Made by a program: the position numbers and the translations under genes | Source: Ectobacillus antri | GTDB taxonomy: Bacteria; Bacillota; Bacilli; Bacillales; Bacillaceae_G | Length of the DNA stretch: 64,000 nt | Reading direction: 5' to 3' | Assembly: GCF_003852715.1 (NCBI RefSeq) | Contig: NZ_RIAV01000001.1 | Coordinates: 124,001 to 188,000, forward strand | Shown here: in pieces, positions 1 through 64,000 of the stretch | Numbering within the stretch: position 1 is the first letter of the stretch | Layout: each line of letters begins with the position of its first letter | The notes under the pieces: model-generated | Database searches by the model: none | Told to the model about the DNA's origin: nothing | What the model saw: the letters and a program-made list of their open reading frames with translations, nothing else

Positions 1-282
1 AACATTTTTGCGCAGTATGGCTTGCGAATTGAAACAGTTACGCGCGGTCGTGGTTGTCCTACTTGTGGTATGACGGGCTATAAAGGCCGCTTGGCTATTC
101 ATGAGCTTCTTGTTGTGGATGATGCAATTCGTACGGCAATGGCAAATAACGCAAGTTTTACAAAGTTACGAGAATTGGCGATTGACAATCAAACCATTTT
201 CTTGCTAGAGGATGGTTTATTGAAAGTACAGCAGGGCTATACAACAACAGAAGAAGTGCTTCAAGTAGCCATGGAGCAATAG
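1..282 (+). CDS. pilB: Type IV pilus extension ATPase PilB, C-terminal end (5' truncated by window)
   Basis: Only the last 93 codons are present; the frame is open from base 1. The visible part has the C-terminal zinc-binding element of GspE/PilB ATPases: a CxxC pair in GRGCPTCGMTGYKGR followed by the typical AIHELLVVDD strand and a C-terminal helical tail. The first CxxC pair and the Walker motifs would lie upstream of the window. PilB hydrolyses ATP in the cytoplasm to drive pilin assembly through PilC. The next gene, pilT, starts 9 bases after the stop, so the two are in one operon. The C-terminal zinc motif and the context make the family call firm; full length cannot be judged. Confidence 0.9.
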   Translation, partial: NIFAQYGLRIETVTRGRGCPTCGMTGYKGRLAIHELLVVDDAIRTAMANNASFTKLRELAIDNQTIFLLEDGLLKVQQGYTTTEEVLQVAMEQ

Positions 283-291
283 GAGGTTGTG

Positions 292-1320
292 ATGAACAAA
301 CTGCATGAATTACTGTATAAAGCATGTCGGATGCGCGCCTCTGATCTTCATGTGGTAGCTAATCTGCCTCCATCACTTCGATTGTACGGCGAATTACACC
401 GCATGCAAGAGGTCATAACAGAAACAGATGTGCATGAAATGATCGATAGCATCATCACAGCGGAGCAACGTGCGCGCTTGCTCGCGCAAGGAGAACTAGA
501 CTTTTCGTATGAATTGCCAGATGTGGCACGTTTTCGGTTGAATATTTTTCGGCAACGCGGCTCTGTATCAATGGCAATTAGAATCATTCCCTTGCATATT
601 CCGCTACTTAGCGATCTGCAGCTACCGCCCGTTTTACAAACGCTGATCACAAGACCGCAGGGGCTCTTGCTTATAACAGGACCGACAGGAAGCGGTAAAT
701 CTACTACGCTTGCGGCACTAATTGATCATATCAATCGCACCGAGCGCAAGCATATTATAACGCTCGAAGACCCTATTGAGTATATGCATACACACCGGCA
801 AAGTGTCATTCAGCAACGTGAAATTGGACAGGATACAAGCAGCTTTGCAATAGGGCTACGCGCGGCGCTCCGACAAGATCCGGATGTGATTTTAGTCGGA
901 GAAATGCGTGATTTAGAAACAATTCGTACTGCTATTACAGCAGCGGAAACCGGTCATCTCGTTCTAGCGACGCTGCATACTTCAAGTGCGGCGGCAACAG
1001 TAGAGCGTATCATTGATGTATTTCCGGCTGAGCAACAAAATAAAATTCGCCTGCAATTAGCCAATATATTAGTGGCCTCTGTATCGCAGCGCTTGTTTCC
1101 GCGCATGGATGGACAAGGAAGACTAGCGGCAACAGAGATACTCATTAATAATACAGCTGTTGCTAACCTCATTCGCACAGGAAAAATGGAACAGTTGCCA
1201 AGTATTATGCAAACGAGCAAAGAACAAGGTATGCATTTGCTAGAAGCAAGCGTAAAAGAGTATATGGCACGAGGACTAATTTCATATGAAGCCGCCAAGT
1301 TATTTATAGAGGGGGTGTAA
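292..1320 (+). CDS. pilT: Type IV pilus retraction ATPase PilT
   Basis: About 342 residues, the usual PilT length. Visible motifs are the Walker A loop GPTGSGKST (about residue 130), the Asp box around HIITLEDPIEY, Walker B in DPDVILVGEMRDLET (about 197-211) and the His box LATLHTSSA. The C-terminal stretch AVANLIRTGK matches the AIRNLIRE-type motif that distinguishes PilT from PilB, and is followed by IMQTSKEQGM, also typical. PilT depolymerises pili and powers twitching or DNA uptake. AGGAGG at 281-286 lies 5 bases before this ATG; an in-frame GTG at 289 is too close to it. Its presence implies retractable pili, not only a ComG-type pseudopilus. Confidence 0.93.
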   Translation: MNKLHELLYKACRMRASDLHVVANLPPSLRLYGELHRMQEVITETDVHEMIDSIITAEQRARLLAQGELDFSYELPDVARFRLNIFRQRGSVSMAIRIIPLHIPLLSDLQLPPVLQTLITRPQGLLLITGPTGSGKSTTLAALIDHINRTERKHIITLEDPIEYMHTHRQSVIQQREIGQDTSSFAIGLRAALRQDPDVILVGEMRDLETIRTAITAAETGHLVLATLHTSSAAATVERIIDVFPAEQQNKIRLQLANILVASVSQRLFPRMDGQGRLAATEILINNTAVANLIRTGKMEQLPSIMQTSKEQGMHLLEASVKEYMARGLISYEAAKLFIEGV

Positions 1321-1321
1321 T

Positions 1322-2527
1322 ATGCCACAGTTTCAATATGTTGTACGCACAAAAACAGGTAAAAGGCAAACGGGGAAGATATCTGCAGTTTCTAAGCGCG
1401 ATGCGTATGACCGGCTCAGAGAACGAAAACTTCGCGTGCTAGAAGTTAAAGAAGTACCAGAAACGCTGTTAAACAAGGAGATTGCGATTGGGAATCCATT
1501 AAAGTTGAAAGATTTTGTGATCTATTTACGACAGTTTGCAACGCTATTAAGAGCAGGGATAACGGTTGTAGACGCAACGCGGATTTTAAGTGGCCAAACA
1601 GAAAGTAAAACACTGGCTCGTACGCTACAAGCGATTGAAGACGAACTACGTTCAGGACGAGCGTTGTCGGAAGCATACAATATGCATAAACGTTTGTTTG
1701 CCCCAATGTTCATCAGCATGGTGCGAGCAGGCGAAGCGACCGGAAAGTTAGATGAGTCGCTAGAAAGCATGGCGAATTATTATGAAAAACAGCTACGGAC
1801 GCGTCAAAAAATCAAATCTGCTTTGTCTTATCCTATTGCGGTTGGGCTCATTTCTATGATTGTTGTTATTTTTCTATTGGTTAAGGTTGTACCAACGTTC
1901 GTTGAGATGTTTGAGGAAAATAATACTGAGCTGCCTCTACTTACAAAACTGGTATTGCAATCGAGCGACTTTATGCAACAATATTGGTGGATATTGATTT
2001 TTATGATTATTACCCTATATATAAATTTTTCGTTAATTGTCCACTACAAATCTAGTAAATATTATTACGATTATGCTATAATGAGAACACCCATAATAGG
2101 AAAATTAATTCAAAAAAGTGTTATAGCGCGCATGACACGAACGTTGAGTTCACTTGTAACAAGTGCAGTTCCTATTTTACAGGCAATATCAATCACAGAA
2201 GAAGTCGTCAATAATGAAGTTGTCTCTCGAGCGCTTCGCAAGTCGCGGGAATCCTTACAAAATGGAAGCACGCTTTCAGAGCCACTCAAGCAGAGCTGGG
2301 TCTTTCCGCCCTTGGTCACAAGTATGATTGCCATTGGAGAACAAACTGGTTCTCTAGACTATATGCTTATCAAAGTGGCAGATTTTTACGAAGCGGAAGT
2401 GGAAAGTGCAGCAGACGGCTTTAAAGCTCTTATTGAACCCGTTATGGTCGTGTTTTTATCAGGTGCAGTTGGTGTCATTGTATTAGCTATCATGGTGCCA
2501 TTATTTAAACTATATAATTCAATGTAA
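1322..2527 (+). CDS. pilC: Type IV pilus inner-membrane platform protein PilC (GspF family)
   Basis: A 401-residue GspF/PilC protein with two repeated cytoplasmic helical domains (roughly 50-170 and 255-370) and three hydrophobic segments near 170-195, 220-240 and 375-397. Conserved GspF features are seen in RQFATLLRAGI and RAGEATGKLDESLE, echoed in the second repeat by IAIGEQTGSLDYML. PilC is the membrane platform that couples PilB and PilT to pilin insertion and removal. It starts one base after the pilT stop and is followed 18 bases later by the pilin gene. The call is secure from length, repeat structure and operon position. Confidence 0.93.
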   Translation: MPQFQYVVRTKTGKRQTGKISAVSKRDAYDRLRERKLRVLEVKEVPETLLNKEIAIGNPLKLKDFVIYLRQFATLLRAGITVVDATRILSGQTESKTLARTLQAIEDELRSGRALSEAYNMHKRLFAPMFISMVRAGEATGKLDESLESMANYYEKQLRTRQKIKSALSYPIAVGLISMIVVIFLLVKVVPTFVEMFEENNTELPLLTKLVLQSSDFMQQYWWILIFMIITLYINFSLIVHYKSSKYYYDYAIMRTPIIGKLIQKSVIARMTRTLSSLVTSAVPILQAISITEEVVNNEVVSRALRKSRESLQNGSTLSEPLKQSWVFPPLVTSMIAIGEQTGSLDYMLIKVADFYEAEVESAADGFKALIEPVMVVFLSGAVGVIVLAIMVPLFKLYNSM

Positions 2528-2545
2528 AGAAAAGGAGATACATAT

Positions 2546-2983
2546 ATGTTGAAAAAAGTTCTTAAAAACGAAAGAGGTTTAACGCTAGTTGAATTACTTG
2601 CGGTAATCGTAATCTTGGGTATCGTAGCGGCAATCGCGATTCCGAGCATTGGCAGTATCATTCAAAAATCTAAAGAAGATGCATATAAAGCGGATGCTAT
2701 TCAGGTTCTAAATGCTGCTAAAACATATGTTGCAAGCAATGGAATTCCAGATGGAAACTCTATTACAAAACAGTTGTTAGATCCTTTTGTCAGTGATGTA
2801 GATCTACCAGACGGATATACTGTTGCTGTTACTGATGATGGTAAAGTATTTGAATTAACAGCTGCAGCAAAAAAAGTAGGTACTGCTACAATTACTTTCA
2901 CTGGTGCTACAACATCTGAAATTGATGCGGATAAAGAAAAAGGTACGAGAACAATTGGAGTACAAAAGGAAGAACAAGAATAA
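2546..2983 (+). CDS. Type IV prepilin (major pilin candidate)
   Basis: A 145-residue class III-signal protein. The leader MLKKVLKNERG ends at the Gly after which prepilin peptidase cuts; the mature protein starts LTLVELLAVIVILGIVAA, with the conserved Glu at +5 and a long hydrophobic helix. The rest is an alpha/beta pilin head rich in Val, Ala and Thr with a charged, Glu-rich tail. There is no Cys, so no disulfide-bounded D-region. AAGGAG lies just upstream of the ATG. It is the only pilin in the visible cluster, between pilC and pilD, which suggests it is the major subunit. A hairpin follows directly, so it may be made in excess over the genes downstream. Confidence 0.9.
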   Translation: MLKKVLKNERGLTLVELLAVIVILGIVAAIAIPSIGSIIQKSKEDAYKADAIQVLNAAKTYVASNGIPDGNSITKQLLDPFVSDVDLPDGYTVAVTDDGKVFELTAAAKKVGTATITFTGATTSEIDADKEKGTRTIGVQKEEQE

Positions 2984-2996
2984 CTATTTTATTGAT

Positions 2997-3041
2997 GGGT
3001 ATGAAAAGGAACAACAAGTTCCCTTTCTCATACCCTTTCTT
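2997..3041 (+). terminator. Intra-operon hairpin after the pilin gene
   Basis: GGGTATGA...GGAAC pairs with GTTCC...TCATACCC around an AACAA loop, followed by TTTCTTT. Between the pilin gene and pilD it probably acts as a partial terminator or mRNA stabiliser that raises pilin over the downstream genes. Confidence 0.7.
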
Positions 3042-3075
3042 TATATCATAAAACAAAAAGACAGGAGGACACGCG

Positions 3076-3822
3076 TTGATTGGGTTATATGTGTATGTGT
3101 TCGTTGTCGGTCTGGTGCTTGGGTCGTTTTACAATGTTGTCGGGATGCGGGTACCGGTGGGAAAGTCAATTGTCAGTCCACGCTCGGCTTGTACGAGGTG
3201 TGGGTATACACTGAGGTGGAGAGAGCTTGTGCCGGTATTGTCATACTTCTGGCAAAAGGGCAAATGCCGCGGATGCGGCGGAAAAATTTCACCGATCTAT
3301 GCGGTCTTTGAGTTGTTAACAGGCGTATTGTTTATCTATGCGTTTTATGCAATTGGTTGGGACGCGGAGGTGTTCATCGCATGGGCACTCATTTCCTTAC
3401 TGATAATAATTGTCGTCTCGGATTTATCATATATGTTAATACCGAATAAGATCGTATTGGTATTTTTAGTTGTATTTATAGGCTTATTGCCGCTTTCTCA
3501 ATTGATGTGGTGGGAGCACCTGCTTGGCGCAGCGCTAGGGTTTGGTTTGTTATTTGCAATTGCCGTTATTAGCAAGGGCGGTATGGGTGGCGGCGATGTG
3601 AAACTGTTTGGACTACTGGGGTTAGTGCTAGGACCTAAGATGGTGCTGCTTGCTTTTATGCTTTCTGCGTTTTATGGGACGGTGTTTGGATTAATCGGAT
3701 TGTGGACAGGTCATGTACAGCGCGGCAAGCCGATGCCGTTCGGTCCGTTTATTATGCTTGGAACGCTTACGGCGTATTTTGTTGGTACGCAATTGCTAGA
3801 ATATTATTTTTTATTATTTTAA
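3076..3822 (+). CDS. pilD: Prepilin peptidase / N-methyltransferase PilD (A24 family)
   Basis: A 248-residue membrane aspartyl peptidase that cleaves the pilin leader and N-methylates the new end. The N-terminal domain carries two Cys pairs, CTRC (C39, C42) and CRGC (C64, C67), the zinc-type motif of the bifunctional PilD class. The two catalytic aspartates are in SDLSYMLIPN and in GGMGGGDVKLFG, the family's GxGD-like motif. Six to eight hydrophobic segments are visible. The start is TTG at 3076, preceded by AGGAGG at 3062-3067; no ATG fits better. Its position next to the pilin gene supports a dedicated rather than competence-only peptidase. Confidence 0.92.
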   Translation: MIGLYVYVFVVGLVLGSFYNVVGMRVPVGKSIVSPRSACTRCGYTLRWRELVPVLSYFWQKGKCRGCGGKISPIYAVFELLTGVLFIYAFYAIGWDAEVFIAWALISLLIIIVVSDLSYMLIPNKIVLVFLVVFIGLLPLSQLMWWEHLLGAALGFGLLFAIAVISKGGMGGGDVKLFGLLGLVLGPKMVLLAFMLSAFYGTVFGLIGLWTGHVQRGKPMPFGPFIMLGTLTAYFVGTQLLEYYFLLF

Positions 3823-3837
3823 AAGCGGTGGGGACAG

Positions 3838-4776
3838 ATGAAATTTTTATTACCGACAAAAAAAACAATTGGTTTAGAAATAAAAGATTATGTAATCCGC
3901 TATGCAGACAGCAAAAAAGGCCTTGCTGCGCCCCTCGTTGATGAAGTGTATTTGCCAAAGGGCATTATTGAGCAGGGTGTCATTGTCGATCCGCAGGCAT
4001 TTGAAGTTATTTTGCGAAATTGTGTAAATAAGTGGGGACTGAAGAATAAACTTGTGCATTTTTTGGTTCCCGATTCGTACGTTGTTGTACGAAAGCAATG
4101 GATTCCAAGTGATGTAACCGATGAAGAGATTCGTGGCTATATCTTTTTTGAACTAGGGCGAACGATTCATTTGCCGTTTGACCAACCAACAATTGATTAT
4201 GTGGTACTTGGTGAAAAAGAAGATAAACGTGAAATATTATTGTTTGCAGCACCGGAAGATGTAGTCGTAAGCTATGCGGAAATGCTCAAGCGCGTTAAGG
4301 TAAAGCCTATTTCTGCAGACCTTTCTTCTCTTGCATTTTTCTCATTGTATCGTTACATGCAACAAGTGACGAAAGAAGAAGAGATGTTACTTGTTAAGTT
4401 AGATTTATTTGATGCCAATTTAACAATCTTTCAAGATGGTGCACCTGTGTTCATGCAAACACAAAATGTGATGGTAGAAGGTGCGATCGAAGTGGCAGAT
4501 GAAGGGGTTTTTGTACATGACCGTACGGCAATTATGCTTCAGATAGATGAACTCTTAGAGGAAATCGACCGGATTTTGCATTTTTATCAATATTCGTTTG
4601 GACAAGGTTCACGTGAAATTCAAAAAATTATGTTAATTGGTGATCACCCGCTTCGACAGGAATTGCAAAGTATCATAGAGAGTCGCTTTTCCTTTCCCGT
4701 TGAGCATCTAGACATTACCGACGAGTTATCACCTAAATATTATCCTGCTCTCGGCTTGTCTTTAAAGGGAGTGTAA
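3838..4776 (+). CDS. pilM: Pilus alignment protein PilM (actin-like)
   Basis: A 312-residue protein with the actin/FtsA-like fold expected of PilM. It opens with a TIGLEIKDYVIRYAD strand, typical of PilM nucleotide-binding domains, and has an internal LVKLDLFDANLTIFQDG that matches the second subdomain. PilM is cytoplasmic and binds the N-terminus of PilN. The order pilM-pilN-pilO, with 3-base spacing to pilN, is the conserved assembly module. Identification rests on fold-like motifs plus strict synteny. Confidence 0.87.
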   Translation: MKFLLPTKKTIGLEIKDYVIRYADSKKGLAAPLVDEVYLPKGIIEQGVIVDPQAFEVILRNCVNKWGLKNKLVHFLVPDSYVVVRKQWIPSDVTDEEIRGYIFFELGRTIHLPFDQPTIDYVVLGEKEDKREILLFAAPEDVVVSYAEMLKRVKVKPISADLSSLAFFSLYRYMQQVTKEEEMLLVKLDLFDANLTIFQDGAPVFMQTQNVMVEGAIEVADEGVFVHDRTAIMLQIDELLEEIDRILHFYQYSFGQGSREIQKIMLIGDHPLRQELQSIIESRFSFPVEHLDITDELSPKYYPALGLSLKGV

Positions 4777-4779
4777 TGT

Positions 4780-5352
4780 ATGAGTATCAATGTTAACTTA
4801 TTGCCAAAACAAGAAAAAGAAACGTCATTTAAGTGGGTGCTTTTATTGGCGCTTGTGGTAATGATTGGATTGATAAGCTGGATGTATATGACGGTGACGA
4901 ACCTTACAAAAGAGCGCGATATCAAGCAAAAGCAGCTCCTTGTTGTAAGAGCACAAACCGAGAAGAATGAGCAAAATGTGCCGGTACAACAAGCAGTTTC
5001 CATCAAGTCTTTTGTTGATGAATTAGAAACAACAAAATTACCAACTGTACCTTTATTAAAGCGCCTGACATCGTTGTTACCAGGGAGAGGCGTTTATGAA
5101 AGCTTCTCCTATAAAGAACCAAGTATAATCGTTCTAGATATCCGTTTTGATGAAAAACAAGATGCAGCTTTTTACTATAGTCGCTTACAAAGGGAGAAGT
5201 GGGTTAAACATGTAAAGCTTACAAAATTAAATGCCATCGAGCTACAGGACGAAGAAGGAATGGTGCAGGGGATGCCACGCTATGTAGCAAATTTTGAAAT
5301 TGAACTACAGTCTGAGCAATTGAAATTGTTAAAGCAGGAGGGTAACTCATGA
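4780..5352 (+). CDS. pilN: Pilus assembly protein PilN
   Basis: A 190-residue bitopic protein. The N-terminus MSINVNLLPKQ carries the short I/V-NLLP motif by which PilN docks into the PilM groove. One transmembrane helix follows at about residues 18-37, then a coiled-coil stretch and an alpha/beta extracytoplasmic domain. It overlaps pilO by 4 bases, so translation is probably coupled. PilN links cytoplasmic PilM to PilO outside the membrane. No outer-membrane partners (PilP, PilQ) are seen, as expected in a Gram-positive cell. Confidence 0.87.
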   Translation: MSINVNLLPKQEKETSFKWVLLLALVVMIGLISWMYMTVTNLTKERDIKQKQLLVVRAQTEKNEQNVPVQQAVSIKSFVDELETTKLPTVPLLKRLTSLLPGRGVYESFSYKEPSIIVLDIRFDEKQDAAFYYSRLQREKWVKHVKLTKLNAIELQDEEGMVQGMPRYVANFEIELQSEQLKLLKQEGNS

Positions 5353-6026
5353 ACGCCTCCAAACGTCAAATCAGTATTGCAGTAGCACTACTGTTATTAA
5401 GTGGTCTTGTATGTTTGTATATCTATTTTGCAGTTGTAAAGGAATTGCAATTAGAGATTGAGCAAGCGAAGCAAGAGATAAAAGTGGAGAACACGTTGCA
5501 AGCAAAGAGAAAACAAAAGTCAAAGACGGTGGCAGCTAATGAAGGCAATACACAGTTTATGCTGCAAAAGTTGCCAACTAGACCTTTGCTTGATCAGTAT
5601 ATTTTAGATTTAACTAATGCTGAAAGTATATCAGGTGTTGTCATACAAAGTACGGTTATCCAAGAGGGGGTAGGGGCCTCGGTTTCGGCAGAAGGAACGA
5701 AGGAAGGTAAGATAACAGAAGCACAGCTGAAGCCAATACCTGTTGTATTGAATGTAGAAGTGAAGTATACCGCATACGAACAACTGCAATCCTTTATTGA
5801 TACTGTGGAAAATATGGCACGCATCACACATATACAGGGCATTGATTTTAAAGGGCGTGAGGAGATCGTCTCTGCTGATATGATGCAGGAGCCTTATAAG
5901 TGTACCGTAACACTTGCAACGTATTATGTACCTGCTAAAGAGTTAGATCAGGATGTATCGCAGTTTGAATTACCGGCGCTTTGCAAAGACCGAAATAATC
6001 CGCTTGAGCCGCAAGTATGTAAGTAA
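5349..6026 (+). CDS. pilO: Pilus assembly protein PilO
   Basis: A 225-residue bitopic protein with one N-terminal transmembrane segment (about 8-28), a charged coiled coil (about 33-65) and a C-terminal ferredoxin-like domain (about 130-200), the standard PilO layout. The stretch QLQSFIDTVENMARI is typical of PilO. It heterodimerises with PilN and appears to end the operon: a strong terminator follows. The C-terminal tail has two Cys (in LPALCKDRNN and QVCK) that could form a disulfide outside the cell; this is an inference. Confidence 0.83.
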   Translation: MNASKRQISIAVALLLLSGLVCLYIYFAVVKELQLEIEQAKQEIKVENTLQAKRKQKSKTVAANEGNTQFMLQKLPTRPLLDQYILDLTNAESISGVVIQSTVIQEGVGASVSAEGTKEGKITEAQLKPIPVVLNVEVKYTAYEQLQSFIDTVENMARITHIQGIDFKGREEIVSADMMQEPYKCTVTLATYYVPAKELDQDVSQFELPALCKDRNNPLEPQVCK

Positions 6027-6070
6027 AAAGAGGCTGACTAAAAGAAGATAATGCTCCTTGAGTCAAGATG

Positions 6071-6131
6071 AAAAATAGACCATTACTGAAAACCCAGTAA
6101 AATCAAGGGTTTTAGTGATGGTCTATTTTTC
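6071..6131 (+). terminator. Terminator of the pil operon
   Basis: A long inverted repeat: AAAAATAGACCAT at 6071 pairs with ATGGTCTATTTTT ending at 6130, extended by a slightly bulged inner stem around an 11-base loop. The A- and T-rich ends allow termination on either strand, fitting convergent pilO and the FNT gene. Confidence 0.85.
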
Positions 6132-6180
6132 ATACTTCGTTTAAATTTCGTGAAAAAGAGGCTTTTGGGTCAATTCCTCT

Positions 6181-7008
6181 TTATGCTTCTGCTGTTTGTA
6201 ATTCCACTTCTTCTATTTCTTTCACTTGTTCCTCTTTTGTTGCCTTTGACATGTTGAAGTATTGATATACCATACCAACAAAAACAGAGCCGCCGACAAT
6301 ATTGCCAAGTGTAACAGGAACCAAGTTGTGCAGTGCACCTGCTAACGTTACTGTATCAGGATGTGTGTGAATAAGAGATAGAGAGAAAATGGCCAAGTTA
6401 GCAATGCTGTGCTCGTAACCTGAGATAAAGAATGCAAAGACAATGAGCATCATCATGGCAATTTTTGCCCCATCTCCTTTTACACGAGTAGGTAAGAAGC
6501 AAGCCAAGCAAACGAGCCAGTTACACAAAATACCTTTAAAAAACAAATGCATGGTTGTTGCGTTCATTTTTGTATCAGCTACTTTGTTGAGGAGATGAGA
6601 TTCTGTAATCGTTTCAAAAAGACCAGTTGCATAAAAGAGACTTGCAAAAAATACAGCACCTATTAAGTTACCAGCGTAACAAGCAACCCAGTTACGAAGG
6701 GTATCCATTACTGTTGTTTTCTTTTGCATGGTAGCAACTGTAAAGTACATCGTATTTCCTGTAAACAACTCAGCTCCGCCATACACAATGATTACAAGTG
6801 CAATGCCGAAAGCCACTGCGGCTGACATATAAGTTGCAGGAGAATCGACTACGCGGAAAAACTCACCGAGCCTGAAGGAGACAACCACGACAAATCCTAT
6901 ATAAATACCGGCCAAAATTGCACGAAGCATATATTCGGTCGGGTTCGTATCCAACATTTTTTTCTTTTTCACCGCTAATCCAGCTAAATAATCTACACCT
7001 TGTTCCAT
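6181..7008 (-). CDS. Formate/nitrite transporter (FNT) family channel
   Basis: A 275-residue membrane protein with six hydrophobic segments and the FNT signatures GGAELFTGNT, CNWLVCLACF and FFISGYEHSIAN. FNT proteins are pentameric channels for formate, nitrite or related monovalent anions. The start is the ATG at 7008, which has GAGGTG a few bases upstream; an upstream in-frame ATG at 7047 lacks such a site. The gene stands alone, with no nitrite reductase or pyruvate formate-lyase beside it, so the substrate cannot be told from context. The C-terminal tail is Glu-rich. Confidence 0.9.
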   Translation of the reverse strand: MEQGVDYLAGLAVKKKKMLDTNPTEYMLRAILAGIYIGFVVVVSFRLGEFFRVVDSPATYMSAAVAFGIALVIIVYGGAELFTGNTMYFTVATMQKKTTVMDTLRNWVACYAGNLIGAVFFASLFYATGLFETITESHLLNKVADTKMNATTMHLFFKGILCNWLVCLACFLPTRVKGDGAKIAMMMLIVFAFFISGYEHSIANLAIFSLSLIHTHPDTVTLAGALHNLVPVTLGNIVGGSVFVGMVYQYFNMSKATKEEQVKEIEEVELQTAEA

Positions 7009-7160
7009 AAGGAGCACCTCTATCAATAAATGTGAATTTCTTAACATACCTTAAGATACATCTCTTTCCACACTCTTTCAATACTCTTTTATGTTTGTCA
7101 CAGAATGTTCACATTTGTATATTGAAAATGCTTACATGATTAATATATAATGTAAAAATT

Positions 7161-7190
7161 GAAAAAGCGCTGTAGCTACAGCGCTTTTTC
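7161..7190 (-). terminator. Terminator of the TerC-type gene (perfect palindrome holding the stop codon)
   Basis: A perfect 30-base palindrome, GAAAAAGCGCTGTAG and its complement, followed on the minus strand by a T-rich tail. The last codons (EKAL) and the TAG at 7176-7178 of the TerC gene lie inside it. Confidence 0.85.
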
Positions 7191-7925
7191 TGTTTCTTGT
7201 TTTGGTTTTGAAAAAAACCAACCACCAATTGCGATGCAAAGAAGCACACCCCAGAAAACAGCTTTCCAAGCAAGAGATTTTGGAAAATCATAAGGCAGAA
7301 CACTTAAAGAAGGGTGAGACAATGTGTAAACAGCTAGTTTCACGCCTACCCAGCCAACGATGAGAAATGCGGCACTCTCAAGCCCTGGTCGTTTTTGGAG
7401 TAAGGCAACGAAATAGTTAGCGGCAAAGCGCATGATAATAAGTCCGATTACGCCACCTGCTAAAATAACTAGAAATTGTCCCGTATTTAAACCGCCAATT
7501 GTCCCGCTTCCGAGTTTCGGCAATGTTACGGCAAGTGCCACCGCTGCCAAAATAGAATCTACAGCAAAAGCAATATCTGCCAATTCTACTTTAAGCACTG
7601 TTAACCAAAAGCCGTCTGTACGTTCTTTTTGTTCCTTGACTACTTTTTTCTTCGTAAAATGCGATACAGCAATAAATATTAAATACAGCGCGCCAATCGC
7701 TTGCACTTGCCATACATCGACAAGAAACGAAATGAGAAACAGTGATCCGAAGCGAAAAATGAATGCACCAGCTAAGCCGTAAAATAAAGCTTTCTTACGT
7801 TGATCTTCTGGTAAATGCTTTACCATTATGGCGAGCACAAGTGCGTTATCAGCTGCTAAAATACCCTCTAGTGCAATCAGAATTAGCAATACCCACCCAT
7901 ACTCCAACAAAATTGCAAAATCCAT
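7176..7925 (-). CDS. TerC-family membrane protein (YkoY/YceF type), probable Mn2+ exporter
   Basis: A 249-residue polytopic protein with the paired acidic transmembrane motifs of TerC: ALEGILAADNALVLA near the N-terminus and ELADIAFAVDSILAA in the middle. Bacillus TerC homologues (YceF, YkoY) are linked to Mn2+ efflux and metalation of exported enzymes. The start at 7925 follows GAGGAG with 8-base spacing; an upstream in-frame ATG at 7943 has no such site. The leader is a yybP-ykoY riboswitch, which independently supports Mn2+-induced expression. The precise paralogue is not resolved. Confidence 0.9.
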   Translation of the reverse strand: MDFAILLEYGWVLLILIALEGILAADNALVLAIMVKHLPEDQRKKALFYGLAGAFIFRFGSLFLISFLVDVWQVQAIGALYLIFIAVSHFTKKKVVKEQKERTDGFWLTVLKVELADIAFAVDSILAAVALAVTLPKLGSGTIGGLNTGQFLVILAGGVIGLIIMRFAANYFVALLQKRPGLESAAFLIVGWVGVKLAVYTLSHPSLSVLPYDFPKSLAWKAVFWGVLLCIAIGGWFFSKPKQETEKAL

Positions 7926-7958
7926 TAACCATTCTCCTCTCATTTTGGCAGGAGGTCA

Positions 7959-8100
7959 CAAAAAAGACCTCTGCCACCTTAGTGTTGGCAAAGGTCTTGC
8001 TAGACATGTTGGTAAATGTCAACAAAGCCGATGGAAAAATCCATGTAATGACGACTTTGTTACAGAAAGCTTAGCTTTCTGCCGCTACTCCCCTTTGGAG
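7959..8100 (-). promoter_or_regulatory. yybP-ykoY (Mn2+) riboswitch with terminator platform
   Basis: On the minus strand the leader begins with CCAAAGGGGAGTAGC (8098 downward), the hallmark 5' half of the yybP-ykoY aptamer, and ends with GCAAGACCTTTGCC (near 7990), the hallmark 3' half, which re-pairs with the CAAAGG. The same AAGACCTTTGCC can instead pair with GGCAGAGGTCTT, which is followed by a run of T (7959-7970): an intrinsic terminator. This gives a Mn2+-sensing switch between antitermination and termination upstream of a TerC gene, a known arrangement for this RNA. Confidence 0.9.
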
Positions 8101-8174
8101 TTATTTTCTTATCACTATTTTATGAAGGAAGGATGGTTCTGTCAACAATTTATATGAGATAAATATCTTATTTT

Positions 8175-9491
8175 TCAACCTGTTAAGATATCTTCAGAAG
8201 GATGCTTAATTTTAACGGGTTTGGATTTCGAAATTGTAAAAGCCAGCGTTAAAGGACCAATTTTTCCTGCGAACATCATGAAGGAGATAATCAACTTCCC
8301 CATTACAGTTAAGTTAAAGGTGAGGCCCATTGTAAGACCTACTGTCCCAAATGCTGAACATATTTCAAAAATAATGAGTAAAGTAGGAGCCTTTTCAGTA
8401 ATGGTCAGCGCAATAATTCCTAAAAAAATTAAACCAACCGCAACCATCGTGATAGATAACGCTTTAATAATAGTGCTGTCTCTAATAGATTTTTTAAATA
8501 CAGAAACTTCCTGTTGCTCTCGTATGAATTTAATAACCCCAAGAATCATAATCAGAAATGTGGTGAGCTTAATACCGCCACCTGTTGAAGCACTACCTGC
8601 TCCAATAATCATAAGCACACACATAAATAAAATAGTTGAATCGGAGAGCTTAGCGATATCAAGTGTGTTAAAGCCGGCTGTTCTAGTCGTGATAGCCTGG
8701 AAATAAGCGCTCATTGTTTTGTCAAAAAAAGATAAGCCACTCATAGCTGCCCCGTTGTACTCTAAGAGTAAAATGAGCACTGTAGCAACCATATTGATAA
8801 TTAATGTGGAAACCAGCATTAATTTAGAATGAAGGGTAAGTCTCTGGAAATTGCGTTTTTTCCATATATCAATTACAACTGTAAAGCCCAGACCACCAAT
8901 AATAATAAGAGCTGTAATGACCATGTTTACAAGTGGACTGTGTACATGGCGCATTAAATTATCGGGCCAGATTGAGAAACCAGCATTGTTATACGCAGAA
9001 ATGGCATGAAAGAAGCTAAAGTACGTCCCTTTTTGCCAACCATAGCGCGGTACCCATTCCAAACACAGCAACACGAACGCAACAAATTCAACCAATAAAG
9101 AAAAAATTAGAAGAGCCTTTGCGAGACGAATGACACCACCAATATTGATTTGATTTAAGGCCTGTTGTAACAAAATGCGATTGTGAAGACCAATTTTTTT
9201 ACCCAGCATAATAAAAATAATGATTGCAAATGTCATCATACCGAGACCGCCAACTTGAATAAGTGTTAAAATCACGAGTTGACCGAACAGCGTAAAATGT
9301 GTGCCTGTATCTACTACGCCAAGGCCGGTTACGGTAAAAGCCGAGATGCAAGTGAATAAGGCATCCACCCAAGCTAACGGCTTTGTTGTGGCAAATGGTA
9401 ACTTTAGTAAAAGAGTGCCCATGCCAGCCAAAACAATAAAGGCTAATGTTAAAAAGCGGGGCGGACTCATATGTACGTTTGCTTTCTTCAT
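8175..9491 (-). CDS. Ktr-type potassium uptake membrane subunit (KtrB/KtrD, TrkH family)
   Basis: A 438-residue SKT-superfamily transporter. Four pore-loop repeats are visible with their filter glycines: FTVTGLGVVDTG, SAYNNAGFSIW, TTRTAGFNTLD and SAFGTVGLTMG. Eight transmembrane segments fit the length. The start at 9491 follows GGAGG closely. KtrB or KtrD works with a cytoplasmic RCK subunit (KtrA/KtrC) that gates it with ATP and, in KtrA/C, c-di-AMP; no such gene is adjacent, which resembles the stand-alone ktrD arrangement of B. subtilis. No riboswitch of the ydaO class is evident in the short upstream region. Confidence 0.9.
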   Translation of the reverse strand: MKKANVHMSPPRFLTLAFIVLAGMGTLLLKLPFATTKPLAWVDALFTCISAFTVTGLGVVDTGTHFTLFGQLVILTLIQVGGLGMMTFAIIIFIMLGKKIGLHNRILLQQALNQINIGGVIRLAKALLIFSLLVEFVAFVLLCLEWVPRYGWQKGTYFSFFHAISAYNNAGFSIWPDNLMRHVHSPLVNMVITALIIIGGLGFTVVIDIWKKRNFQRLTLHSKLMLVSTLIINMVATVLILLLEYNGAAMSGLSFFDKTMSAYFQAITTRTAGFNTLDIAKLSDSTILFMCVLMIIGAGSASTGGGIKLTTFLIMILGVIKFIREQQEVSVFKKSIRDSTIIKALSITMVAVGLIFLGIIALTITEKAPTLLIIFEICSAFGTVGLTMGLTFNLTVMGKLIISFMMFAGKIGPLTLAFTISKSKPVKIKHPSEDILTG

Positions 9492-9506
9492 AGAAGCCTC
9501 CTATGA

Positions 9507-9659
9507 CTATCTCATGGTGATATGCTTTGCTTGATTATCCCTATGCTCCTTATAGTATGTAACGATACGTGGCACTATATCCTTAAAATCAGGACAAGCA
9601 ATATTTGTTTGTTGTAAGTCCGCAGTGGTTTGGTCACATCGATAAATAGAAAACAACAT
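9507..9659 (-). CDS. Possible 50-residue protein upstream of ktrB/D
   Basis: An open frame of 50 codons ends 15 bases before the Ktr gene. The product is mostly hydrophilic, begins MLFSIYRCDQT and has a second Cys in NIACPDF. I do not recognise it. No clear ribosome binding site precedes the ATG, so it may not be translated; the short distance to the Ktr gene would suit a leader ORF. It fills an otherwise empty 180-base gap. Confidence 0.3.
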   Translation of the reverse strand: MLFSIYRCDQTTADLQQTNIACPDFKDIVPRIVTYYKEHRDNQAKHITMR

Positions 9660-9698
9660 TTTTTATAAGTTGAAAAACTATATAAATTTTATATACGA

Positions 9699-9723
9699 AA
9701 AACGGGCGGAAAATCCGCCCGTA
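9699..9723 (-). terminator. Terminator of the SASP gene
   Basis: ACGGGCGGA and TCCGCCCGT form a GC-rich hairpin; on the minus strand it is followed by TTTTTCG, a proper intrinsic terminator just after the SASP gene. Confidence 0.85.
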
Positions 9724-9738
9724 GCCATAGTTATAAAA

Positions 9739-9924
9739 TTAACCGCGCAATTGACTTTGTGCCATCGCGACAAGACGTTTTGTTACTTCTCCGCCAACAG
9801 AGCCGTTGGAACGAGCTGCTGTATCAGAGCCAAGATTTACACCAAATTCACTTGCAATTTCATATTTGAATTGATCAAGCGCCTGTTCAACACCTGGTAC
9901 TAATAATTTATTTGTACGTGCCAT
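9739..9924 (-). CDS. Alpha/beta-type small acid-soluble spore protein
   Basis: A 61-residue protein with the two SASP signatures: [13 protein letters not shown], which holds the GPR protease site (E-IASEFG), and [16 protein letters not shown]. These proteins coat DNA in the dormant spore, protect it from UV and heat, and supply amino acids at germination. A GGAG sits before the ATG at 9924. Expression in the forespore under sigma-G is expected from the family; I could not identify a confident promoter. It is solid evidence that the host forms endospores. Confidence 0.95.
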
Positions 9925-10039
9925 GTTTGTTTCTCCTTTATGTTATGCATTCCAGCGCTAGGCTGGTACTACTAGCATACGAACAATACATAACATGCAT
10001 ACGCGGAAGTATCAGGCGAACATGTCAGTTGTTGGATAT

Positions 10040-10483
10040 CTATGTTAATTTCATTACAACTGCTGTACCGGTCACCACCACTTTCTCAAATTGATTATAT
10101 ACATTGGTGGTAAGTGTAATCATTTTTTTATCGTCGCGCTTTTCTGTTACTTCTGCAACGATACGAATGGTGTCATTAATTTTGACCGGTGCTCGAAATG
10201 ATACTTGCTGTGATAGGTAAATGGTGTTTTTACCAGGCAATTGGGTGCCAAGAACGGTTGAAATATAGCTTGCAATTAACATGCCATGCGCAATGCGTTC
10301 TTTAAACATAGTGTGCTTTGCAAAATCCTCCAATAAATGTACAGGATTTACATCACCTGTTAGTGCTGCGTACGCTTCAATATCTTCATGAGTAATGGTT
10401 TTGACAAGTAAGGCCTGCTCGCCAATTGTGATATCGGCATAGGGACGCTCAGAAACGTGGGCCGCCTGTTCAAAAATGTTCAT
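10040..10483 (-). CDS. phaJ: (R)-specific enoyl-CoA hydratase PhaJ (MaoC-like)
   Basis: A 147-residue single hot-dog-fold hydratase. The hydratase-2 motif is present as LTGDVNPVHL, with catalytic Asp44 and His49. PhaJ converts trans-2-enoyl-CoA from beta-oxidation into (R)-3-hydroxyacyl-CoA, the monomer used by PHA synthase. It is the last of three minus-strand genes (phaQ, phaP, phaJ) beside phaRBC, which fixes its role. A GGAGG precedes the ATG. A plain MaoC dehydratase is the alternative, but context favours PhaJ. Confidence 0.88.
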   Translation of the reverse strand: MNIFEQAAHVSERPYADITIGEQALLVKTITHEDIEAYAALTGDVNPVHLLEDFAKHTMFKERIAHGMLIASYISTVLGTQLPGKNTIYLSQQVSFRAPVKINDTIRIVAEVTEKRDDKKMITLTTNVYNQFEKVVVTGTAVVMKLT

Positions 10484-10547
10484 GTGTTCCTCCTTTTTAT
10501 ATAGCGAAAGCGCGCTGAGGACGGAATGAAGCGGATGATATGCACTG

Positions 10548-11069
10548 TTAAAGAGAAGGGAGAAATTGTTTTGCGCCTTCTTGTGTTTTTCTTAAAAGCT
10601 CAAGTTGCATAGTTTTCAGCTCATTCATAAACTGATTCATCTGTTTTTGAGCCTCTTCGCGTTGTGAATGTTGTTGAGAGAGCACTTGTTTAAAAGCCTC
10701 CTCAAGCTGTCCTGCTGTTTGAGCAAGAGCGTTTAGTGAAACCTTAGCAGGAGAAACTGAAGTTTGCTGCATTTGCTGTGATACTTCGTTCCATTTTTTC
10801 TGCCATTCTTCAATTTGTGAGGAAAATTGACCAGCGGCAAATTGCTTCATATATTCTGCATATTGCGCACCCGCTTGCATTGTATGTTGCTTCATTTCTT
10901 GCTCCATTGCTTCAAGTCCCTGTACCATTTTCTGCAAAGATTCTTGTTGGTGCTTCATCGCTTCAAGTGTGAACTGCTCCATTTGCTTTGCTGTTGATGC
11001 TAGTGACGTAAGAGAATGCGACCAATTATTCCAAAAAGCTTCTACCAGTTCATAAGATTTGTTTTCCAT
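10548..11069 (-). CDS. phaP: Phasin PhaP (PHA granule surface protein)
   Basis: A 173-residue, almost wholly helical, Gln/Glu/Met-rich protein with no signal peptide and long amphipathic heptads, typical of Bacillus phasins. It coats polyhydroxyalkanoate granules, controlling their size and number. It lies between phaQ and phaJ, in the order known from B. megaterium and B. cereus. A GGAGG precedes the ATG at 11069. Sequence alone gives a coiled-coil protein; the phasin call rests on composition plus locus. Confidence 0.88.
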   Translation of the reverse strand: MENKSYELVEAFWNNWSHSLTSLASTAKQMEQFTLEAMKHQQESLQKMVQGLEAMEQEMKQHTMQAGAQYAEYMKQFAAGQFSSQIEEWQKKWNEVSQQMQQTSVSPAKVSLNALAQTAGQLEEAFKQVLSQQHSQREEAQKQMNQFMNELKTMQLELLRKTQEGAKQFLPSL

Positions 11070-11130
11070 TATTATACAGCCTCCTATTAAGTAATATGCT
11101 TACAAAGGTGAAAAGCAGGTTTCTATGGAG

Positions 11131-11153
11131 CTGAGCGAGCCGCTTCCGCTTTT
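11131..11153. repeat. Fragment of a dispersed repeat (second family member at 28154-28319)
   Basis: CTGAGCGAGCCGCTTCCGCT resembles the CTGAACGAGCCGGTTCCGCT core of the paired repeats before queC. It lies between phaP and phaQ and looks like a remnant of the same intergenic repeat family. Confidence 0.5.
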
Positions 11154-11168
11154 CTATTGTCAATGCAG

Positions 11169-11615
11169 TTATTCTGCAGAGTGACTTGGTTTGGTTGTTT
11201 GTGTTGTTTTATTTGAGTCTTGGATGTTAGTAAACGGAAAGAATGCGTTTGTGTACATGTTGAAGAAGGTGCCGAGCATTTTCTGGTAGTGTGCGAAGGA
11301 GCCTGCGCATGCAGAAAGGTATTGTTCGCCATATTCTGTGATGGAGTAGATTCGTTTGGCTGGTCCACCTTCACTTGTGTCCCATGTAGAAGAGATTAGG
11401 TTTTCTTTTTCAAGCTTTCGAAGTGTGCGATACACATTACCTTGATCGATAGTAGAAAAGCCCATGTCAATTAGCGTTTGAATGAGCCTGTAACCATGCA
11501 TGTTCCAATCTTTTAAGCAAAGCAGTACAAAGGGTACAAGAAAGTTCTTCGGCGCGTGTGAGCCGCTGTCATCTGTCATTTTGTGTTCATCTGTCATTTT
11601 GTGTTCATCTGTCAT
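11169..11615 (-). CDS. phaQ: PadR-family regulator PhaQ
   Basis: A 148-residue PadR-type winged-helix protein; the DNA-binding part includes DWNMHGYRLIQTLIDMG and NVYRTLRKLEKENLI. PhaQ in B. megaterium represses phaP and phaQ and is released by PHA polymer. The start is taken at 11615, where GAGGTGG stands 5-6 bases upstream. The first 16 codons contain the hexapeptide MTDEHK twice and MTDD once, from an 18-base tandem repeat, so three in-frame ATGs exist. An inverted repeat at 11653-11675 is a likely self-operator. The C-terminal part is long and polar. Confidence 0.86.
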   Translation of the reverse strand: MTDEHKMTDEHKMTDDSGSHAPKNFLVPFVLLCLKDWNMHGYRLIQTLIDMGFSTIDQGNVYRTLRKLEKENLISSTWDTSEGGPAKRIYSITEYGEQYLSACAGSFAHYQKMLGTFFNMYTNAFFPFTNIQDSNKTTQTTKPSHSAE

Positions 11616-11652
11616 TTTAACCACCTCATCTTACATAAAGGTACGTATTTCT

Positions 11653-11675
11653 TATAGGTGTAATTTACACTTATA
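11653..11675. promoter_or_regulatory. Candidate PhaQ operator
   Basis: An 11-1-11 inverted repeat, TATAGGTGTAA and TTACACTTATA, with one mismatch, 38 bases upstream of phaQ in the divergent phaQ/phaR region. PadR regulators bind such dyads; the position suits autorepression. Confidence 0.6.
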
Positions 11676-11799
11676 TGTTTTCTGTGTCAATAAAAAGTTA
11701 AGAAAATACAAAAAAATCAAAATATACTTGATATGAAGGGTGGAATATCGGAAAATAAAAAATAGAAAGAATTTTTGTTATACATAAAGGGGTGGGAGA

Positions 11800-12231
11800 A
11801 TGATGGATCAAAAGTTTGACCCAATGAAGGCTTGGAAGGATGCTTATGATCAAACGGAAAAGTATTGGGGTAAGACGTTGAATGAAACGCTTAAAACAGA
11901 AGAGTATTCCGCTTGGATGGGTAGTGTGTTGGATATGAACTTGTTTTATCAGAAAATGATTAACGATGTAACCAAAGGGTATCTTGAGAAAATGAATGTA
12001 CCTACACAAGAAGATATTGCTCGTGTTGCATCTTTAATTGTAAATTTGGAAAACAAAGTGGATCGCATTGAAGAATTTTTGGAAGATAAAATGGATGGTT
12101 TAGAACAGTCTTCCACATCCAAACGAGATATGACAAAGCTCAAGAGTGATCTCCGTATACTTGAAAACAAAGTGGACAAAATTTTGAATTATTTAGAAAA
12201 AGCAAATCAACCGGAAGAGTCGAAGCGTTAA
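11800..12231 (+). CDS. phaR: PHA synthase subunit PhaR (class IV)
   Basis: A 143-144 residue protein that opens with FDPMKAWKDAYDQTEKYWG, characteristic of PhaR in the class IV synthases of Bacillus. The C-terminal half has two similar heptad segments around LENKVDRIEEFLED and LENKVDKILNYLEK, a coiled coil. PhaR has no catalytic site; it forms the active synthase with PhaC. Two ATGs (11800, 11803) follow a GGTGGGAG site. It leads phaRBC, transcribed away from phaQPJ. Confidence 0.92.
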   Translation: MMDQKFDPMKAWKDAYDQTEKYWGKTLNETLKTEEYSAWMGSVLDMNLFYQKMINDVTKGYLEKMNVPTQEDIARVASLIVNLENKVDRIEEFLEDKMDGLEQSSTSKRDMTKLKSDLRILENKVDKILNYLEKANQPEESKR

Positions 12232-12271
12232 GCTTTTGATTCTATAGATATCTTTGTGAGGAGGAGTAGGC

Positions 12272-13015
12272 ATGGTTCAATTACAGGGCAAAGTAGCGAT
12301 TGTAACAGGCGGAGCAAAAGGAATCGGAGAAGCGATTACCACGGCTCTTGCAAAAGAAGGTGTAAAAGTAGTTATTAATTACAACAGCAGTCAGGATGCA
12401 GCACAAGCTTTGGTGAACAAACTTGTTTCAGAAGGGTGCGAGGCGTACGCAGTACAAGCGGATGTTTCAAAACTTGAAGAGGCTCGTACATTAATTGATG
12501 AAGCGGTAAAGCGTTTTGGTCAAGTTGATATTGTAATCAACAATGCGGGCATTACAAGAGATCGTACATTCAAGAAATTAAGCCGTGAAGATTGGGACCG
12601 CGTTATTGATGTAAATCTCAGCAGTCTTTATAACACGACAAGTGCAGTTCTGCCTTACATTACTGAATCGGAAGCTGGGCGCATCATTAACATTTCTTCC
12701 ATTATCGGTCAATCTGGTGGATTTGGACAAACCAACTATGCTGCAGCAAAAGCAGGTATGGTTGGTTTTACAAAATCACTTGCGCTTGAGCTGGCTCGTA
12801 CGAATGTAACAGTAAATGCAATTTGCCCAGGTTTTATCGATACGGAAATGGTGGCCGAGGTACCAGAGGCAGTGCGTGAGCAAATCGTTGCAAAAATACC
12901 GAAAAAGCGCTTTGGTGCACCTGAGGAGATTGCAAAAGGTGTGCTATATCTATGTCGTGATGGTGCCTATGTAACAGGACAACAGTTGAACATCAATGGT
13001 GGCTTGTATATGTAA
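12272..13015 (+). CDS. phaB: Acetoacetyl-CoA reductase PhaB
   Basis: A 247-residue classical short-chain dehydrogenase. The NAD(P) motif TGGAKGIGE is at 12-20, NNAG near 90, Ser142/143 in NISS, and the catalytic YAAAK at 156-160. PhaB reduces acetoacetyl-CoA with NADPH to (R)-3-hydroxybutyryl-CoA for PhaRC. A GAGGAGG site precedes the ATG. A FabG paralogue is the usual alternative, but its place between phaR and phaC decides it. Confidence 0.93.
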   Translation: MVQLQGKVAIVTGGAKGIGEAITTALAKEGVKVVINYNSSQDAAQALVNKLVSEGCEAYAVQADVSKLEEARTLIDEAVKRFGQVDIVINNAGITRDRTFKKLSREDWDRVIDVNLSSLYNTTSAVLPYITESEAGRIINISSIIGQSGGFGQTNYAAAKAGMVGFTKSLALELARTNVTVNAICPGFIDTEMVAEVPEAVREQIVAKIPKKRFGAPEEIAKGVLYLCRDGAYVTGQQLNINGGLYM

Positions 13016-13065
13016 TACATAAGAAGAGGTGCATTTGCACTTCTTTTTTCAAAGGGGGATAAAAA

Positions 13066-14151
13066 ATGCCGACATTATTGGAAGAATGGGAAAAGCAATT
13101 GGAATTATATCCTGCAGAGTATAAGCAGGCATATAAACGCTTAAAACGTGCAGGTGACGTATTATGGCGTGATTCGGAGCCACAGGTAGGGTTAACACCG
13201 AAACAAGTCATTTGGACCAAAAACAAGTCAAAGTTATACCGGTATATTCCAAAGAACGAGAAAACGCATCGTGTACCACTATTATTGGTTTATGCATTAA
13301 TCAATAAGCCGTATATCATGGATTTAACACCGGGCAATAGCTTGGTTGAATATCTAGTGGATCGGGGGTTTGATGTATATTTGCTGGATTGGGGTACATT
13401 TGGTCCGGAAGATCACACGCTGCAATTTGATGATTTTGTAATGGATTATATTGCAAAAGCGGTAAAAAAGGTGCTTCGGACATCAGGAGCAAGTGAAATC
13501 TCCATACTTGGCTATTGTATGGGAGGAACACTGACATCTATTTACGCGGCGCTGCATCCGAACATGCCGATTCGAAATCTTATTTTTATGACAAGCCCCT
13601 TTGACTTTTCCGATACGGGCTTATATGGACCGCTTTTAGATGAGAAGTATTTTAATCTAGATAAAGCAGTTGACACATACGGCAATATCCCACCGGAAAT
13701 GATTGATTTTGGCAATAAGATGCTAAAGCCAATTACGAACTTCGCAGGACCGTATATCTCTTTATTAGACCGTTCTGACAATCAACGCTTTGTAGAGAGC
13801 TGGAAACTGGTACAAAAATGGGTAGCGGATGGTATTCCATTTCCAGGTGAGTCCTACAGACAATGGATTCGTGACTTTTACCAGCAAAATAAGCTTGTTA
13901 AAGGTGAACTGGAAATACGGGGGCAAAAGGTGCGCTTAGAAAACATTAAAGCGAGCGTACTGAATATTTCTGCCGACCGCGATCATATTGCCATGCCATG
14001 CCAGGTACAAGCATTACACGAGCATATCTCCAGCAAGGATGCTGAGTATGTTTGCTTGCCAACTGGTCATATGTCTGTTGTATACGGTGGTACGGCACTT
14101 AAGAAAACATATCCAACAATTGGTGATTGGCTTTTAAAACGATCTAAGTAA
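13066..14151 (+). CDS. phaC: Class IV poly(3-hydroxyalkanoate) synthase PhaC
   Basis: A 361-residue alpha/beta-hydrolase-fold synthase, the short length typical of class III/IV enzymes. The lipase-like box is GYCMGG with nucleophile Cys151; Asp306 (in SADRDH) and His335 (in PTGHMS) complete the triad. It polymerises (R)-3-hydroxyacyl-CoA into granules as a complex with PhaR. It lies 50 bases after phaB with an AAAGGGGG site and is followed by a strong terminator, so it closes the operon. Confidence 0.95.
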   Translation: MPTLLEEWEKQLELYPAEYKQAYKRLKRAGDVLWRDSEPQVGLTPKQVIWTKNKSKLYRYIPKNEKTHRVPLLLVYALINKPYIMDLTPGNSLVEYLVDRGFDVYLLDWGTFGPEDHTLQFDDFVMDYIAKAVKKVLRTSGASEISILGYCMGGTLTSIYAALHPNMPIRNLIFMTSPFDFSDTGLYGPLLDEKYFNLDKAVDTYGNIPPEMIDFGNKMLKPITNFAGPYISLLDRSDNQRFVESWKLVQKWVADGIPFPGESYRQWIRDFYQQNKLVKGELEIRGQKVRLENIKASVLNISADRDHIAMPCQVQALHEHISSKDAEYVCLPTGHMSVVYGGTALKKTYPTIGDWLLKRSK

Positions 14152-14178
14152 ACAGCCTGCTTTTGCAGGCTGTTTTTT
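14151..14178 (+). terminator. Terminator of phaRBC
   Basis: AACAGCCTGC, TTTT loop, GCAGGCTGTT, then a T run. The opposite gene's stop codon (14177-14179) is in the T tail, so convergent genes are packed tightly. Confidence 0.9.
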
Positions 14179-14512
14179 ATTCCATAATACCGTATTGCGG
14201 ATGCATAAATAATTCAGGACCGTTATCAACACGCTTTTCTTCAAGCAATTTCTGATTTTCCTCAGAAGTCCAGCCGATGTCATTAGTGGGATGAATCCAT
14301 TCTTCACCTGCCATTATGGCAGGATCTATTTCGTCACTCCAATTGTTTAAAGGACTATTAGCGGAATTGTACAGGCTGTCTCCGATTATTACACCATACT
14401 CATTCACAAACGGTTCTTCCATTGTAATACCCGTTCCTTTAAACGAGGGAAAGTTCATTTGATGTGGAATAGTTTCATCTAAAATAGGAGAGGGTACTTG
14501 TTCTTTTTTCAT
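14177..14512 (-). CDS. Hypothetical protein, 111 residues
   Basis: An acidic, soluble protein without signal peptide or membrane segment. It begins MKKEQVPSPILDE and has many Pro, Asn, Glu and Trp residues, with a conserved-looking core around YGVIIGDSLYNS and GEEWIHPTNDIGW. It resembles Bacillus proteins of unknown function (possibly the DUF3905 group, from memory and unverified). AGGAG lies 9 bases before the ATG at 14512; an in-frame ATG at 14539 lacks a site. It is convergent with phaC and divergent from the small gene at 14653. Confidence 0.7.
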   Translation of the reverse strand: MKKEQVPSPILDETIPHQMNFPSFKGTGITMEEPFVNEYGVIIGDSLYNSANSPLNNWSDEIDPAIMAGEEWIHPTNDIGWTSEENQKLLEEKRVDNGPELFMHPQYGIME

Positions 14513-14652
14513 TACAATTCGCTCCTTGTCTGTATGCAAAGTATTGCATGTCGTGTTTCAGAAAGTGCAAGTGTTTGCCAGCTTTTTCTTTTCATCATTT
14601 TTATTATTCCACACATACTAAAAACCAAATCATTTTATAGGGGGATATTATT

Positions 14653-14805
14653 ATGGCAAAACGTAAAGTAGCATATCAACCAGCAACCAATCATAATAAA
14701 ACACCAAAAGAAAGCCTACCGGATGCAGAATTTGCGGTGGAATATGCAAATGAAAATGTAAACAAATATGCAAATCGCAATTCTAAAAAGGGAACGAAGC
14801 AGTAA
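14653..14805 (+). CDS. Small basic protein, 50 residues (possible minor spore protein)
   Basis: A 50-codon gene with a clear AGGGGGA site before ATG. The product starts MAKRKVAYQPATNH and ends RNSKKGTKQ, is Lys/Asn/Ala-rich and lacks Cys and hydrophobic segments. The stretch DAEFAVEYANE recalls the EFASET repeats of gamma-type SASPs, but the match is too weak to name it. Its last five codons and stop lie in one arm of a perfect palindrome shared with the convergent radical SAM gene. Confidence 0.7.
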   Translation: MAKRKVAYQPATNHNKTPKESLPDAEFAVEYANENVNKYANRNSKKGTKQ

Positions 14806-14846
14806 AAAGCTGAGGCGCATCGCCTCAGCTTTTTACTGCTTCGTTC
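14792..14846. terminator. Bidirectional terminator: 26-bp perfect palindrome holding two stop codons
   Basis: GAACGAAGCAGTAAAAAGCTGAGGCG (first part shown) at 14792-14817 and its exact complement at 14821-14846 flank a CAT loop. The inner stem AAAAAGCTGAGGCG/CGCCTCAGCTTTTT is a classic two-way terminator. The outer stem is coding sequence of both convergent genes, including TAA (14803-14805) and TGA (complement of 14825-14827). Confidence 0.9.
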
Positions 14847-16579
14847 ATACCATATAGTTCACATTCCTGTGTTTTAGGATTAAAGTATGCAGCAACAACA
14901 GAAGGTGTTTGTACAATATTGCCACTATGCATGAATGTTTCAAAATCAAAGCATATCGGCTCCACAATCATATGCTTGTTTGCCTCTTTCTCAGACAACC
15001 CTAGAGATGCAAAGGAATCTCCAAAGCGAGCAGGTTGCTCTGCAATCATACGGTATAATTCTGTTAACTCTTGCTTAGATAGACGCTCATCCCACCAAGG
15101 TTTACGAGGACGATGCTTATGATGACGCAAATAGTCAAGTTTCATTAAGTCCTTAATAATTGGCGTTTGCGGCACTTCCATTTCGTCTAGGAATTGATAG
15201 AGGCGTTTAAATAAATCTTCCAGTTGATGTCCAATACGCGCCCAACCTTGTTCATCCCAGTAGCTACCAAAGTCTTGGAAAAAGTCGAACGGTGTTGCGA
15301 ACACTTCATTAACTAAATATTCTAACGTGTAATCCATTCTGTGGGCATTCCAGTACTTCTCCAGCACATCCTCAACTTGTTTGATACGAATAATATCAGA
15401 AAACGGTAGAATGTTATTTCCTAGTATTTCATATGGTGCACGATCCATATATACATAGTCATGGTCTTTTGCACGTAAACGCAAGCCAGTACCGCGCAGC
15501 ATTTTTAAAAAGCCAAGCTGCAACTCTTCAGGACGCATCGCAAATACATCGTTAAAGGTCTTTTTAAAGGAATTATAATCTTCTTCTGGAAGGCCAGCAA
15601 TTAAATCTAAGTGCTGGTCAATTTTCCCTCCATCTTTTACCATTGTGACTGTACGAGACAGTTTTTCAAAGTTTTGACGACGCATAACCAGCTCGTTTGT
15701 TCGGTCATTTGTTGATTGTACACCAATCTCAAAGCGGAATAGACCTGCTGGAGCATTGTCATTTAAGAACTGAATCACCTCTGGGCGCATAATATCCGCT
15801 GTGATTTCAAATTGAAACACAGTACCAGGCACATGTTCATCAATTAAGAACTGAAACATATCCATTGCATAGCTACGACTAATGTTAAACGTACGATCCA
15901 CAAATTTAATGACCCGGGCACCATTTGCCATTAAATAGCGAATATCATCTTTAATACGCTCACGGTCAAAATAGCGTACACCTACTTCAATAGAAGATAA
16001 ACAAAATTGACAGCTAAATGGACAGCCGCGACTTGTTTCAATATACGTGATGCGTTTGCCAAGGTGCGGGATATCTTCCGGAAAGCGATACGGAGATGGA
16101 AGTTCGTTTAACTTCAGCTTTTCGCGCTGGGGTTTCATAATAAATTTGCCATCCTGTAAAAAAGCGATGCCATCTAGCGTTTCGTATTGCTTGGCACCTT
16201 GTATCTCAAGCAATAAGTTTTTAACAGCAGCTTCTCCTTCACCGATAATAATGAAATCAAGCTCTGGAACACGCTCTAGCCACTCTTTTACATCGTAGGA
16301 AACCTCAGGACCGCCTGCAAACAAGATTAGGTCAGGATTAATTTTTTTTAGCATTTTTATGACTTGTATTGTTTCTTCAATGTTCCAAATATAACAGCTA
16401 AAACCAATTACATCAGGATTTCGTCTGTATAAGTCTGTTACGATATTCATAGCAGGATCTTTAATTGTATATTCCGCCATCTCTATATCGAATTCGGGTG
16501 CGGCATAGGCTTTAATATACCGGATCGCCAAATTGGTATGAATGTATTTTGCATTCAAAGTACTCATGATTACGTTCAT
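14825..16579 (-). CDS. B12-binding radical SAM protein
   Basis: A 584-residue protein with an N-terminal cobalamin-binding-like Rossmann domain (about 1-130), a radical SAM core with the cluster motif GCPFSCQFC (CxxxCxxC) near residue 180, and a long C-terminal domain (about 380-584) of the kind found in DUF4080 proteins. Such enzymes bind a 4Fe-4S cluster and SAM and often methylate or rearrange unactivated carbons; the substrate here is unknown. The start is the ATG at 16579 with GAGGT 8 bases upstream; two in-frame ATGs further up lack sites. No partner gene adjoins it. Confidence 0.85.
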   Translation of the reverse strand: MNVIMSTLNAKYIHTNLAIRYIKAYAAPEFDIEMAEYTIKDPAMNIVTDLYRRNPDVIGFSCYIWNIEETIQVIKMLKKINPDLILFAGGPEVSYDVKEWLERVPELDFIIIGEGEAAVKNLLLEIQGAKQYETLDGIAFLQDGKFIMKPQREKLKLNELPSPYRFPEDIPHLGKRITYIETSRGCPFSCQFCLSSIEVGVRYFDRERIKDDIRYLMANGARVIKFVDRTFNISRSYAMDMFQFLIDEHVPGTVFQFEITADIMRPEVIQFLNDNAPAGLFRFEIGVQSTNDRTNELVMRRQNFEKLSRTVTMVKDGGKIDQHLDLIAGLPEEDYNSFKKTFNDVFAMRPEELQLGFLKMLRGTGLRLRAKDHDYVYMDRAPYEILGNNILPFSDIIRIKQVEDVLEKYWNAHRMDYTLEYLVNEVFATPFDFFQDFGSYWDEQGWARIGHQLEDLFKRLYQFLDEMEVPQTPIIKDLMKLDYLRHHKHRPRKPWWDERLSKQELTELYRMIAEQPARFGDSFASLGLSEKEANKHMIVEPICFDFETFMHSGNIVQTPSVVAAYFNPKTQECELYGMNEAVKS

Positions 16580-16745
16580 TTTATCAACCTCGACTCTAAT
16601 TTTAGTCATAACTTCTAGTATAGGCACTTCAAAACAAAAATACAATGGAAATTGTACATACACAACTTTTTGTACACTTTTCCAAACCTACATCATATAA
16701 TTTACTAAGAGAAAAAAAGTTGACTGAAGGAAAGAAGGGGTGAGA

Positions 16746-16868
16746 ATGAACCAGCGCACACAATTCAAGCTTGCTTTGTATACAAGTGTACTACAGAAGT
16801 TACAAATTATTAGTAAGGGAGAAAAGCAGGATATTGTTACAAATAATGTGTCGAAGCCAGCTCATTGA
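16746..16868 (+). CDS. 40-residue ORF ending inside a terminator
   Basis: Forty codons with GGGGTGAGA before the ATG. The product begins MNQRTQFKLALYTSV and is mildly basic; I do not recognise it. Codons for NNVSKPAH form the 5' arm of a perfect 21-bp terminator and the TGA sits in its loop. It may be a real small gene or a leader peptide that couples translation to termination ahead of the MtnB-like gene. Confidence 0.5.
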   Translation: MNQRTQFKLALYTSVLQKLQIISKGEKQDIVTNNVSKPAH

Positions 16869-16896
16869 AAGCTGGCTTCGACACATTATTTTTTTA
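16842..16896 (+). terminator. Perfect 21-bp terminator overlapping the 40-codon ORF
   Basis: AATAATGTGTCGAAGCCAGC (first 20 of 21) at 16842-16862 pairs exactly with 16870-16890 around a 7-base loop CATTGAA, followed by a T run. It lies 130 bases before the MtnB-like gene. Confidence 0.9.
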
Positions 16897-17028
16897 GGAA
16901 ATAAATGTCTTTCTGGGTAGAAACATTATTGACAAAATAGCGCTATATATGTGATAATTCAATTAAATTTTAAGAATTATCAAAAAATTAAACGTTTATA
17001 TAAACAAACATTATGCGGAGGTGAAAGT

Positions 17029-17643
17029 ATGTTGTTTTTTTTAAGAACGTGGAAAGATTTGAGTGAAATTAAAACAGAGTTAGCACTTCGAGATTGGTTT
17101 TACGGGACGAAAATTAGTTTATCCATGCGGGCGTCTAATGAGCCTGTAACGTTTATTATCAACGCAGAAGGTAAAGATAAAGGACTCTATAATGAAGAAG
17201 ATTTTGTGGTTGTAAACGCGGCGTGTGAGCCTGTATTTGAAGGTACGCCGGCTGAAGAATCTTGTTTGCATGCAGCAGTATATAAAAATACAAGTGCAGG
17301 ATGTGTATTGCAAGTACAAACGGTAGATTGTCATCTTGTTTCGGAGATTTACGGTGAGCAAAAAGAAGTAACGTTTGAACAAAAAAATGTAGCACGTGTA
17401 TTTGGAAGAGACGGTATTGAATCATTAAAAATACCAATTGTAGAACATGAACAAGCATTTCTTGCTTTATTAGAAGAACAGCCCCATCCTGATCGTGGTG
17501 CTGTACTTGTAGAAAACTACGGTTTGGTTGTATGGGCGAAGAAGCCGCATGAAACAAAGAAGTGGCTGGAAGGGTTAGAATATTTGATGAACTATCATGT
17601 GAAACTCTTGATGATAAAAGGAGCAAGAAGCTCCGTAATCTAA
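17029..17643 (+). CDS. Class II aldolase/MtnB-like protein lacking the zinc ligands
   Basis: A 204-residue protein clearly related to methylthioribulose-1-phosphate dehydratase MtnB: LSEIKTELALRDWFYGTKIS, NAEGKDKG, TSAGCVLQVQTVD, VSEIYGEQKEVTF and the C-terminal region all align with what I know of Bacillus MtnB. In MtnB the zinc is held by an HxH pair (LHVHTV) and a His in RNHG. Here these are Gln95 and Gln97 (LQVQTV) and Tyr164 (ENYG). The usual SGNLS phosphate loop is also altered (TKISLS). A zinc-dependent dehydratase reaction is therefore unlikely. GGAGG precedes ATG 17029. There is no methionine-salvage gene next to it. Confidence 0.82.
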   Translation: MLFFLRTWKDLSEIKTELALRDWFYGTKISLSMRASNEPVTFIINAEGKDKGLYNEEDFVVVNAACEPVFEGTPAEESCLHAAVYKNTSAGCVLQVQTVDCHLVSEIYGEQKEVTFEQKNVARVFGRDGIESLKIPIVEHEQAFLALLEEQPHPDRGAVLVENYGLVVWAKKPHETKKWLEGLEYLMNYHVKLLMIKGARSSVI

Positions 17644-17647
17644 TCCG

Positions 17648-17687
17648 AAAAGCACTCCTTGGGATTTTCCTGAAGAGTGTTTTTGCC
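17648..17687 (+). terminator. Weak terminator after the MtnB-like gene
   Basis: AAAAGCACTCCTT pairs imperfectly with AAGAGTGTTTTT around a 12-base loop and ends in T's. Probable but weak. Confidence 0.5.
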
Positions 17688-17787
17688 TGTAGCGTGACGC
17701 AGTAAATTTTTTGTAAGCGCTTTAAATAAACATAAATCTGCGTTTCTCTTACTATACATGTTACATGTGTAGAAAGGAGGGAGTGTG

Positions 17788-18411
17788 ATGCGTGTTAAGT
17801 ATCACTTTATCCCGAAGAAACAAGTTGTATCCAGTTGTATATCTAATACGGTAGAGAGCACGTTAGAGCTCATGAACCAAAGTGGGTACCGTTGCATTCC
17901 TACTCTAGATGAGAGTAAAAAATCATTTTTGGGATTGATTTATAAGGTGGATTTGTTGGAATTTCTGTACAATGGTGGTGACCATGAGAATACAATTGTG
18001 TCTCTTGTAGAAGATGCGGAGGCTTTTGTATTTGAACGAGACTCTTTTTTTCGTGCTTTTTATACCATTCGTCGTTTGCCGTTTCTAGGGGTATTAGATG
18101 ATCATCATGAGTTTTTAGGAATTTTAACACATGCAAATATATTTGATGTACTCGAGGATTCATTTGGAATGAACACGGGTGGCTATACGTTAACAATTGC
18201 CACCCATGAAAATAAAGGTACGATTAAAGAGCTTGGCAGTGTATTGCGGAACTATAATATCGGGGGGCTACTGACGCTTGATAACGGCGATAAATATGTC
18301 AGGCGCTTAATCGTCAATATTACTGATGAGTTATCCACAACAGAACTGGAAAAACTGATTACAAAGCTTGAGAAGAAAGATTTCCGCGTGAGTCGCGTAG
18401 ATAAAATTTAG
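17788..18411 (+). CDS. CBS-pair plus ACT-like domain protein (CbpA/AcuB-like)
   Basis: A 207-residue cytoplasmic protein: a CBS pair (about 10-130, including CIPTLDESKKSFLGLIYKVD and LPFLGVLDDHHEFLGILTH) and a C-terminal ACT-like domain (about 133-205, ATHENKGTIKELGSVL). This layout matches AcuB-type proteins and the listerial c-di-AMP receptor CbpA; CBS pairs bind adenine nucleotides. The ligand cannot be read from sequence. GGAGGG lies upstream of ATG 17788 (GTG at 17785 is alternative). Its stop overlaps the convergent deacetylase-like gene by 4 bases, with no terminator between them. Confidence 0.8.
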   Translation: MRVKYHFIPKKQVVSSCISNTVESTLELMNQSGYRCIPTLDESKKSFLGLIYKVDLLEFLYNGGDHENTIVSLVEDAEAFVFERDSFFRAFYTIRRLPFLGVLDDHHEFLGILTHANIFDVLEDSFGMNTGGYTLTIATHENKGTIKELGSVLRNYNIGGLLTLDNGDKYVRRLIVNITDELSTTELEKLITKLEKKDFRVSRVDKI

Positions 18412-19163
18412 TGTGATAGACTTGGACGTACTAAATCAGAAACGAAAACAAAGCGGGTGTTTTGTTGTAGCTTTGGTATATAAGAGGAGATAACAGAAGC
18501 TGTAATCTCACCGGGAGGGCCCACGTGACCAATGGCAATCATGACGGGCTCTTTTTGTGTTTTTTCAAGTAATAGGTTTGCTTGCTTGGTAATATGTGCA
18601 TGTGTGTATACATCATCAAAAAACAGTTTATTTTCAACTGTTGGTACATCTAGCTCATCAGCTATTTTTTTTACAACGCTTTTGGGATTGGTTTTGCTGT
18701 CGAGGTAAAATAAACCATGCGCTTTACACGTTGCAAGTACGATGCGCATAACTCGTTCATTTGCGGTTGCCTTTGAACCCATATGGTTATTCATTCCGAT
18801 TGCATGCGGTACGTCAGCAATAGCCATTTCGACGCGCTTTTGAATTTCTGCATCACTTAAATCAGTCGTAATTGCATTTGGACCAAGCCAGCTTTTTTTT
18901 CCTTTTAAGGGCTCCATTGGTAAATGTATAATCACTTGATAACCATTTTTAAAAGCAGCCTCTGCATCTGCTTTTGTAGATGGCAAAAATGGCATCACAG
19001 CAGCAGTCAGTGGAATGGGCAGGGAAAACATTTTGTTCGTCCCCTTCATATTGTTGCCAAAGTCGTCAATTACAATGGCTAATTTGTGATGAGTTGCCGC
19101 TGAGATGTGAAGTGGGAAACAAAATAAGCTACATGATAAAGCGAGATAATAGAATGCTTTCAT
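18408..19163 (-). CDS. Secreted divergent polysaccharide deacetylase-like protein (YibQ/DUF610 type)
   Basis: A 251-residue protein with a signal peptide (hydrophobic stretch and Ala-rich site near residue 23) and the divergent polysaccharide deacetylase fold: LAIVIDDFGNN at the start of the mature protein, QVIIHLPMEP, and GMNNHMGSKAT. The catalytic motifs of classical NodB deacetylases are only partly kept, as is usual in this family, whose substrate is unknown. Two near-consensus Spo0A boxes lie 41-70 bases upstream. A GGAGG precedes the ATG. Confidence 0.83.
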   Translation of the reverse strand: MKAFYYLALSCSLFCFPLHISAATHHKLAIVIDDFGNNMKGTNKMFSLPIPLTAAVMPFLPSTKADAEAAFKNGYQVIIHLPMEPLKGKKSWLGPNAITTDLSDAEIQKRVEMAIADVPHAIGMNNHMGSKATANERVMRIVLATCKAHGLFYLDSKTNPKSVVKKIADELDVPTVENKLFFDDVYTHAHITKQANLLLEKTQKEPVMIAIGHVGPPGEITASVISSYIPKLQQNTRFVFVSDLVRPSLSH

Positions 19164-19203
19164 TTATAGTCCTCCTTCCGCGTAGTACTTAGTTTTGGCG
19201 TTT

Positions 19204-19233
19204 TTTGACGAATATACTCATGTTGTTGTCGAA
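19204..19233. promoter_or_regulatory. Two possible Spo0A (0A) boxes
   Basis: TTTGACGAA (19204-19212) and GTTGTCGAA (19225-19233) each match TTTGTCGAA at 8 of 9 positions, in the same direction, 21 bases apart (two helical turns), just upstream of the deacetylase-like gene. Confidence 0.4.
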
Positions 19234-19459
19234 TGTGAGAGGTCTAATCTTTTGTTGGGGCAGATAGAATCAAGGTTTGTTCGAAAATTGCAGAAAACAC
19301 AAATGAAAAAAATGTCTTTTATTGCGAATGTATTTACAAAGATAGAATAATTTGTAATAATTCTGATGGTAAGGTTAATAATTTGTAAATTTACTGAATA
19401 ATACAGTACATACATACATGAGTTTGATAATATGGATGAGGGGAATGAGGGACAAAGTC

Positions 19460-19732
19460 ATGTTTGCCGCAAGACGAAAGCACAAAATGGACAAGCTGTT
19501 ACTGGAAATTAAGATGAAACAGGAAAGAATGATTCAAATTGGATTATCAAAGGGATTTAATAACCCTGAAACCATTGAAGCGAGTCAAAGTTTAGATGTG
19601 CTGATTTTGCAATATCAAATTCATAAAGAGAAATTAGATAAGTCTTGGGATATAAGGGATTCATTTTTGCGTATAAGGGACCAGTTTTCAAAAGCTTCTA
19701 TTCAGTCATTGCTTGCGAGTTTGTTACGTTAA
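19460..19732 (+). CDS. Spo0E-family aspartyl-phosphate phosphatase
   Basis: A 90-residue, helical, basic protein with the Spo0E signature SQSLDVLILQYQ. Family members remove phosphate from Spo0A~P and so delay sporulation. GAGGGA stands about 6 bases before ATG 19460; in-frame ATGs at 19418, 19436 and 19445 are less well placed but possible. It is convergent with an orphan sensor kinase, so a kinase and a phosphatase that may act on the same phosphorelay sit side by side. The N-terminal extension before the core (about 20 residues, Lys/Arg-rich) is longer than usual. Confidence 0.82.
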   Translation: MFAARRKHKMDKLLLEIKMKQERMIQIGLSKGFNNPETIEASQSLDVLILQYQIHKEKLDKSWDIRDSFLRIRDQFSKASIQSLLASLLR

Positions 19733-19767
19733 CAGTACGCGTCATGCGCTTTTTATAGAAGTAAAAG

Positions 19768-19796
19768 AAGCCGCTCCAATGAGCGGCTTCTTTATA
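19768..19796. terminator. Bidirectional terminator between spo0E-like and kinase genes
   Basis: GAAGCCGCTC, loop CAAT, GAGCGGCTTC with A and T runs on its flanks; serves both convergent genes. Confidence 0.85.
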
Positions 19797-21288
19797 TTTC
19801 TGTATATAGAGGAAGACTTATGGTCACCTGTGTTCCTTTATCTTGACTGCTTGTAATGGAGATATCTCCATTGTACATATCGACAATTCGTTTACATACA
19901 ACAAGCCCGAGTCCGGTTCCAGTTGCTTTACTCGTAAAAAACGGATCAAATATTTTTTGTTGTACTTCCTCAGGAATACCAGTTCCTGTATCAGTAATGC
20001 GCAGTTGTGCAAAACGACCCTCTGGTTTGACCTCAATTAAGAGTGAATCATGTGTTTTCATCGCTTCAAAGGCATTTTTTGTGATGTTTAAAATGACTTG
20101 TTTAATTTGATCTTTTGAGCAACGAATAAGAACTGGATGATTTCCGAGTACTGTTGAGAAGTAGACACTATGCAAATTTGCCTCGGATTGAATAATGAGC
20201 GAAACTTCACTCACGATATGACGCAAATCATAAATTTGTTGCGCGATGGCAGTTGGTTTTCCTAAAATCAAAAATTCGCTTACAATTTCATTAATTCGTT
20301 CAATTTCTTTTTGAATTACAGAAAAATACATTTGGTCTTGTTCACCGGTGTATTTTTCACTCAGCAACGCCACCAATCCTTTAATTCCTGTTAGGGGATT
20401 ACGAATTTCATGGGCGGTACTCGCAGCTAAAGTTCCTATCAGCTCAAGTTTTTGTGCTTCATTTTCACGCCTTTCTTTTTGAGTTTGACGTTTTAATAGA
20501 GCATATTTCAGGAGTAAAAATAAGACGTTCGTTAAAAAGAGTACGAATAATCCCTCAGCAAGAAGTTGCTGATACAGTGCAGTCTTATTAATAGGTAATG
20601 GGTAAACAGAAACATACCACGGTGCTTTGTCAAGTGCTATGGTTACCTTGCGAATCCCCTCTGTTGAATAATCATCCTTATCTTTTAGAAAGACCCGATA
20701 TTGTAAATCGGATACTTCAAAGTGATATTCCGGTTTTAATGTTGTAAGCATGTCGCTGGCATAATCTAATCGAAGGCTTGCCATTACGATACCGGTTGTT
20801 TGTATTTTTTTGTCAATAACAGGCGTAGCAGCGACAATGACATTTTTCCCACCCATACGACCATTCATTGGAGGAGATAAAACCGTTTTTTGTGTTTTTA
20901 ATGCTTCTTGGATATATGGACGGTCAGATACGTCTGCAGTTTTTGTAATTGGATGAGAAGCGAGATAAATAACGCCATCTGTTTGTGCATAGTAGAAGCC
21001 TGAAAAGCGCGCATCTCGTTTGTCCACACTATTTAGAATTTCTTGAATTTGTTCAGAGTCATTGTTCGTTCGGTTCACTACCATTGCCAAGGTTTCCAAA
21101 GCAGAAATGGCTTCACCGATAAATCGGTCGAGGTTATCTTTGTATAAATCCGCAATAATCCGTGCTTCTCGTTTATTTTTTTTCTCCATATTGGATTGAT
21201 GGTATATAAATAGAAAAGTGCAACAAGCTGTCGTAGGTAATACGACGAGCAGTGCATAAGATAGAATCGTTTTTAAAATAGCATTCAC
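19792..21288 (-). CDS. Orphan membrane sensor histidine kinase (sporulation-kinase type)
   Basis: A 498-residue kinase: a transmembrane helix at about 5-28, an extracellular sensor of dCACHE/PDC type (about 40-250, with GFYYAQTDGVIYLAS and RPYIQEAL), a second helix (about 257-280), then HisKA with STAHEIRNPLTGIKG (phospho-His) and HATPase with N-box NITKNAFEAM, DTGTGIPEE and GTGLGLVV. No response regulator is adjacent, as for KinA-E of the phosphorelay. The start is GTG 21288, with AGGAG 8 bases upstream; the frame stays open to an ATG at 21369. Confidence 0.87.
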   Translation of the reverse strand: MNAILKTILSYALLVVLPTTACCTFLFIYHQSNMEKKNKREARIIADLYKDNLDRFIGEAISALETLAMVVNRTNNDSEQIQEILNSVDKRDARFSGFYYAQTDGVIYLASHPITKTADVSDRPYIQEALKTQKTVLSPPMNGRMGGKNVIVAATPVIDKKIQTTGIVMASLRLDYASDMLTTLKPEYHFEVSDLQYRVFLKDKDDYSTEGIRKVTIALDKAPWYVSVYPLPINKTALYQQLLAEGLFVLFLTNVLFLLLKYALLKRQTQKERRENEAQKLELIGTLAASTAHEIRNPLTGIKGLVALLSEKYTGEQDQMYFSVIQKEIERINEIVSEFLILGKPTAIAQQIYDLRHIVSEVSLIIQSEANLHSVYFSTVLGNHPVLIRCSKDQIKQVILNITKNAFEAMKTHDSLLIEVKPEGRFAQLRITDTGTGIPEEVQQKIFDPFFTSKATGTGLGLVVCKRIVDMYNGDISITSSQDKGTQVTISLPLYTEI

Positions 21289-21470
21289 AAGCTGTTCTCC
21301 TTTGTTCCAAATAGACTTAACAGACTTGGGGAAGTCTTTGTAAAAGCCACAGGTATAAAATAAAGACATGAAAAGATATATCCTATTTAGGAGTTAATAA
21401 ATGTTATCTTTAGTATATAAAACTTTTTATAAAAAACATAATGATTTCCAGTTAAAGATATAAAAATATA

Positions 21471-21500
21471 TTGACAATTTCCAATTGTTTCCGTTATTAT
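21471..21500 (+). promoter_or_regulatory. Sigma-A promoter and operator-like dyad of the marR gene
   Basis: TTGACA (21471-21476) and TATTAT (21495-21500) are 18 bases apart. A dyad ACAATT-TCC-AATTGT (21474-21488) overlaps the -35 box and spacer, suitable for autorepression by the MarR protein. Confidence 0.65.
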
Positions 21501-21535
21501 ACTTTTATTTCAAGATATTTAAAGGGTGAGATGAA

Positions 21536-21985
21536 ATGAGCAAGTATCAAAAAGAAGAGATTTCTCTTTCACTAAAGGTGTTTATCGGTCTTTCGCGTGT
21601 ACATCGTGCATTGATGGATATCTCTAATAAATCTGCGCAAGAAAATGAGTTAAATCCGACTGAATTTGCAGTGCTAGAATTGTTATATCACAAGGGCAGT
21701 CAGCCATTGCAACAAATTGGTGAAAAGATTTTAATTGCTAGCGGCAGTATTACCTATGTTGTGGATAAGTTAGAAAAGAAGGGATTGGTGCTTCGCCGTC
21801 CATGTACATATGATAGACGTGTTATCTTTGCGGACTTAACAACAAAAGGGACGAAACTGATGGAAACCGTATTTCCCATTCATGAAGTCAAGTTACACGA
21901 ATCACTGGCTATGCTTACAGCGGCGGAAAAAGAACAATTGCTGCAACTGCTGAAAAAGGTCGGAAAGTATTATTCGCGAAGGTAA
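21536..21985 (+). CDS. MarR-family transcriptional regulator
   Basis: A 149-residue winged-helix regulator. Helix-turn-helix region PLQQIGEKILIASGSITYVVDKLEKKG is followed by the wing with CTYDRRVIFADLT, the MarR D-R-R signature. One Cys lies in the wing (RRPCTYDRR), a possible redox sensor but also common in this branch. It sits 71 bases before an M3 peptidase gene in the same direction, so it may regulate that gene as well as itself. Confidence 0.88.
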   Translation: MSKYQKEEISLSLKVFIGLSRVHRALMDISNKSAQENELNPTEFAVLELLYHKGSQPLQQIGEKILIASGSITYVVDKLEKKGLVLRRPCTYDRRVIFADLTTKGTKLMETVFPIHEVKLHESLAMLTAAEKEQLLQLLKKVGKYYSRR

Positions 21986-22056
21986 TTAAAAAACAGGAAT
22001 TTATAGATGAGCATGGAATAAAAAGAGAGATATCTATAATAGGAGAGTGAGTAGAG

Positions 22057-23751
22057 ATGGGGTTTCAACACTATACATATGTAAGACCTAATATGAAAGA
22101 AGTAGAAGCTCGTTTTACAGAAGCGCTGATTCAGTTTGAAAAAGCAACCTCCGCTAAGCAACAGGAGCAAGCAATGGAGCAAATTAATGCGGTGCGTAAT
22201 GATTATCATACAATGGCAAACTTATGCTATGTCAGACATACAATTGATACAAATGATGAGTTCTATAAAGCTGAGCAAGAGTTCTTTGACGAAACAATGC
22301 CGGTAGTGAAGGGATTTGTCTCAAAATACTATCAGGCGCTTGTTGAATCTTCGTATCGTGCGGAATTAGAACAATTATATGGGAGCCAACTGTTTGCACT
22401 TGCTTCCTGTGAACTGCAGACGTACTCTGATGAAGTACTAGCGGACTTACAGTTAGAGAACAAGTTGTCTTCGCAATATACAAAGCTGATGGCTTCCGCT
22501 AAAATCGAATTTGAAGGCGATGAGCGTACGCTGTCGCAGCTTGTACCGTTTACGCAGCATCAAGATCGTGATGTTCGTCGCAGTGCCAACGAGGCCTATT
22601 ATGGCTTTTTGGCTGAGCATGAAGAGGAGTTGGATGAAATTTACGACAAGCTGGTGAAAGTGCGTACAGAAATTGCAAAAAAGCTTGGATTTACAAATTT
22701 TGTTGAGCTTGGTTATGCGCGCATGTTCCGTACGGATTATAATGCTGAGATGGTGGCTTCGTATCGTAAACAAGTATTAGATCATATCGTGCCGCTGGCG
22801 ACCAAATTACGCGAGCGTCAACAACAGCGTATTGGTGTGGATAAGCTGAAATTTTATGATGAAGGCTTTGAGTTTCCATCTGGTAATCCAGTTCCAAAAG
22901 GAAATGCTGAATGGATTGTTGCAAATGGCAAGCAAATGTATAAAGAACTATCTCCGGAAACCGATGCGTTCTTTACATTCATGCTAGAAAATAATTTAAT
23001 GGATCTGGTTGCGAAAAAGGGAAAAGCAGGCGGCGGTTATTGTACATTTATTGAAAATTACAAAGCGCCATATATTTTCTCTAATTTTAATGGTACATCG
23101 GGCGACATTGATGTACTAACACATGAAGCAGGTCATGCGTTTCAAGTATATGAAAGCCGTAATTTTGTGGTACCTGAGTATAACTGGCCAACATATGAAG
23201 CGTGTGAAATTCATTCAATGAGCATGGAATTCTTCACTTGGCCATGGATGGAACTGTTCTTTAAAGAAGATACAGAGAAATATTATTTCTCACACTTGAG
23301 CTCCGCCCTGTTGTTTTTACCGTACGGAGTGAGCGTGGATGAGTTCCAGCACTTTGTCTATGAAAACCCAGATGCAACGCCGCAAGAGAGAAAAGCGGCA
23401 TGGCGCGAAATTGAGAAGAAATACTTGCCGCATCGTGACTATGATGGACAAGCTTTTCTAGAGAAGGGTGGTTTCTGGCAACGCCAAGGTCATATCTATA
23501 ATTCGCCATTTTATTATATTGACTATACACTTGCACAAATTTGTGCGTTTCAGTTCTGGAAGCGTTCGCGTGAAAATAGGGAAGAAGCTTGGGCAGATTA
23601 TGTGACGTTATGTCGTCAAGGCGGTAGCAAGTCCTTCCTTGAGCTTGTGGAAGTAGCTGGCGTAACATCTCCATTTGCTCCTGGGTGTGTTGAATCTGTG
23701 GTCGAAGAGATTCAAGCATGGCTTGATAGCGTGGATGACACAAAGATGTAA
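22057..23751 (+). CDS. M3-family oligoendopeptidase (PepF-like)
   Basis: A 564-residue metallopeptidase, the usual length for PepF-type enzymes. The zinc motif HEAGHAFQ is near residue 355, and the third ligand is in ACEIHSMSMEF about 25 residues on. It degrades short peptides in the cytoplasm; in Bacillus such enzymes can also influence signalling peptides. A GGAGAG site lies ahead of the ATG. No secretion signal. A terminator-like hairpin follows. Confidence 0.9.
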   Translation: MGFQHYTYVRPNMKEVEARFTEALIQFEKATSAKQQEQAMEQINAVRNDYHTMANLCYVRHTIDTNDEFYKAEQEFFDETMPVVKGFVSKYYQALVESSYRAELEQLYGSQLFALASCELQTYSDEVLADLQLENKLSSQYTKLMASAKIEFEGDERTLSQLVPFTQHQDRDVRRSANEAYYGFLAEHEEELDEIYDKLVKVRTEIAKKLGFTNFVELGYARMFRTDYNAEMVASYRKQVLDHIVPLATKLRERQQQRIGVDKLKFYDEGFEFPSGNPVPKGNAEWIVANGKQMYKELSPETDAFFTFMLENNLMDLVAKKGKAGGGYCTFIENYKAPYIFSNFNGTSGDIDVLTHEAGHAFQVYESRNFVVPEYNWPTYEACEIHSMSMEFFTWPWMELFFKEDTEKYYFSHLSSALLFLPYGVSVDEFQHFVYENPDATPQERKAAWREIEKKYLPHRDYDGQAFLEKGGFWQRQGHIYNSPFYYIDYTLAQICAFQFWKRSRENREEAWADYVTLCRQGGSKSFLELVEVAGVTSPFAPGCVESVVEEIQAWLDSVDDTKM

Positions 23752-23833
23752 AAGGAATTTTCTGATAATTTTATCGACTTTATGAGTTGTTCATGGGATA
23801 ATAAGGAAGAAAGCTTCCTATATATGTACAGAT

Positions 23834-23862
23834 AGGGCGCTTCCTAGGAGGCGCCTTCTTAT
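23834..23862 (+). terminator. Terminator after the M3 peptidase gene
   Basis: GGGCGCTTCCT and AGGAGGCGCC form a hairpin with almost no loop and one mismatch, followed by TTCTTATTT. Confidence 0.65.
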
Positions 23863-23983
23863 TTCAAAGACTGTGTTAAAGTATGATGTCAATCATTAGC
23901 ATTTGTGGATTGGAAAAGTGAAACCTTGTAGCAAAAATCAACAAGGAGCTTTAATAGGGCTATTTCAAAAAGGGGGAGAAAGT

Positions 23984-24502
23984 ATGACGCAAACAAGTAT
24001 TCAAACCATTTTGGAAACGTTAACAAACACAAGAGATAAAGTTGTGAAAGAAGTAGCGAGTCTTCACGATACACAGTTGAACGCTAAGCCGAAGCGAGAG
24101 AAGTGGAGCATTGCGCAAAATTTACATCATTTGCATTTAGTAGAGCAGGCCGTTACGTCTGCTATCACGTATGCTCTTCATAAAACAGAGCGCGTACAAG
24201 TTACGTTAAAACCCGTGCAGGCTACGTTAAACCGTGCTTACAAGCGCGAGGCACCTGAGCAAATGAAGCCAACAGATACTATCATGAAGCAAGATGAAAT
24301 ACAAGACTTACTACAAACGTCTCGCCGTGAGCTGTTGCATGTGATTCATAGCGTAACCGATGAACGAGATTTGTTTGAGAAAGCAGCAAAGCATCCTGTG
24401 TTTGGTGAAATCAATGTGCAGCAATGGCTGGAGTTTTTAGACTATCATGAAAAAAGGCACTTGGCGCAGATACAAGAAGCCAAGAGGGCCTTGCATTCAT
24501 AA
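23984..24502 (+). CDS. DinB/YfiT-family protein
   Basis: A 172-residue four-helix-bundle protein. The metal triad of DinB proteins is suggested by NLHHLHLVEQAV (His in helix 2) and the C-terminal DYHEKRHLAQI (two His). Bacillus members include metal-dependent thiol S-transferases (BstA-type); the substrate here is unknown. The start is ATG 23984 after GGGGGAG; an in-frame ATG at 23903 has no site. It is convergent with the RND exporter. Confidence 0.85.
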   Translation: MTQTSIQTILETLTNTRDKVVKEVASLHDTQLNAKPKREKWSIAQNLHHLHLVEQAVTSAITYALHKTERVQVTLKPVQATLNRAYKREAPEQMKPTDTIMKQDEIQDLLQTSRRELLHVIHSVTDERDLFEKAAKHPVFGEINVQQWLEFLDYHEKRHLAQIQEAKRALHS

Positions 24503-24521
24503 TAGAAATAAAATGAGAAAG

Positions 24522-24553
24522 AAGACCTTGTGCTTGTGCACAAGGTCTTTTCT
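24522..24553. terminator. Bidirectional terminator between DinB and RND genes
   Basis: AAGACCTTGTGC, TTGT loop, GCACAAGGTCTT with A-rich 5' and T-rich 3' flanks. Confidence 0.88.
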
Positions 24554-27500
24554 TATCGCTCTTGTTTTGCTTGTTTACGGAAGAACAATTCGTACATAAC
24601 TGGAATAATAATTAGCGTTAGCAATGTAGATGAAGTTAAACCACCAATTACTGTAATAGCTAAGCCTTTTGAGATCAATGTTCCTGAAGAAGTTGTTAAG
24701 GCTAACGGAATTAAGGCAGTAATTGTTGCGAACGCCGTCATTAGGATTGGACGCAAACGCGTTTTACCTGCTTCAATCAAGGACTCGCGAATTGGCATGC
24801 CCTTCTTGTCGCGGTTTTGGCCAATACGGTCTACCAGTACAATTGCATTTGTCGTAACGATACCAATCAACATTAAGAAGCCAATCATTACACTAACTGA
24901 TAATGGTTCTTTTGCTAAGAATAACGATACAAGAGAACCAATTGGTACGAAAATAAGTGATGAAAGGATGATGAACGGAATGCGCGCTTTGCCGAATGTA
25001 ATCAACATTGTCAAGTACACAAGACCAATTGCAATCAACATTGCAAGTCCAAGATCTTGGAACGTTTTAACAGTTTCATCGCTACCGCCGCCGCCTTCAA
25101 GTGATACATCCTTAGGCAACTTCAAATCTTTTACACCGTTTACTACATCTTGTGTAACCTTTTGTGTATTGTCGCCTTGAATTTGTGCACTTACACGTGC
25201 GTACACCTTACCATCAAGCTTTTGAATAGCTGTAAAGGATTCTACTTCCTTGACGTTAGCTACTTCTGTCAGAGCAACAGGACCGCGTTGTCCAAACAGT
25301 GTCACTTTTTCTAAATCAGCAAGAGAGCTCAATTCTTTGTCATAAGACAATTGTACGTTTTGATCTTTACCGTCAAGTTTTAACGTACCAACACTTACCG
25401 GTGTTGTTTGATCGGAAATCGTGCCGAGAATTTGGAAGCCAGATAAACCGTATTCAGAAGCTTTTTCCGGCTTGATTTCCACCAAGTATTGTTTTTGTTT
25501 TTCCGTGAAGTTGTTTGACACATATTTTAAATCTTTGTTTTTCTTCATATATGCTTCAACTTTACCCGCGGCTTCTTGCAGAGCCTCTAAGTCATTGGAG
25601 TACAAATCAATATCCACATTGTTGTTGGAAGGCGGACCGCCGCTGGATAATTCTTGTACGCCAAGCTTTGTACCTGTAGCTTCCGCATCAGTAATACGTT
25701 GCATGTCTTTTTCTAGTTCCTTAATGAAGCTTGTAACATCCGTGCCTTCTTTTAGGTTAATAAAGTAGTTTGCTTTATTTTCACGTTTTAAACCGGTTGT
25801 GAAATCACGGCTTCCGACACCAGTTGTCACTTCTTTAATTTCTTTTTTATCTGCAAACATTTTTTCAAGCTTTAATGATACATCGTTGGTTTTATCAAGA
25901 GATGTAGAAGCAGGAAGTTCAATCGCTGCTACCAATGTTTTTTGCTGCTCGTTCGGAATAAACGTAAAGCCAAGAGAAGGAACGACAGCAAATGATCCAA
26001 ATAACAAGACAAACGAACTGATAATCACAATCGCTTTATGGTTTAGAGACCAAGCAATAGCACGTGCATAGAAGCGTTGTAAGCCCGTTTCTTCTTCTTC
26101 TTTTGGCACCTTCTTAAAGGAGAAGCGTGCCAAAATTGGTACGACTGTAACTGCAACCAGCAAGGAAGCCAATAGGGAAAAGACAATCGTTAACGCAAAT
26201 GGTAAGAAGAACTCACCTGTGATACCACCTACAAAGCCGAGCGGCAAGAATACAACAACCGTTGTAATTGTAGACGATGTAATCGCCATTAAAATTTCGC
26301 GTGTAGAATCTTCAACGAGTTCATCCGACATACCATCTTTTGAACGACGTACGCGCCGGAAGATATTTTCAATAACAACGATACTATCGTCAACAACACG
26401 ACCAACCGCAACAGCCATACCGCCAAGAGTCATAATATTTAACGAAATATCAAGACGATTTAGGAAAATAGCCGCAAATAACAAAGATAGCGGAATGGAA
26501 ATAATCGCGATAATCGTTGCACGAATATTACGAAGGAATAACAGTACAGCTAAAGAAGCAAAGAGAGCACCTAATAATCCTTCTTTTACAAGCGTTTCAA
26601 CTGAACTTTTAATGCCTTCCGCAGAATCAAAACCGATGGCATAGTCAACCTGATCATCGTACTTATTCAATACTTCTGTTACTTTGTCAGCAACTTCAAC
26701 TGTATTGGCATCTTGCTTTTTAGTAACAGCCATAGACAAGGAGTCTTTTTGGTTGTATCGTGTTTTTTCTGCTTGCTCGGTTACTGCTTCAATCTTCGCA
26801 ATATCTTTTAGTAATGGCAGTGTAGGAGCAGTGCCTGGTGCACCTTGTTTTGCAAGTGGAGATGTTAACTGGAGATTTTCTAGCTTCTCCACTTCACCTA
26901 GCTTTTCTTCCACACGAACCGGTACTTGCAGCTCGTTCACGTTAATACGCCCTGCCGGGAAGGATAAAAACTTAGCATTGATTTGTTCTTTTACGGCGTT
27001 TAGAGACAACCCGTATTGCAGTGCTTTTTCCTTGTCGACGGTGATGCGAATTAAATCTTCTTTTGTACCGCCGACAGATACGCTATTAATACCTTGAATT
27101 TTGTTTAGTTCTGGAATAATTGATTCGTCCAACAATCGTTCAACATCTGTATCGCCTTTCGCAAATAAAGAAATGTTGTAAATTGGGAAGGAACCGAATG
27201 AGAAGCGATTTACCTTTGTTTGTACATTATCAGGCAGCTTCGCATCTTTGATAAACGTATTTAGCTGCTGTTCAATTTTATCCATGTCAGCATTAAACGG
27301 AAACTCTAAGTTGATAATACCGATGGATTCGTAGGAAGAAGAGCTTACTTTTTTGACTCCTTCAATCCCTTTAAATTTATCTTCTAGCTTTGTTGTGACT
27401 TGTTCGTTCACATCATCGGGAGAAGCCCCCGGATACACTACTTCAACGGAAACCTGAGGAAATTCAATGTTTGGTAACAAATCAACCTTCAGGTTCGAGA

Positions 27501-27588
27501 AGGAATAGGCACCCCCGAGAATGAGAAGGAACGAAATGATGAATACAGCAACGGCATTCTTCAAACTGAATCTTGTTAAAAAATTCAT
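24553..27588 (-). CDS. RND-superfamily exporter, SwrC/YerP type
   Basis: A 1011-residue proton-driven exporter of the AcrB superfamily. Twelve membrane segments are expected: one at the N-terminus (LKNAVAVFIISFLLI), then two large extracytoplasmic loops and two six-helix bundles. The TM4 motif GRVVDDSIVVIENI holds the paired aspartates of the proton relay. The length and lack of a membrane-fusion partner gene match Gram-positive SwrC, which confers surfactin resistance and supports swarming in B. subtilis. Substrate here is inferred only. A GGAATG precedes the ATG; the gene is monocistronic. Confidence 0.88.
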   Translation of the reverse strand: MNFLTRFSLKNAVAVFIISFLLILGGAYSFSNLKVDLLPNIEFPQVSVEVVYPGASPDDVNEQVTTKLEDKFKGIEGVKKVSSSSYESIGIINLEFPFNADMDKIEQQLNTFIKDAKLPDNVQTKVNRFSFGSFPIYNISLFAKGDTDVERLLDESIIPELNKIQGINSVSVGGTKEDLIRITVDKEKALQYGLSLNAVKEQINAKFLSFPAGRINVNELQVPVRVEEKLGEVEKLENLQLTSPLAKQGAPGTAPTLPLLKDIAKIEAVTEQAEKTRYNQKDSLSMAVTKKQDANTVEVADKVTEVLNKYDDQVDYAIGFDSAEGIKSSVETLVKEGLLGALFASLAVLLFLRNIRATIIAIISIPLSLLFAAIFLNRLDISLNIMTLGGMAVAVGRVVDDSIVVIENIFRRVRRSKDGMSDELVEDSTREILMAITSSTITTVVVFLPLGFVGGITGEFFLPFALTIVFSLLASLLVAVTVVPILARFSFKKVPKEEEETGLQRFYARAIAWSLNHKAIVIISSFVLLFGSFAVVPSLGFTFIPNEQQKTLVAAIELPASTSLDKTNDVSLKLEKMFADKKEIKEVTTGVGSRDFTTGLKRENKANYFINLKEGTDVTSFIKELEKDMQRITDAEATGTKLGVQELSSGGPPSNNNVDIDLYSNDLEALQEAAGKVEAYMKKNKDLKYVSNNFTEKQKQYLVEIKPEKASEYGLSGFQILGTISDQTTPVSVGTLKLDGKDQNVQLSYDKELSSLADLEKVTLFGQRGPVALTEVANVKEVESFTAIQKLDGKVYARVSAQIQGDNTQKVTQDVVNGVKDLKLPKDVSLEGGGGSDETVKTFQDLGLAMLIAIGLVYLTMLITFGKARIPFIILSSLIFVPIGSLVSLFLAKEPLSVSVMIGFLMLIGIVTTNAIVLVDRIGQNRDKKGMPIRESLIEAGKTRLRPILMTAFATITALIPLALTTSSGTLISKGLAITVIGGLTSSTLLTLIIIPVMYELFFRKQAKQER

Positions 27589-27774
27589 AGTGACATTCCT
27601 TTCTGGTATAATAGAATTAACTTCTTTATTGTAGCTGATTCTTCTGCATTGTGCATCTATTTTGTATCAGTTTTTTGTAACTTTTGTATATGTTTTGTGA
27701 ATGTAATGTGAACAGTATATTTTTTTCCCTTCCGTGTTATCCTAAAAGAGACTACATAATAAGGGGCTGTGCAT

Positions 27775-27888
27775 ATGTCTGATAAAAAGCGTGAAATAGA
27801 AAGACAATGGAAAGCGCGTAAAGAAAATCAACAACCACATGGTAAAGTGAAATCATTAGTCGAGCTTGCCGGCGAGGAAAAGAAGTAA
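27775..27888 (+). CDS. Small hydrophilic protein, 37 residues
   Basis: Thirty-seven codons, too short for routine ORF calling. The highly charged product begins MSDKKREIERQWKARK and continues through NQQPHGKVKSLVELAGEE. I recall similar tiny Bacillus proteins of unknown function (possibly the DUF6254 group; unverified). AAGGGG lies about 9 bases before the ATG and a strong terminator follows at once, both supporting a real gene. Confidence 0.7.
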   Translation: MSDKKREIERQWKARKENQQPHGKVKSLVELAGEEKK

Positions 27889-27917
27889 ACGTGATGATGT
27901 TCATCACGTTTTTTTGT
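27888..27917 (+). terminator. Terminator of the 37-codon gene
   Basis: AAACGTGATGA, TGT, TCATCACGTTT then a T run. Confidence 0.9.
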
Positions 27918-28066
27918 AGTACGTTGGACTATATGGGAGATGGTTGTAAAAAATGATTGTTAAATTTCTGAAAAATAAGAATACGTTTTTTCTAATGTGC
28001 GATCTTTCTAAATATGGTAGAATAAATAGCGCTACAACAGAAGAAAATCCATGCGTAAAGCATGGG

Positions 28067-28136
28067 AGAGGTTCGCGAACTCCCTCTATAAAAAACTAAG
28101 GTAAACAACATCCTTAGGTGTTGTTTTCTGTTTTTT
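28067..28136 (+). promoter_or_regulatory. preQ1-I riboswitch with terminator
   Basis: AGAGGTTCGCGAA at 28067 and CCCTCTATAAAAAACTAA ending at 28099 match the preQ1-I aptamer: P1 AGAGG/CCTCT, then the A-rich tail and CTAA that forms the pseudoknot. AAACAACA (28103-28110) and TGTTGTTT (28119-28126) with a T run form the terminator. CTAAGG (28096-28101) can instead pair with CCTTAG (28112-28117), an antiterminator that competes with the ligand-bound fold. It lies upstream of queCDEF, its known target. Confidence 0.94.
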
Positions 28137-28153
28137 AAGACAAGAAAAGTATA

Positions 28154-28319
28154 AGAACCTTATGCTCTGCGTCTGAACGAGCCGGTTCCGCTTTTTGGTG
28201 GTGTCCAGCTCCACCAGCTAGACGCTACTGCTTAAGAACCTCGGTCCTCACAAGGCAAAAAGCGCCTTGCGGGTCCGAGAACCTTATGCTTTGCGTCTGA
28301 ACGAGCCGGTTCCGCTTTT
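28154..28319. repeat. Paired 42-bp direct repeats around a hairpin, upstream of queC
   Basis: Two 42-base copies (28154-28195, 28278-28319), starting AGAACCTTATGCT and ending CCGGTTCCGCTTTT, differ at one base. Between them CTCGGTCC...CAAGGC pairs with GCGCCTTG...GGTCCGAG around AAAAA. The segment looks like a dispersed Bacillaceae intergenic repeat; a related fragment is at 11131-11153. It separates the riboswitch from queC by about 230 bases. Confidence 0.75.
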
Positions 28320-28365
28320 CTTGAGTTCAAGGTCTCTTTCTTCTATAAGAAAAGGAGAAATGAGT

Positions 28366-29022
28366 ATGAAGAAAAAAGCAGTTGTTGTGTTTAGTGGGGG
28401 ACAGGATAGTACAACGTGTTTATTTTGGGCACTGCAGCAATTTGATGAAGTTGAGGCGGTTACATTCAATTATAACCAACGTCACAGTCTAGAAATTGAG
28501 TGTGCAGCTGCGATCACAAAGGAGCTCGGTGTCAAACATACGGTGCTCGATATGAGTCTGCTTAATCAGTTGGCCCCAAATGCGTTAACGCGCAACGACA
28601 TTGAAATTACACAAGAAGAGGGCGCGTTGCCATCAACATTTGTAGATGGAAGAAATTTATTGTTTCTTTCCTTTGCGGCTGTTATGGCTAAACAAATGGA
28701 TGCCAAACATATCGTAACCGGTGTATGTGAAACAGATTTTAGTGGGTATCCAGATTGCCGTGACGTATTTATTAAGTCTTTGAATGTAACGTTGAATTTA
28801 GCAATGGATTATCCATTTGTTATTCATACACCGCTGATGTGGATAGATAAGGCGGAGACATGGAAGCTTGCAGATGACCTTGGTGCCTTGGAATTTGTGA
28901 AAGAAAAAACGTTAACATGCTATAACGGTATTATGGGGGATGGATGCGGAGCATGTCCGGCATGTCACCTGCGTAAATCGGGCTATGATATATATATGAA
29001 GCGAAAGGGTGTGAATGTATGA
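28366..29022 (+). CDS. queC: 7-cyano-7-deazaguanine synthase QueC
   Basis: A 218-residue ATP-dependent enzyme that turns 7-carboxy-7-deazaguanine into preQ0. The PP-loop is [11 protein letters not shown] near the N-terminus; the C-terminal zinc site is [17 protein letters not shown] with an earlier Cys in LTCYNG. The start is ATG 28366, 8 bases after AGGAG; the earlier ATG at 28360 is too close to it. First gene of queCDEF, overlapping queD by 4 bases and controlled by the upstream preQ1 riboswitch. Confidence 0.96.
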
Positions 29023-29501
29023 GTAGCCTTTTCGGATTTCGCATTGTAGAAAACCTGCAAAAAATAGATCAAGATATTAATCGCAAGCAATTGCGCTATC
29101 ATAATAAACGTGTGCTGGTCAGCAAGGAGTTTACCTTTGACGCGGCGCACCATTTACATTGCTATGAAGGGAAATGTAAGAATTTGCACGGCCATACGTA
29201 CAAAGTTGTATTTGGCATCAGTGGTTTTGTTGATGAAATTGGTCTTGCAATCGATTTTGGTGATATCAAAGAAATTTGGAAAGAAGAAATTGAGATTTAT
29301 TTAGATCATCGTTATTTAAATGAAACGTTGCCGCCGATGAATACGACAGCTGAAAATATGGTTGTATGGATTTTTGAGCAGATGGAATTGGCGCTCAAGA
29401 AGCGTCCACAATACAAGGGGGCTCGGACAGAATTTGTGCGCCTGTATGAAACGCCGACAAGTTATGCCGAGATGAGACGGGAGTGGATGGAACTTGAGTA
29501 G
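29019..29501 (+). CDS. queD: 6-carboxy-5,6,7,8-tetrahydropterin synthase QueD
   Basis: A 160-residue member of the PTPS family. Zinc-binding His residues are in FDAAHHLHC and NLHGHTYKV; the catalytic Cys is in the CYEGKCKN segment. It makes 6-carboxytetrahydropterin from dihydroneopterin triphosphate, the step before QueE. It overlaps queC by 4 bases and queE by 8, so translation is coupled. The N-terminal about 35 residues before the core are longer than in many QueD proteins but typical of Bacillus. Confidence 0.94.
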
Positions 29502-30210
29502 TATTCCTGTTTTGGAAATCTTTGGCCCAACTATCCAAGGGGAAGGTATGGTGATTGGACAAAAAACCATGTTTGTACGCACTGCCGGTTGCGATTATCG
29601 CTGCGCTTGGTGTGATTCGGCTTTCACATGGGACGGTTCGGCTAAAGAGCAAATTCGGCAAATGAGTGCAGAAGAAATTTGGCAAGAGTTAAAAGAGCTT
29701 GGTGGGGATAATTTTTCGCACGTCACATTGTCAGGTGGGAATCCTGCATTGCTGAAGTCACTTGGCGTTTTGGTTTCTTTACTTCAACAGAACGGTATAC
29801 GGACGGCAATTGAAACGCAGGGCAGCAGATGGCAGGATTGGTTGCTTGCGGTCGATGAAGTAACTTTTTCGCCAAAGCCGCCAAGCTCAGGTATGACGAC
29901 TGATTTCTTAGCGCTCGATTATATTCTTGAAAAAATGAAGCATAAAGATATTAGCTTAAAAGTGGTTGTATTTGATGAACAAGATTTTGCGTATGCCAAA
30001 CAAGTGCATGAACGCTACCCAGACGTTCCATTTTTCTTGCAAGTAGGCAATGAGGATGTACACACTACAGATGATGATGTCCTTTTGTCACGACTACTGT
30101 CTCGTTATGAGTGGTTGATTGAACGAGCTGTACAATGTAAAGAAATGAACGATGCGAAGGTATTGCCACAGCTACATGCCCTTGTATGGGGCAATAAGCG
30201 CGGTGTATAA
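29494..30210 (+). CDS. queE: 7-carboxy-7-deazaguanine synthase QueE (radical SAM)
   Basis: A 238-residue radical SAM enzyme; the cluster motif is [10 protein letters not shown] (CxxxCxxC). The N-terminal [10 protein letters not shown] is the strongly conserved QueE motif, and TLSGGNPAL is the SAM-binding GGE-like region. It rearranges carboxytetrahydropterin to 7-carboxy-7-deazaguanine. The start appears to be TTG 29494 inside the end of queD, with GGATGGAA before it; no ATG upstream of the conserved motif exists in this frame. Confidence 0.94.
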
Positions 30211-30227
30211 GAGAGGAGAATGAACAA

Positions 30228-30725
30228 ATGGCAGGACGTAAAGATGAAGAATTACAAGATGTAACATTACTAGGCAATCAACATACAAAATATTTATTTG
30301 AGTATGACCCGGCAATTTTAGAAACTTTCGATAACAATCATCCAAATCGCGACTACTTTGTAAAATTTAACTGTCCAGAGTTTACAAGCTTGTGCCCAAA
30401 AACAGGACAACCAGATTTCGCAACCATTTATATTAGTTATATTCCAGATATTAAAATGGTAGAAAGCAAATCATTGAAACTATATTTATTTAGTTTCCGT
30501 AATCACGGCGACTTCCATGAAGATTGCATGAACATCATCATGAACGATCTGATTAAGCTGATGAATCCACGTTACATCGAAGTATGGGGGAAATTCACAC
30601 CGCGCGGCGGCATTTCTATCGATCCTTACTGCAACTACGGTCGTCCGGGTACGAAATATGAAAAGATGGCGGAGTACCGTATGATGAATCATGATCTCTA
30701 TCCAGAGACGGTGGATAATCGATAA
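30228..30725 (+). CDS. queF: NADPH-dependent 7-cyano-7-deazaguanine reductase QueF
   Basis: A 165-residue type I (unimodular) QueF of the T-fold. The catalytic Cys is in [14 protein letters not shown] and the QueF motif [15 protein letters not shown] gives the Glu/Ser residues for substrate binding. It reduces preQ0 to preQ1, the ligand of the riboswitch at the head of this operon, giving product feedback. An AGAGGAG site precedes the ATG; a terminator follows. Confidence 0.96.
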
Positions 30726-30786
30726 GTTGAGATAGAAGTGGCCAAAAAAGTCGGCAAACTGACCGGATTGTTTCAAAAAGTGACAG

Positions 30787-30822
30787 AAAAAGGGTATCTC
30801 CCAGTGCGAGATACCCTTTTTG
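30787..30822. terminator. Bidirectional terminator queF/ykvS
   Basis: AAAAGGGTATCTC and GAGATACCCTTTT around CCAGTGC, with A and T flanks for both convergent genes. Confidence 0.9.
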
Positions 30823-30827
30823 AGGTA

Positions 30828-31010
30828 TTATGCTTCTTGTACAATTCGATAGTTTTTGTGATTTACAACTGTTAGTGGTTCTAAATCAAGGTCTTTATAA
30901 TTTTCCATGATAGTAATATCAACAATGACGGAGTTTTTATTGACCTTTTGAACGCGGCCCTGCAATCCGTTTTTAAATTCAATTACTTCTCCGGCTTCCG
31001 CAATTTTCAT
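30828..31010 (-). CDS. ykvS: YkvS-like DUF2187 protein
   Basis: A 60-residue SH3/KOW-like protein: GEVIEFKNGLQGRVQKVNKN and SVIVDITIMENY fit the DUF2187 pattern. In B. subtilis ykvS lies near the queCDEF genes (ykvJKLM), and the same neighbourhood is kept here. GAGGAG stands 6 bases before ATG 31010. Function is unknown; the fold suggests nucleic-acid or ribosome binding, which is inference only. Confidence 0.85.
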   Translation of the reverse strand: MKIAEAGEVIEFKNGLQGRVQKVNKNSVIVDITIMENYKDLDLEPLTVVNHKNYRIVQEA

Positions 31011-31657
31011 AAGCATTCTCCTCATAAGTAAATAGTTTAGTAGGTAAATCAATCATGTGAAATACAATGCTAGCATTGGATGTAGATTATCTTATGACTA
31101 CATAAAAATGGTGTGTCATATCAATGCGTTGTATTTATATACTTTCTCCTATTTTGAACTAAAATGTTACGTTTGTAAATGTTTTCATGACAAATTTTTG
31201 AAAAGAAACAAAAATTCGCTAGCAAGCAAATGGCAGGGTTTTATTTATACGTTATAGAAAATAAGTATATAAATACATAATGAAGAAATTGACATTCTTT
31301 TAAACGGTAGAAAAGACCTGAGAATAGGTGTAGTAACGATTAGTACCTAAAAAAGCTTCGTAAAAGCATACAGTATATAGTCAGAAATTTTCGTGCTTTT
31401 GCTCTTGTAAAGTAATTATATAAGTTTACATAGTTTTTTCGACATAGAAACAGCAAGAAAATCACAGCTTCAGAACGCCTCGCTACGTTTGGATGTTCTT
31501 ACTTGACACGCGTATCTCTTAGGTCCTGACCACTACCTTACATTGCCGGTCTTATTTCCCACTCCAAAAAGAATCTCTGTTTTTCTAGCTGTACTTATCA
31601 TAGGTATGAAAAATTTGCTATAGATTAGGATGCTATTTTAAGAGGGGAGACAAAAAG
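31011..31657. other. Gene-poor 650-base gap
   Basis: No convincing gene. A 66-codon plus-strand frame at 31057-31257 lacks a ribosome binding site and has a composition unlike its neighbours. The section 31480-31560 is richer in C than its surroundings and has no open frame on either strand, so it may be decayed sequence. I saw no tRNA, riboswitch or clear repeat. Confidence 0.5.
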
Positions 31658-31768
31658 ATGGAGATAGCTATTATTATAGTGATTCTAGTTGTACTATTTG
31701 TCAGTCTTATGAAAAGCAGACCGAAAAAGACACAAGATAAAACAGATGATATAAATCATGGACAGTAG
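31658..31768 (+). CDS. Small membrane protein, 36 residues
   Basis: AGAGGGGAGA precedes the ATG. The product is one N-terminal transmembrane helix (IAIIIVILVVLFVSLM) and a charged cytoplasmic tail (KSRPKKTQDKTDD). A hairpin GGGACAGT/ACTGTCCC at 31769-31791 follows directly. Function unknown. Confidence 0.65.
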   Translation: MEIAIIIVILVVLFVSLMKSRPKKTQDKTDDINHGQ

Positions 31769-31791
31769 GGGACAGTTTCTGTGACTGTCCC
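31769..31791 (+). terminator. Hairpin after the 36-codon gene
   Basis: GGGACAGT, TTCTGTG, ACTGTCCC followed by TTATATTAT; a modest terminator between convergent genes. Confidence 0.55.
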
Positions 31792-32355
31792 TTATATTAT
31801 AAAGGTTTTAGATAAGTGTGCAAAGGATTCTCCGACTAAAGTAATTGTATAATCCTGTGTATAGCCTCGATATCTATATAAAGATAAGGCTCGTGTATTG
31901 GATAAGTCAGCTAAAATGGCGATTTTATGATAGCCGAGCATCAGGCACTGTTCTTCCGCTTTGCACATAAGTGTACTACCAATGCCTCTGCCGCTATAAT
32001 CCGGATGAACAGAGAGTGTATCAATATAATATTCGTCATCACCGGCTTCCTTTTCCAAAATAATAGATGCATCTCCATGTAATTTACGGAGGTATGTAAC
32101 AATTGGTTCATCAAGGCGACTTGCTTCGCTACCGTGATATAAAACAATAACACCCACAGGATGACCATCTTGCTCAGCTATCAGACAGTTTTCATAGCTA
32201 AGACGGTTTCCGGGCTGACTGAACCAATAACGAAGCCCGGTAAGAACTTCTTCATACGTGTTACCTCCGGTTAGTTTTTCGGCAATTTCATGAAGGGCGT
32301 TGTATAGTAATACAGCTACTTCTGCTTGATCAGTTATAGTAGCATTTCGAATCAT
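31792..32355 (-). CDS. GNAT-family N-acetyltransferase
   Basis: A 187-residue GNAT protein. The acetyl-CoA motif A is seen as HPDYSGRGIGSTLM, preceded by the strand YYIDTLSV and followed by HKIAILADLSNTRALSLYRYRGY, a standard C-terminal motif B. Substrate unknown. The start is taken at ATG 32355 with GGAGTG about 9 bases upstream; the frame opens further up at 32388 without a site. Confidence 0.85.
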   Translation of the reverse strand: MIRNATITDQAEVAVLLYNALHEIAEKLTGGNTYEEVLTGLRYWFSQPGNRLSYENCLIAEQDGHPVGVIVLYHGSEASRLDEPIVTYLRKLHGDASIILEKEAGDDEYYIDTLSVHPDYSGRGIGSTLMCKAEEQCLMLGYHKIAILADLSNTRALSLYRYRGYTQDYTITLVGESFAHLSKTFII

Positions 32356-32444
32356 AACAATTTCACTCCGTTCGTAAGATAATAACACAATACTTGTGTC
32401 TGTGTGTAAAGCAAGGTAAAATGAAGTATTGCAGAGGTGAAAAT

Positions 32445-32639
32445 ATGGATAACAATTTCGTAAATGAGATTTTAGATAAATTAAAAAGCGGGGAGTTACA
32501 TGAGTATACAGTTACGAAAGAGACATTTTATCAGTTTCGAGAGGTACTTGTAAAGCGCCCTGATTTTAAGCATTTTCGTGGCATTGCCGGGCGCGGGGGA
32601 CAGGTAGTATACACCTATATGGAAGTTGCCCGCTCATAA
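32445..32639 (+). CDS. Hypothetical protein, 64 residues
   Basis: A small soluble protein beginning MDNNFVNEILDKLKSGEL and ending GGQVVYTYMEVARS, with GAGGTG before its ATG. The sequence looks folded (helix, then strands) but I do not recognise a family. It lies 14 bases ahead of the YolD-like gene and is probably cotranscribed with it. Confidence 0.72.
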   Translation: MDNNFVNEILDKLKSGELHEYTVTKETFYQFREVLVKRPDFKHFRGIAGRGGQVVYTYMEVARS

Positions 32640-32653
32640 AGGAGAGTGAAACG

Positions 32654-33001
32654 GTGAAGGAGTTTGAACAAAAGAGCTTGTTTGGCTGGGATTATATGTG
32701 GCGTAATAAAGAAGGAAAAAAAGTGGTAGGCGCTCTTTTATTTCCAAGCCAACGTAAAAAAGAAGGGCGTTACCTTTGGGAGATTAAAAAGCGTATTATT
32801 AATGCCTATAAAAGTCAAGATTATGTATCTATGACAATCTTATATCATGACTCATTTTTAGATTTAGATGCTCGCGTGTGGACCATAGAGGAAAAGAGCG
32901 GCAAAATTATCGTAAAGGACGCGGCGGGAGAGTTTTATCATATTCGTATGAGTGATGTGCTGCATATTGACAAGCAGCACGATGAACGTACAAATGAGTA
33001 A
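32654..33001 (+). CDS. YolD-like protein
   Basis: A 115-residue protein with a GTG start after AAGGAGAG. The C-terminal 70 residues resemble the YolD fold: a helix (IKKRIINAYKSQDYVS), a strand pair MTILYHDSF, then DARVWTIEEKSGKIIVKD and IRMSDVLHID. YolD proteins often accompany Y-family DNA polymerases (UvrX/DinB2), but none is here. The N-terminal GWDYMWRNKEGKK is not part of the usual family. A terminator follows. Confidence 0.6.
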   Translation: MKEFEQKSLFGWDYMWRNKEGKKVVGALLFPSQRKKEGRYLWEIKKRIINAYKSQDYVSMTILYHDSFLDLDARVWTIEEKSGKIIVKDAAGEFYHIRMSDVLHIDKQHDERTNE

Positions 33002-33029
33002 GAAGCAGCGATTATGCTGCTTTTTTTGT
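33002..33029 (+). terminator. Terminator of the YolD-like gene
   Basis: GAAGCAGC, GATTAT, GCTGC then seven T. Confidence 0.85.
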
Positions 33030-33098
33030 TGGAAAATAACGGGTATAGAAATATAATGAAGATGAGGGAAATTTTATGAAAGAGAAGGGGGAGACGCT

Positions 33099-33941
33099 AT
33101 GAAAGAACAAACAGTTTGGAAGATAAATGGCTTTATAGGATTGTTGCTTTTGGTTGTTATTGTAGTATTCGCTTTGTATTACAGTGTTGTACAGTATAAT
33201 CCGCTGTATGCAATTGGAGCAGGTATATTAGCACTTCTTGTGGCAAGCGGGATGACTATTGTTCAACCAAATGAATCCGTTGCGGTTATTTTCTTTGGGA
33301 AATACCTGGGTACCATCCGCGAAGAGGGGTTCTTTATCACTATCCCATCAATACGTAAAAAAGTATCACTTCGTGTTCGAAATTTCAATAGTGATATGTT
33401 AAAGGTTAATGATGTAGACGGCAATCCAATTGAAATCGCTGCAGTTGTAGTGTTTAAGGTAACTGACACGGCAAAAGCACTATTTGATGTAGAAAACTAC
33501 CATGAATTTGTGCGGATACAGAGTGAAACTGCGTTGCGCCATGTAGCAACAAAATATCCATATGATACGAGCGATGATAAAGCGTGGTCGTTACGCGGGA
33601 ATGCGGAGGAAATCGCCAATGAAATCGCTCAAGAATTGCAGGAACGGTTGAGTGTTTCTGGTGTGCAGGTTCTAGAAGCACGTTTAACGCATCTTGCATA
33701 CGCGCCTGAGATTGCTGGTGCGATGCTGCAGCGACAACAGGCCAATGCGGTACTTGCTGCACGTCAAAAGATTGTAGAAGGCGCTGTAGGAATGGTAGAA
33801 GCAGCACTGCGGCAACTCGAAGACAAACAGGTAGTTCAGCTTGATGATGAGATGAAGGCCCAAATGGTGAGTAATCTCATGATTGCAATTGTGTCTGAAA
33901 AGGGTACACAGCCTGTTATGAACGCAGGAAAAGTAAAGTAA
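33099..33941 (+). CDS. SPFH/band 7-domain membrane protein
   Basis: A 280-residue stomatin/prohibitin-like protein. Two hydrophobic segments (about 9-28 and 34-52) precede the SPFH domain (about 58-230): SVAVIFFGKYLGTIREEGFF, VVVFKVTDTAKALFDVENY, and the coiled-coil helix with LQERLSVSGVQVLEARLTHL. Bacterial members organise membrane microdomains or hold proteases. Compared with FloT it is short and lacks the long flotillin domain. GGGGGAG precedes the ATG; monocistronic. Confidence 0.87.
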   Translation: MKEQTVWKINGFIGLLLLVVIVVFALYYSVVQYNPLYAIGAGILALLVASGMTIVQPNESVAVIFFGKYLGTIREEGFFITIPSIRKKVSLRVRNFNSDMLKVNDVDGNPIEIAAVVVFKVTDTAKALFDVENYHEFVRIQSETALRHVATKYPYDTSDDKAWSLRGNAEEIANEIAQELQERLSVSGVQVLEARLTHLAYAPEIAGAMLQRQQANAVLAARQKIVEGAVGMVEAALRQLEDKQVVQLDDEMKAQMVSNLMIAIVSEKGTQPVMNAGKVK

Positions 33942-34300
33942 GAGAAAGTGATGCCAGGACATCTTCTTTTCTCAGAGGGTAGCGAGACGTTTGCAATATA
34001 TAGCAAATACAAAATTTTGTTTTTATGAAATACTTTTCGTTTTTTTGTAACAAATGAAAATGATATGTTTTAGTTGTGCTGAGTTTGTAACAGTGTTTTG
34101 CTATCATATCTACAGTGTGGGCAACTCTGTTGAATGTTTTGTAACAATTTCAAGACAAGAACGCGCAGCAGGTGCCAAGAGAAAGTTTACAAACATATAA
34201 ATCCTTTGTAAAATGCCAGTATAGTTCAGTAATGAGAAAGGAGAGCAGTAGGGTTTTATTTCCGCACTTTCTTGTTGTTGCCGAACCTATAAATACTCAT

Positions 34301-34347
34301 ACGCGAAAAGCTCCGTTGTACCCCGGGGCTTTTCGCGTATTTTTATT
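34301..34347 (+). terminator. Isolated terminator upstream of nrdI
   Basis: ACGCGAAAAGC (34301-34311) and GCTTTTCGCGT (34328-34338), with inner CCCC/GGGG-type pairs, followed by ATTTTTATTT. No gene ends here; the nearest upstream stop is 360 bases away. Confidence 0.8.
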
Positions 34348-34582
34348 TGTGAAATGGGGAAAGTGAGATAAAAAATTTTTGCCAACTTTTGCTGATATGT
34401 CGTGGTTTATGGCGAATCAATCGAAAGTCAGGCATGTGAATTCATGCAAAGTCGTTGACAAGATTTTTAAAATGGTCATTATTGACATGGCTCTTAGAAT
34501 GTAGTTTGATATGTTTTGTACGTCATAAAGGGAACAAAATGCTCCTGTCGAAAAACCAAATCTTTTGTTCAAAATAAATTTA

Positions 34583-34630
34583 TGCATATATATTGTGTGT
34601 TATCGAAAAACATAATACAATATATTGAGA
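34583..34630 (+). promoter_or_regulatory. Tandem NrdR boxes
   Basis: TGCATATATATTGTGT (34583-34598) and ATACAATATATTGAGA (34615-34630) each match most of the NrdR consensus ACACWATATMTTGTGT (12 and 13 of 16) and start 32 bases apart, the usual three-turn spacing. They lie about 50 bases before nrdI and imply repression by NrdR-dATP. Confidence 0.75.
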
Positions 34631-34681
34631 GTAACTTTATTAGAGAGAATATTTTTAATTTTCGAAAAAGGAGACTTCGAT

Positions 34682-35041
34682 ATGCGAATTGTGTATGATT
34701 CTATGACAGGAAATGTAAAACGATTTATTCATAAACTTGGTATGCCCGCCATGCAGATTCGCGACGATCTAGTAATGGACGAAGAATTTATTCTTGTGAC
34801 ATATACAACAGGGTTTGGAAATGTACCTGAGCGTGTAGACCGATTTTTGGAGCAAAACCACTGCAATTTAAAAGGGGTGTCCGCAAGCGGTAATCGCAAC
34901 TGGGGCAATAGCTTTGGCGCAAGTGCCGACAAGATTGCAAGCAAATATGGAGTGCCGGTCATATCTAAATTTGAGTTAGCTGGTACAAGCAAAGATATAC
35001 AAATTTTTAAAGAAAGGGTGCTGGAGATTGCGACACATTGA
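34682..35041 (+). CDS. nrdI: Flavodoxin-like NrdI
   Basis: A 119-residue flavodoxin-like protein: MRIVYDSMTGNVKRFIHKL is the FMN phosphate loop, and YTTGFGNVPERV, SGNRNWGNSFG and EFAGT-like FELAGTSKDI match NrdI. It supplies oxidant for assembling the Mn(III)2-tyrosyl radical of NrdF. AAGGAGA precedes ATG 34682. It overlaps nrdE by 14 bases. Confidence 0.94.
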   Translation: MRIVYDSMTGNVKRFIHKLGMPAMQIRDDLVMDEEFILVTYTTGFGNVPERVDRFLEQNHCNLKGVSASGNRNWGNSFGASADKIASKYGVPVISKFELAGTSKDIQIFKERVLEIATH

Positions 35042-37112
35042 GTTAAACAATGAGATTACTAGGATGGAAGACGGCTTTTATCAACTCGATAAGGATCAAG
35101 AAGCGCTACAGGAGTTTATGAAAGAAGCAGAAGAAAAGACAGTGCAGTTTTATAGTGTGCGTGAACGCATATCCTACATGATTGAGCACGATTATTATTA
35201 CAATGTATTGGACGAGTATTCACTAGAACAAATTGAAGCCGTCTATGCGATTACATACGATGCAAATTTCCAATTTCAATCTTATATGGCAGCATCCAAG
35301 TTTTACAAAGACTATGCGCTTAAAACAAATGATTTGAAACAATATCTGGAAAGTTATCCGGACCGCGTTGCTATCGTATCTCTCTATTTGGGTAGAGGCG
35401 ATGCTGAAAAAGCGCAGCAATTTGCGCGCATGATCATCAGGCAAAACTATCAGCCGGCCACACCGACGTTTTTAAATGCAGGAAGAAGCAGACGCGGAGA
35501 GATGGTAAGCTGTTTTTTATTGGAAATGGATGACAGTTTAAATTCCATTGGCTTTAACATCAACACGGCGATGCAGCTTTCCAAAATTGGTGGGGGAGTT
35601 GCGCTCAACCTTTCAAAATTGCGTGCGCGCGGTGAGCAAATTAAAGGAATTGACAACGCGGCAAGCGGTGTAATGCCGGTTATGAAGCTTCTAGAGGATT
35701 CATTTTCCTATGCGAACCAGCTCGGACAGAGAAAAGGCGCTGGGGCTGTGTATTTAAATATCTTCCATTGGGATATTATGGAGTTTGTTGATTCGAAAAA
35801 AATAAATGCTGACGAGAAGATCCGCATTCAATCGCTCTCGATTGGAATTATTGTGCCAAGCAAATTTTTAGAACTCGCTGAAAAGGATCAGCCCCTATAT
35901 GTGTTTGCACCGTATACGGTGTTTAAAGAGTACGGTAAGCACTTAGATGATATTGATATAGACAGCATGTATGATGAGCTTGTGGCTAATCCGAACGTCA
36001 AAAAGCGTAAGCTGGATCTCAGTGCGCGTGATATGCTAATTAAGATTGCGATGATTCAATTAGAATCGGGTTATCCATATCTAATGTTCAAGTCGAATGC
36101 AAACGAGCAGCATCCACTGAAGGATATTGGTGATGTGAAAATGTCTAATTTGTGTACTGAGATCTTTCAATTACAAGAAACGTCAGAGATCAATGATTAT
36201 GGTGAAGGTGATGTCATTCGTCGCGATATTAACTGTAACCTTGGTTCTTTAAATATTGTGAACGTAATGGATAACAAAGAAATCAAAGAAGCAGTTTACG
36301 CTGGTATGGAAGCTTTAACAGCTGTTTCGGACATGACGGTCATACCAAATGCGCCGACTGTCAAAAAAGCGAACGAGGAGCTGCATTCTGTAGGTTTAGG
36401 TGCGATGAACCTCAACGGTTACTTAGCGAAAAACAAAATTGCATACGAGAGCGAAGAAGCGAAGGATTTCGTTCGCACGTTCTTCATGATGCTGAACTAC
36501 TATTCAATAGAAAAAAGCATGCTGATGGCAAAAGAACGCGAAGAAACCTTTAAAGACTTTGAGAAGTCCGAGTATGCGAAGGGCACCTACTTTGAAAGGT
36601 ATGAAACAACAGACTACAGACCGCATACCGAAAAGGTGCAGAAGCTCTTTGAAGGAATTTATGTACCGACACCAGAGGATTGGAGCATGCTGAAGGAAAA
36701 GGTGCAAAAGTATGGCTTGTATAATGCATATAGGCTTGCAATTGCACCAACACAATCCATCAGCTATATTCAAAACGCGACATCAAGTGTTATGCCGATT
36801 GTAAATCAAATTGAATCTAGAACATATGCGAATGCGACGACGTATTACCCGATGCCGTTTCTTTCAAAAGAGACGTTCTGGTACTATAAGTCTGCCTACG
36901 ACATGAATCAGTTCAAGTTGATTGACTTAATTGCAGAGATTCAGCCGCATATTGATCAAGGCATTAGCACGATTTTGTATGTGAACAGCGACATTTCCAC
37001 ACGCGAATTGGCACGCTACTATATTTATGCCCATAAAAAAGGGTTGAAGAGCTTGTATTACACGCGGACGCGCAAGTTGACAGTGGAAGAATGCGTAGCA
37101 TGTGTAGTTTAA
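35028..37112 (+). CDS. nrdE: Class Ib ribonucleotide reductase alpha subunit NrdE
   Basis: A 694-residue catalytic subunit without an N-terminal ATP cone, as in class Ib. Active-site features: Cys in MVSCFLLEMDD, SNLCTEIF, NCNLGSLNIVN, and the C-terminal redox pair TVEECVACVV. The C-terminal Tyr pair is in LKSLYYTRTRK. The start is TTG 35028, within nrdI; the product then begins just before IELNNEI, where other Bacillus NrdE proteins have conserved sequence. GGGTG lies about 7 bases upstream. No intron or intein interrupts the gene, unlike some B. cereus-group nrdE genes. Confidence 0.95.
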   Translation: MRHIELNNEITRMEDGFYQLDKDQEALQEFMKEAEEKTVQFYSVRERISYMIEHDYYYNVLDEYSLEQIEAVYAITYDANFQFQSYMAASKFYKDYALKTNDLKQYLESYPDRVAIVSLYLGRGDAEKAQQFARMIIRQNYQPATPTFLNAGRSRRGEMVSCFLLEMDDSLNSIGFNINTAMQLSKIGGGVALNLSKLRARGEQIKGIDNAASGVMPVMKLLEDSFSYANQLGQRKGAGAVYLNIFHWDIMEFVDSKKINADEKIRIQSLSIGIIVPSKFLELAEKDQPLYVFAPYTVFKEYGKHLDDIDIDSMYDELVANPNVKKRKLDLSARDMLIKIAMIQLESGYPYLMFKSNANEQHPLKDIGDVKMSNLCTEIFQLQETSEINDYGEGDVIRRDINCNLGSLNIVNVMDNKEIKEAVYAGMEALTAVSDMTVIPNAPTVKKANEELHSVGLGAMNLNGYLAKNKIAYESEEAKDFVRTFFMMLNYYSIEKSMLMAKEREETFKDFEKSEYAKGTYFERYETTDYRPHTEKVQKLFEGIYVPTPEDWSMLKEKVQKYGLYNAYRLAIAPTQSISYIQNATSSVMPIVNQIESRTYANATTYYPMPFLSKETFWYYKSAYDMNQFKLIDLIAEIQPHIDQGISTILYVNSDISTRELARYYIYAHKKGLKSLYYTRTRKLTVEECVACVV

Positions 37113-37129
37113 GGAGAGGGTGAACGGAA

Positions 37130-38098
37130 ATGCGTGCGGTTAACTGGAATAAAAAAGAAGATGATTATAGCTTAATGTTTTGGAAGCAAAATATCGCCCA
37201 GCTTTGGACAGAGGATGAAATTCCAGTCTCCTCTGACAAAAATGTTTGGGTAGGGCTTTCTAAAGCGGAGCAAACAGCTTACAAGCGCGTACTAGGCGGC
37301 TTGACGCTGCTTGATACGAAGCAGGGCGGTGAAGGTATGCCGCTAATTTTGCTGCATGTCGACAATCTGCAGGCGAAAAGCGTGCTTGCCTTTATGGGAG
37401 CAATGGAAGAAGTGCATGCGAAGTCATATAGCCATATCTTCACAACGCTTGCCACAGAGGAAGAAATCGATAACATCTTTAAATGGGTAGATGAGCACCC
37501 GCTGCTGCAGCGAAAAGCAGAGTTAATCACAAACTATTATCATCGCCTGTTTAAGCCAAAAGTATCAAACAGAGAATTGTACATGGCGATGACAGCCAGC
37601 GTGTTCCTTGAAAGCTACCTGTTTTACAGCGGTTTCTTTTATCCGCTCTATTTGGCGGGACAAGGAAAAATGACAGCGAGTGGTGAAATTATCAATCTCA
37701 TAATTCGTGATGAGAGCATTCACGGTGTATTCGTTGGCTTGCTTGCACAAGACATCTTCGCCAAAATGTCCGAACAGGAGCAACGAGAAGTGAAGGCGGA
37801 AACGCTAGAGTTGCTTTTAGCACTTTATGAAAACGAAAAGGCGTATACAGAAGAGATTTATGCTGAGATTGGCTTGGTGGAGGAAGTCAACCGCTTTGTC
37901 CGTTACAACGCGAACAAAGGCTTGATGAACCTTGGTTTGGAACCGTACTTTGAGGAAGAAGATATCAATCCGATCGTGATGAACGGATTGCGCACAGATA
38001 CGAAAAACCATGATTTCTTTTCTGTAAAAGGAAATGGTTATGTGAAAGCGACGAATGTTGAAAAACTAACCGACGACGATTTTGTGTTTAATTTTTAA
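37130..38098 (+). CDS. nrdF: Class Ib ribonucleotide reductase beta subunit NrdF
   Basis: A 322-residue ferritin-like subunit. Metal ligands are seen in LLDTKQGGEGMP (Asp), MEEVHAKSYSHIF (Glu, His and the radical Tyr), ESYLFYSGFFYP (Glu) and RDESIHG (Glu, His). The tail VEKLTDDDFVFNF ends in the aromatic-acidic peptide that docks onto NrdE. It carries the dimetal-tyrosyl radical. It lies 17 bases after nrdE with AAGGAGAGGG and is followed by a terminator. Confidence 0.95.
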   Translation: MRAVNWNKKEDDYSLMFWKQNIAQLWTEDEIPVSSDKNVWVGLSKAEQTAYKRVLGGLTLLDTKQGGEGMPLILLHVDNLQAKSVLAFMGAMEEVHAKSYSHIFTTLATEEEIDNIFKWVDEHPLLQRKAELITNYYHRLFKPKVSNRELYMAMTASVFLESYLFYSGFFYPLYLAGQGKMTASGEIINLIIRDESIHGVFVGLLAQDIFAKMSEQEQREVKAETLELLLALYENEKAYTEEIYAEIGLVEEVNRFVRYNANKGLMNLGLEPYFEEEDINPIVMNGLRTDTKNHDFFSVKGNGYVKATNVEKLTDDDFVFNF

Positions 38099-38107
38099 TC
38101 ATTCTAT

Positions 38108-38136
38108 AAAAACACCGCACTCAGCGGTGTTTTTTA
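38108..38136. terminator. Bidirectional terminator nrdF/methyltransferase
   Basis: AAAAACACCGC, ACTCA, GCGGTGTTTTTT. The TGA of the convergent methyltransferase (complement of 38121-38123) lies in the loop and stem. Confidence 0.9.
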
Positions 38137-38894
38137 CATGTAATAAGAACGGATTGACCTTGGAAACTAATTATGCGTTCATCTTGTACGGTGATATGGA
38201 AGTGTTGTTTTGCTGATAAAGAAGCGGACAGCATATAACGTTCTAGCGATTGCTTTACATTCGCAGGTAAACCCATTCGTGCAAACCAGCTTTCAAATGG
38301 AAAGGTTTTTGCAAACGTAAGCAGTTGCTCAACTGTGAACCCTGCTTTTTCAAGTTCATTTATCCACTGCGTTTTCTTTAACGCTCGATTATGACTAGGA
38401 TCGCGTGTTTTTTCTACCGTATTATAAAATGTGTCTAGCGCATCATCTTCTGGTGCTACATTATCAATTAGTAAAAATGTACCACCTTTTTTTAACACAC
38501 GATAACTCTCTGCAATAAAAACAGAAACGTCCGGAAAGTGGTGCGGTGCAATGCGGCACGTGACAATGTCAAAGCATTCATCCGCAAATGGTAGTTGCTC
38601 TGCGTCTCCCTGGATAAACTCTATGTTATAATAACCGTTTCCTTCAATAAACTCTTTTGCCTTTTGTAGCATGTTTTCTGTTAAATCCAGTGCCACCACC
38701 TTTTCAACTAAGGGGGCAAAGCCATTCGCCACATGCCCACCACCCGTTGCAATATCTAACACGACATCTGTTTTTTTGGCACCAGAGAGCATTAATAGTG
38801 TTTGTAAATCTTGTCCCTTAGCATGAATTTCACTTGTTACATAATGTGCGGCGTTCTTGCCGAATTGCTCCTGTACCTGTTTTTTAATGTTCAT
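38121..38894 (-). CDS. Class I SAM-dependent methyltransferase (YcgJ/UbiE-like)
   Basis: A 257-residue methyltransferase with motif I VLDIATGGGHVANG, motif II-like VVALDLTENML, IEFIQGDAEQLPF and FDIVTCRIAPHHF. UbiE/YcgJ-type enzymes methylate small molecules; the substrate is unknown. GGAG stands 9 bases before ATG 38894; a closer ATG at 38903 abuts the site and is unlikely. Divergent from the oxidoreductase gene. Confidence 0.86.
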   Translation of the reverse strand: MNIKKQVQEQFGKNAAHYVTSEIHAKGQDLQTLLMLSGAKKTDVVLDIATGGGHVANGFAPLVEKVVALDLTENMLQKAKEFIEGNGYYNIEFIQGDAEQLPFADECFDIVTCRIAPHHFPDVSVFIAESYRVLKKGGTFLLIDNVAPEDDALDTFYNTVEKTRDPSHNRALKKTQWINELEKAGFTVEQLLTFAKTFPFESWFARMGLPANVKQSLERYMLSASLSAKQHFHITVQDERIISFQGQSVLITCKKHR

Positions 38895-39055
38895 TTTTAC
38901 CATCTCCTCTATCTTTATCCTACAACAAGCGTATACAGTTGCCTATTTGTTATTTCTTTTTGCAGTCATAAGCAAAGGTTATCAGTTGCATCTTGTAGGT
39001 CTTTTCCTTTTTAATATATATGCACCATAAAATTTATGATAATTGAGGGATATAT

Positions 39056-40021
39056 ATGAAAGCACTTGTTTTTGAAACGTTTGGAGGACCTGAGGTATTA
39101 CAATACCAAGATCTTGCTGACCCTGTGATTGGCTCTGATGAAGTATTAGTAGAAATGCGCGCCATTGGTTTGAATTTTGCTGATGTGTATCGCCGTAAAG
39201 GCAATTACCATCTGGAGGGTAAGCCACCTTACATTCTTGGCTATGAAGGAGCGGGGGTTGTTATAAAAGTCGGAGAGGAAGTAACTGATGTAGCAGTTGG
39301 TGACCGTATTGGCTTCGCTGACGTACCGTATGCTAATGCTGAGTTGGTTGCGGTACCTAAGGATAAGGTGATTCCGTTACCAGAAGAGATTTCATTTGAA
39401 ACGGCAGCTGCTGTATTACTTCAAGGCTTAACGGCACATTATTTAACTAGAGACAGCTACCGAGTGCAAAGCGGAGATGTTGTACTTGTTCACGCGGCAG
39501 CAGGCGGTGTCGGGCAGTTGCTTGTGCAAATCGTCAAATTGCTCGGTGGTACGGTAATCGGGTTAACTTCATCGAGGGAAAAAGCGGCCGCAGCGAAAAA
39601 AGTAGGTGCAGATCATGTGTTGTTATATAGCGAGGATTGGAAGCAACGGGTTCTTGACATAACAAAAGGACGCGGTGTGGATGTTGTATATGAATCAGTT
39701 GGTTCTACATTAGAAGACAGCTTTGCGGCTACTCGCATTGGTGGTACCGTTGTATTTTATGGCATGGCAGGAGGCGATCCGAAGCCGGTGGATCCGCGCA
39801 TGCTGATGGATACGTCAAAAACGTTAACAGGCGGAGACTTATGGAATGTACTTACATCGCACAAAGAGCGTGTACTTCGTTCATCAGAGCTTTTCAAATG
39901 GATTCATAAGGGGCTCGTTGTAGTAGCACAACCAACTACTTTTACCTTAGCAGAGGGTCAAAAGGCGCATGCGTACCTAGAAAGCCGTGAAAGTACAGGG
40001 AAAATTTTATTGGTTCCATAA
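39056..40021 (+). CDS. Quinone oxidoreductase (zinc-independent MDR family)
   Basis: A 321-residue NADPH:quinone reductase-like protein. The N-terminal GroES-like domain contains GLNFADVYRRKGNY and LGYEGAGVV; the Rossmann motif is HAAAGGVGQLLVQ. There are no zinc-binding Cys clusters, as in Qor/zeta-crystallin types. It reduces quinones or enones with NADPH. Start: AATTGAGGGA before ATG 39056. A terminator AAAAAGATAGC/GGCTATCTTTTT (40026-40057) follows. Confidence 0.88.
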   Translation: MKALVFETFGGPEVLQYQDLADPVIGSDEVLVEMRAIGLNFADVYRRKGNYHLEGKPPYILGYEGAGVVIKVGEEVTDVAVGDRIGFADVPYANAELVAVPKDKVIPLPEEISFETAAAVLLQGLTAHYLTRDSYRVQSGDVVLVHAAAGGVGQLLVQIVKLLGGTVIGLTSSREKAAAAKKVGADHVLLYSEDWKQRVLDITKGRGVDVVYESVGSTLEDSFAATRIGGTVVFYGMAGGDPKPVDPRMLMDTSKTLTGGDLWNVLTSHKERVLRSSELFKWIHKGLVVVAQPTTFTLAEGQKAHAYLESRESTGKILLVP

Positions 40022-40025
40022 GAGT

Positions 40026-40057
40026 AAAAAGATAGCGGATTATCCGGCTATCTTTTT
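40026..40057 (+). terminator. Terminator of the quinone oxidoreductase gene
   Basis: AAAAAGATAGC, GGATTATCC, GGCTATCTTTTT. Confidence 0.85.
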
Positions 40058-40135
40058 ATGTTTAATTGACTGAAAAATCAAAAAACAATATAATGAAAAT
40101 GGAATCTTATTCTGCTATATGGAAAGAGGTGTCTT

Positions 40136-40852
40136 ATGGTTCAATCGATTAATCGAGCAATGCAGATTGTGGCAACTTTACATAGCAACCCTCAAAAAAA
40201 AGAATGGCCGCTATCGGAGTTGGCGGAACAACTTGCTTTGCCAGCCAGTACGATACACCGTTTGTTACAATCGCTTTTAAAACATGGATTGGTAGCACAG
40301 AACTCTGTTACAAAGCATTATTCAATTGGATATAAATGGATGGAAATTGGACTGCAAGCACTTGATGCCATTGATTTTCGCAATGTAGCACGTCCTGTTT
40401 TGGAAAGTCTTGCCGCAGAGGCGGAAGAGAATGTATATGTGAATATTGTCAGCGGTTCGGACGGCATGATTATTGAAAAAATTGAAAGCCCACTTAAAAT
40501 CCGCGTCGCAGAAGACCTTGGACTACGTATGCCTCTTTGGGTCGGTGCCCCGAACAAAGTGCTGTTAGCGCATATGCCTGTACAAGAGCAAAAGAATATT
40601 CTAGGGGAGCAACGGACACTAATAGAACAACTTCGCGTCATCAGAGAACAAGGGTACGCAATTAGTGTAAGTGAAAAAACAGAGAACACGGCATCTGTCG
40701 CGGCGCCCGTTTTTGATTTCACTCACAGAGCAATCGTGGCCATTAGCGTCGGGGTGCCAGGCTTTCGATTTACACCAGAACGTAAGCCAGTGCTAATTGA
40801 GCTTGTAAAAAATGCGGCAAAGCGTATTTCCATGTTACTTGGGAATGCATAG
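40136..40852 (+). CDS. IclR-family transcriptional regulator
   Basis: A 238-residue regulator. The N-terminal winged helix is SINRAMQIVATLHS through LPASTIHRLLQSLLKHGLV; the C-terminal effector domain includes LESLAAEAEENVYVNIV, WVGAPNKVLLAHMP and GVPGFRFT. IclR proteins sense small organic acids or related metabolites. It is 85 bases before the RocB-like gene in the same direction, a probable target; arginine pathways in Bacillus are not usually under IclR control, so this is an inference. Confidence 0.88.
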   Translation: MVQSINRAMQIVATLHSNPQKKEWPLSELAEQLALPASTIHRLLQSLLKHGLVAQNSVTKHYSIGYKWMEIGLQALDAIDFRNVARPVLESLAAEAEENVYVNIVSGSDGMIIEKIESPLKIRVAEDLGLRMPLWVGAPNKVLLAHMPVQEQKNILGEQRTLIEQLRVIREQGYAISVSEKTENTASVAAPVFDFTHRAIVAISVGVPGFRFTPERKPVLIELVKNAAKRISMLLGNA

Positions 40853-40936
40853 CGTATAGGATAGCGCATTATAGTTTTCACACTTTATGTTCATGATTTG
40901 GAAATAAATTTCATAATACGGAAAAGGGGATGTGAA

Positions 40937-42541
40937 ATGCAGAAGGTTGAGACAAGGTGGCAAACAAAAGAGGGATTGTTACAGTTAATCAAAGAGCTTG
41001 TTCATATTCAAAGTATTACAGGTTCAAAAGAAGAAATATCTTTAGCACTGTACATTCAGCAACAGCTACAATTACTTACTTATTTTCAAAATAATCCTGA
41101 ACATGTAAAACTTCACCCAACAGGAGACGGCCGCTTTTCTGTGGCCGCACTTGTCAAAAAAGAAGGGGCAACCAATACTGTGGTACTCGTTAGCCATTTT
41201 GATGTTGTTAATGTAGATGATTATGGAAAGTGGAAGGATTTAGCGTTTCGTCCTGATGAGCTGACTGCACAGTTTTATGAAAATGCGCATGTACTTCCTG
41301 CAGATGCACGCGCCGATGTAGAAAGCGGAGAGTGGTTGTTTGGCCGCGGCATAATGGATATGAAATGTGGTGTGGCATCGCAATTGGCATTGGTAGAACG
41401 AGCGGCAAACGGTTTATTTGACGGCAATATTTTATTGCTGGCGGTATGTGATGAAGAAGTGAATTCAAAAGGCATGATAAGCACTGTGCCGCTTTTGCTG
41501 GAATGGGAGGAAAAGTACAATCTACACTATGTAGCTTGCTTAAATTGTGAGCCGATGTTTGCTCGTTATCCGGGAGACAGTACAAAGTATATATACACCG
41601 GTTCTTTAGGAAAGATACTGCCTGGCTTTTTTTGTTACGGAAAAGAAGCGCATGCCGGTGAACCGCTCGCTGGCTTAAATGCCAATATGATGACATCTTA
41701 TATTACATGTGAATTAGAGCTGAATACAGATTTTTGTGAAGAAGTGGAGGGAGAAATCACACCGCCACCAACGAGCTTGCTGCAAAGAGACTTAAAAAAA
41801 GAATACTCGGTACAAACACCTCATAAAGGTGTTTCTCTCTATAACGTGTTTCTCATGGAAAAGTCAATTATGCAGATTACTGATGAATTACGAGCTGCAG
41901 CTGAGCGTGCAGCTCGGGCAATAGAAGGGGCGTATCGGAAGCAGGCGCAGCAGTTTGCAACGCTGCAGTGCTCTGTTCCACAAGAGATGTCAGTACGTGT
42001 TATCAGCTTTGCGGAACTATTGTCGTATGCAAACCAAATGTATGGAAGAGAACGCATTGCCGCTCTGACTGCACAGGGGCAGGATGAGCGAGAACTTGCT
42101 ATTTCGTATGTTGACGAAATGGTCACGTTATGCAGCGAATTGGCACCATGTATCGTATTGTTTTATGTGCCACCTTTTTATCCGGCTGTAAGCTCGCGGC
42201 ATCATGAAGGTATTCGTACTGTTACAAAGTGTGTACTTACGCAAGCATGGGAACAGTATGGTATTGCCATTCAAGAGCAAAAGTACTTCGGTGGTTTATC
42301 CGATCTCAGTTATACAGGGTTGTCACAGCCGTTAGATAAGTTATCAGAAAATATGCCGCTGTGGGGAACGATATACGAGTTGCCTCTCCAAGAATTGCAA
42401 AGCCTGCATCTACCCGTTCTCAACATTGGACCCGTCGGCAAAGATGCACACAAGTGGACGGAGCGCCTTGATGTAGCTTATGCAACAGGACCTTTACAAG
42501 AGCTGCTACGCGATGCAGTCGAACAACTATTAAACCCGTAA
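40937..42541 (+). CDS. rocB: M20-family peptidase, RocB-like
   Basis: A 534-residue zinc hydrolase of the M20 family. The metal motifs are VVLVSHFDVVN, GRGIMDMKCGVAS, AVCDEEVNSKGM and KEAHAGEPLAGLN. Length and sequence match RocB, found with arginine catabolic genes in Bacillus; its exact reaction is not settled. AAAAGGGGA precedes ATG 40937; the open frame extends to 40898 without a site. No other roc gene adjoins it. The TAA lies in the terminator AACCCG-TAAAAA-CGGGTT. Confidence 0.85.
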   Translation: MQKVETRWQTKEGLLQLIKELVHIQSITGSKEEISLALYIQQQLQLLTYFQNNPEHVKLHPTGDGRFSVAALVKKEGATNTVVLVSHFDVVNVDDYGKWKDLAFRPDELTAQFYENAHVLPADARADVESGEWLFGRGIMDMKCGVASQLALVERAANGLFDGNILLLAVCDEEVNSKGMISTVPLLLEWEEKYNLHYVACLNCEPMFARYPGDSTKYIYTGSLGKILPGFFCYGKEAHAGEPLAGLNANMMTSYITCELELNTDFCEEVEGEITPPPTSLLQRDLKKEYSVQTPHKGVSLYNVFLMEKSIMQITDELRAAAERAARAIEGAYRKQAQQFATLQCSVPQEMSVRVISFAELLSYANQMYGRERIAALTAQGQDERELAISYVDEMVTLCSELAPCIVLFYVPPFYPAVSSRHHEGIRTVTKCVLTQAWEQYGIAIQEQKYFGGLSDLSYTGLSQPLDKLSENMPLWGTIYELPLQELQSLHLPVLNIGPVGKDAHKWTERLDVAYATGPLQELLRDAVEQLLNP

Positions 42542-42562
42542 AAACGGGTTTTTCTTTTTTTA
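42534..42562 (+). terminator. Terminator of rocB, stop codon in the loop
   Basis: AACCCG, TAAAAA, CGGGTT then TTTCTTTTTTT; TAA at 42539-42541 is the gene's stop. Confidence 0.85.
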
Positions 42563-42806
42563 TTCCAGTTTGTTGTTGATTTCCGTTATAAGGCCTTTTA
42601 TGACCTCGCTTTTTCTGCGGGAGGCTACAACTACCAGCTAGCAACATAAAACTTTCATACAGCTATCTTTACGGCGAATAGGTGGAATTTAACATGTTAA
42701 ATGCCGAATCCATATGAATTCGTTGTGAACGGTTAAAAACAAGATTACATAAAAAGGACTATATTGGGGTTACAGGAAAGATGGAGTGAAAAATAGTGAA
42801 TATATA

Positions 42807-42849
42807 TTTACATCTTTTGTATATTGGTGTACTATTTAACTAACACACC
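42807..42849 (+). promoter_or_regulatory. Promoter and probable GntR (YtrA-type) operator
   Basis: TTTACA (42807-42812) and TACTAT (42830-42835) are 17 bases apart. A 24-base imperfect dyad starting GGTGTACTAT and ending CTAACACACC (42826-42849) overlaps the -10 box and start point, the right place for autorepression by the GntR protein. Confidence 0.7.
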
Positions 42850-42871
42850 AAAACAGTAGGAGGTGGTTAGG

Positions 42872-43240
42872 ATGAAATTTGACGCTAATATCCCCATCTA
42901 TATACAAATTATGGATTACATAAAAAAAGAAATTGTGACCGGACGTTTGCGCGAGGGAGATAAGGTGCCGTCTGTACGAGAGCTAGCTAGTGAATTGCAA
43001 ATCAATCCAAACACAGTGCAGCGAACGTTTCAGGAATTGGAACGAGAAGGTGTCTTAGAAACACGCCGAGGTATGGGAAGGTATGTAACAAAAGAGAGGG
43101 AGAAAATCATGGAACTAAAAAAAGACATGTCCAAGGATCTTTTAACTCATTTTATAGCAGGAATGCGGGCACTCGGATTTTCAGAAGAAGAGATAAAAAT
43201 GCTAGTAGAAATATCGCTGAGTAAGGAGGAGAAAGCATGA
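42872..43240 (+). CDS. GntR-family regulator, YtrA subfamily
   Basis: A 122-residue regulator with the winged helix IPIYIQIMDYIKKEIVTG, VPSVRELASELQINPNTVQR and ELEREGVLETRRGMGRYV, then a short C-terminal dimerisation tail. The small size without a ligand domain is typical of YtrA, which represses ABC transporter operons and responds to cell-wall antibiotics. GGAGG is 8 bases before ATG 42872. It overlaps the next gene by 4 bases, so it is the first gene of a five-gene operon. Confidence 0.88.
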   Translation: MKFDANIPIYIQIMDYIKKEIVTGRLREGDKVPSVRELASELQINPNTVQRTFQELEREGVLETRRGMGRYVTKEREKIMELKKDMSKDLLTHFIAGMRALGFSEEEIKMLVEISLSKEEKA

Positions 43241-43932
43241 GTCTTATACAGATCTCCGAGGTGACAAAGTCCTACGGAAAGAAAAAAGCGCTTCATGATG
43301 TAAGTATAACGGTAGAGTCCGGAAAAATTATTGGTTTAATAGGCAATAATGGTAGCGGCAAAACAACACTTTTAAAGTTGTTAGCGGGACTGTTACAGCC
43401 GAGCAGTGGTAGTGTTACAATAGATGGCACAAAGGCTGGCGTACATACAAAGCAAATGGTTTCATTTATGCCAGACACAGTGTTTCTAGAACAATGGATG
43501 TATGTGAAAGATGCAGTGGCCTTTTATCATACCTTTTACGAAGACTTTGATGCTGTAAAAGCAGCCACGATGTTGTCCGAAATGAAAATTGCACAGGAAG
43601 TAAGGATTTCGTCACTTTCAAAAGGAGCCTTAGAAAAAGTACAGCTTATTCTCACACTGTGTCGGCGTGCAAAATTATACGTACTGGACGAACCGCTTGG
43701 AGGGGTAGACTCAGTTGCACGCGAGCAAATTCTACAAATATTGCTAGCTTTCTATCATGAAGAACGGACCATGATCGTTTCTACGCACCTCATTCAAGAG
43801 ATTGAAATGTTATTTGATGAAGTGATTGCTCTGCAGGACGGCAAAGTGCTTCTTCATATGAATGCTGAGGAGCTTCGGTTGCGTCACGCAAAGGCTGTAC
43901 ATGAGTGGTTTAAGGAGGTATTTTCATGTTAA
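43237..43932 (+). CDS. ABC transporter ATP-binding protein (YtrB/BcrA type), unit 1
   Basis: A 231-residue ATPase. Walker A is GLIGNNGSGKTT, Walker B LYVLDEPLGGVD and the switch His in STHLIQE. The signature loop is LSKGALEKVQL rather than LSGGQ, as in many YtrB-type proteins. It pairs with the membrane protein that follows (overlap of 7 bases). Substrate unknown; a role in cell-envelope stress is inferred from the YtrA-type regulator. Confidence 0.88.
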   Translation: MSLIQISEVTKSYGKKKALHDVSITVESGKIIGLIGNNGSGKTTLLKLLAGLLQPSSGSVTIDGTKAGVHTKQMVSFMPDTVFLEQWMYVKDAVAFYHTFYEDFDAVKAATMLSEMKIAQEVRISSLSKGALEKVQLILTLCRRAKLYVLDEPLGGVDSVAREQILQILLAFYHEERTMIVSTHLIQEIEMLFDEVIALQDGKVLLHMNAEELRLRHAKAVHEWFKEVFSC

Positions 43933-44699
43933 AGCTACTACGCTATACGTTTCAAAGCAATGCACGGTTTTTAAAAGTATTGGTTGCGGTTTTTATAATC
44001 ATGCAAGTGTTAATTATCTTAAACATGACTGTATTTCACCAAATTGGATCAAACCAAATAGAACGAGAGACTCTTAGCTTTATTTTTACCTTCTTGCTAT
44101 TTGTAGGTACGCTGATAACCTTATTGTGTCATACATTTAGTGTGTTTCGTAACATCATTAAAAGTTCTTTGATTCGTCTATTACCTATTCATAGCTGGAA
44201 ATATAGCCTAGCTTCTTTATGTTATTGGGTTATTGTAGCGGCTTTTATTCAAATCCTGGCATTTATCGGTGTGCAGCTGATTAGCTTATTAGCTACGGAA
44301 ACAGAGTATACAGAGATTTTAAGACAAATACGCGTTATCGACTATATGTGGATAATTTCAGCAGGTTATCAAATGAGCTTAAACATCTTAATACAACTCT
44401 TTTTTTCATTTGTGCTCGCTTATTCTTTACCCATTATGTCTAAGAACAAGGGAATACTCAGTACGATTCTGTTTTTTGTGTGTAATGCTTTAGTGACTGT
44501 TATAACTTCGAAGATATCTGAGTTATTTCCTAACGGGTATATTCTGCAAGCAGGACGTATTCCTTATGAAGGTGGAGAAGTTCAAATTGGATTATTTTCA
44601 GAGGGCATTCATATATACGGCAGCTTTGTGAATATAATCAGCTTGCTTGGGTTATTTATTGCAACAGCCTGGTTAATTGAAAAACGAGTGGAGATATAG
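43926..44699 (+). CDS. ABC transporter permease-like membrane protein, unit 1
   Basis: A 257-residue protein with six hydrophobic segments (for example FLKVLVAVFIIMQVLIIL and FIQILAFIGVQLISLLA) and few charged loops. No permease signature is evident, but its place between two ATPase genes and its topology suit an ABC-2-like permease. The sequence is AT-rich and poorly conserved-looking, as is normal for these subunits. Confidence 0.72.
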   Translation: MLKLLRYTFQSNARFLKVLVAVFIIMQVLIILNMTVFHQIGSNQIERETLSFIFTFLLFVGTLITLLCHTFSVFRNIIKSSLIRLLPIHSWKYSLASLCYWVIVAAFIQILAFIGVQLISLLATETEYTEILRQIRVIDYMWIISAGYQMSLNILIQLFFSFVLAYSLPIMSKNKGILSTILFFVCNALVTVITSKISELFPNGYILQAGRIPYEGGEVQIGLFSEGIHIYGSFVNIISLLGLFIATAWLIEKRVEI

Positions 44700-44710
44700 G
44701 AGGGACTATA

Positions 44711-45610
44711 GTGGAAAAAACAGTTGTATCATTGCGTCATGTACACAAAACAATTAAAAAGCATGCAATTATTAAAGATTTGTCTTTTGAGGTACGAGAA
44801 GGGGAAGTATACGGTTTTCTTGGTCCGAACGGTAGCGGTAAAACAACAACAATTCGCATGATGACAGGTCTTATTTCTATGACGTCCGGCGACATTGAGA
44901 TTTGCGGTCATAGCATCCGCACAGAACGAGAAAAAGCGCTTGAGCATATTGGGGCAATTGTTGAAAATCCGGAGCTGTATGAGTATATGACTGGTATGCA
45001 AAACCTAAAACATTTTGCAAATATGGCAGCAACAACCATTGAACCTGTACGTATACAAGAGATTATTAAGCTTGTGGAGCTACAAGATGCGATTCATAAA
45101 AAGGTAAAGACGTATTCTCTTGGTATGAAGCAGCGTTTAGGAATTGCGCAAGCGCTATTGCACAGACCGAAAGTGCTTATTCTAGATGAACCTACAAATG
45201 GTCTTGACCCGGCTGGTATTCGCCAACTCCGCGATTATTTGCAATATTTAGCGAAGGAAGAAGGCATTGCAGTGCTTGTATCAAGCCACCTGCTGAGTGA
45301 AATTGAGCTGATGTGCGATCGTGTGGTCATTATTCAGAATGGGCAGTTCGTTCGAGAGTACGCTTTAAAGGAGCAACAAGACGAGATATTGACAGTGATG
45401 ATTGAAGTCGATCGACCAGACGATGCCCTGCACTTTGTAGAAGGGAAAATAGAGAAGAACATGATTGTTGTTCGTAGCAGTCGTGAACATATCCCTCATC
45501 TTGTGAAAAAGCTCGTCATGCAGGATATTTTAATATATGGTGTCACGGTGAAAAATAAATCGCTCGAGGAAGAGTTCTTACTTTTAACAGAAGGGAGTAC
45601 TATGCAATGA
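44711..45610 (+). CDS. ABC transporter ATP-binding protein (BcrA type), unit 2
   Basis: A 299-residue ATPase with GTG start after AGGAGGGAC. Walker A is LGPNGSGKTTT, signature SLGMKQRLGIAQ, Walker B LILDEPTNGLD, switch His SSHLLSE. The 80-residue C-terminal extension is typical of BcrA-like exporters of antimicrobial peptides or bacitracin-like compounds. It overlaps the next permease gene by 4 bases. Confidence 0.9.
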   Translation: MEKTVVSLRHVHKTIKKHAIIKDLSFEVREGEVYGFLGPNGSGKTTTIRMMTGLISMTSGDIEICGHSIRTEREKALEHIGAIVENPELYEYMTGMQNLKHFANMAATTIEPVRIQEIIKLVELQDAIHKKVKTYSLGMKQRLGIAQALLHRPKVLILDEPTNGLDPAGIRQLRDYLQYLAKEEGIAVLVSSHLLSEIELMCDRVVIIQNGQFVREYALKEQQDEILTVMIEVDRPDDALHFVEGKIEKNMIVVRSSREHIPHLVKKLVMQDILIYGVTVKNKSLEEEFLLLTEGSTMQ

Positions 45611-46368
45611 GTCTATTGAGAAATGAGCTATTGAAGCTACATGCGAAAAAAGGCACATACTTATTTTTACTTTTACTAATTGGATTTACGGGGTTGTCAC
45701 TAATTGCGGCTAAGAAATGGTTGCCTGCTCAAATGGAAATTAATACTCCCCTTGCATTTGCCGATATGAACTTAGAGGGGCTGCTTTCTATCGTTGTATT
45801 ATATGGTGTTGTTATCGGTGGCAAAATGATAGCAGAGGAATTTCAAAAAGGAACCATTAAACAGCTGTTGATTCGTCCAAAAAAGCGCATTTCCATATTG
45901 TTATCTAAATACATGATCGCTATATTAGCAGTGATCATAGTTACAGCATTTGCGGGCTTTTTATCTTTGCTTGTCGGTTTGCTTACCTTCTCAGGCGGAA
46001 CAGGCGATGTGGGTACGTATGTACAAGGAATGGTATATCAATTACCACGCTTAATCTTCTATACGACTCTCACTTTTACAATCGGGGTTCTTGTGCGAAA
46101 CGCGGTTTTACCTATCGTTATTACCTTGTTTATTTTATTCTCAGAAGGACCAATTTTATTGCTACTTAGTAGCTATAATTGGGCCAAACTGGTCATTTTC
46201 TTTCACTTATATCCTGGTATGTACGACAGCAATCCTATGCTGAATAAAGGGATGAAGCCGATTTTTCCGGATTTCACAATGTCAACATCGTTGTTGGTGG
46301 TCGGTGTTTATTTACTGATATGTATTGGTTTGGCTAGTGCTGTATTTCAAAAGAAAGATGTTTTATAA
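45607..46368 (+). CDS. ABC-2 type permease, unit 2
   Basis: A 253-residue permease with six hydrophobic helices. The motif GGKMIAEEFQKGTIKQLLIR is the classic ABC-2 permease sequence (EF..GT...L). It is the partner of the preceding BcrA-type ATPase. The operon ends here with a terminator. Together the operon encodes two ABC exporters under one GntR repressor. Confidence 0.9.
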   Translation: MSLLRNELLKLHAKKGTYLFLLLLIGFTGLSLIAAKKWLPAQMEINTPLAFADMNLEGLLSIVVLYGVVIGGKMIAEEFQKGTIKQLLIRPKKRISILLSKYMIAILAVIIVTAFAGFLSLLVGLLTFSGGTGDVGTYVQGMVYQLPRLIFYTTLTFTIGVLVRNAVLPIVITLFILFSEGPILLLLSSYNWAKLVIFFHLYPGMYDSNPMLNKGMKPIFPDFTMSTSLLVVGVYLLICIGLASAVFQKKDVL

Positions 46369-46396
46369 AATCTCTGTATCTGCAGAGATTTTTTTC
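46369..46396 (+). terminator. Terminator of the ABC operon
   Basis: AATCTCTG, TATCTG, CAGAGATT and a T run. Confidence 0.85.
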
Positions 46397-46455
46397 ATTT
46401 TATCGCAGATAAAATGAGATAGATCTTGTAAAATATAAGTATACAAAACTCGGAG

Positions 46456-46950
46456 GTGTTAGCGATTACAACATTTGCGAAGATACGACTGCGAAGCTTT
46501 TTCCTCTGGATGCTGCTACTTGGTGTAGCAATTGTAATTCCTATTTTTGCCCTTGCAGATTACGGGATTATTAGTGAAGAGCTATTAAATATTTTAATTG
46601 AAACGTGTTTGTTTTTTATCTTTCCATTGGTTTGGTTACGTGTGAAAATGACACAGCATAACATTGCGTTCAGTAGCTTGTTGCGTCAACCCGCTACATG
46701 GAACTGGCGCTTGATTGTAACATCGCCCCTGATTTTATCACGGATATGCTTAACGAACCTACCATTGATCAAACAAGTGTAGCAACAACAATTTTTAGCT
46801 TAATTTCAGCATGTGTATTCGCTCCGATTATGGAGGAATTGATTTTTCGTGGCTTTTTCTTGCATCGTATGACGCATAAGTGGGGGCTTAAAAGAGCAGT
46901 TATTGTGTCTTTCAACTCAATTTGCAAGAGCATGATCATGTTAAATTAGA
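46456..46950 (+). pseudogene. Broken CPBP (CAAX protease-like) membrane protein gene
   Basis: Two overlapping frames together give part of a CPBP intramembrane protease. The first (to about 46720) has three hydrophobic segments; the reading continues in another frame with IAPDFITDML and FAPIMEELIFRGFFLHR, which holds the first CPBP motif EExxxR. At least one frameshift lies near 46700-46730. The second motif (FxxxH) and the C-terminus are missing: after AVIVS the sequence becomes unrelated and stops. A GGAGG at 46452-46456 is 8 bases before an ATT codon; no ATG or well-placed GTG/TTG is present. Confidence 0.8.
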
Positions 46951-46990
46951 CATACAAGACAACAAAGTGATTATTACGAAGGTGGAGTAA
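46913..46990 (+). pseudogene. C-terminal remnant of a MazE/AbrB-type antitoxin
   Basis: After the CPBP remnant, a third frame reads QLNLQEHDHVKLDIQDNKVI-ITKVE-stop. This is the typical second half of the swapped-hairpin AbrB/MazE domain (L-x-x-G/D-D-x-V-x-L ... K-V-I-I-T). No start or first half is present. It appears to be a deletion scar that joined two genes near 46910. Its stop overlaps an ATG in frame with the next acetyltransferase gene. Confidence 0.6.
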
Positions 46991-47007
46991 TGAGGAAGGG
47001 GTACATT

Positions 47008-47460
47008 ATGAGGACGGTTGCAATGACAGAGGAGTATGCGGTACAAATCGCGAATTGGGATTATGAATATCCATATGAGTTTTATAATATGGAGGGTAGT
47101 GAAGAGGCTGTCCAAGAACTGCTTGCCGGCTCCTATCAAGCAGTAGTAGCTGGAGAAGATGTGATAGGCTACTTTTGCACAGGCAAAGCGGCTCAAGTAC
47201 CCGCGGGGCAATTGGCGGGAATTTATGATGAGCCTGGTATTGATATTGGTGTGGGGATGAGACCAGATTTGACGGGACAAAAGCGCGGTCGACCGTTTTT
47301 TTCCTTTGTACTGGACCATATTGACCAAGGTGGTTTAGATTTGCGTTTGACGGTTGCGGCTTTTAATCGTAGAGCTATTCACTTATATGAGGTCTTCGAT
47401 TTTCGAATTGTGAATTCTTTCTTACGTGGTAATACAGAGTTTTATGTGATGAAACGATAG
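47008..47460 (+). CDS. GNAT-family N-acetyltransferase
   Basis: A 150-residue GNAT protein: N-terminal WDYEYPYEFYNM, central IGVGMRPDLTGQKRGRPFF (acetyl-CoA loop Q-K-R-G-R) and C-terminal LTVAAFNRRAIHLYEVFDF. Substrate unknown; RimI-like. AAGGGG is 6 bases before ATG 47008; an in-frame ATG at 46990, overlapping the antitoxin remnant's stop, also has GGTGGAG ahead of it. A terminator follows. Confidence 0.85.
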   Translation: MRTVAMTEEYAVQIANWDYEYPYEFYNMEGSEEAVQELLAGSYQAVVAGEDVIGYFCTGKAAQVPAGQLAGIYDEPGIDIGVGMRPDLTGQKRGRPFFSFVLDHIDQGGLDLRLTVAAFNRRAIHLYEVFDFRIVNSFLRGNTEFYVMKR

Positions 47461-47465
47461 ATCTG

Positions 47466-47498
47466 ACAAAAAGAGCCGAAATGTGAACGGCTCCTTTT
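47466..47498. terminator. Bidirectional terminator
   Basis: AAAAAGAGCCG, AAATGTGAA, CGGCTCCTTTTT between convergent genes. Confidence 0.85.
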
Positions 47499-47499
47499 T

Positions 47500-47685
47500 C
47501 TATGCGGTGATGATTACTTCAACTTTAAAATTACCGCCCTTTTTCACATATTTGATGTCTGCGACAGTGCGTGTTGTATTCACAATTTCTACTTTTTCAC
47601 CAATGCGAGGAATAACAGGTACATTCTCCCAAATCCCTAATAAATCTATATTTTGATTATCTTTTTCATAAAACCATAGTTTCAT
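47500..47685 (-). CDS. Hypothetical protein, 61 residues
   Basis: A small soluble protein beginning MKLWFYEKDNQNIDLL with a beta-rich pattern ending VKKGGNFKVEVIITA. AAGGAG precedes ATG 47685; the upstream ATG at 47727 lacks a site. I do not recognise the family. Confidence 0.72.
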   Translation of the reverse strand: MKLWFYEKDNQNIDLLGIWENVPVIPRIGEKVEIVNTTRTVADIKYVKKGGNFKVEVIITA

Positions 47686-47831
47686 ATTTGATCTCCTTTC
47701 GGTAGTTACGATTACATTTTTATTCATAATATATCATATTTATACTTTTGTGAAGGGGTTTTAAAAAAATATCGCATCTTGTATACAAAATGTATTATGA
47801 TACAAGAAGGATTTGCAGAAAGGAGTTTATA

Positions 47832-48020
47832 ATGGAAGCGTGTGAAGAGTTTGAACAATTACAGGAACGGATACAAATGTGGGAAATGATTTTAGATGAA
47901 CGACTTGCCGGTTGTCATGTTTGGCAAGCGATTAAACGGATTGTAAGAACAGTTATGATCATCATTCCTGCCTTATTTCTGCAACTGATTTTACATTTAG
48001 GCTATGCTAAATACTATTGA
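47832..48020 (+). CDS. Small membrane protein, 62 residues
   Basis: Starts MEACEEFEQLQERIQ after AAGGAG. An acidic amphipathic N-terminal helix is followed by a basic stretch (KRIVR) and one transmembrane helix (TVMIIIPALFLQLILHLGY). Unknown function. Confidence 0.68.
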   Translation: MEACEEFEQLQERIQMWEMILDERLAGCHVWQAIKRIVRTVMIIIPALFLQLILHLGYAKYY

Positions 48021-48116
48021 TAACTAGCATTTGTTGATGGATTTAAAATTTTTATAGAAAAAAGTAAGAATATTTTGTATAATAATAAAAACATCAAGAG
48101 AAACGAGGGAACGTAC

Positions 48117-48530
48117 ATGACAGAATTTCCGGCAATTACAAAAGTAGAAACGCTATTGGTGATGGCTAAAGAGAATGAAAAACGAAGAAAAGAGTTTTAT
48201 GAAGCCTTGCTTGAATCGCATTTATATACATTCGGCACACTGGAGGCAGAAGAGGGAGCAGCAACTGGTCAGGTAACGCTCCGTTATTTCCAGGGAGACG
48301 GCAGATGGGTGCTACCTATCTTTACACGATTGGATTATATGCGAGAGGCCATGCCGGAAGATGTGTTAAAAGACGCTTCTGCCATCATGATTCGCGGAAA
48401 AGAGTTATTTGATATTGTTGATACAAAAGCGGCAGTTGTATTGAACGTTGGTTCTGAAGTGGACAAGTCATTTACAGAAGATGAAATCGAGGACATTAAA
48501 ACAGGTAAAATTTTTACGTACTATAAATAA
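48117..48530 (+). CDS. SseB-family protein
   Basis: A 137-residue protein resembling the SseB N-terminal domain: VETLLVMAKENEKRRKEFYEA, TLRYFQGDGRWVLPIFTRLD and LNVGSEVDKSFTEDEIEDI (the family's L-N-P-G/S-x-x-x-x-x-F element). GAGGGA precedes ATG 48117. Role in Bacillus unknown. A terminator GAAGGGA/TCCCTTC follows the stop. Confidence 0.78.
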   Translation: MTEFPAITKVETLLVMAKENEKRRKEFYEALLESHLYTFGTLEAEEGAATGQVTLRYFQGDGRWVLPIFTRLDYMREAMPEDVLKDASAIMIRGKELFDIVDTKAAVVLNVGSEVDKSFTEDEIEDIKTGKIFTYYK

Positions 48531-48552
48531 GAAGGGAGATCCCTTCTTTTTT
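48530..48552 (+). terminator. Terminator of the SseB-like gene
   Basis: GAAGGGAGATCCCTTC with a run of seven T. Confidence 0.88.
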
Positions 48553-48623
48553 TGTGACGTGCTGTCGCCAATTCTATTTCTTGCAATATAGTAGTAGTAA
48601 ATGCACGAAAGGAACTGGTGAAA

Positions 48624-48728
48624 GTGGCAAAAAACAAAAATTCCAAGAAAAAAGCTACGCCGCAAGCAAAGCCTGTTCAGGCGCAAAAAGCTGCGAGCAA
48701 AAACAATAAAAATAAAAAGAAAAAATAG
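48624..48728 (+). CDS. Tiny lysine-rich protein, 34 residues
   Basis: GTG start (GTGs at 48618, 48621 and 48624 are in frame) after AAAGGA. The product begins MAKNKNSKKKATPQAK and ends in a Lys/Asn run; it is extremely basic and disordered. Such short Lys-rich Bacillus proteins are common, some of them spore-associated. A terminator follows. Confidence 0.55.
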   Translation: MAKNKNSKKKATPQAKPVQAQKAASKNNKNKKKK

Positions 48729-48760
48729 AGAAGCTGTCTTACATTGTATAGTCATACAAG

Positions 48761-48792
48761 AAGGTGTCCAGTAGTTTAGGACACCTTTTGTT
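48761..48792. terminator. Terminator shared by the tiny gene and the S66 peptidase gene
   Basis: AAGGTGTCC, AGTAGTTTA, GGACACCTT then TTGTTT. Confidence 0.8.
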
Positions 48793-49709
48793 TAATTTGC
48801 TATAACACCTGGTTCAATCGTAAGTGTTCCACTTTGTCCATCCATAGTTGCATAGCTTCCGAGCGGAATACCAATATTAGGGGTGCAATGACCAATTGAG
48901 AAACCGTTTAAAATGGGGATACCATACGGCACAATATGTGTGTAAACAATTTCTTCAATAGATAAAGATGTATTACCACCTGCCTCGCAATCATGAAAAT
49001 CCGTTAAGAGAATGCCTGCGCATTCATTAAATTTGCCTGCAAGGCGCAATTGATTTAGCATACGATCTATACGATAAGGAGCTTCACCAATATCCTCCAG
49101 CAGCAAGATTTTTCCGCGCGTGTCGATTTCATATGGTGTACCAAGTGTGGAAAGGAGTACGGTTAAATTGCCGCCAACGATAGGCGCACGCACAGTATGA
49201 AAAAAGGGCGGATAATCAGGTCTGGAAGCTGTGAGCGAAATAGCAGTGGGAGAAAACAATTGGCCTAAAGAAGAAAATGTCTCGTGTGCTACATCTTCGG
49301 CGCCGCATTCTTCCATCATTGGCCCGTGAAACGTAACGAGCTCTGCAAATTGATTACATATAATATGTAAGAAGGTAATGTCGCTGTAACCCCAAAAAAT
49401 TTTCGGTTGCCTTTTAAGAGGTTCAAGGTCTAGGTAAGGAAGCAAACGTGCGCTACCGTAGCCGCCGCGCGAACAAAAAATCGCCTTTATATTAGGATTT
49501 GTGATGGCGTCTTGCAAATCTGCAAGACGCAGTGCATCTTCTCCTGCTAAAAAACCATTTTGACGAAACATATTATTACCGAGTTTGACATGTACCCCCA
49601 TCTCTTCTAGTCGCAGTTTCATTCGCATTACTCGTTCCTTATTCACCGGTCCCGCCGGTGCGACAATCATTACCGTATCACCGCTTTGTAACATATGTGG
49701 TTTGTTCAT
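48792..49709 (-). CDS. S66-family L,D-carboxypeptidase (LdcA/MccF-like)
   Basis: A 305-residue serine peptidase. The N-terminal DTVMIVAPAGPVNKERV, nucleophile Ser in SRGGYGSARLLPYL, and catalytic Glu and His regions LEDIGEAPYRIDRML and FSIGHCTPNIGIPLG are the S66 pattern. Family members trim the terminal D-Ala from muropeptides or inactivate microcin C; which applies here is open. AGGAG precedes the ATG. No recycling genes adjoin it. Confidence 0.88.
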   Translation of the reverse strand: MNKPHMLQSGDTVMIVAPAGPVNKERVMRMKLRLEEMGVHVKLGNNMFRQNGFLAGEDALRLADLQDAITNPNIKAIFCSRGGYGSARLLPYLDLEPLKRQPKIFWGYSDITFLHIICNQFAELVTFHGPMMEECGAEDVAHETFSSLGQLFSPTAISLTASRPDYPPFFHTVRAPIVGGNLTVLLSTLGTPYEIDTRGKILLLEDIGEAPYRIDRMLNQLRLAGKFNECAGILLTDFHDCEAGGNTSLSIEEIVYTHIVPYGIPILNGFSIGHCTPNIGIPLGSYATMDGQSGTLTIEPGVIAN

Positions 49710-49876
49710 TCCCCTAACTCCTCTGCTGCAATATAAGTTTCATCTCATTTTATTCAAGATATAAAAGGTTTTTTCCTGTATGCATAGAATTGTTTCTAAA
49801 AGGTACTTATGTGGGGATAAGAGAAGAAGCACAAAGTGAAGTGGAAATGCATATAAAAGGATAAGTTATATAAAAA

Positions 49877-49901
49877 AGCTTGAGGCAAGCGCCTCAAGCT
49901 T
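49877..49901 (-). terminator. Terminator of the dlt operon
   Basis: AAGCTTGAGGC and GCCTCAAGCTT around AAGC-type loop; on the minus strand followed by TTTTTTATA. The dltD stop abuts it. Confidence 0.85.
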
Positions 49902-51078
49902 AGTTTGTTATGTGATGGAACTGTTTTAATGATTCATTCATATAAACCCAGCCTTTCCAGCCGATGTGAATGGTATCCTTCATGAAATATGTGTCGTATT
50001 CATGAGCAGAAAAGTCAGCGACTGGGAAACCATCTTTTTCTATAAAGTGACGAATCTTTTGATAATAGACGTAGCGGCGTTCTTTTGGAAACTCTGCATA
50101 GTCATACCAAGGACCGTTTACCGGAATGGAAACGAACAACGCCTTGGTGTTATTTTGTTTCAGTAAATCTAAAATCATTTGCAAATCCTCATACTCAGGT
50201 GATTTGTCATATGATTCCATTGCTTTATAGCCTTTGAGCTCGGAAAGCTTTGGTGCAACTTTATGATGATAGTATTTGTCCACAATACCAAACGTATTAG
50301 AACGTGATTCTCGAGCACCCGTTTGCTCCGCATGAGCAGATAGTTGTTCGAGTGATAAACCTTTTAAGGAAGCATCTGTATTTGGCTTTCGCTTCTTACC
50401 GTTTGTTAATGTAGTTACGATATCTTTACGCTCTAGCACGTTTTTATACGTGTAGGCGAATGGCTTCATAACACCGGCTTTACATGTGCGAATAAAATCA
50501 TCATGGACCAAACCCTCAAGCATGGTAGTCAGCAATTTGTCTTGTCTGACAACTTCAAACTTAAGAAGACGTTTCGCCGCCTTTTTTTTCATTTTTGGTG
50601 TTAAATTACTGTTGAAAACAAAGTCATATGCCTGTAATGTCGAGAAGTTAGGTGAAAAGTGTGCATCGTCTAATCCCTCTTTAATAAACCATTGAGGAGA
50701 CAAGATAAACACGATGCGTTGGTTTTTTATTTCATTTGATGTTGCTGCCAAACTTAAAAAATGCACAAGAGACTGTGTACCACCACGTCCAATCAGATAA
50801 GGCGTAAAGCCTTCCGGATTGATTTTAAAATAGTTGGAAGGGTGGTATATGTCCAGTCGTGATAATTCAGATGAACCGTATAACGGTAAGTATTTGTGGT
50901 CTTGTAACATTTTCTTTTGTATCGCGGTTCCTTGAAACATATCTGTATCCAAAGAGGTTGCTGCTTGTTCCACTTTATCATCACTAATTAAAGGGAATAA
51001 GTACTGTACAGGCATAAACAGTAGTATGCCAAACAGAGCTAGTGCTAAAAGAAAAGGACCGAATTTCGGGTGTTTCAT
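49900..51078 (-). CDS. dltD: D-alanine transfer protein DltD
   Basis: A 392-residue membrane-anchored protein with an N-terminal helix ([17 protein letters not shown]). The SGNH-like catalytic Ser is in [13 protein letters not shown], and the Asp/His pair is in the C-terminal [11 protein letters not shown]. DltD takes D-alanine from DltC/DltB to lipoteichoic acid outside the cell. It overlaps dltC by 4 bases and is the last gene of dltXABCD. Confidence 0.95.
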
Positions 51079-51314
51079 TTCATGTCAGCCAACTTTTGAA
51101 CAATCATGTTCGGTGTTGCCCATTCATCGCGGTCAAAGTCAGAGATGGATACTTCAATGTTCAAACGCTCTTGAATTTCTACAAGCAATGTTACTGTTCC
51201 AAATGAATCAAGAATCCCTTCTTCAAATAAAAGAATATCTGGATTTTCTTTGACGATGTCGTTTTCGCATACTTCTTCTAATAAGTCCAATACTTGCTCT
51301 TTAAATTGTGTCAT
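51075..51314 (-). CDS. dltC: D-alanyl carrier protein DltC
   Basis: A 79-residue acyl-carrier-like protein. The phosphopantetheine Ser37 is in [12 protein letters not shown] (DSF instead of DSL, normal for DltC). It carries D-alanine as a thioester from DltA to DltB. AAGGAGA precedes the ATG; it lies 28 bases after dltB. Confidence 0.96.
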
Positions 51315-51342
51315 GATAGATAGTCTCCTTTTAGATCAATTG

Positions 51343-52491
51343 TTATAAAAGTCGTCCTGAGAAAATCAAGAAACCGAACGCCACAAAGTGAAAGGTAATA
51401 ATAATAGAAACAACAGACATCCACTTGTGCTGTGGCCAAAATTTATGCTGCTTGTTTTTCCGTTCAAACCAATCAAACAGAACAAACAATAAAGCATGAT
51501 ATAAGCCGTATACGACATAATGTAGCTGTAAACCGTGCCAAATGCCCATAAGAAAGAAATTTAGGAAAAATCCAATATTGGATACAACATAGCGATTTTT
51601 AATAATTTTCTTCTTGGTCATAAAGAACACAAAGCGCATATAGACATAATCACGGAACCAGAATGATAGGCTCATATGCCAGCGATTCCAAAAGTCTTTA
51701 ATATTCCGGCTCAAAAATGGCTTATTAAAGTTTTCGGGTGTTTTAATCCCCATTAAATAGCTTACACCGATAGCAAATGCGCTATATCCAGCAAAGTCAA
51801 AAAACAAGTACAAGCTGTAGCCATACATATAAGTAATTTGTGGAATAAGACTGTCGCCTTTTACTACATCCGTTAGTAAAATGTATTGATTAATTAAGTA
51901 ACCAATAATGAACTTATACAAAAATCCTTGGAAAATTCTGTTGATGCCCGTATACAAAAATTCGCGATATTCTTCTTTAGACGGTATCTGGGCAATATCT
52001 TTTTGAAAACGGCGGTATCGATCAATTGGACCAGATGTAATCGTCGGGAAGAACAATAAAAAGCGTAAGAAGTCATACAAGGATACTTCTTTGATTTGTC
52101 CATCTCGAATTTCCATAATCATTTGCACGGCTTTGAATGTTAAATAGGAAATTCCTAAAAATCCAATTGCGCTAATGTCCGATAAAAACGGAATTACTTT
52201 CACAAGCACGAGCGGCAAAATCGACAGAATAACAGCACCATAAAACCTACGCGTTATATTATTTTGCTTACGAAGTTGTAAATACCCCTTCACAAGACTG
52301 GTTTGCCATATGGTAAATGCAATAAGAGAAAGAGCCTGCACTGGCTTACCACCAAAAATAATTGCCAATATCACAATCGTTACAATGGAGTTATACGTTC
52401 GTAAAGAATGACCTCGCAGTCCCGCGATGATAGAGGGCGCTAAAAGCAACGCCACAATGACAAAGAAGTAAAAGGTTGCGTAAGGTGTCAT
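51343..52491 (-). CDS. dltB: D-alanyl transfer membrane protein DltB (MBOAT)
   Basis: A 382-residue MBOAT-family protein with about 10-12 membrane helices. The active-site His is in [13 protein letters not shown]; the conserved [16 protein letters not shown] and [17 protein letters not shown] are also present. It moves D-alanine from DltC across the membrane. It overlaps dltA by 4 bases. Confidence 0.95.
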
Positions 52492-53981
52492 GCCGTAACC
52501 TCACTCATCAGCTTCTTGCGGTCTGCTTTTCCATTCGGTGTCATAGGAATAGATGACTGATACATAAATTTTCTTGGGATCATATAACTCGGAAGCAGAG
52601 AAGCTACCTCTTTTTTGATGGCGGAAGTAAGCTGAAACTCTTTTGCAAATGTATGATCTTCCGGTACAATGACTGCTAACAAGTGGTCGTACTTGCCATC
52701 TTTTTGAATGGGTAAAACCACAACGGATTTCACATAGCTGCTGCTGCGCAGATGATGTTCGATTTCTTCAAGTTCCATACGATAACCGTGTAGCTTGATT
52801 TGGAAATCCAAACGACCATTGTAAAATAATAGGTCATCCATCATATAACCTGCATCACCTGTTTTATATGCACGTTCACCATTTATGATAGTAAAGGATT
52901 TTTCTGTTAACTCTGGGCTACCAAGATAGCCAGTGCTCACACTTGGTCCCACAATCACAATTTCACCTTTTTCGCCTTCAGCTGCAATCGTACCATCTTC
53001 CTTTGTAATCAAAATACGGCAATCTGATTTACAACGACCCACAGGCAATGATTGATACTGATCAAGAATTTCTTTTGTCACTTCAATTTTTGTTACGGCA
53101 ACAGTTGCTTCCGTTGGTCCGTATGTGTTCATAATGCGTGCGTTTGGAAAGCGCTCAGATAAATGACGCGCCACATTATTGGATAAAACTTCTCCGCAGA
53201 ACAAAAATGTTCTCAAAGAAGGAAGCATTTCTGTGTTGAAAGATGGCTCCATTAAACACATTTCCGCAAAGGAAGGGGTTGATGTCCACACTTCCGTTCC
53301 TGATGCGGCTAACGAAGCAAATAATTCTTTTGGTTTCGCAATCATATCTTTATCGATTGCCCAAATTGTACCTCCTGTTACTAATGAAGGATATAAATCC
53401 ATAACAGATAAGTCAAATGAGAACGGTGCTTGGTTTAAAAATACCTTCCCGGTACCAAGATCAAAATCAGATGTCATCCAATCCGTGAAGCTTGTTAAGC
53501 AACTATGTGTAATTTGTACGCCTTTGGGGTTTCCTGTGCTTCCGGACGTATAAATAATATAGAAGTTTTTATCATTTTCTTGTTTTATAGGTGCAGGTTT
53601 ATCCGTCATAAATAAAGCTTTTAAAGCATCGCCTGCTTTCACAGTAAGCGGTAAGTCTGGTGCATCAGAAGCAGCAAGCATCAGCTTTGCACCAGAACTT
53701 TGCGCAATGCGAAGAACACGTTCTGTTGGAATGGATGTATCAACTGGAATATATGCATGACCCGCTTTGACGCACGCTAGAAAGGATACAATCATTTCAG
53801 GTTGCATATGACCATATACCATAATAGGGGCATCATCACTGTACTGTGCCGCGATCCAATGCGCAAGTGAATCGGAGTATGCTTTCAGCTCTCCATATGT
53901 TAATGTGCGGTCACGCCATATAAATGCGAGTGTATCAGGTTGTGTGACAGCCCATTGATCAATTTTTTTTAGTAAACTCAT
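52488..53981 (-). CDS. dltA: D-alanine--D-alanyl carrier protein ligase DltA
   Basis: A 497-residue adenylating enzyme. The P-loop [11 protein letters not shown] is at 144-154, followed by [24 protein letters not shown] and the C-terminal lysine motif [10 protein letters not shown]. It activates D-Ala with ATP and loads DltC. Length and order are standard. Confidence 0.96.
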
Positions 53982-53993
53982 ATTTTATCCCAC

Positions 53994-54140
53994 CTAAAAC
54001 TCGTTATAAATAAAGGTACTTGTATTTGTGTCGGTAAACCCGTATAACCACAGAAGTCCAAGTAAAATGCTGAAGTAATACAGTGTTTTACAAACCCATT
54101 GTGTAGCAGGCTTGTTCCATAGCGCTTTTACTGCTTTCAT
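53994..54140 (-). CDS. dltX: DltX, small membrane protein of the dlt operon
   Basis: A 48-residue protein, one transmembrane helix (LYYFSILLGLLWLYGF), ending in the conserved STFIYNEF-type tail. DltX is the first gene of Bacillus dlt operons and its C-terminal peptide takes part in D-Ala transfer with DltB and DltD. AGGAGG precedes ATG 54140. The frame is open further upstream, but no other start has a site. Confidence 0.92.
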   Translation of the reverse strand: MKAVKALWNKPATQWVCKTLYYFSILLGLLWLYGFTDTNTSTFIYNEF

Positions 54141-54399
54141 ATGTTCCTCCTGTCTTACCTTTCTGGTACATAAAACAAAAAATCCCATGATTTGGATAAA
54201 AGGGAAGAGGTGTTCTTTTCTGATAGTAGCATTAATATGACAAAAAGAAAATCCTTTCTGTAACATTTTTGTAGTTGACATTTACAGGATGTAATAGAAA
54301 GGAGAAAAGGAAAGAAATCCAGAAAATAGTATAGTACATGTATGAATAAAAGTATATGGATCATGGAGATTTTACAATTTCAACACAATTTAGAAGGAG

Positions 54400-55563
54400 A
54401 TGATAACAATAGAACAATCCATTCGTACAGAACGGCTAGTTAAGTGGCGCCGTTTTATGCATGCCAATCCAGAACTATCTTTTCAAGAAGTAAACACATC
54501 GCAATTTGTTTATGACACCCTACTTTCATTTGAGGGGCTAGAAGTTTCTAGACCTACTCAATATAGTGTGATGGCTGTACTTAGAGGCGCAAAGTCGGGA
54601 AAAACAATCGGACTTCGTGCTGATATGGATGCTCTTCCTATTCAAGAGGAAAATGAAACACCGTATAAATCTAGTGTGCCCGGTGTTATGCATGCATGCG
54701 GACATGATGGTCATACGGCTATTTTATTAGAAACAGCCTGTGTGCTATCACAACATAAAGATGAAGTTGCGGGAGAAATTCGTTTTTTCTTTCAACATGC
54801 TGAGGAGCAATTTCCAGGTGGTGGAGAAGAAATGGTAGAAGCAGGTGTGATGGAAGGCGTAGATGCGGTAATTGGTCTTCATCTTATGTCTGGACTACCT
54901 ACGGGTAAAATTGGAATTGCATATGGACCGATGATGGCAGCACCTGATGTATTTGAAATCGTAATTCAAGGCAAGGGGGGACATGCAGCGCATCCGCAAG
55001 AGACAGTCGATCCTATAGTAATAGGGGCGCAAATCATTTCTAATTTACAACACATCGTTTCTAGAAATACGGATGCCTTTAAGCAACGTGTAGTGTCAGT
55101 GACGCAGTTCAATGCAGGAACAGCTGATAACATTATACCCGATACAGCTTTTTTATTGGGAACGGTGCGTTGTTTTGATGAGGAATTGCGCAAGGATGCA
55201 AAGCGCCGTATTGAACAGATGATACAAGGAATCACGGCTGCCCACGGAGCAACGTATACATATGATTATCGCTACGGTTATAGACCAGTGATTAACGAAG
55301 AAACCATCACAAAAGTAGTAGAACAAAGCGCCCTGGAGTTGTTTGGAAAAGAGGATGTGACATATGTATCTCCTTCAATGGGCGGAGAGGATTTTTCCGC
55401 GTTTTTACAAAAAGCAAAGGGATGCTTCTTTAAACTTGGTTCAGGTAATCCAGAAAAGGGCACAAATTACCCACATCATCACCCGCGTTTTGATATTGAT
55501 GAAGATGCGCTCCCACTTGGTGTCCAAATGTTTCTGCGCGTTGTAAAAAATCTGAATTCGTAA
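54400..55563 (+). CDS. M20 amidohydrolase (N-acyl-amino acid / YxeP-YkuR type)
   Basis: A 387-residue M20D amidohydrolase. Metal ligands are in HACGHDGHTA and QHAEEQFPGG, and GKGGHAAHPQE is the dimerisation/lid His motif. Such enzymes remove acyl groups from amino acids or related conjugates. The start is uncertain: ATG 54400 touches AAGGAG (54394-54399), whereas an ATA codon at 54409 is ideally spaced. Monocistronic; terminator at 55567-55592. Confidence 0.88.
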   Translation: MITIEQSIRTERLVKWRRFMHANPELSFQEVNTSQFVYDTLLSFEGLEVSRPTQYSVMAVLRGAKSGKTIGLRADMDALPIQEENETPYKSSVPGVMHACGHDGHTAILLETACVLSQHKDEVAGEIRFFFQHAEEQFPGGGEEMVEAGVMEGVDAVIGLHLMSGLPTGKIGIAYGPMMAAPDVFEIVIQGKGGHAAHPQETVDPIVIGAQIISNLQHIVSRNTDAFKQRVVSVTQFNAGTADNIIPDTAFLLGTVRCFDEELRKDAKRRIEQMIQGITAAHGATYTYDYRYGYRPVINEETITKVVEQSALELFGKEDVTYVSPSMGGEDFSAFLQKAKGCFFKLGSGNPEKGTNYPHHHPRFDIDEDALPLGVQMFLRVVKNLNS

Positions 55564-55566
55564 AAG

Positions 55567-55592
55567 AAGACTCTGGTTACCAGAGTCTTTTT
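55567..55592 (+). terminator. Terminator of the amidohydrolase gene
   Basis: AAGACTCTGG, TTA, CCAGAGTCTT then T's. Confidence 0.88.
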
Positions 55593-55744
55593 CGCATAGA
55601 AACATAAAAAGGACGGCTACAAGAGTAGCCGCCAAAACCGGACTGGAGAGGGTTGAAAAAACTATGTCCACTAGTAATGATATGCTTGGCTACTAGAAAA
55701 GCTTGTACATTTGCCTTATCTTCAAAAAATAGGCGCGCTTAAGT

Positions 55745-55912
55745 TCATTGTAAATAAGAAATAAGTAGAACAATAAAAATGATGCCAAACACAACAGCCC
55801 CCATTAATAATGGAGATAGACGAGGGGATTCTTCCTTTCTAATATCCTGCCGATAACCGGGTGAAATTTCTGCTGCATATTCTTCTTGATGAGATTTATC
55901 AGTATGGTCCAT
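55745..55912 (-). CDS. Small membrane protein, 55 residues
   Basis: AAAGGAG precedes the ATG. The product has an acidic, His-containing N-terminal half (MDHTDKSHQEEYAAE) and a C-terminal transmembrane helix (LMGAVVFGIIFIVLLISYL) with only two residues after it. I do not recognise it. Confidence 0.68.
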   Translation of the reverse strand: MDHTDKSHQEEYAAEISPGYRQDIRKEESPRLSPLLMGAVVFGIIFIVLLISYLQ

Positions 55913-56253
55913 TGGGTTTGCTCCTTTTTGCTTAGCATCGGCTAATGAGAAAACTTTTATACATTTCGCCGAAAAATAATGTATCTTAATCTCTCTATGA
56001 AAAATATAGGAGAAAGAAGGAAAAGATTATTTTTCAGAGAATTACAAATAATAGAAATAGGCGATGTAAAAAGAGTGCATGAAATGAGAAGTACGAGGTG
56101 AGCGTTCTTGCCGTAATAAAAAAGCTGTACAATGAAGTGTGATGATTTAGAAGCCAACACGTATATATCAGTATTAGGGACTATATCAAACAAAACCGAG
56201 ATAATGAAATATACTCGGTTCGGATGTCAGTACAAGCAAGGGGAGATGAAAAT
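55913..56253. other. 340-base intergenic region
   Basis: No gene or clear terminator seen. ACCGAGATAATG and an imperfect ATACTCGGT partner at about 56193-56219 could form a hairpin just before the next gene's ribosome binding site. Confidence 0.4.
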
Positions 56254-56484
56254 ATGAATATAGAAGAAAAAGTGAAAAGGCTAGAAAAGAGAATTGCCCA
56301 CTTGGAATCATCTCAGCTGTACCAATATAGAAGATCTAATACAAAAAAAGTAACTTTAGTTACGATATATATCGTAGTCAGTTTGTTTTTACTGTACTGT
56401 GTAATCGGTATCTTGTCTAATCATAACATAAATTTCGGTACGTTTTTTCCTGAATCCCATCATTATCAGCAACCAATGGAGTAA
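56254..56484 (+). CDS. Small coiled-coil membrane protein, 76 residues
   Basis: AAGGGGAGA precedes ATG 56254. A short coiled coil (VKRLEKRIAHLESSQLYQ) is followed by one transmembrane helix (LVTIYIVVSLFLLYCVIGIL) and a His-rich tail. A terminator follows. Unknown function; the coiled coil suggests oligomerisation. Confidence 0.72.
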   Translation: MNIEEKVKRLEKRIAHLESSQLYQYRRSNTKKVTLVTIYIVVSLFLLYCVIGILSNHNINFGTFFPESHHYQQPME

Positions 56485-56486
56485 AT

Positions 56487-56520
56487 AAAAGCATTGTCTC
56501 AAAAGAGGACAATGCTTTTA
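56487..56520. terminator. Bidirectional terminator
   Basis: AAAAGCATTGTC, TCAAAAGAG, GACAATGCTTTT between convergent genes. Confidence 0.88.
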
Positions 56521-56529
56521 TCAAGTCAT

Positions 56530-56925
56530 TTAATAAGTTAAGCATTGTGCAAGCACCCAACCGATAGACAGGGATAGTAATAGCACCATAATCCCCACAG
56601 CTTTGTTGTCAGCTTCAATGGCATCTTTAATGCTAAAGCGAATTGTAACGAGTTCGGCTAAGTAGAAAAAGACGATTTGCGCTACAATGCCGATAACACC
56701 CCATAGCAACATATCCGTAATGGAAACAGAGTTAGCAATAGCTGAACCAAGAACAAATGCCAAACCAAGGAGTTTACCCCCAAGTGACATCGCAGCTGCT
56801 TGATTCCCTTCACCAATAAGTTTAAATTCTTTTGTTGTTGTGGTAATTTCAAACATCAGTAAACCAACAAATAACATCGCAATGCCAATACCTGCATAAG
56901 AGAGAAAATTTAAAATTAGTTCCAT
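56530..56925 (-). CDS. DUF350 membrane protein (YjfL-like)
   Basis: A 131-residue protein of four helices in two repeats: FLSYAGIGIAMLFVGLLMFE with GEGNQAAAMSLGGKLLGLAF, then ITDMLLWGVIGIVAQIVFFY with AIEADNKAVGIMVLLLS. The repeated N-x-A-A/V-G pattern is the DUF350 hallmark. Function unknown. AAGGAG lies before the ATG. Confidence 0.85.
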   Translation of the reverse strand: MELILNFLSYAGIGIAMLFVGLLMFEITTTTKEFKLIGEGNQAAAMSLGGKLLGLAFVLGSAIANSVSITDMLLWGVIGIVAQIVFFYLAELVTIRFSIKDAIEADNKAVGIMVLLLSLSIGWVLAQCLTY

Positions 56926-57183
56926 AGTATGTAAGAACTCCTTTCTAGATTTACTACTATCATAGCATAGTAGATGGAAGAAAAAGAATATTTTTCATAA
57001 TTTCAGTATATGCCTCTTGATATGTAAATATATGAAGGTTGTTCGTAAAAGAAGTGCCTCTTTAGAGGAATTAGATAAGTGTATGTACTAATGATGAGAG
57101 TGCAACTAAATGAACAATATAAATTTGGGAGTGTCTTCACTTTTCTTATCCTGCAGCATGCAGTAATAGAAAGCAGACATATC

Positions 57184-57242
57184 TTGACATATGATTGCGC
57201 TTTCATTTATAATATAAATTGCATTTAAGTTAACCGTTTAAC
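57184..57242 (+). promoter_or_regulatory. Sigma-A promoter and LacI-type operator of the sugar operon
   Basis: TTGACA (57184-57189) and TATAAT (57208-57213) are 18 bases apart. GTTAA-CCGT-TTAAC (57229-57242), a LacI-family-like dyad, lies downstream of the -10 box and next to the GGAGG of the regulator gene, suiting autorepression. Confidence 0.8.
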
Positions 57243-57252
57243 CGGAGGTTTT

Positions 57253-58263
57253 ATGAAGAAAAAAGTTACAATTCGAGATGTTGCGAAGCATGCCGGCGTT
57301 TCCGTAGCCAGTGTTTCATATGTCGTGAATGGTATTCAAAAGGTATCTGAGGAAACAAAGGAGCGTGTACAACAGGCCATTGCAGAGCTTGGATATCAGC
57401 CCAATTTTGCTGCCGTCAGTTTATCAAAAAACAGATCGTATATGATTGGTGTGGTTATGCCGCTTATCGAAGATACACTCGCTCCCATTTTTAAAGAGAA
57501 TTCATATTATAGTGAGTTTATTAGTGGTATTGAATATGTCGCTCGCAAAAATGGATATGACTTTTTAATTACGGGTGTGAATAAAGCGGAAGAGTGTAAA
57601 AACTGGATTGCTAAACGCAATCTTGACGGTATTATCTTTCTCGGTATGTTTCCGGAGCATTTACATGAAGAAATGAAAGCGTTATCTATCCCTATTCTGC
57701 TTATCGATGCGTATGAGGAATATGCTGATCATTTTCATACCATTCGTATCGCTGATGAAGAGGGGGGATTTTTAGCGGGGCAGCACTTGTTGCAAAAAGG
57801 GCATACCAAAATTGCTTATGTAGCTCATAGTGAAAATAGCCCTGTTGATGCAAGACGTTATATTGGTTACCAACGAGCACTGTATCGTGGAAACGTAAAA
57901 GAAGCCCTTCATTTAACGGCAAAATACAGTACTTTTAAAGAAGGATATAAAATAGGTGAGAAACTTAGTTCTTCCGATGTCACAGCTGTATTTGCTTCTT
58001 CTGACCTGGTGGCGCTCGGAATTATGAAAGCGCTACAAGATAGGGGGAAGAAAGTGCCGACAGACATTGCGGTTGTGGGGTTTGATGATTTGACGGTAAG
58101 CAGTTATACATCACCTGAACTCTCAACCGTTCGGCAGGATGTATTTCATAAAGGGTCGCTCTCAGCTCAAACATTAATTGATGTCATCACAGATCGCCCG
58201 CAAGAGACAAAGCATATTGAATTGCCGGTTGAACTCGTTGTTAGAGAATCATCAAATACATAG
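57253..58263 (+). CDS. LacI-family transcriptional regulator
   Basis: A 336-residue regulator. The N-terminal HTH is [20 protein letters not shown] with hinge [15 protein letters not shown]; the periplasmic-binding-like domain has [18 protein letters not shown] and [12 protein letters not shown]. The hinge has V-S-L-S-K instead of A-R-S-L, a common variation. GGAGG precedes the ATG. It heads the operon with the ThuA-like and oxidoreductase genes. Confidence 0.92.
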
Positions 58264-58279
58264 AAAGCAAGGTGCTTAT

Positions 58280-58990
58280 ATGCGTGTAACAGTATGGAAT
58301 GAAAATCGACATGAACAAAAAAATCCGCTTGTAGCAGAAATATATCCACAAGGAATTCATACAACTATTGCGTCATTCTTACAAGAAGCGGGTATGCAAG
58401 TAGGGACAGCAACACTTGATGAGCCAGAACACGGCTTGACAGATGAGGTACTTGTAGCTACAGACGTACTCGTATGGTGGGGACATATCGCGCACGAAGA
58501 GGTGTCTGATGAGATTGTAAAAAAAGTCCAGCAACGTGTACTAGATGGTATGGGATTGATTGTTCTTCACTCTGGTCACTTCTCAAAAATCTTTAAAGAA
58601 TTAATGGGAACAAGTTGTGATTTGAAATGGCGCGAAGCTGGTGAAAAAGAGCGTCTGTGGGTGCTTGACCCGTCTCATCCAATTGCTGATGGAATTGGTG
58701 AATACATTGAGCTTGAACAGGAAGAGATGTACGGTGAGCATTTTGATATCCCAGTGCCTGACGAACTAGTATTTATGAGCTGGTTCCAAGGCGGCGAGGT
58801 ATTCCGCAGCGGCTGTACGTATAAGCGCGGCAACGGGAAAATCTTTTACTTCCGTCCTGGTCACGAAACATATCCAACATATCACAACAAAGAGATTCAG
58901 CGCGTCATTACAAATGGTGTAAAATGGGCGGCACCAACAGAACGTAATCGACCTGTTTACGGAAATGCAAAACCGCTTGAAAAGCTGTAA
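58280..58990 (+). CDS. ThuA-domain protein (trehalose-utilisation type)
   Basis: A 236-residue protein with the class I amidotransferase-like ThuA fold: [36 protein letters not shown] and [18 protein letters not shown]. ThuA of rhizobia takes part in trehalose catabolism through 3-keto sugars; the chemical role is still poorly defined. It starts 17 bases after the LacI gene with AAGGTG and lies directly ahead of two Gfo/Idh/MocA genes. Confidence 0.88.
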
Positions 58991-59009
58991 AACATATAAG
59001 GGGGAAGTT

Positions 59010-60032
59010 ATGATGAAATTAAAAGTGGGAGTTATTGGATGTGGTAGCATCGCACAGCATCGCCATCTACCGGAATACGCAGCAAATGAGCAAGTAGAGT
59101 TAGTAGCAGTCTGTGATATTGTATCAGAGCGAGCTGAAGAAATTGCGACAAAGTATGGTGTACAAGCGTACACAAATTATGAAGATCTGTTTGCACACGT
59201 AGATGCAGTGAGCGTTTGTACACCAAACTACTTACATGCATCAATCACCATCGCGGCACTGCGTGCAGGGGTACATGTATTATGTGAAAAACCAATGGCA
59301 ACATCGAAGGAAGAGGCACAGGCCATGATTGCTGCAGCAAAAGAGAGCGGGAAAAAGCTTATGATTGCGCACAATCAACGTTTTGTCGCTTCTCATGAAA
59401 AAGCGCGTCAGCTGATTCAAAACGGAGAAGTCGGTAAAATTTATAGCTTCCGCACAGCATTTGGTCATCCGGGACCTGAGGGATGGAGCGTAGATGGTAA
59501 AGAGAGCTGGTTCTTCCAAAAGGAAAAAGCATTTCTCGGTGCAATGGGAGACCTTGGTGTTCATAAAACAGATTTACTGCGTTATGTACTCGGTGAGGAA
59601 TTTACAGAGGTTGGTGCCTTTGTAGAAACAACAGCAAAAGAATTTGCTGATGTTGATGACACAGCAGTATGTGTATTAAAAACGGAGAGTGGAATCATTG
59701 GTACCCTTGCGGCAAGCTGGTCATACCGCCGCGAAGATAACTCTACTATTATTTATGGTGAAAAAGCACTGCTTCGCATAGAAGATGACAGTACGTATGG
59801 CTTGATTGTACAGTATGCGACGGGTGAAACGGTCAAATATGAGCTTGGCAAAATTCAAACAAATGAGTCTGGTGGACAGCGAAACTCTCTTGTTATTGAA
59901 AAGTTTGTTGGCGCGATTCTCAACGATGAAGAGCCGGCTATTTCTGGCGAAGAGGGTATGAAATCGTTAGCAGTTATTCTAGCTGCACTGGAGTCAAATG
60001 AAACAAAACAAATTGTGAAGGTGACAGTATGA
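59010..60032 (+). CDS. Gfo/Idh/MocA-family oxidoreductase 1
   Basis: A 340-residue NAD(P)-dependent sugar dehydrogenase. The Rossmann motif is VGVIGCGSIAQHRHLP; the catalytic Lys is in VLCEKPMATS, and the active-site His/Asp are in GDLGVHKTDLLRY. GGGGGAAG precedes ATG 59010 (59013 also possible). It overlaps the second oxidoreductase by 4 bases. ThuB-like enzymes of this family oxidise the C3 hydroxyl of glucosides; that role here is an inference from the neighbours. Confidence 0.9.
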   Translation: MMKLKVGVIGCGSIAQHRHLPEYAANEQVELVAVCDIVSERAEEIATKYGVQAYTNYEDLFAHVDAVSVCTPNYLHASITIAALRAGVHVLCEKPMATSKEEAQAMIAAAKESGKKLMIAHNQRFVASHEKARQLIQNGEVGKIYSFRTAFGHPGPEGWSVDGKESWFFQKEKAFLGAMGDLGVHKTDLLRYVLGEEFTEVGAFVETTAKEFADVDDTAVCVLKTESGIIGTLAASWSYRREDNSTIIYGEKALLRIEDDSTYGLIVQYATGETVKYELGKIQTNESGGQRNSLVIEKFVGAILNDEEPAISGEEGMKSLAVILAALESNETKQIVKVTV

Positions 60033-61045
60033 TTCGAGTTGGTATCATCGGGGTGGGTGGTATTGCCAAAGGGCGCCACATCCCAGCTTTTTTACAGCTG
60101 TCTGACTTGTGTCAAGTGAAGGCGCTGAGCGATGTGAATATGGTACAAGCAAAAGAAGCGGCAGCACAATTTAACATTCCACACGTATTTGAGAATTACC
60201 AGGATATGTTTACGGAAGTTGATGCAGTATGTATTTGTACGCCGAATAAATTTCACGCGGAAATTTCCATTGCTGCGCTGGAAGCTGGTGTGCATGTATT
60301 ATGTGAAAAGCCGATGGCATTGTCTGCGGCAGAGTGTGAAGCGATGCTTGCTGCCTCTAAAAAAAGCGGTAAAGTACTTGCCATTGCATATCATTACCGC
60401 TTCATGAAAGAATTGCAGGCTGCGAAAAAGCTTATGCAAGAAGGAGAAATCGGTACACCGCTTGTGGCGCGGGTACAAGCGCTTCGCTACCGCAAAGTAC
60501 CCGGTTGGGGCGTGTTTACTAACAAAGCGTTGCAGGGCGGAGGTAGCTTAATTGATTATGGCTGTCATCTTTTGGACAGCGCTATTTGGTTAATGGGTAA
60601 TCCAAAGCATGTGACGGTAAATGGGTGCACTTATAATGTACTCAGCAAAACGCCAGGACAGGTGAATCAATGGGGTTCATTCAATCATGAAACGTTTGAT
60701 GTAGATGATCACGTAACAGCGTACATTACATTTGAAAATGGCGCCTCGTTATTGCTCGAGACCTCATGGGCGGCGAATATTAAGCAAGATACGGAGCACA
60801 TTAGTATTTCAGGCACGGCGGGCGGTCTCAACGTATTTCCGTTTGAATGGTACGGTGCTAAGCACGGTATGCTGTTTAACAGCGAAGCGGCGTGGATTCC
60901 AGGAGAAGAAGATCCAAGCATACCGCAGGCGGCTAACTTTTTAGCAGCTTGCATGGGAAAAGCTGAGCTTGTTGTAAAACCGGAAGAAGCATTACAGGTT
61001 TCGCAAATTATTGATGCTATTTATGAAAGTGCAGGACAATTGTAA
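60029..61045 (+). CDS. Gfo/Idh/MocA-family oxidoreductase 2
   Basis: A 338-residue paralogue of the preceding protein. Rossmann motif VGIIGVGGIAKGRHIPAF, catalytic Lys in VLCEKPMALS, active-site SLIDYGCHLLDSAIWLMG. Its His/Asp motif has the GCHLLD form rather than GVHKTD, which suggests a different substrate or direction of reaction (for example one enzyme oxidising and one reducing). Translation is coupled by the ATGA overlap. Confidence 0.9.
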   Translation: MIRVGIIGVGGIAKGRHIPAFLQLSDLCQVKALSDVNMVQAKEAAAQFNIPHVFENYQDMFTEVDAVCICTPNKFHAEISIAALEAGVHVLCEKPMALSAAECEAMLAASKKSGKVLAIAYHYRFMKELQAAKKLMQEGEIGTPLVARVQALRYRKVPGWGVFTNKALQGGGSLIDYGCHLLDSAIWLMGNPKHVTVNGCTYNVLSKTPGQVNQWGSFNHETFDVDDHVTAYITFENGASLLLETSWAANIKQDTEHISISGTAGGLNVFPFEWYGAKHGMLFNSEAAWIPGEEDPSIPQAANFLAACMGKAELVVKPEEALQVSQIIDAIYESAGQL

Positions 61046-61059
61046 AGGGGGAGAATCAT

Positions 61060-62028
61060 TTGAAATTGGGAGTGTTCACGGTACTATTTGCCGATAAATC
61101 ATTTACAGATATGCTGGATACGGTGCAAGCAGCAGGATTACAGGCGGTTGAAATTGGCACGGGCTGCTATCCGGGTAGTGCACATTGCGACCTTGATGGA
61201 TTGCTTGCAAGTGAAGAGGCGCGCAAAGCATACATGCATGAAATTGACAAACGCGGTTTAACTATTAGTGCGTTCAGCTGTCACGGTAATCCGATTTCAC
61301 CAGACACAGATTTTGCCCAAGTATCGCATGAAACGCTACTAAAAACAATTGAGTTAGCTTCTTTGCTACAAGTGCCGGTGGTGAACTGCTTCTCAGGAAC
61401 AGCAGGCGACCATGAAGGCGCTAAGCACCCGAACTGGCCGGTAACGGCTTGGCCAAACGAATACAATGATGTACTTCGCTGGCAGTGGGAAGAAAAACTA
61501 ATACCGTATTGGAAAGAAGTAGGTGCATTTGCGAAGAAGCGTAACGTAAAAATTGGTTTAGAACTGCACGGCGGCTTTTTAGTGCATACACCCTATACCC
61601 TTCTTAAGCTTCGTGAAGCAACATGCGACGCAATTGGTGCTAACCTTGACCCAAGTCACTTATGGTGGCAAGGCATTGACCCAGTAGCTGCTATTAAAAT
61701 TTTAGCAAAAGAAGGCGCCATTCATCATTTTCATGCAAAGGACACTTATATCGATCAGGACAATGTCAATATGTATGGTTTAACGGATATGCAGCCGTAC
61801 GGCAGTGTGCAAACACGCGCATGGACATTCCGCTCTGTCGGTTGCGGTCATAGTCTACAAGAATGGTCTGATATGATGAGCATGCTGCGCACATATGGCT
61901 ATGACTATGTTGTGAGTATTGAACATGAGGACCCAATCATGTCGATTGAAGAAGGTTTTAAGCGAGCGGTAACAAATCTGTCAGCGGTTTTAATTAAAGA
62001 ACAACCTTCTCAAATGTGGTGGGTGTAG
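61060..62028 (+). CDS. Sugar phosphate isomerase/epimerase (TIM barrel, IolE/IolI type)
   Basis: A 322-residue AP-endonuclease-like TIM-barrel protein. Metal-binding residues are in IGLELHGGF (Glu), ANLDPSHLWWQG (Asp, His), IHHFHAKD (His) and VVSIEHEDP (Glu). TTG start after AAGGGGGAG. Family members include inosose dehydratase, hexulose epimerases and the enzymes that process 3-keto-glycosides. It ends the operon; a hairpin follows at the stop. Confidence 0.88.
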   Translation: MKLGVFTVLFADKSFTDMLDTVQAAGLQAVEIGTGCYPGSAHCDLDGLLASEEARKAYMHEIDKRGLTISAFSCHGNPISPDTDFAQVSHETLLKTIELASLLQVPVVNCFSGTAGDHEGAKHPNWPVTAWPNEYNDVLRWQWEEKLIPYWKEVGAFAKKRNVKIGLELHGGFLVHTPYTLLKLREATCDAIGANLDPSHLWWQGIDPVAAIKILAKEGAIHHFHAKDTYIDQDNVNMYGLTDMQPYGSVQTRAWTFRSVGCGHSLQEWSDMMSMLRTYGYDYVVSIEHEDPIMSIEEGFKRAVTNLSAVLIKEQPSQMWWV

Positions 62029-62055
62029 AAGACGCAAATGCGTCTTCTTTGTTTT
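62028..62055 (+). terminator. Terminator of the sugar operon
   Basis: GAAGACGCA, AA, TGCGTCTTC then TTTGTTTT. Confidence 0.85.
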
Positions 62056-62334
62056 ATATGAAAATTGTATCTTTTTAAGAACGGTATAAGAACAGAGTAT
62101 GATAGGAAACGTGTAAAAATCATATAATCTATCAATTATCACATCGAAATTGTATATGTTTTTTCTGATAATTTATATTGACCTGTTCACTATAAAGAAC
62201 TAAAATGATATAGTACATGAATATATTATGGTTATTGAAATCAGTTCCGCCTTCAACCATAACATGACCGACCGGGAATATACACGGAGATGCTGGTGGT
62301 TTGTACGTACAAAAAATAATAAACGGAGGGAACC
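62056..62334. other. 280-base leader region of the eps operon
   Basis: No gene seen. AT-rich; TTGACC near 62179 is the only -35-like element, without a well-spaced -10. Regulation of this operon (SinR, Spo0A-type sites) could not be read with confidence. Confidence 0.4.
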
Positions 62335-63033
62335 ATGGAAAAAGAGATTAATTTAAAAAGCCTGTTCAACGTTATTAAAAGAAGAATAATGGTTGTTGCC
62401 GTGTTTACTCTATTGGCAGGACTGGTCGGTACTATATATACATTCTACCTAAAAACACCATTGTACGCTTCTTCAGCACGAATTCTAATTCAGGCTACAC
62501 CTGAAGCAATGAATACATTACGCGTTATTATTAAAGAACCGGTTGTGATGCAGCGTGTTGCACAAGAACTTAACTTGCCACAATCACTAGGTGCGTTAAG
62601 TGGGCAAATTAGTACAGAAAATCTACAAGGATCCCAAATTGTTATCATTACCGCAGTTGATCCAATTGCTGCTAGAGCAGTGGATATCGTGAATGCTACA
62701 GCCACGATTTACAAAGAAGAAGTTGCGCGCATTATGAACTTTAGCGGTGTACAAATTCTTGCCGAGGCTGAAATGTCTCCTTATCCGATGCCTATTAACC
62801 AAAATCATGTATCTACCATTATCATGGCTCTGTTAGTGGGTTGTGTACTTAGCATTGGTTTAGTATTCTTGTTAGATTCCTTTGATGATACAATTAAATC
62901 TGAGCGAGATGTTGAGAAGCTACTGGGTGTTCCTGTATTGGGAAGTGTGTCTAAAAACACTCGTCAAAACACGTCTGATAAGTACAGCAAAAAGCACCTT
63001 GAAGCACTGAGGGGGGAATCCATTGGTTCATAA
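62335..63033 (+). CDS. Chain-length/kinase-modulator protein (Wzz domain, EpsA/CapA-like)
   Basis: A 232-residue polysaccharide co-polymerase. Two membrane helices (about 17-37 and 160-178) flank an extracellular Wzz domain; FLLDSFDDTIKSERDVEKLLGVPVLGSV is the conserved cytoplasmic end that activates the partner tyrosine kinase. GGAGG lies 6-8 bases before the ATG. It overlaps the kinase gene by 11 bases. Confidence 0.9.
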   Translation: MEKEINLKSLFNVIKRRIMVVAVFTLLAGLVGTIYTFYLKTPLYASSARILIQATPEAMNTLRVIIKEPVVMQRVAQELNLPQSLGALSGQISTENLQGSQIVIITAVDPIAARAVDIVNATATIYKEEVARIMNFSGVQILAEAEMSPYPMPINQNHVSTIIMALLVGCVLSIGLVFLLDSFDDTIKSERDVEKLLGVPVLGSVSKNTRQNTSDKYSKKHLEALRGESIGS

Positions 63034-63646
63034 TAAAAAGCCTGTGTCGTATACGGCGCCAAATTCTAAGGTTTCTGAGCAGTATCGTTTAGTTCGAACA
63101 AATTTACAATTCTCTGCAGAAGAAGAAAAAACCATTATTATTACATCACCTAGTTATGGGGAAGGAAAAACAACAGTAGCTGCCAACATTGCAGTTTCAA
63201 TGGCACAGCAGGGAGAAAATGTGCTGCTGATTGATGCTGATTTAAGAAAACCGGAACTACATATCATCTTTGCTGCAGATAACAGTACAGGATTAACGAG
63301 CATTCTAGCAGGAAAAGCAAAGTACGAAGCAACGCTACAAGAAACTGAGATTGCGGGATTGCATATATTAACAGCAGGTCCGTATGTTCACAATCCAGCA
63401 GAACATTTGAGTATGCCAACAATGAAACAACTGATTGATATGGTACGTAAACAATATGATTTTATATTATTTGATACACCCCCTATTTTAGAGGTAACCG
63501 ATACAAATGTATTGGCAAATCAATGCGATGGTGTTGTACTGGTTATAAAAAGCAATCATACAGATGCAGAAGCCGCTAAAGAAGCGCAGCGTATCTTAGG
63601 ATTCGCCAACAGTAAACTTTTAGGTGCTGTACTGAATCATAAGTAA
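63023..63646 (+). CDS. Bacterial tyrosine kinase of CpsD/CapB/EpsB type
   Basis: A 207-residue BY-kinase: Walker A SPSYGEGKTT (42-51), Walker A' VLLIDADLRKPE (67-78), Walker B FILFDTPP. TTG start after GAGGGGGGAA. It phosphorylates tyrosines to regulate exopolysaccharide assembly. The usual C-terminal tyrosine cluster is absent: the protein ends GAVLNHK and the stop follows at once. It could lack autophosphorylation, or phosphorylate other proteins. Confidence 0.9.
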   Translation: MVHNKKPVSYTAPNSKVSEQYRLVRTNLQFSAEEEKTIIITSPSYGEGKTTVAANIAVSMAQQGENVLLIDADLRKPELHIIFAADNSTGLTSILAGKAKYEATLQETEIAGLHILTAGPYVHNPAEHLSMPTMKQLIDMVRKQYDFILFDTPPILEVTDTNVLANQCDGVVLVIKSNHTDAEAAKEAQRILGFANSKLLGAVLNHK

Positions 63647-63663
63647 TACATATAGCTTGAACC

Positions 63664-63699
63664 ACAAGTCTATGTTCTTTTTTAAGAACATAGACTTGT
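63664..63699. other. Perfect 16-bp stem-loop between epsB-like gene and the EAR-like RNA
   Basis: ACAAGTCTATGTTCTT and its exact complement around TTTT. No T run follows, so it is not a classic terminator; it may stabilise or process the mRNA. Confidence 0.6.
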
Positions 63700-63782
63700 G
63701 TAAGCTAAAAAATCATTTTTATGATAAGAGTATTCCGTTATTAAAAATCTATAGTTTATATTAGAGAAATATGTACTGTTTT

Positions 63783-63900
63783 ATAAGGTGATGTCTCCTA
63801 ACCTTTAGCAATGGAGGCACTCGGTTATGCTGTGGGCTGTTGCCTTAGACGTTCATCGTCGAGAGTGTGGCGTGAGGAAGGGTTCGATGCCCTGTATTTT
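63783..63900 (+). ncRNA. EAR (epsC-type) antitermination RNA
   Basis: A 118-base structured region without an open frame, with conserved-looking blocks GGTGATGTCTCCTAACC, CAATGGAGGCACTCGGT, GTGGGCTGTTGCCTTAGAC, GAGTGTGGCGTGAGGAAGGG and TTCGATGCCCTGTA. It lies between the second (kinase) and third genes of an eps operon, exactly where the EAR element is found in B. subtilis, and is followed by a strong hairpin. EAR lets RNA polymerase read through distant terminators in the long eps operon. I call it from position and remembered sequence; a covariance-model match is needed to confirm. Confidence 0.75.
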
Positions 63901-63901
63901 A

Positions 63902-63960
63902 TAAAGTTTTTGCCTGGAACACCTTGAAACAGGGTGCTGCAGGCAAAAACTTTATTATAT
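63902..63960 (+). terminator. Terminator downstream of the EAR-like RNA
   Basis: AAAGTTTTTGCCTG pairs with CAGGCAAAAACTTT, with an inner stem CACCTT/AGGGTG and GAAA-type loop, followed by ATTATATTTC. It would stop transcription before the rest of the eps operon unless antiterminated. Confidence 0.85.
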
Positions 63961-63978
63961 TTCAGGAAGGAGTTCTTT

Positions 63979-64000
63979 ATGACGTACAAACAAAGAATGA
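63979..64000 (+). CDS. Start of a third eps gene (cut by window end)
   Basis: Only the first seven codons (MTYKQRM) are present, after GGAAGGAG at good spacing. By position after the kinase and EAR-like RNA it should be the EpsC-type nucleoside-diphosphate sugar epimerase/dehydratase; too little sequence remains to show this. Confidence 0.5.

Follow-up and report, generated by a model that had tools for sequence, protein, structure and literature searches.

A 64,000-nucleotide stretch of the Ectobacillus antri genome (the window) carries a true EAR, a processive antitermination RNA with which bacteria transcribe extended gene clusters for slime polymers, in an eps-type operon. Upstream of it lies an inverted repeat that resembles operators of the biofilm repressor SinR, and just downstream a terminator-like hairpin. 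Given that the EAR is flanked by this second putative SinR operator and by the hairpin, we propose that the SinR-type operator, the EAR and the terminator-like hairpin together form a gate ahead of the third gene; we put the probability of this reading at roughly 0.6. The RNA itself is already known, and the paired operator and adjacent hairpin are the new part. The operator–EAR–hairpin layout is found in many relatives and not in the copies examined from the Bacillus subtilis group. The features are, in order:

62178–62206, + strand: eps promoter, TTGACC - 17 bp - TAAAAT (promoter scan; same in the sister genome G003)
62185–62200, no strand: operator 1 (putative), SinR-type inverted repeat GTTCACTATAAAGAAC in the -35/-10 spacer (GTTC-N8-GAAC match)
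62335–63033, + strand: epsA-like gene, Wzz chain-length determinant (PF02706, E 2.2e-9, over cut-off)
63023–63646, + strand: epsB-like gene, BY-type tyrosine autokinase (TIGR01007, 200.8 bits, cut-off 108)
63655–63705, + strand: long stem-loop with TTTT loop and no T-run (fold)
63674–63689, no strand: operator 2 (putative, EAR-proximal), SinR-type inverted repeat GTTCTTTTTTAAGAAC, core of the stem-loop (GTTC-N8-GAAC match)
63786–63893, + strand: EAR (epsC RNA, RF01735) with pseudoknot AGGU/ACCU (Rfam covariance model, covariation)
63901–63955, + strand: downstream hairpin, long stem, terminator-like (fold)
63951–63962, + strand: imperfect U-tract TTTATTATATTT (U score)
63964–63972, + strand: ribosome-binding site AGGAAGGAG of the third gene, outside the hairpin (read directly)
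63979–64000, + strand: start of the CapD/EpsC-like gene, 604 aa, which runs past the window (L031:1979–3793; PF02719, Polysacc_synt_2, E 7.2e-127)

The EAR and its operon

An earlier note, made from the letters of the window, had proposed an EAR and called for a covariance-model search. That search matches RF01735 with 107.7 bits (gathering score 42; E 9.8e-18) over model positions 1–117 of 117, and the match is the one EAR that an Rfam scan finds in the whole 64-kb window. The helices covary too: in an alignment of 32 EARs that includes the window copy, 98.1% of cells in the 33 helix pairs are paired, 15 of the 33 pairs have changed on both sides, and none of 500 shuffles reached any of five measures. 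A pseudoknot in the EAR is predicted in PMC2864571. With bases assigned to it by reading the alignment, columns 1–4 pair with columns 17–20 in 96.9% of cells and add two pairs changed on both sides, giving 17 of 37 for helices and pseudoknot together (0/500 shuffles as high); in pair 1–20 both sides have changed in 14 of the 32 sequences. The EAR's own last hairpin (63879–63893, AGGGTTCGATGCCCT) and the T-rich stretch after it appear terminator-like in a terminator scan, and by eye the same is seen in several relatives.

The proposed position holds as well: a Wzz/BY-kinase pair precedes the EAR and a CapD/EpsC-like gene follows it, and the B. subtilis EAR likewise lies between the second and third gene (PMC7858274, PMC10653937). 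The epsA-like gene also resembles NCBIfam TIGR01006, with an E value of 2e-30 that is under the cut-off. Judged by eye, ORFs in the 16 kb beyond the CapD/EpsC-like gene resemble glycosyltransferases and a flippase-like protein. Sense-strand terminator candidates lie inside ORFs at L031:5915, 13658 and 15218; over 20 kb of the operon the terminator-like sites on both strands number 13, which is not above chance (9.2 expected, sd 3.6).

The description of the EAR as rare is not supported by a search of 397 genomes, a sample drawn from a larger group of the order: 255 have one (254 over the cut-off). Within the family, matches occur in 19 of 19 genomes, in 18 of them over the cut-off. This genome has a second EAR (C26:6972–7086, 113.7 bits), with another Wzz/BY-kinase pair on one side and galU on the other. 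In nine family genomes the match is 213–223 nt long and scores 88–98 bits, which suggests an insertion of roughly 100 nt within the EAR; seven such loci were fetched (L024–L030, from 1501 to 1713–1723). The same-genus genome G001 has only a weak EAR match (L020:1501–1607; 39.4 bits, below the gathering score) and no SinI-domain match.

SinR-type repeats at the promoter and near the EAR

Upstream of the EAR the earlier note had described a perfect 16-bp stem-loop without a T run. The stem-loop and the missing T run stand, and the length does not: the perfect stem has 17 pairs (63663–63679 with 63684–63700), with five outer pairs beyond it, and the structure reaches −29.3 kcal/mol (z −8.7; 0/200 shuffles equally stable). 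As a terminator this hairpin was rejected, given that neither strand has a T-run and the terminator scan does not list it. Protection or processing of the mRNA, the role suggested for it, is not the best reading either; its core resembles a SinR operator.

Judged from its sequence, the EAR-proximal repeat is probably a SinR-type operator. The motif was checked against one paper, PMC3163267, which gives the SinR consensus GTTCTYT and an inverted-repeat duplex, TTTGTTCTCTAAAGAGAACTTA, bound with a Kd of 300 nM. Set against GTTCTYT as an inverted repeat with a 2-bp gap, GTTCTTTTTTAAGAAC is exact in the left half and agrees at 6 of 7 positions in the right half (GTTCTTA). LexA half-sites have the opposite orientation to this GTTC/GAAC repeat, and a LexA reading was therefore set aside.

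GTTC-N8-GAAC matches the 64-kb window twice, against 0.69 expected, a count that alone says little given that two or more matches also arose in 15 of 100 shuffles. The places carry the weight: one repeat lies within the eps promoter and the other 96 nt upstream of the EAR, 1489 bp from the first. Genome-wide, GTTCT-N6-AGAAC occurs at 8 places and a backwards-pattern control at 11; hence only placement is informative here as well. One of the eight lies before tapA-sipW-tasA (SipW is named by NF046067; TapA and TasA were recognized by eye), one before each of the two EARs and five elsewhere; the three of these five that were inspected (C3, C10, C34) showed no clear biofilm gene. The genome also has SinR-like and SinI-like ORFs at C1:84405–84882. 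The ORF at C1:84405 matches the SinI domain with 60.2 bits, over the Pfam cut-off, and phmmer aligns the SinR-like ORF along its length with SinR of solved structure (E 2.3e-40), the DNA-binding HTH region being near-identical; no NCBIfam model was over its cut-off for either ORF. A second SinI-like ORF of 47 aa (G000:C56:173053–173133) lies away from the sinR locus.

Relatives were surveyed at 139 oriented EAR loci from 121 genomes, which are the best-scoring matches (140 before L021, a contig fragment, was dropped). Within 300 nt upstream, 24 of the 139 EARs have an exact GTTC-N8-GAAC, against 0.3 expected by single-base shuffling, and within 600 nt downstream only one does. Closer in, within 130 nt upstream, the exact repeat is found at 22 loci (0.2 expected) and a repeat with at most one mismatch at 51 (3.95 expected); the corresponding numbers within 130 nt downstream are 0 and 9. 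The class GTTC-N8-GAA near the EAR has 46 members against 1.08 expected, with one downstream. Four of the 46 (L025, L027, L028 and L029; identical, at −74) lie by eye in the upstream reading frame and were dropped, leaving 42 loci in 41 genomes. What is conserved is sequence and not pairing alone, with the consensus TTTTTTGTTCTTTATTAAGAACAAAATT, in which the four dropped rows are included. SinI-domain proteins are present in every one of the 23 genomes in which an exact repeat lies in the 300 nt upstream of an EAR (within 130 nt in 21 of these), compared with 74 of 98 other EAR genomes (Fisher p 0.007, relatedness ignored). In ten genomes with two EARs the repeat stands at one and is absent from the other, a count that leaves aside genomes whose second EAR has only the dropped coding stretch.

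The occurrence of the EAR-proximal repeat is tied to that of the promoter operator. We read 2.6 kb upstream of 80 EARs, 40 of which had not been chosen by repeat, accepting an EAR-proximal repeat with at most one mismatch and, at the promoter, a repeat lying in a spacer whose flanking boxes score at least 9/12. The 40 unchosen loci divide into 7 with both, 30 with neither, 2 with the promoter repeat only and 1, a poor match, with the EAR-proximal repeat only (Fisher p 1.5e-5; these co-occurrence counts take related genomes as independent). Four of the 30 (L249, L250, L255, L267) do carry an exact repeat, located between −1540 and −1943, but lack boxes of this kind. Under a laxer rule that takes any exact repeat from −1300 to −1950, with or without boxes, the numbers become 7 both, 26 neither, 6 promoter only and 1 EAR-proximal only (p 6e-4). 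Among 20 loci chosen for an exact EAR-proximal repeat, 18 have the promoter repeat; 20 loci chosen for lacking an exact one, in SinI-domain genomes, split into 11 with both, all with one mismatch in the repeat near the EAR, and 9 with neither. Counted by genus, with some genera standing in two cells, there are 15 both, 24 neither, 2 promoter only and 3 EAR-proximal only.

Such co-occurrence also speaks for a reading in which the EAR is irrelevant, and the repeat is an auxiliary SinR operator that serves only DNA looping with the promoter operator, lying in the first sizeable downstream non-coding gap. We consider looping alone rather unlikely on account of where the repeat sits. In G087, G371 and G274 the apparent promoter operator is 209, 119 and 118 nt before the EAR, and a separate second repeat is nevertheless kept at −40, −16 and −16; the repeat therefore keeps to the EAR even where epsAB cannot lie between. 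The gap to the EAR argues in the same direction, with the 3' end of the repeat 13–34 nt before the EAR in 32 of the 42 loci; it is 96 nt in the window and in G003.

A different alternative is that the upstream element works as RNA, as a 3'-end or processing hairpin that parts the epsAB mRNA from the remaining transcript, with the downstream hairpin capping the processed epsC mRNA at its 5' end. The strength of the 17–22 bp stem is in its favor, as are B. subtilis-group downstream hairpins without a visible U-tract, and so are the arms outside the 16-bp core. These have 11 further pairs in the window and 10 in each of G003 and G011, and in a comparison of the window with G003 none of the first ten has lost its pairing, while five have changed on both sides. 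Hence selection in this genus may also act on an RNA hairpin or cruciform, or template switching may keep the palindrome perfect, given that template-switch correction of palindromes can mimic covariation; the long covarying arms leave room for an extra RNA role of the stem-loop. Across the relatives, however, 21 of 24 exact sites have just 0–4 pairs past the core, and the conservation of core sequence and the tracking of the promoter operator count against an RNA role, which we regard as unlikely.

The EAR-proximal repeat could also sit in a SinR-repressed internal promoter for the third gene onward, given that promoter operators of this group do occupy -35/-10 spacers and that, among EAR-proximal sites, L135 reaches 8/12 in its boxes and L139 7/12. 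Such a promoter is very improbable: box matches around exact EAR-proximal repeats average 5.25/12 (7.15 in the promoter set; 6/12 in the window), and the scan has no match between 63700 and 63786. A value of 9/12 is reached only by the −119 site of G371 and the −118 site of G274, which resemble the operon's own promoter operators. As the general case, an internal promoter between the BY-kinase gene and the EAR was rejected on the 5.25/12 average.

In the B. subtilis group, represented by L170 (B. spizizenii), L185 (B. tequilensis), L188 (B. mojavensis), L213 (B. inaquosorum) and L219 (Bacillus sp. SKDU12, placed in the group by its sequence), none of the five loci has a repeat near the EAR. 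The four that can be read far enough have a promoter-region repeat at −1518 to −1537, without consensus boxes by the rule; L170 has only 253 nt upstream, which puts its promoter out of reach. For B. thuringiensis, PMC3909190 describes eps orthologues with a predicted EAR and no SinR control, and PMC4475387 is similar. In G160 and G210 (L251, L271) three further exact GTTC-N8-GAAC repeats occur at −2029 to −2302 from the EAR, about 0.4–0.7 kb upstream of the eps promoter. SinI-domain matches lie about 3 kb upstream of the EAR in these two genomes, and sinIR may therefore adjoin eps there, with sites of its own.

The hairpin downstream of the EAR

The downstream hairpin of the window has −32.3 kcal/mol (z −5.9; 0/200 shuffles equally stable). 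That the EAR directly precedes a strong terminator, as had been claimed, was half right: a strong hairpin does stand next to the EAR, but its U-tract is imperfect and a simple terminator scan of 60000–64000 does not list it. With a U score devised for this analysis, the tract reaches 3.66 on the sense strand and 2.88 on the antisense strand. The downstream hairpin of G003 has 2.96 and 2.88, and a terminator-like site at 62027–62048 in the window has 4.03.

Hairpins in this position are frequent. A single one of −20 kcal/mol or stronger begins within 45 nt of the EAR in 80 of 138 loci (L004, with 57 nt downstream, was dropped). The same criterion is passed by 8 of 690 dinucleotide shuffles, by 11 of the 138 coding stretches and by 20 of the 138 upstream stretches; a first, laxer criterion had been replaced after 253 of 417 shuffles passed it. 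At −18 kcal/mol, 53 of the 138 EARs have no downstream hairpin. Among the 85 hairpins at or below this value, a U score of at least 3.5, with truncated stems allowed, is reached by 32 on the sense strand and by 10 on the antisense strand, leaving 53 below 3.5 on the sense strand. Simple counting of Ts in the 13-nt tail shows no enrichment (4.76 vs 4.59 expected), and the hairpin as a general terminator was rejected on this count. The terminator claim is restricted to a subset of loci, given that the sense bias came only after truncated stems were allowed. After the downstream hairpins of the five B. subtilis-group loci no U-tract is visible. Hairpins occur in 32 of the 42 loci with an EAR-proximal repeat and in 53 of the 96 others (p 0.023, relatedness ignored).

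It is possible, if somewhat doubtful, that the downstream hairpin is not a terminator and that the EAR acts on distal terminators only, as in B. subtilis, where the published account is of distal terminators (PMC7858274). The imperfect U-tract of the window and the near-equal U scores of the two strands in G003 are in keeping with this. The sense bias of the U-tracts is not, nor is the second EAR of this genome, which is followed by a hairpin with seven Ts.

The proposed gate and known systems

From this arrangement we infer that SinR would bind the EAR-proximal site and act there as a roadblock or by looping, and that the hairpin would terminate transcription where the EAR does not give read-through. 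While SinR is active, it would repress transcription at the promoter operator, and polymerases that leak through would be halted by SinR at the EAR-proximal operator before an EAR is made. As an alternative or added role, a SinR tetramer could bridge the two operators in a promoter-to-EAR DNA loop. Once SinI removes SinR, polymerase would reach the EAR, and the nascent EAR would modify it, as the B. subtilis element is known to do, enabling it to read through the adjacent hairpin and intragenic terminators farther on. EAR read-through of intrinsic terminators is known for B. subtilis (PMC7858274, PMC11658703). We hold the roadblock at the EAR-proximal site only tentatively, and the roadblock, loop-only, RNA-role and internal-promoter readings are not mutually exclusive.

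More broadly, and with less than even confidence, we suggest that many Bacillales eps operons have a composite gate in which a SinR operator within the transcribed region blocks elongating polymerase just ahead of an EAR, which is followed directly by a terminator. If so, the roadblock would shield the antitermination RNA from stray polymerases, and SinR would govern both initiation and which polymerases may become termination-resistant. If the EAR-proximal operator is a roadblock, repression and processive antitermination would be coupled at one place, and the model species would be without this coupling; the B. subtilis group, in which the EAR was studied, appears to lack the roadblock.

The window EAR resembles the B. 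subtilis epsA-O EAR in its full-length model match, helices, pseudoknot and position between the BY-kinase gene and the third gene of a polysaccharide operon. It differs in having a SinR-type operator 96 nt upstream, inside the transcribed operon, and a downstream hairpin with a partial U-tract. With the SinR operators of the eps and tapA (yqxM) promoters, the repeat shares the inverted GTTCT half-sites and the spacing of the published 22-bp duplex, in a genome that has SinR-like and SinI-like ORFs and a site at its tapA-type operon. Unlike those operators, the window copy has no promoter boxes, is located in transcribed DNA 1.49 kb past the promoter operator and stands at the tip of a 17–22 bp palindrome. 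In auxiliary operators of the lac O2 type and in repressor roadblocks, too, one repressor has a further operator beyond the start site; in the window, by contrast, the second operator directly precedes a processive antitermination RNA.

The LoaP leader of dfn in B. velezensis likewise has an RNA element and then an intrinsic-terminator hairpin in the same leader (PMC12691694), but the factor there, LoaP, is a paralogue of NusG and binds to a small UNCG hairpin, whereas the EAR is a pseudoknotted RNA of about 110 nt. In the part of PMC11658703 available to us no protein factor is identified for the EAR, and how it acts on polymerase and whether host factors are involved are described as still open. 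A literature search over titles and abstract starts, in which the 2010 EAR paper was not covered, turned up no description of a SinR site beside an EAR. At loci with a hairpin a few nucleotides beyond the EAR and, some tens of nucleotides ahead of it, a SinR-type site, a single short template could serve for measuring termination, read-through and repressor control.

Elsewhere in the window, a PreQ1 riboswitch (28062–28105, + strand, 50.7 bits) and a yybP-ykoY manganese riboswitch (7940–8105, − strand, 49.4 bits) are both over their gathering scores. A dltABCD-like operon at 49900–53981 (− strand) was recognized by eye from an AMP-dependent ligase, an MBOAT-like protein, a carrier protein and a DltD-like protein.
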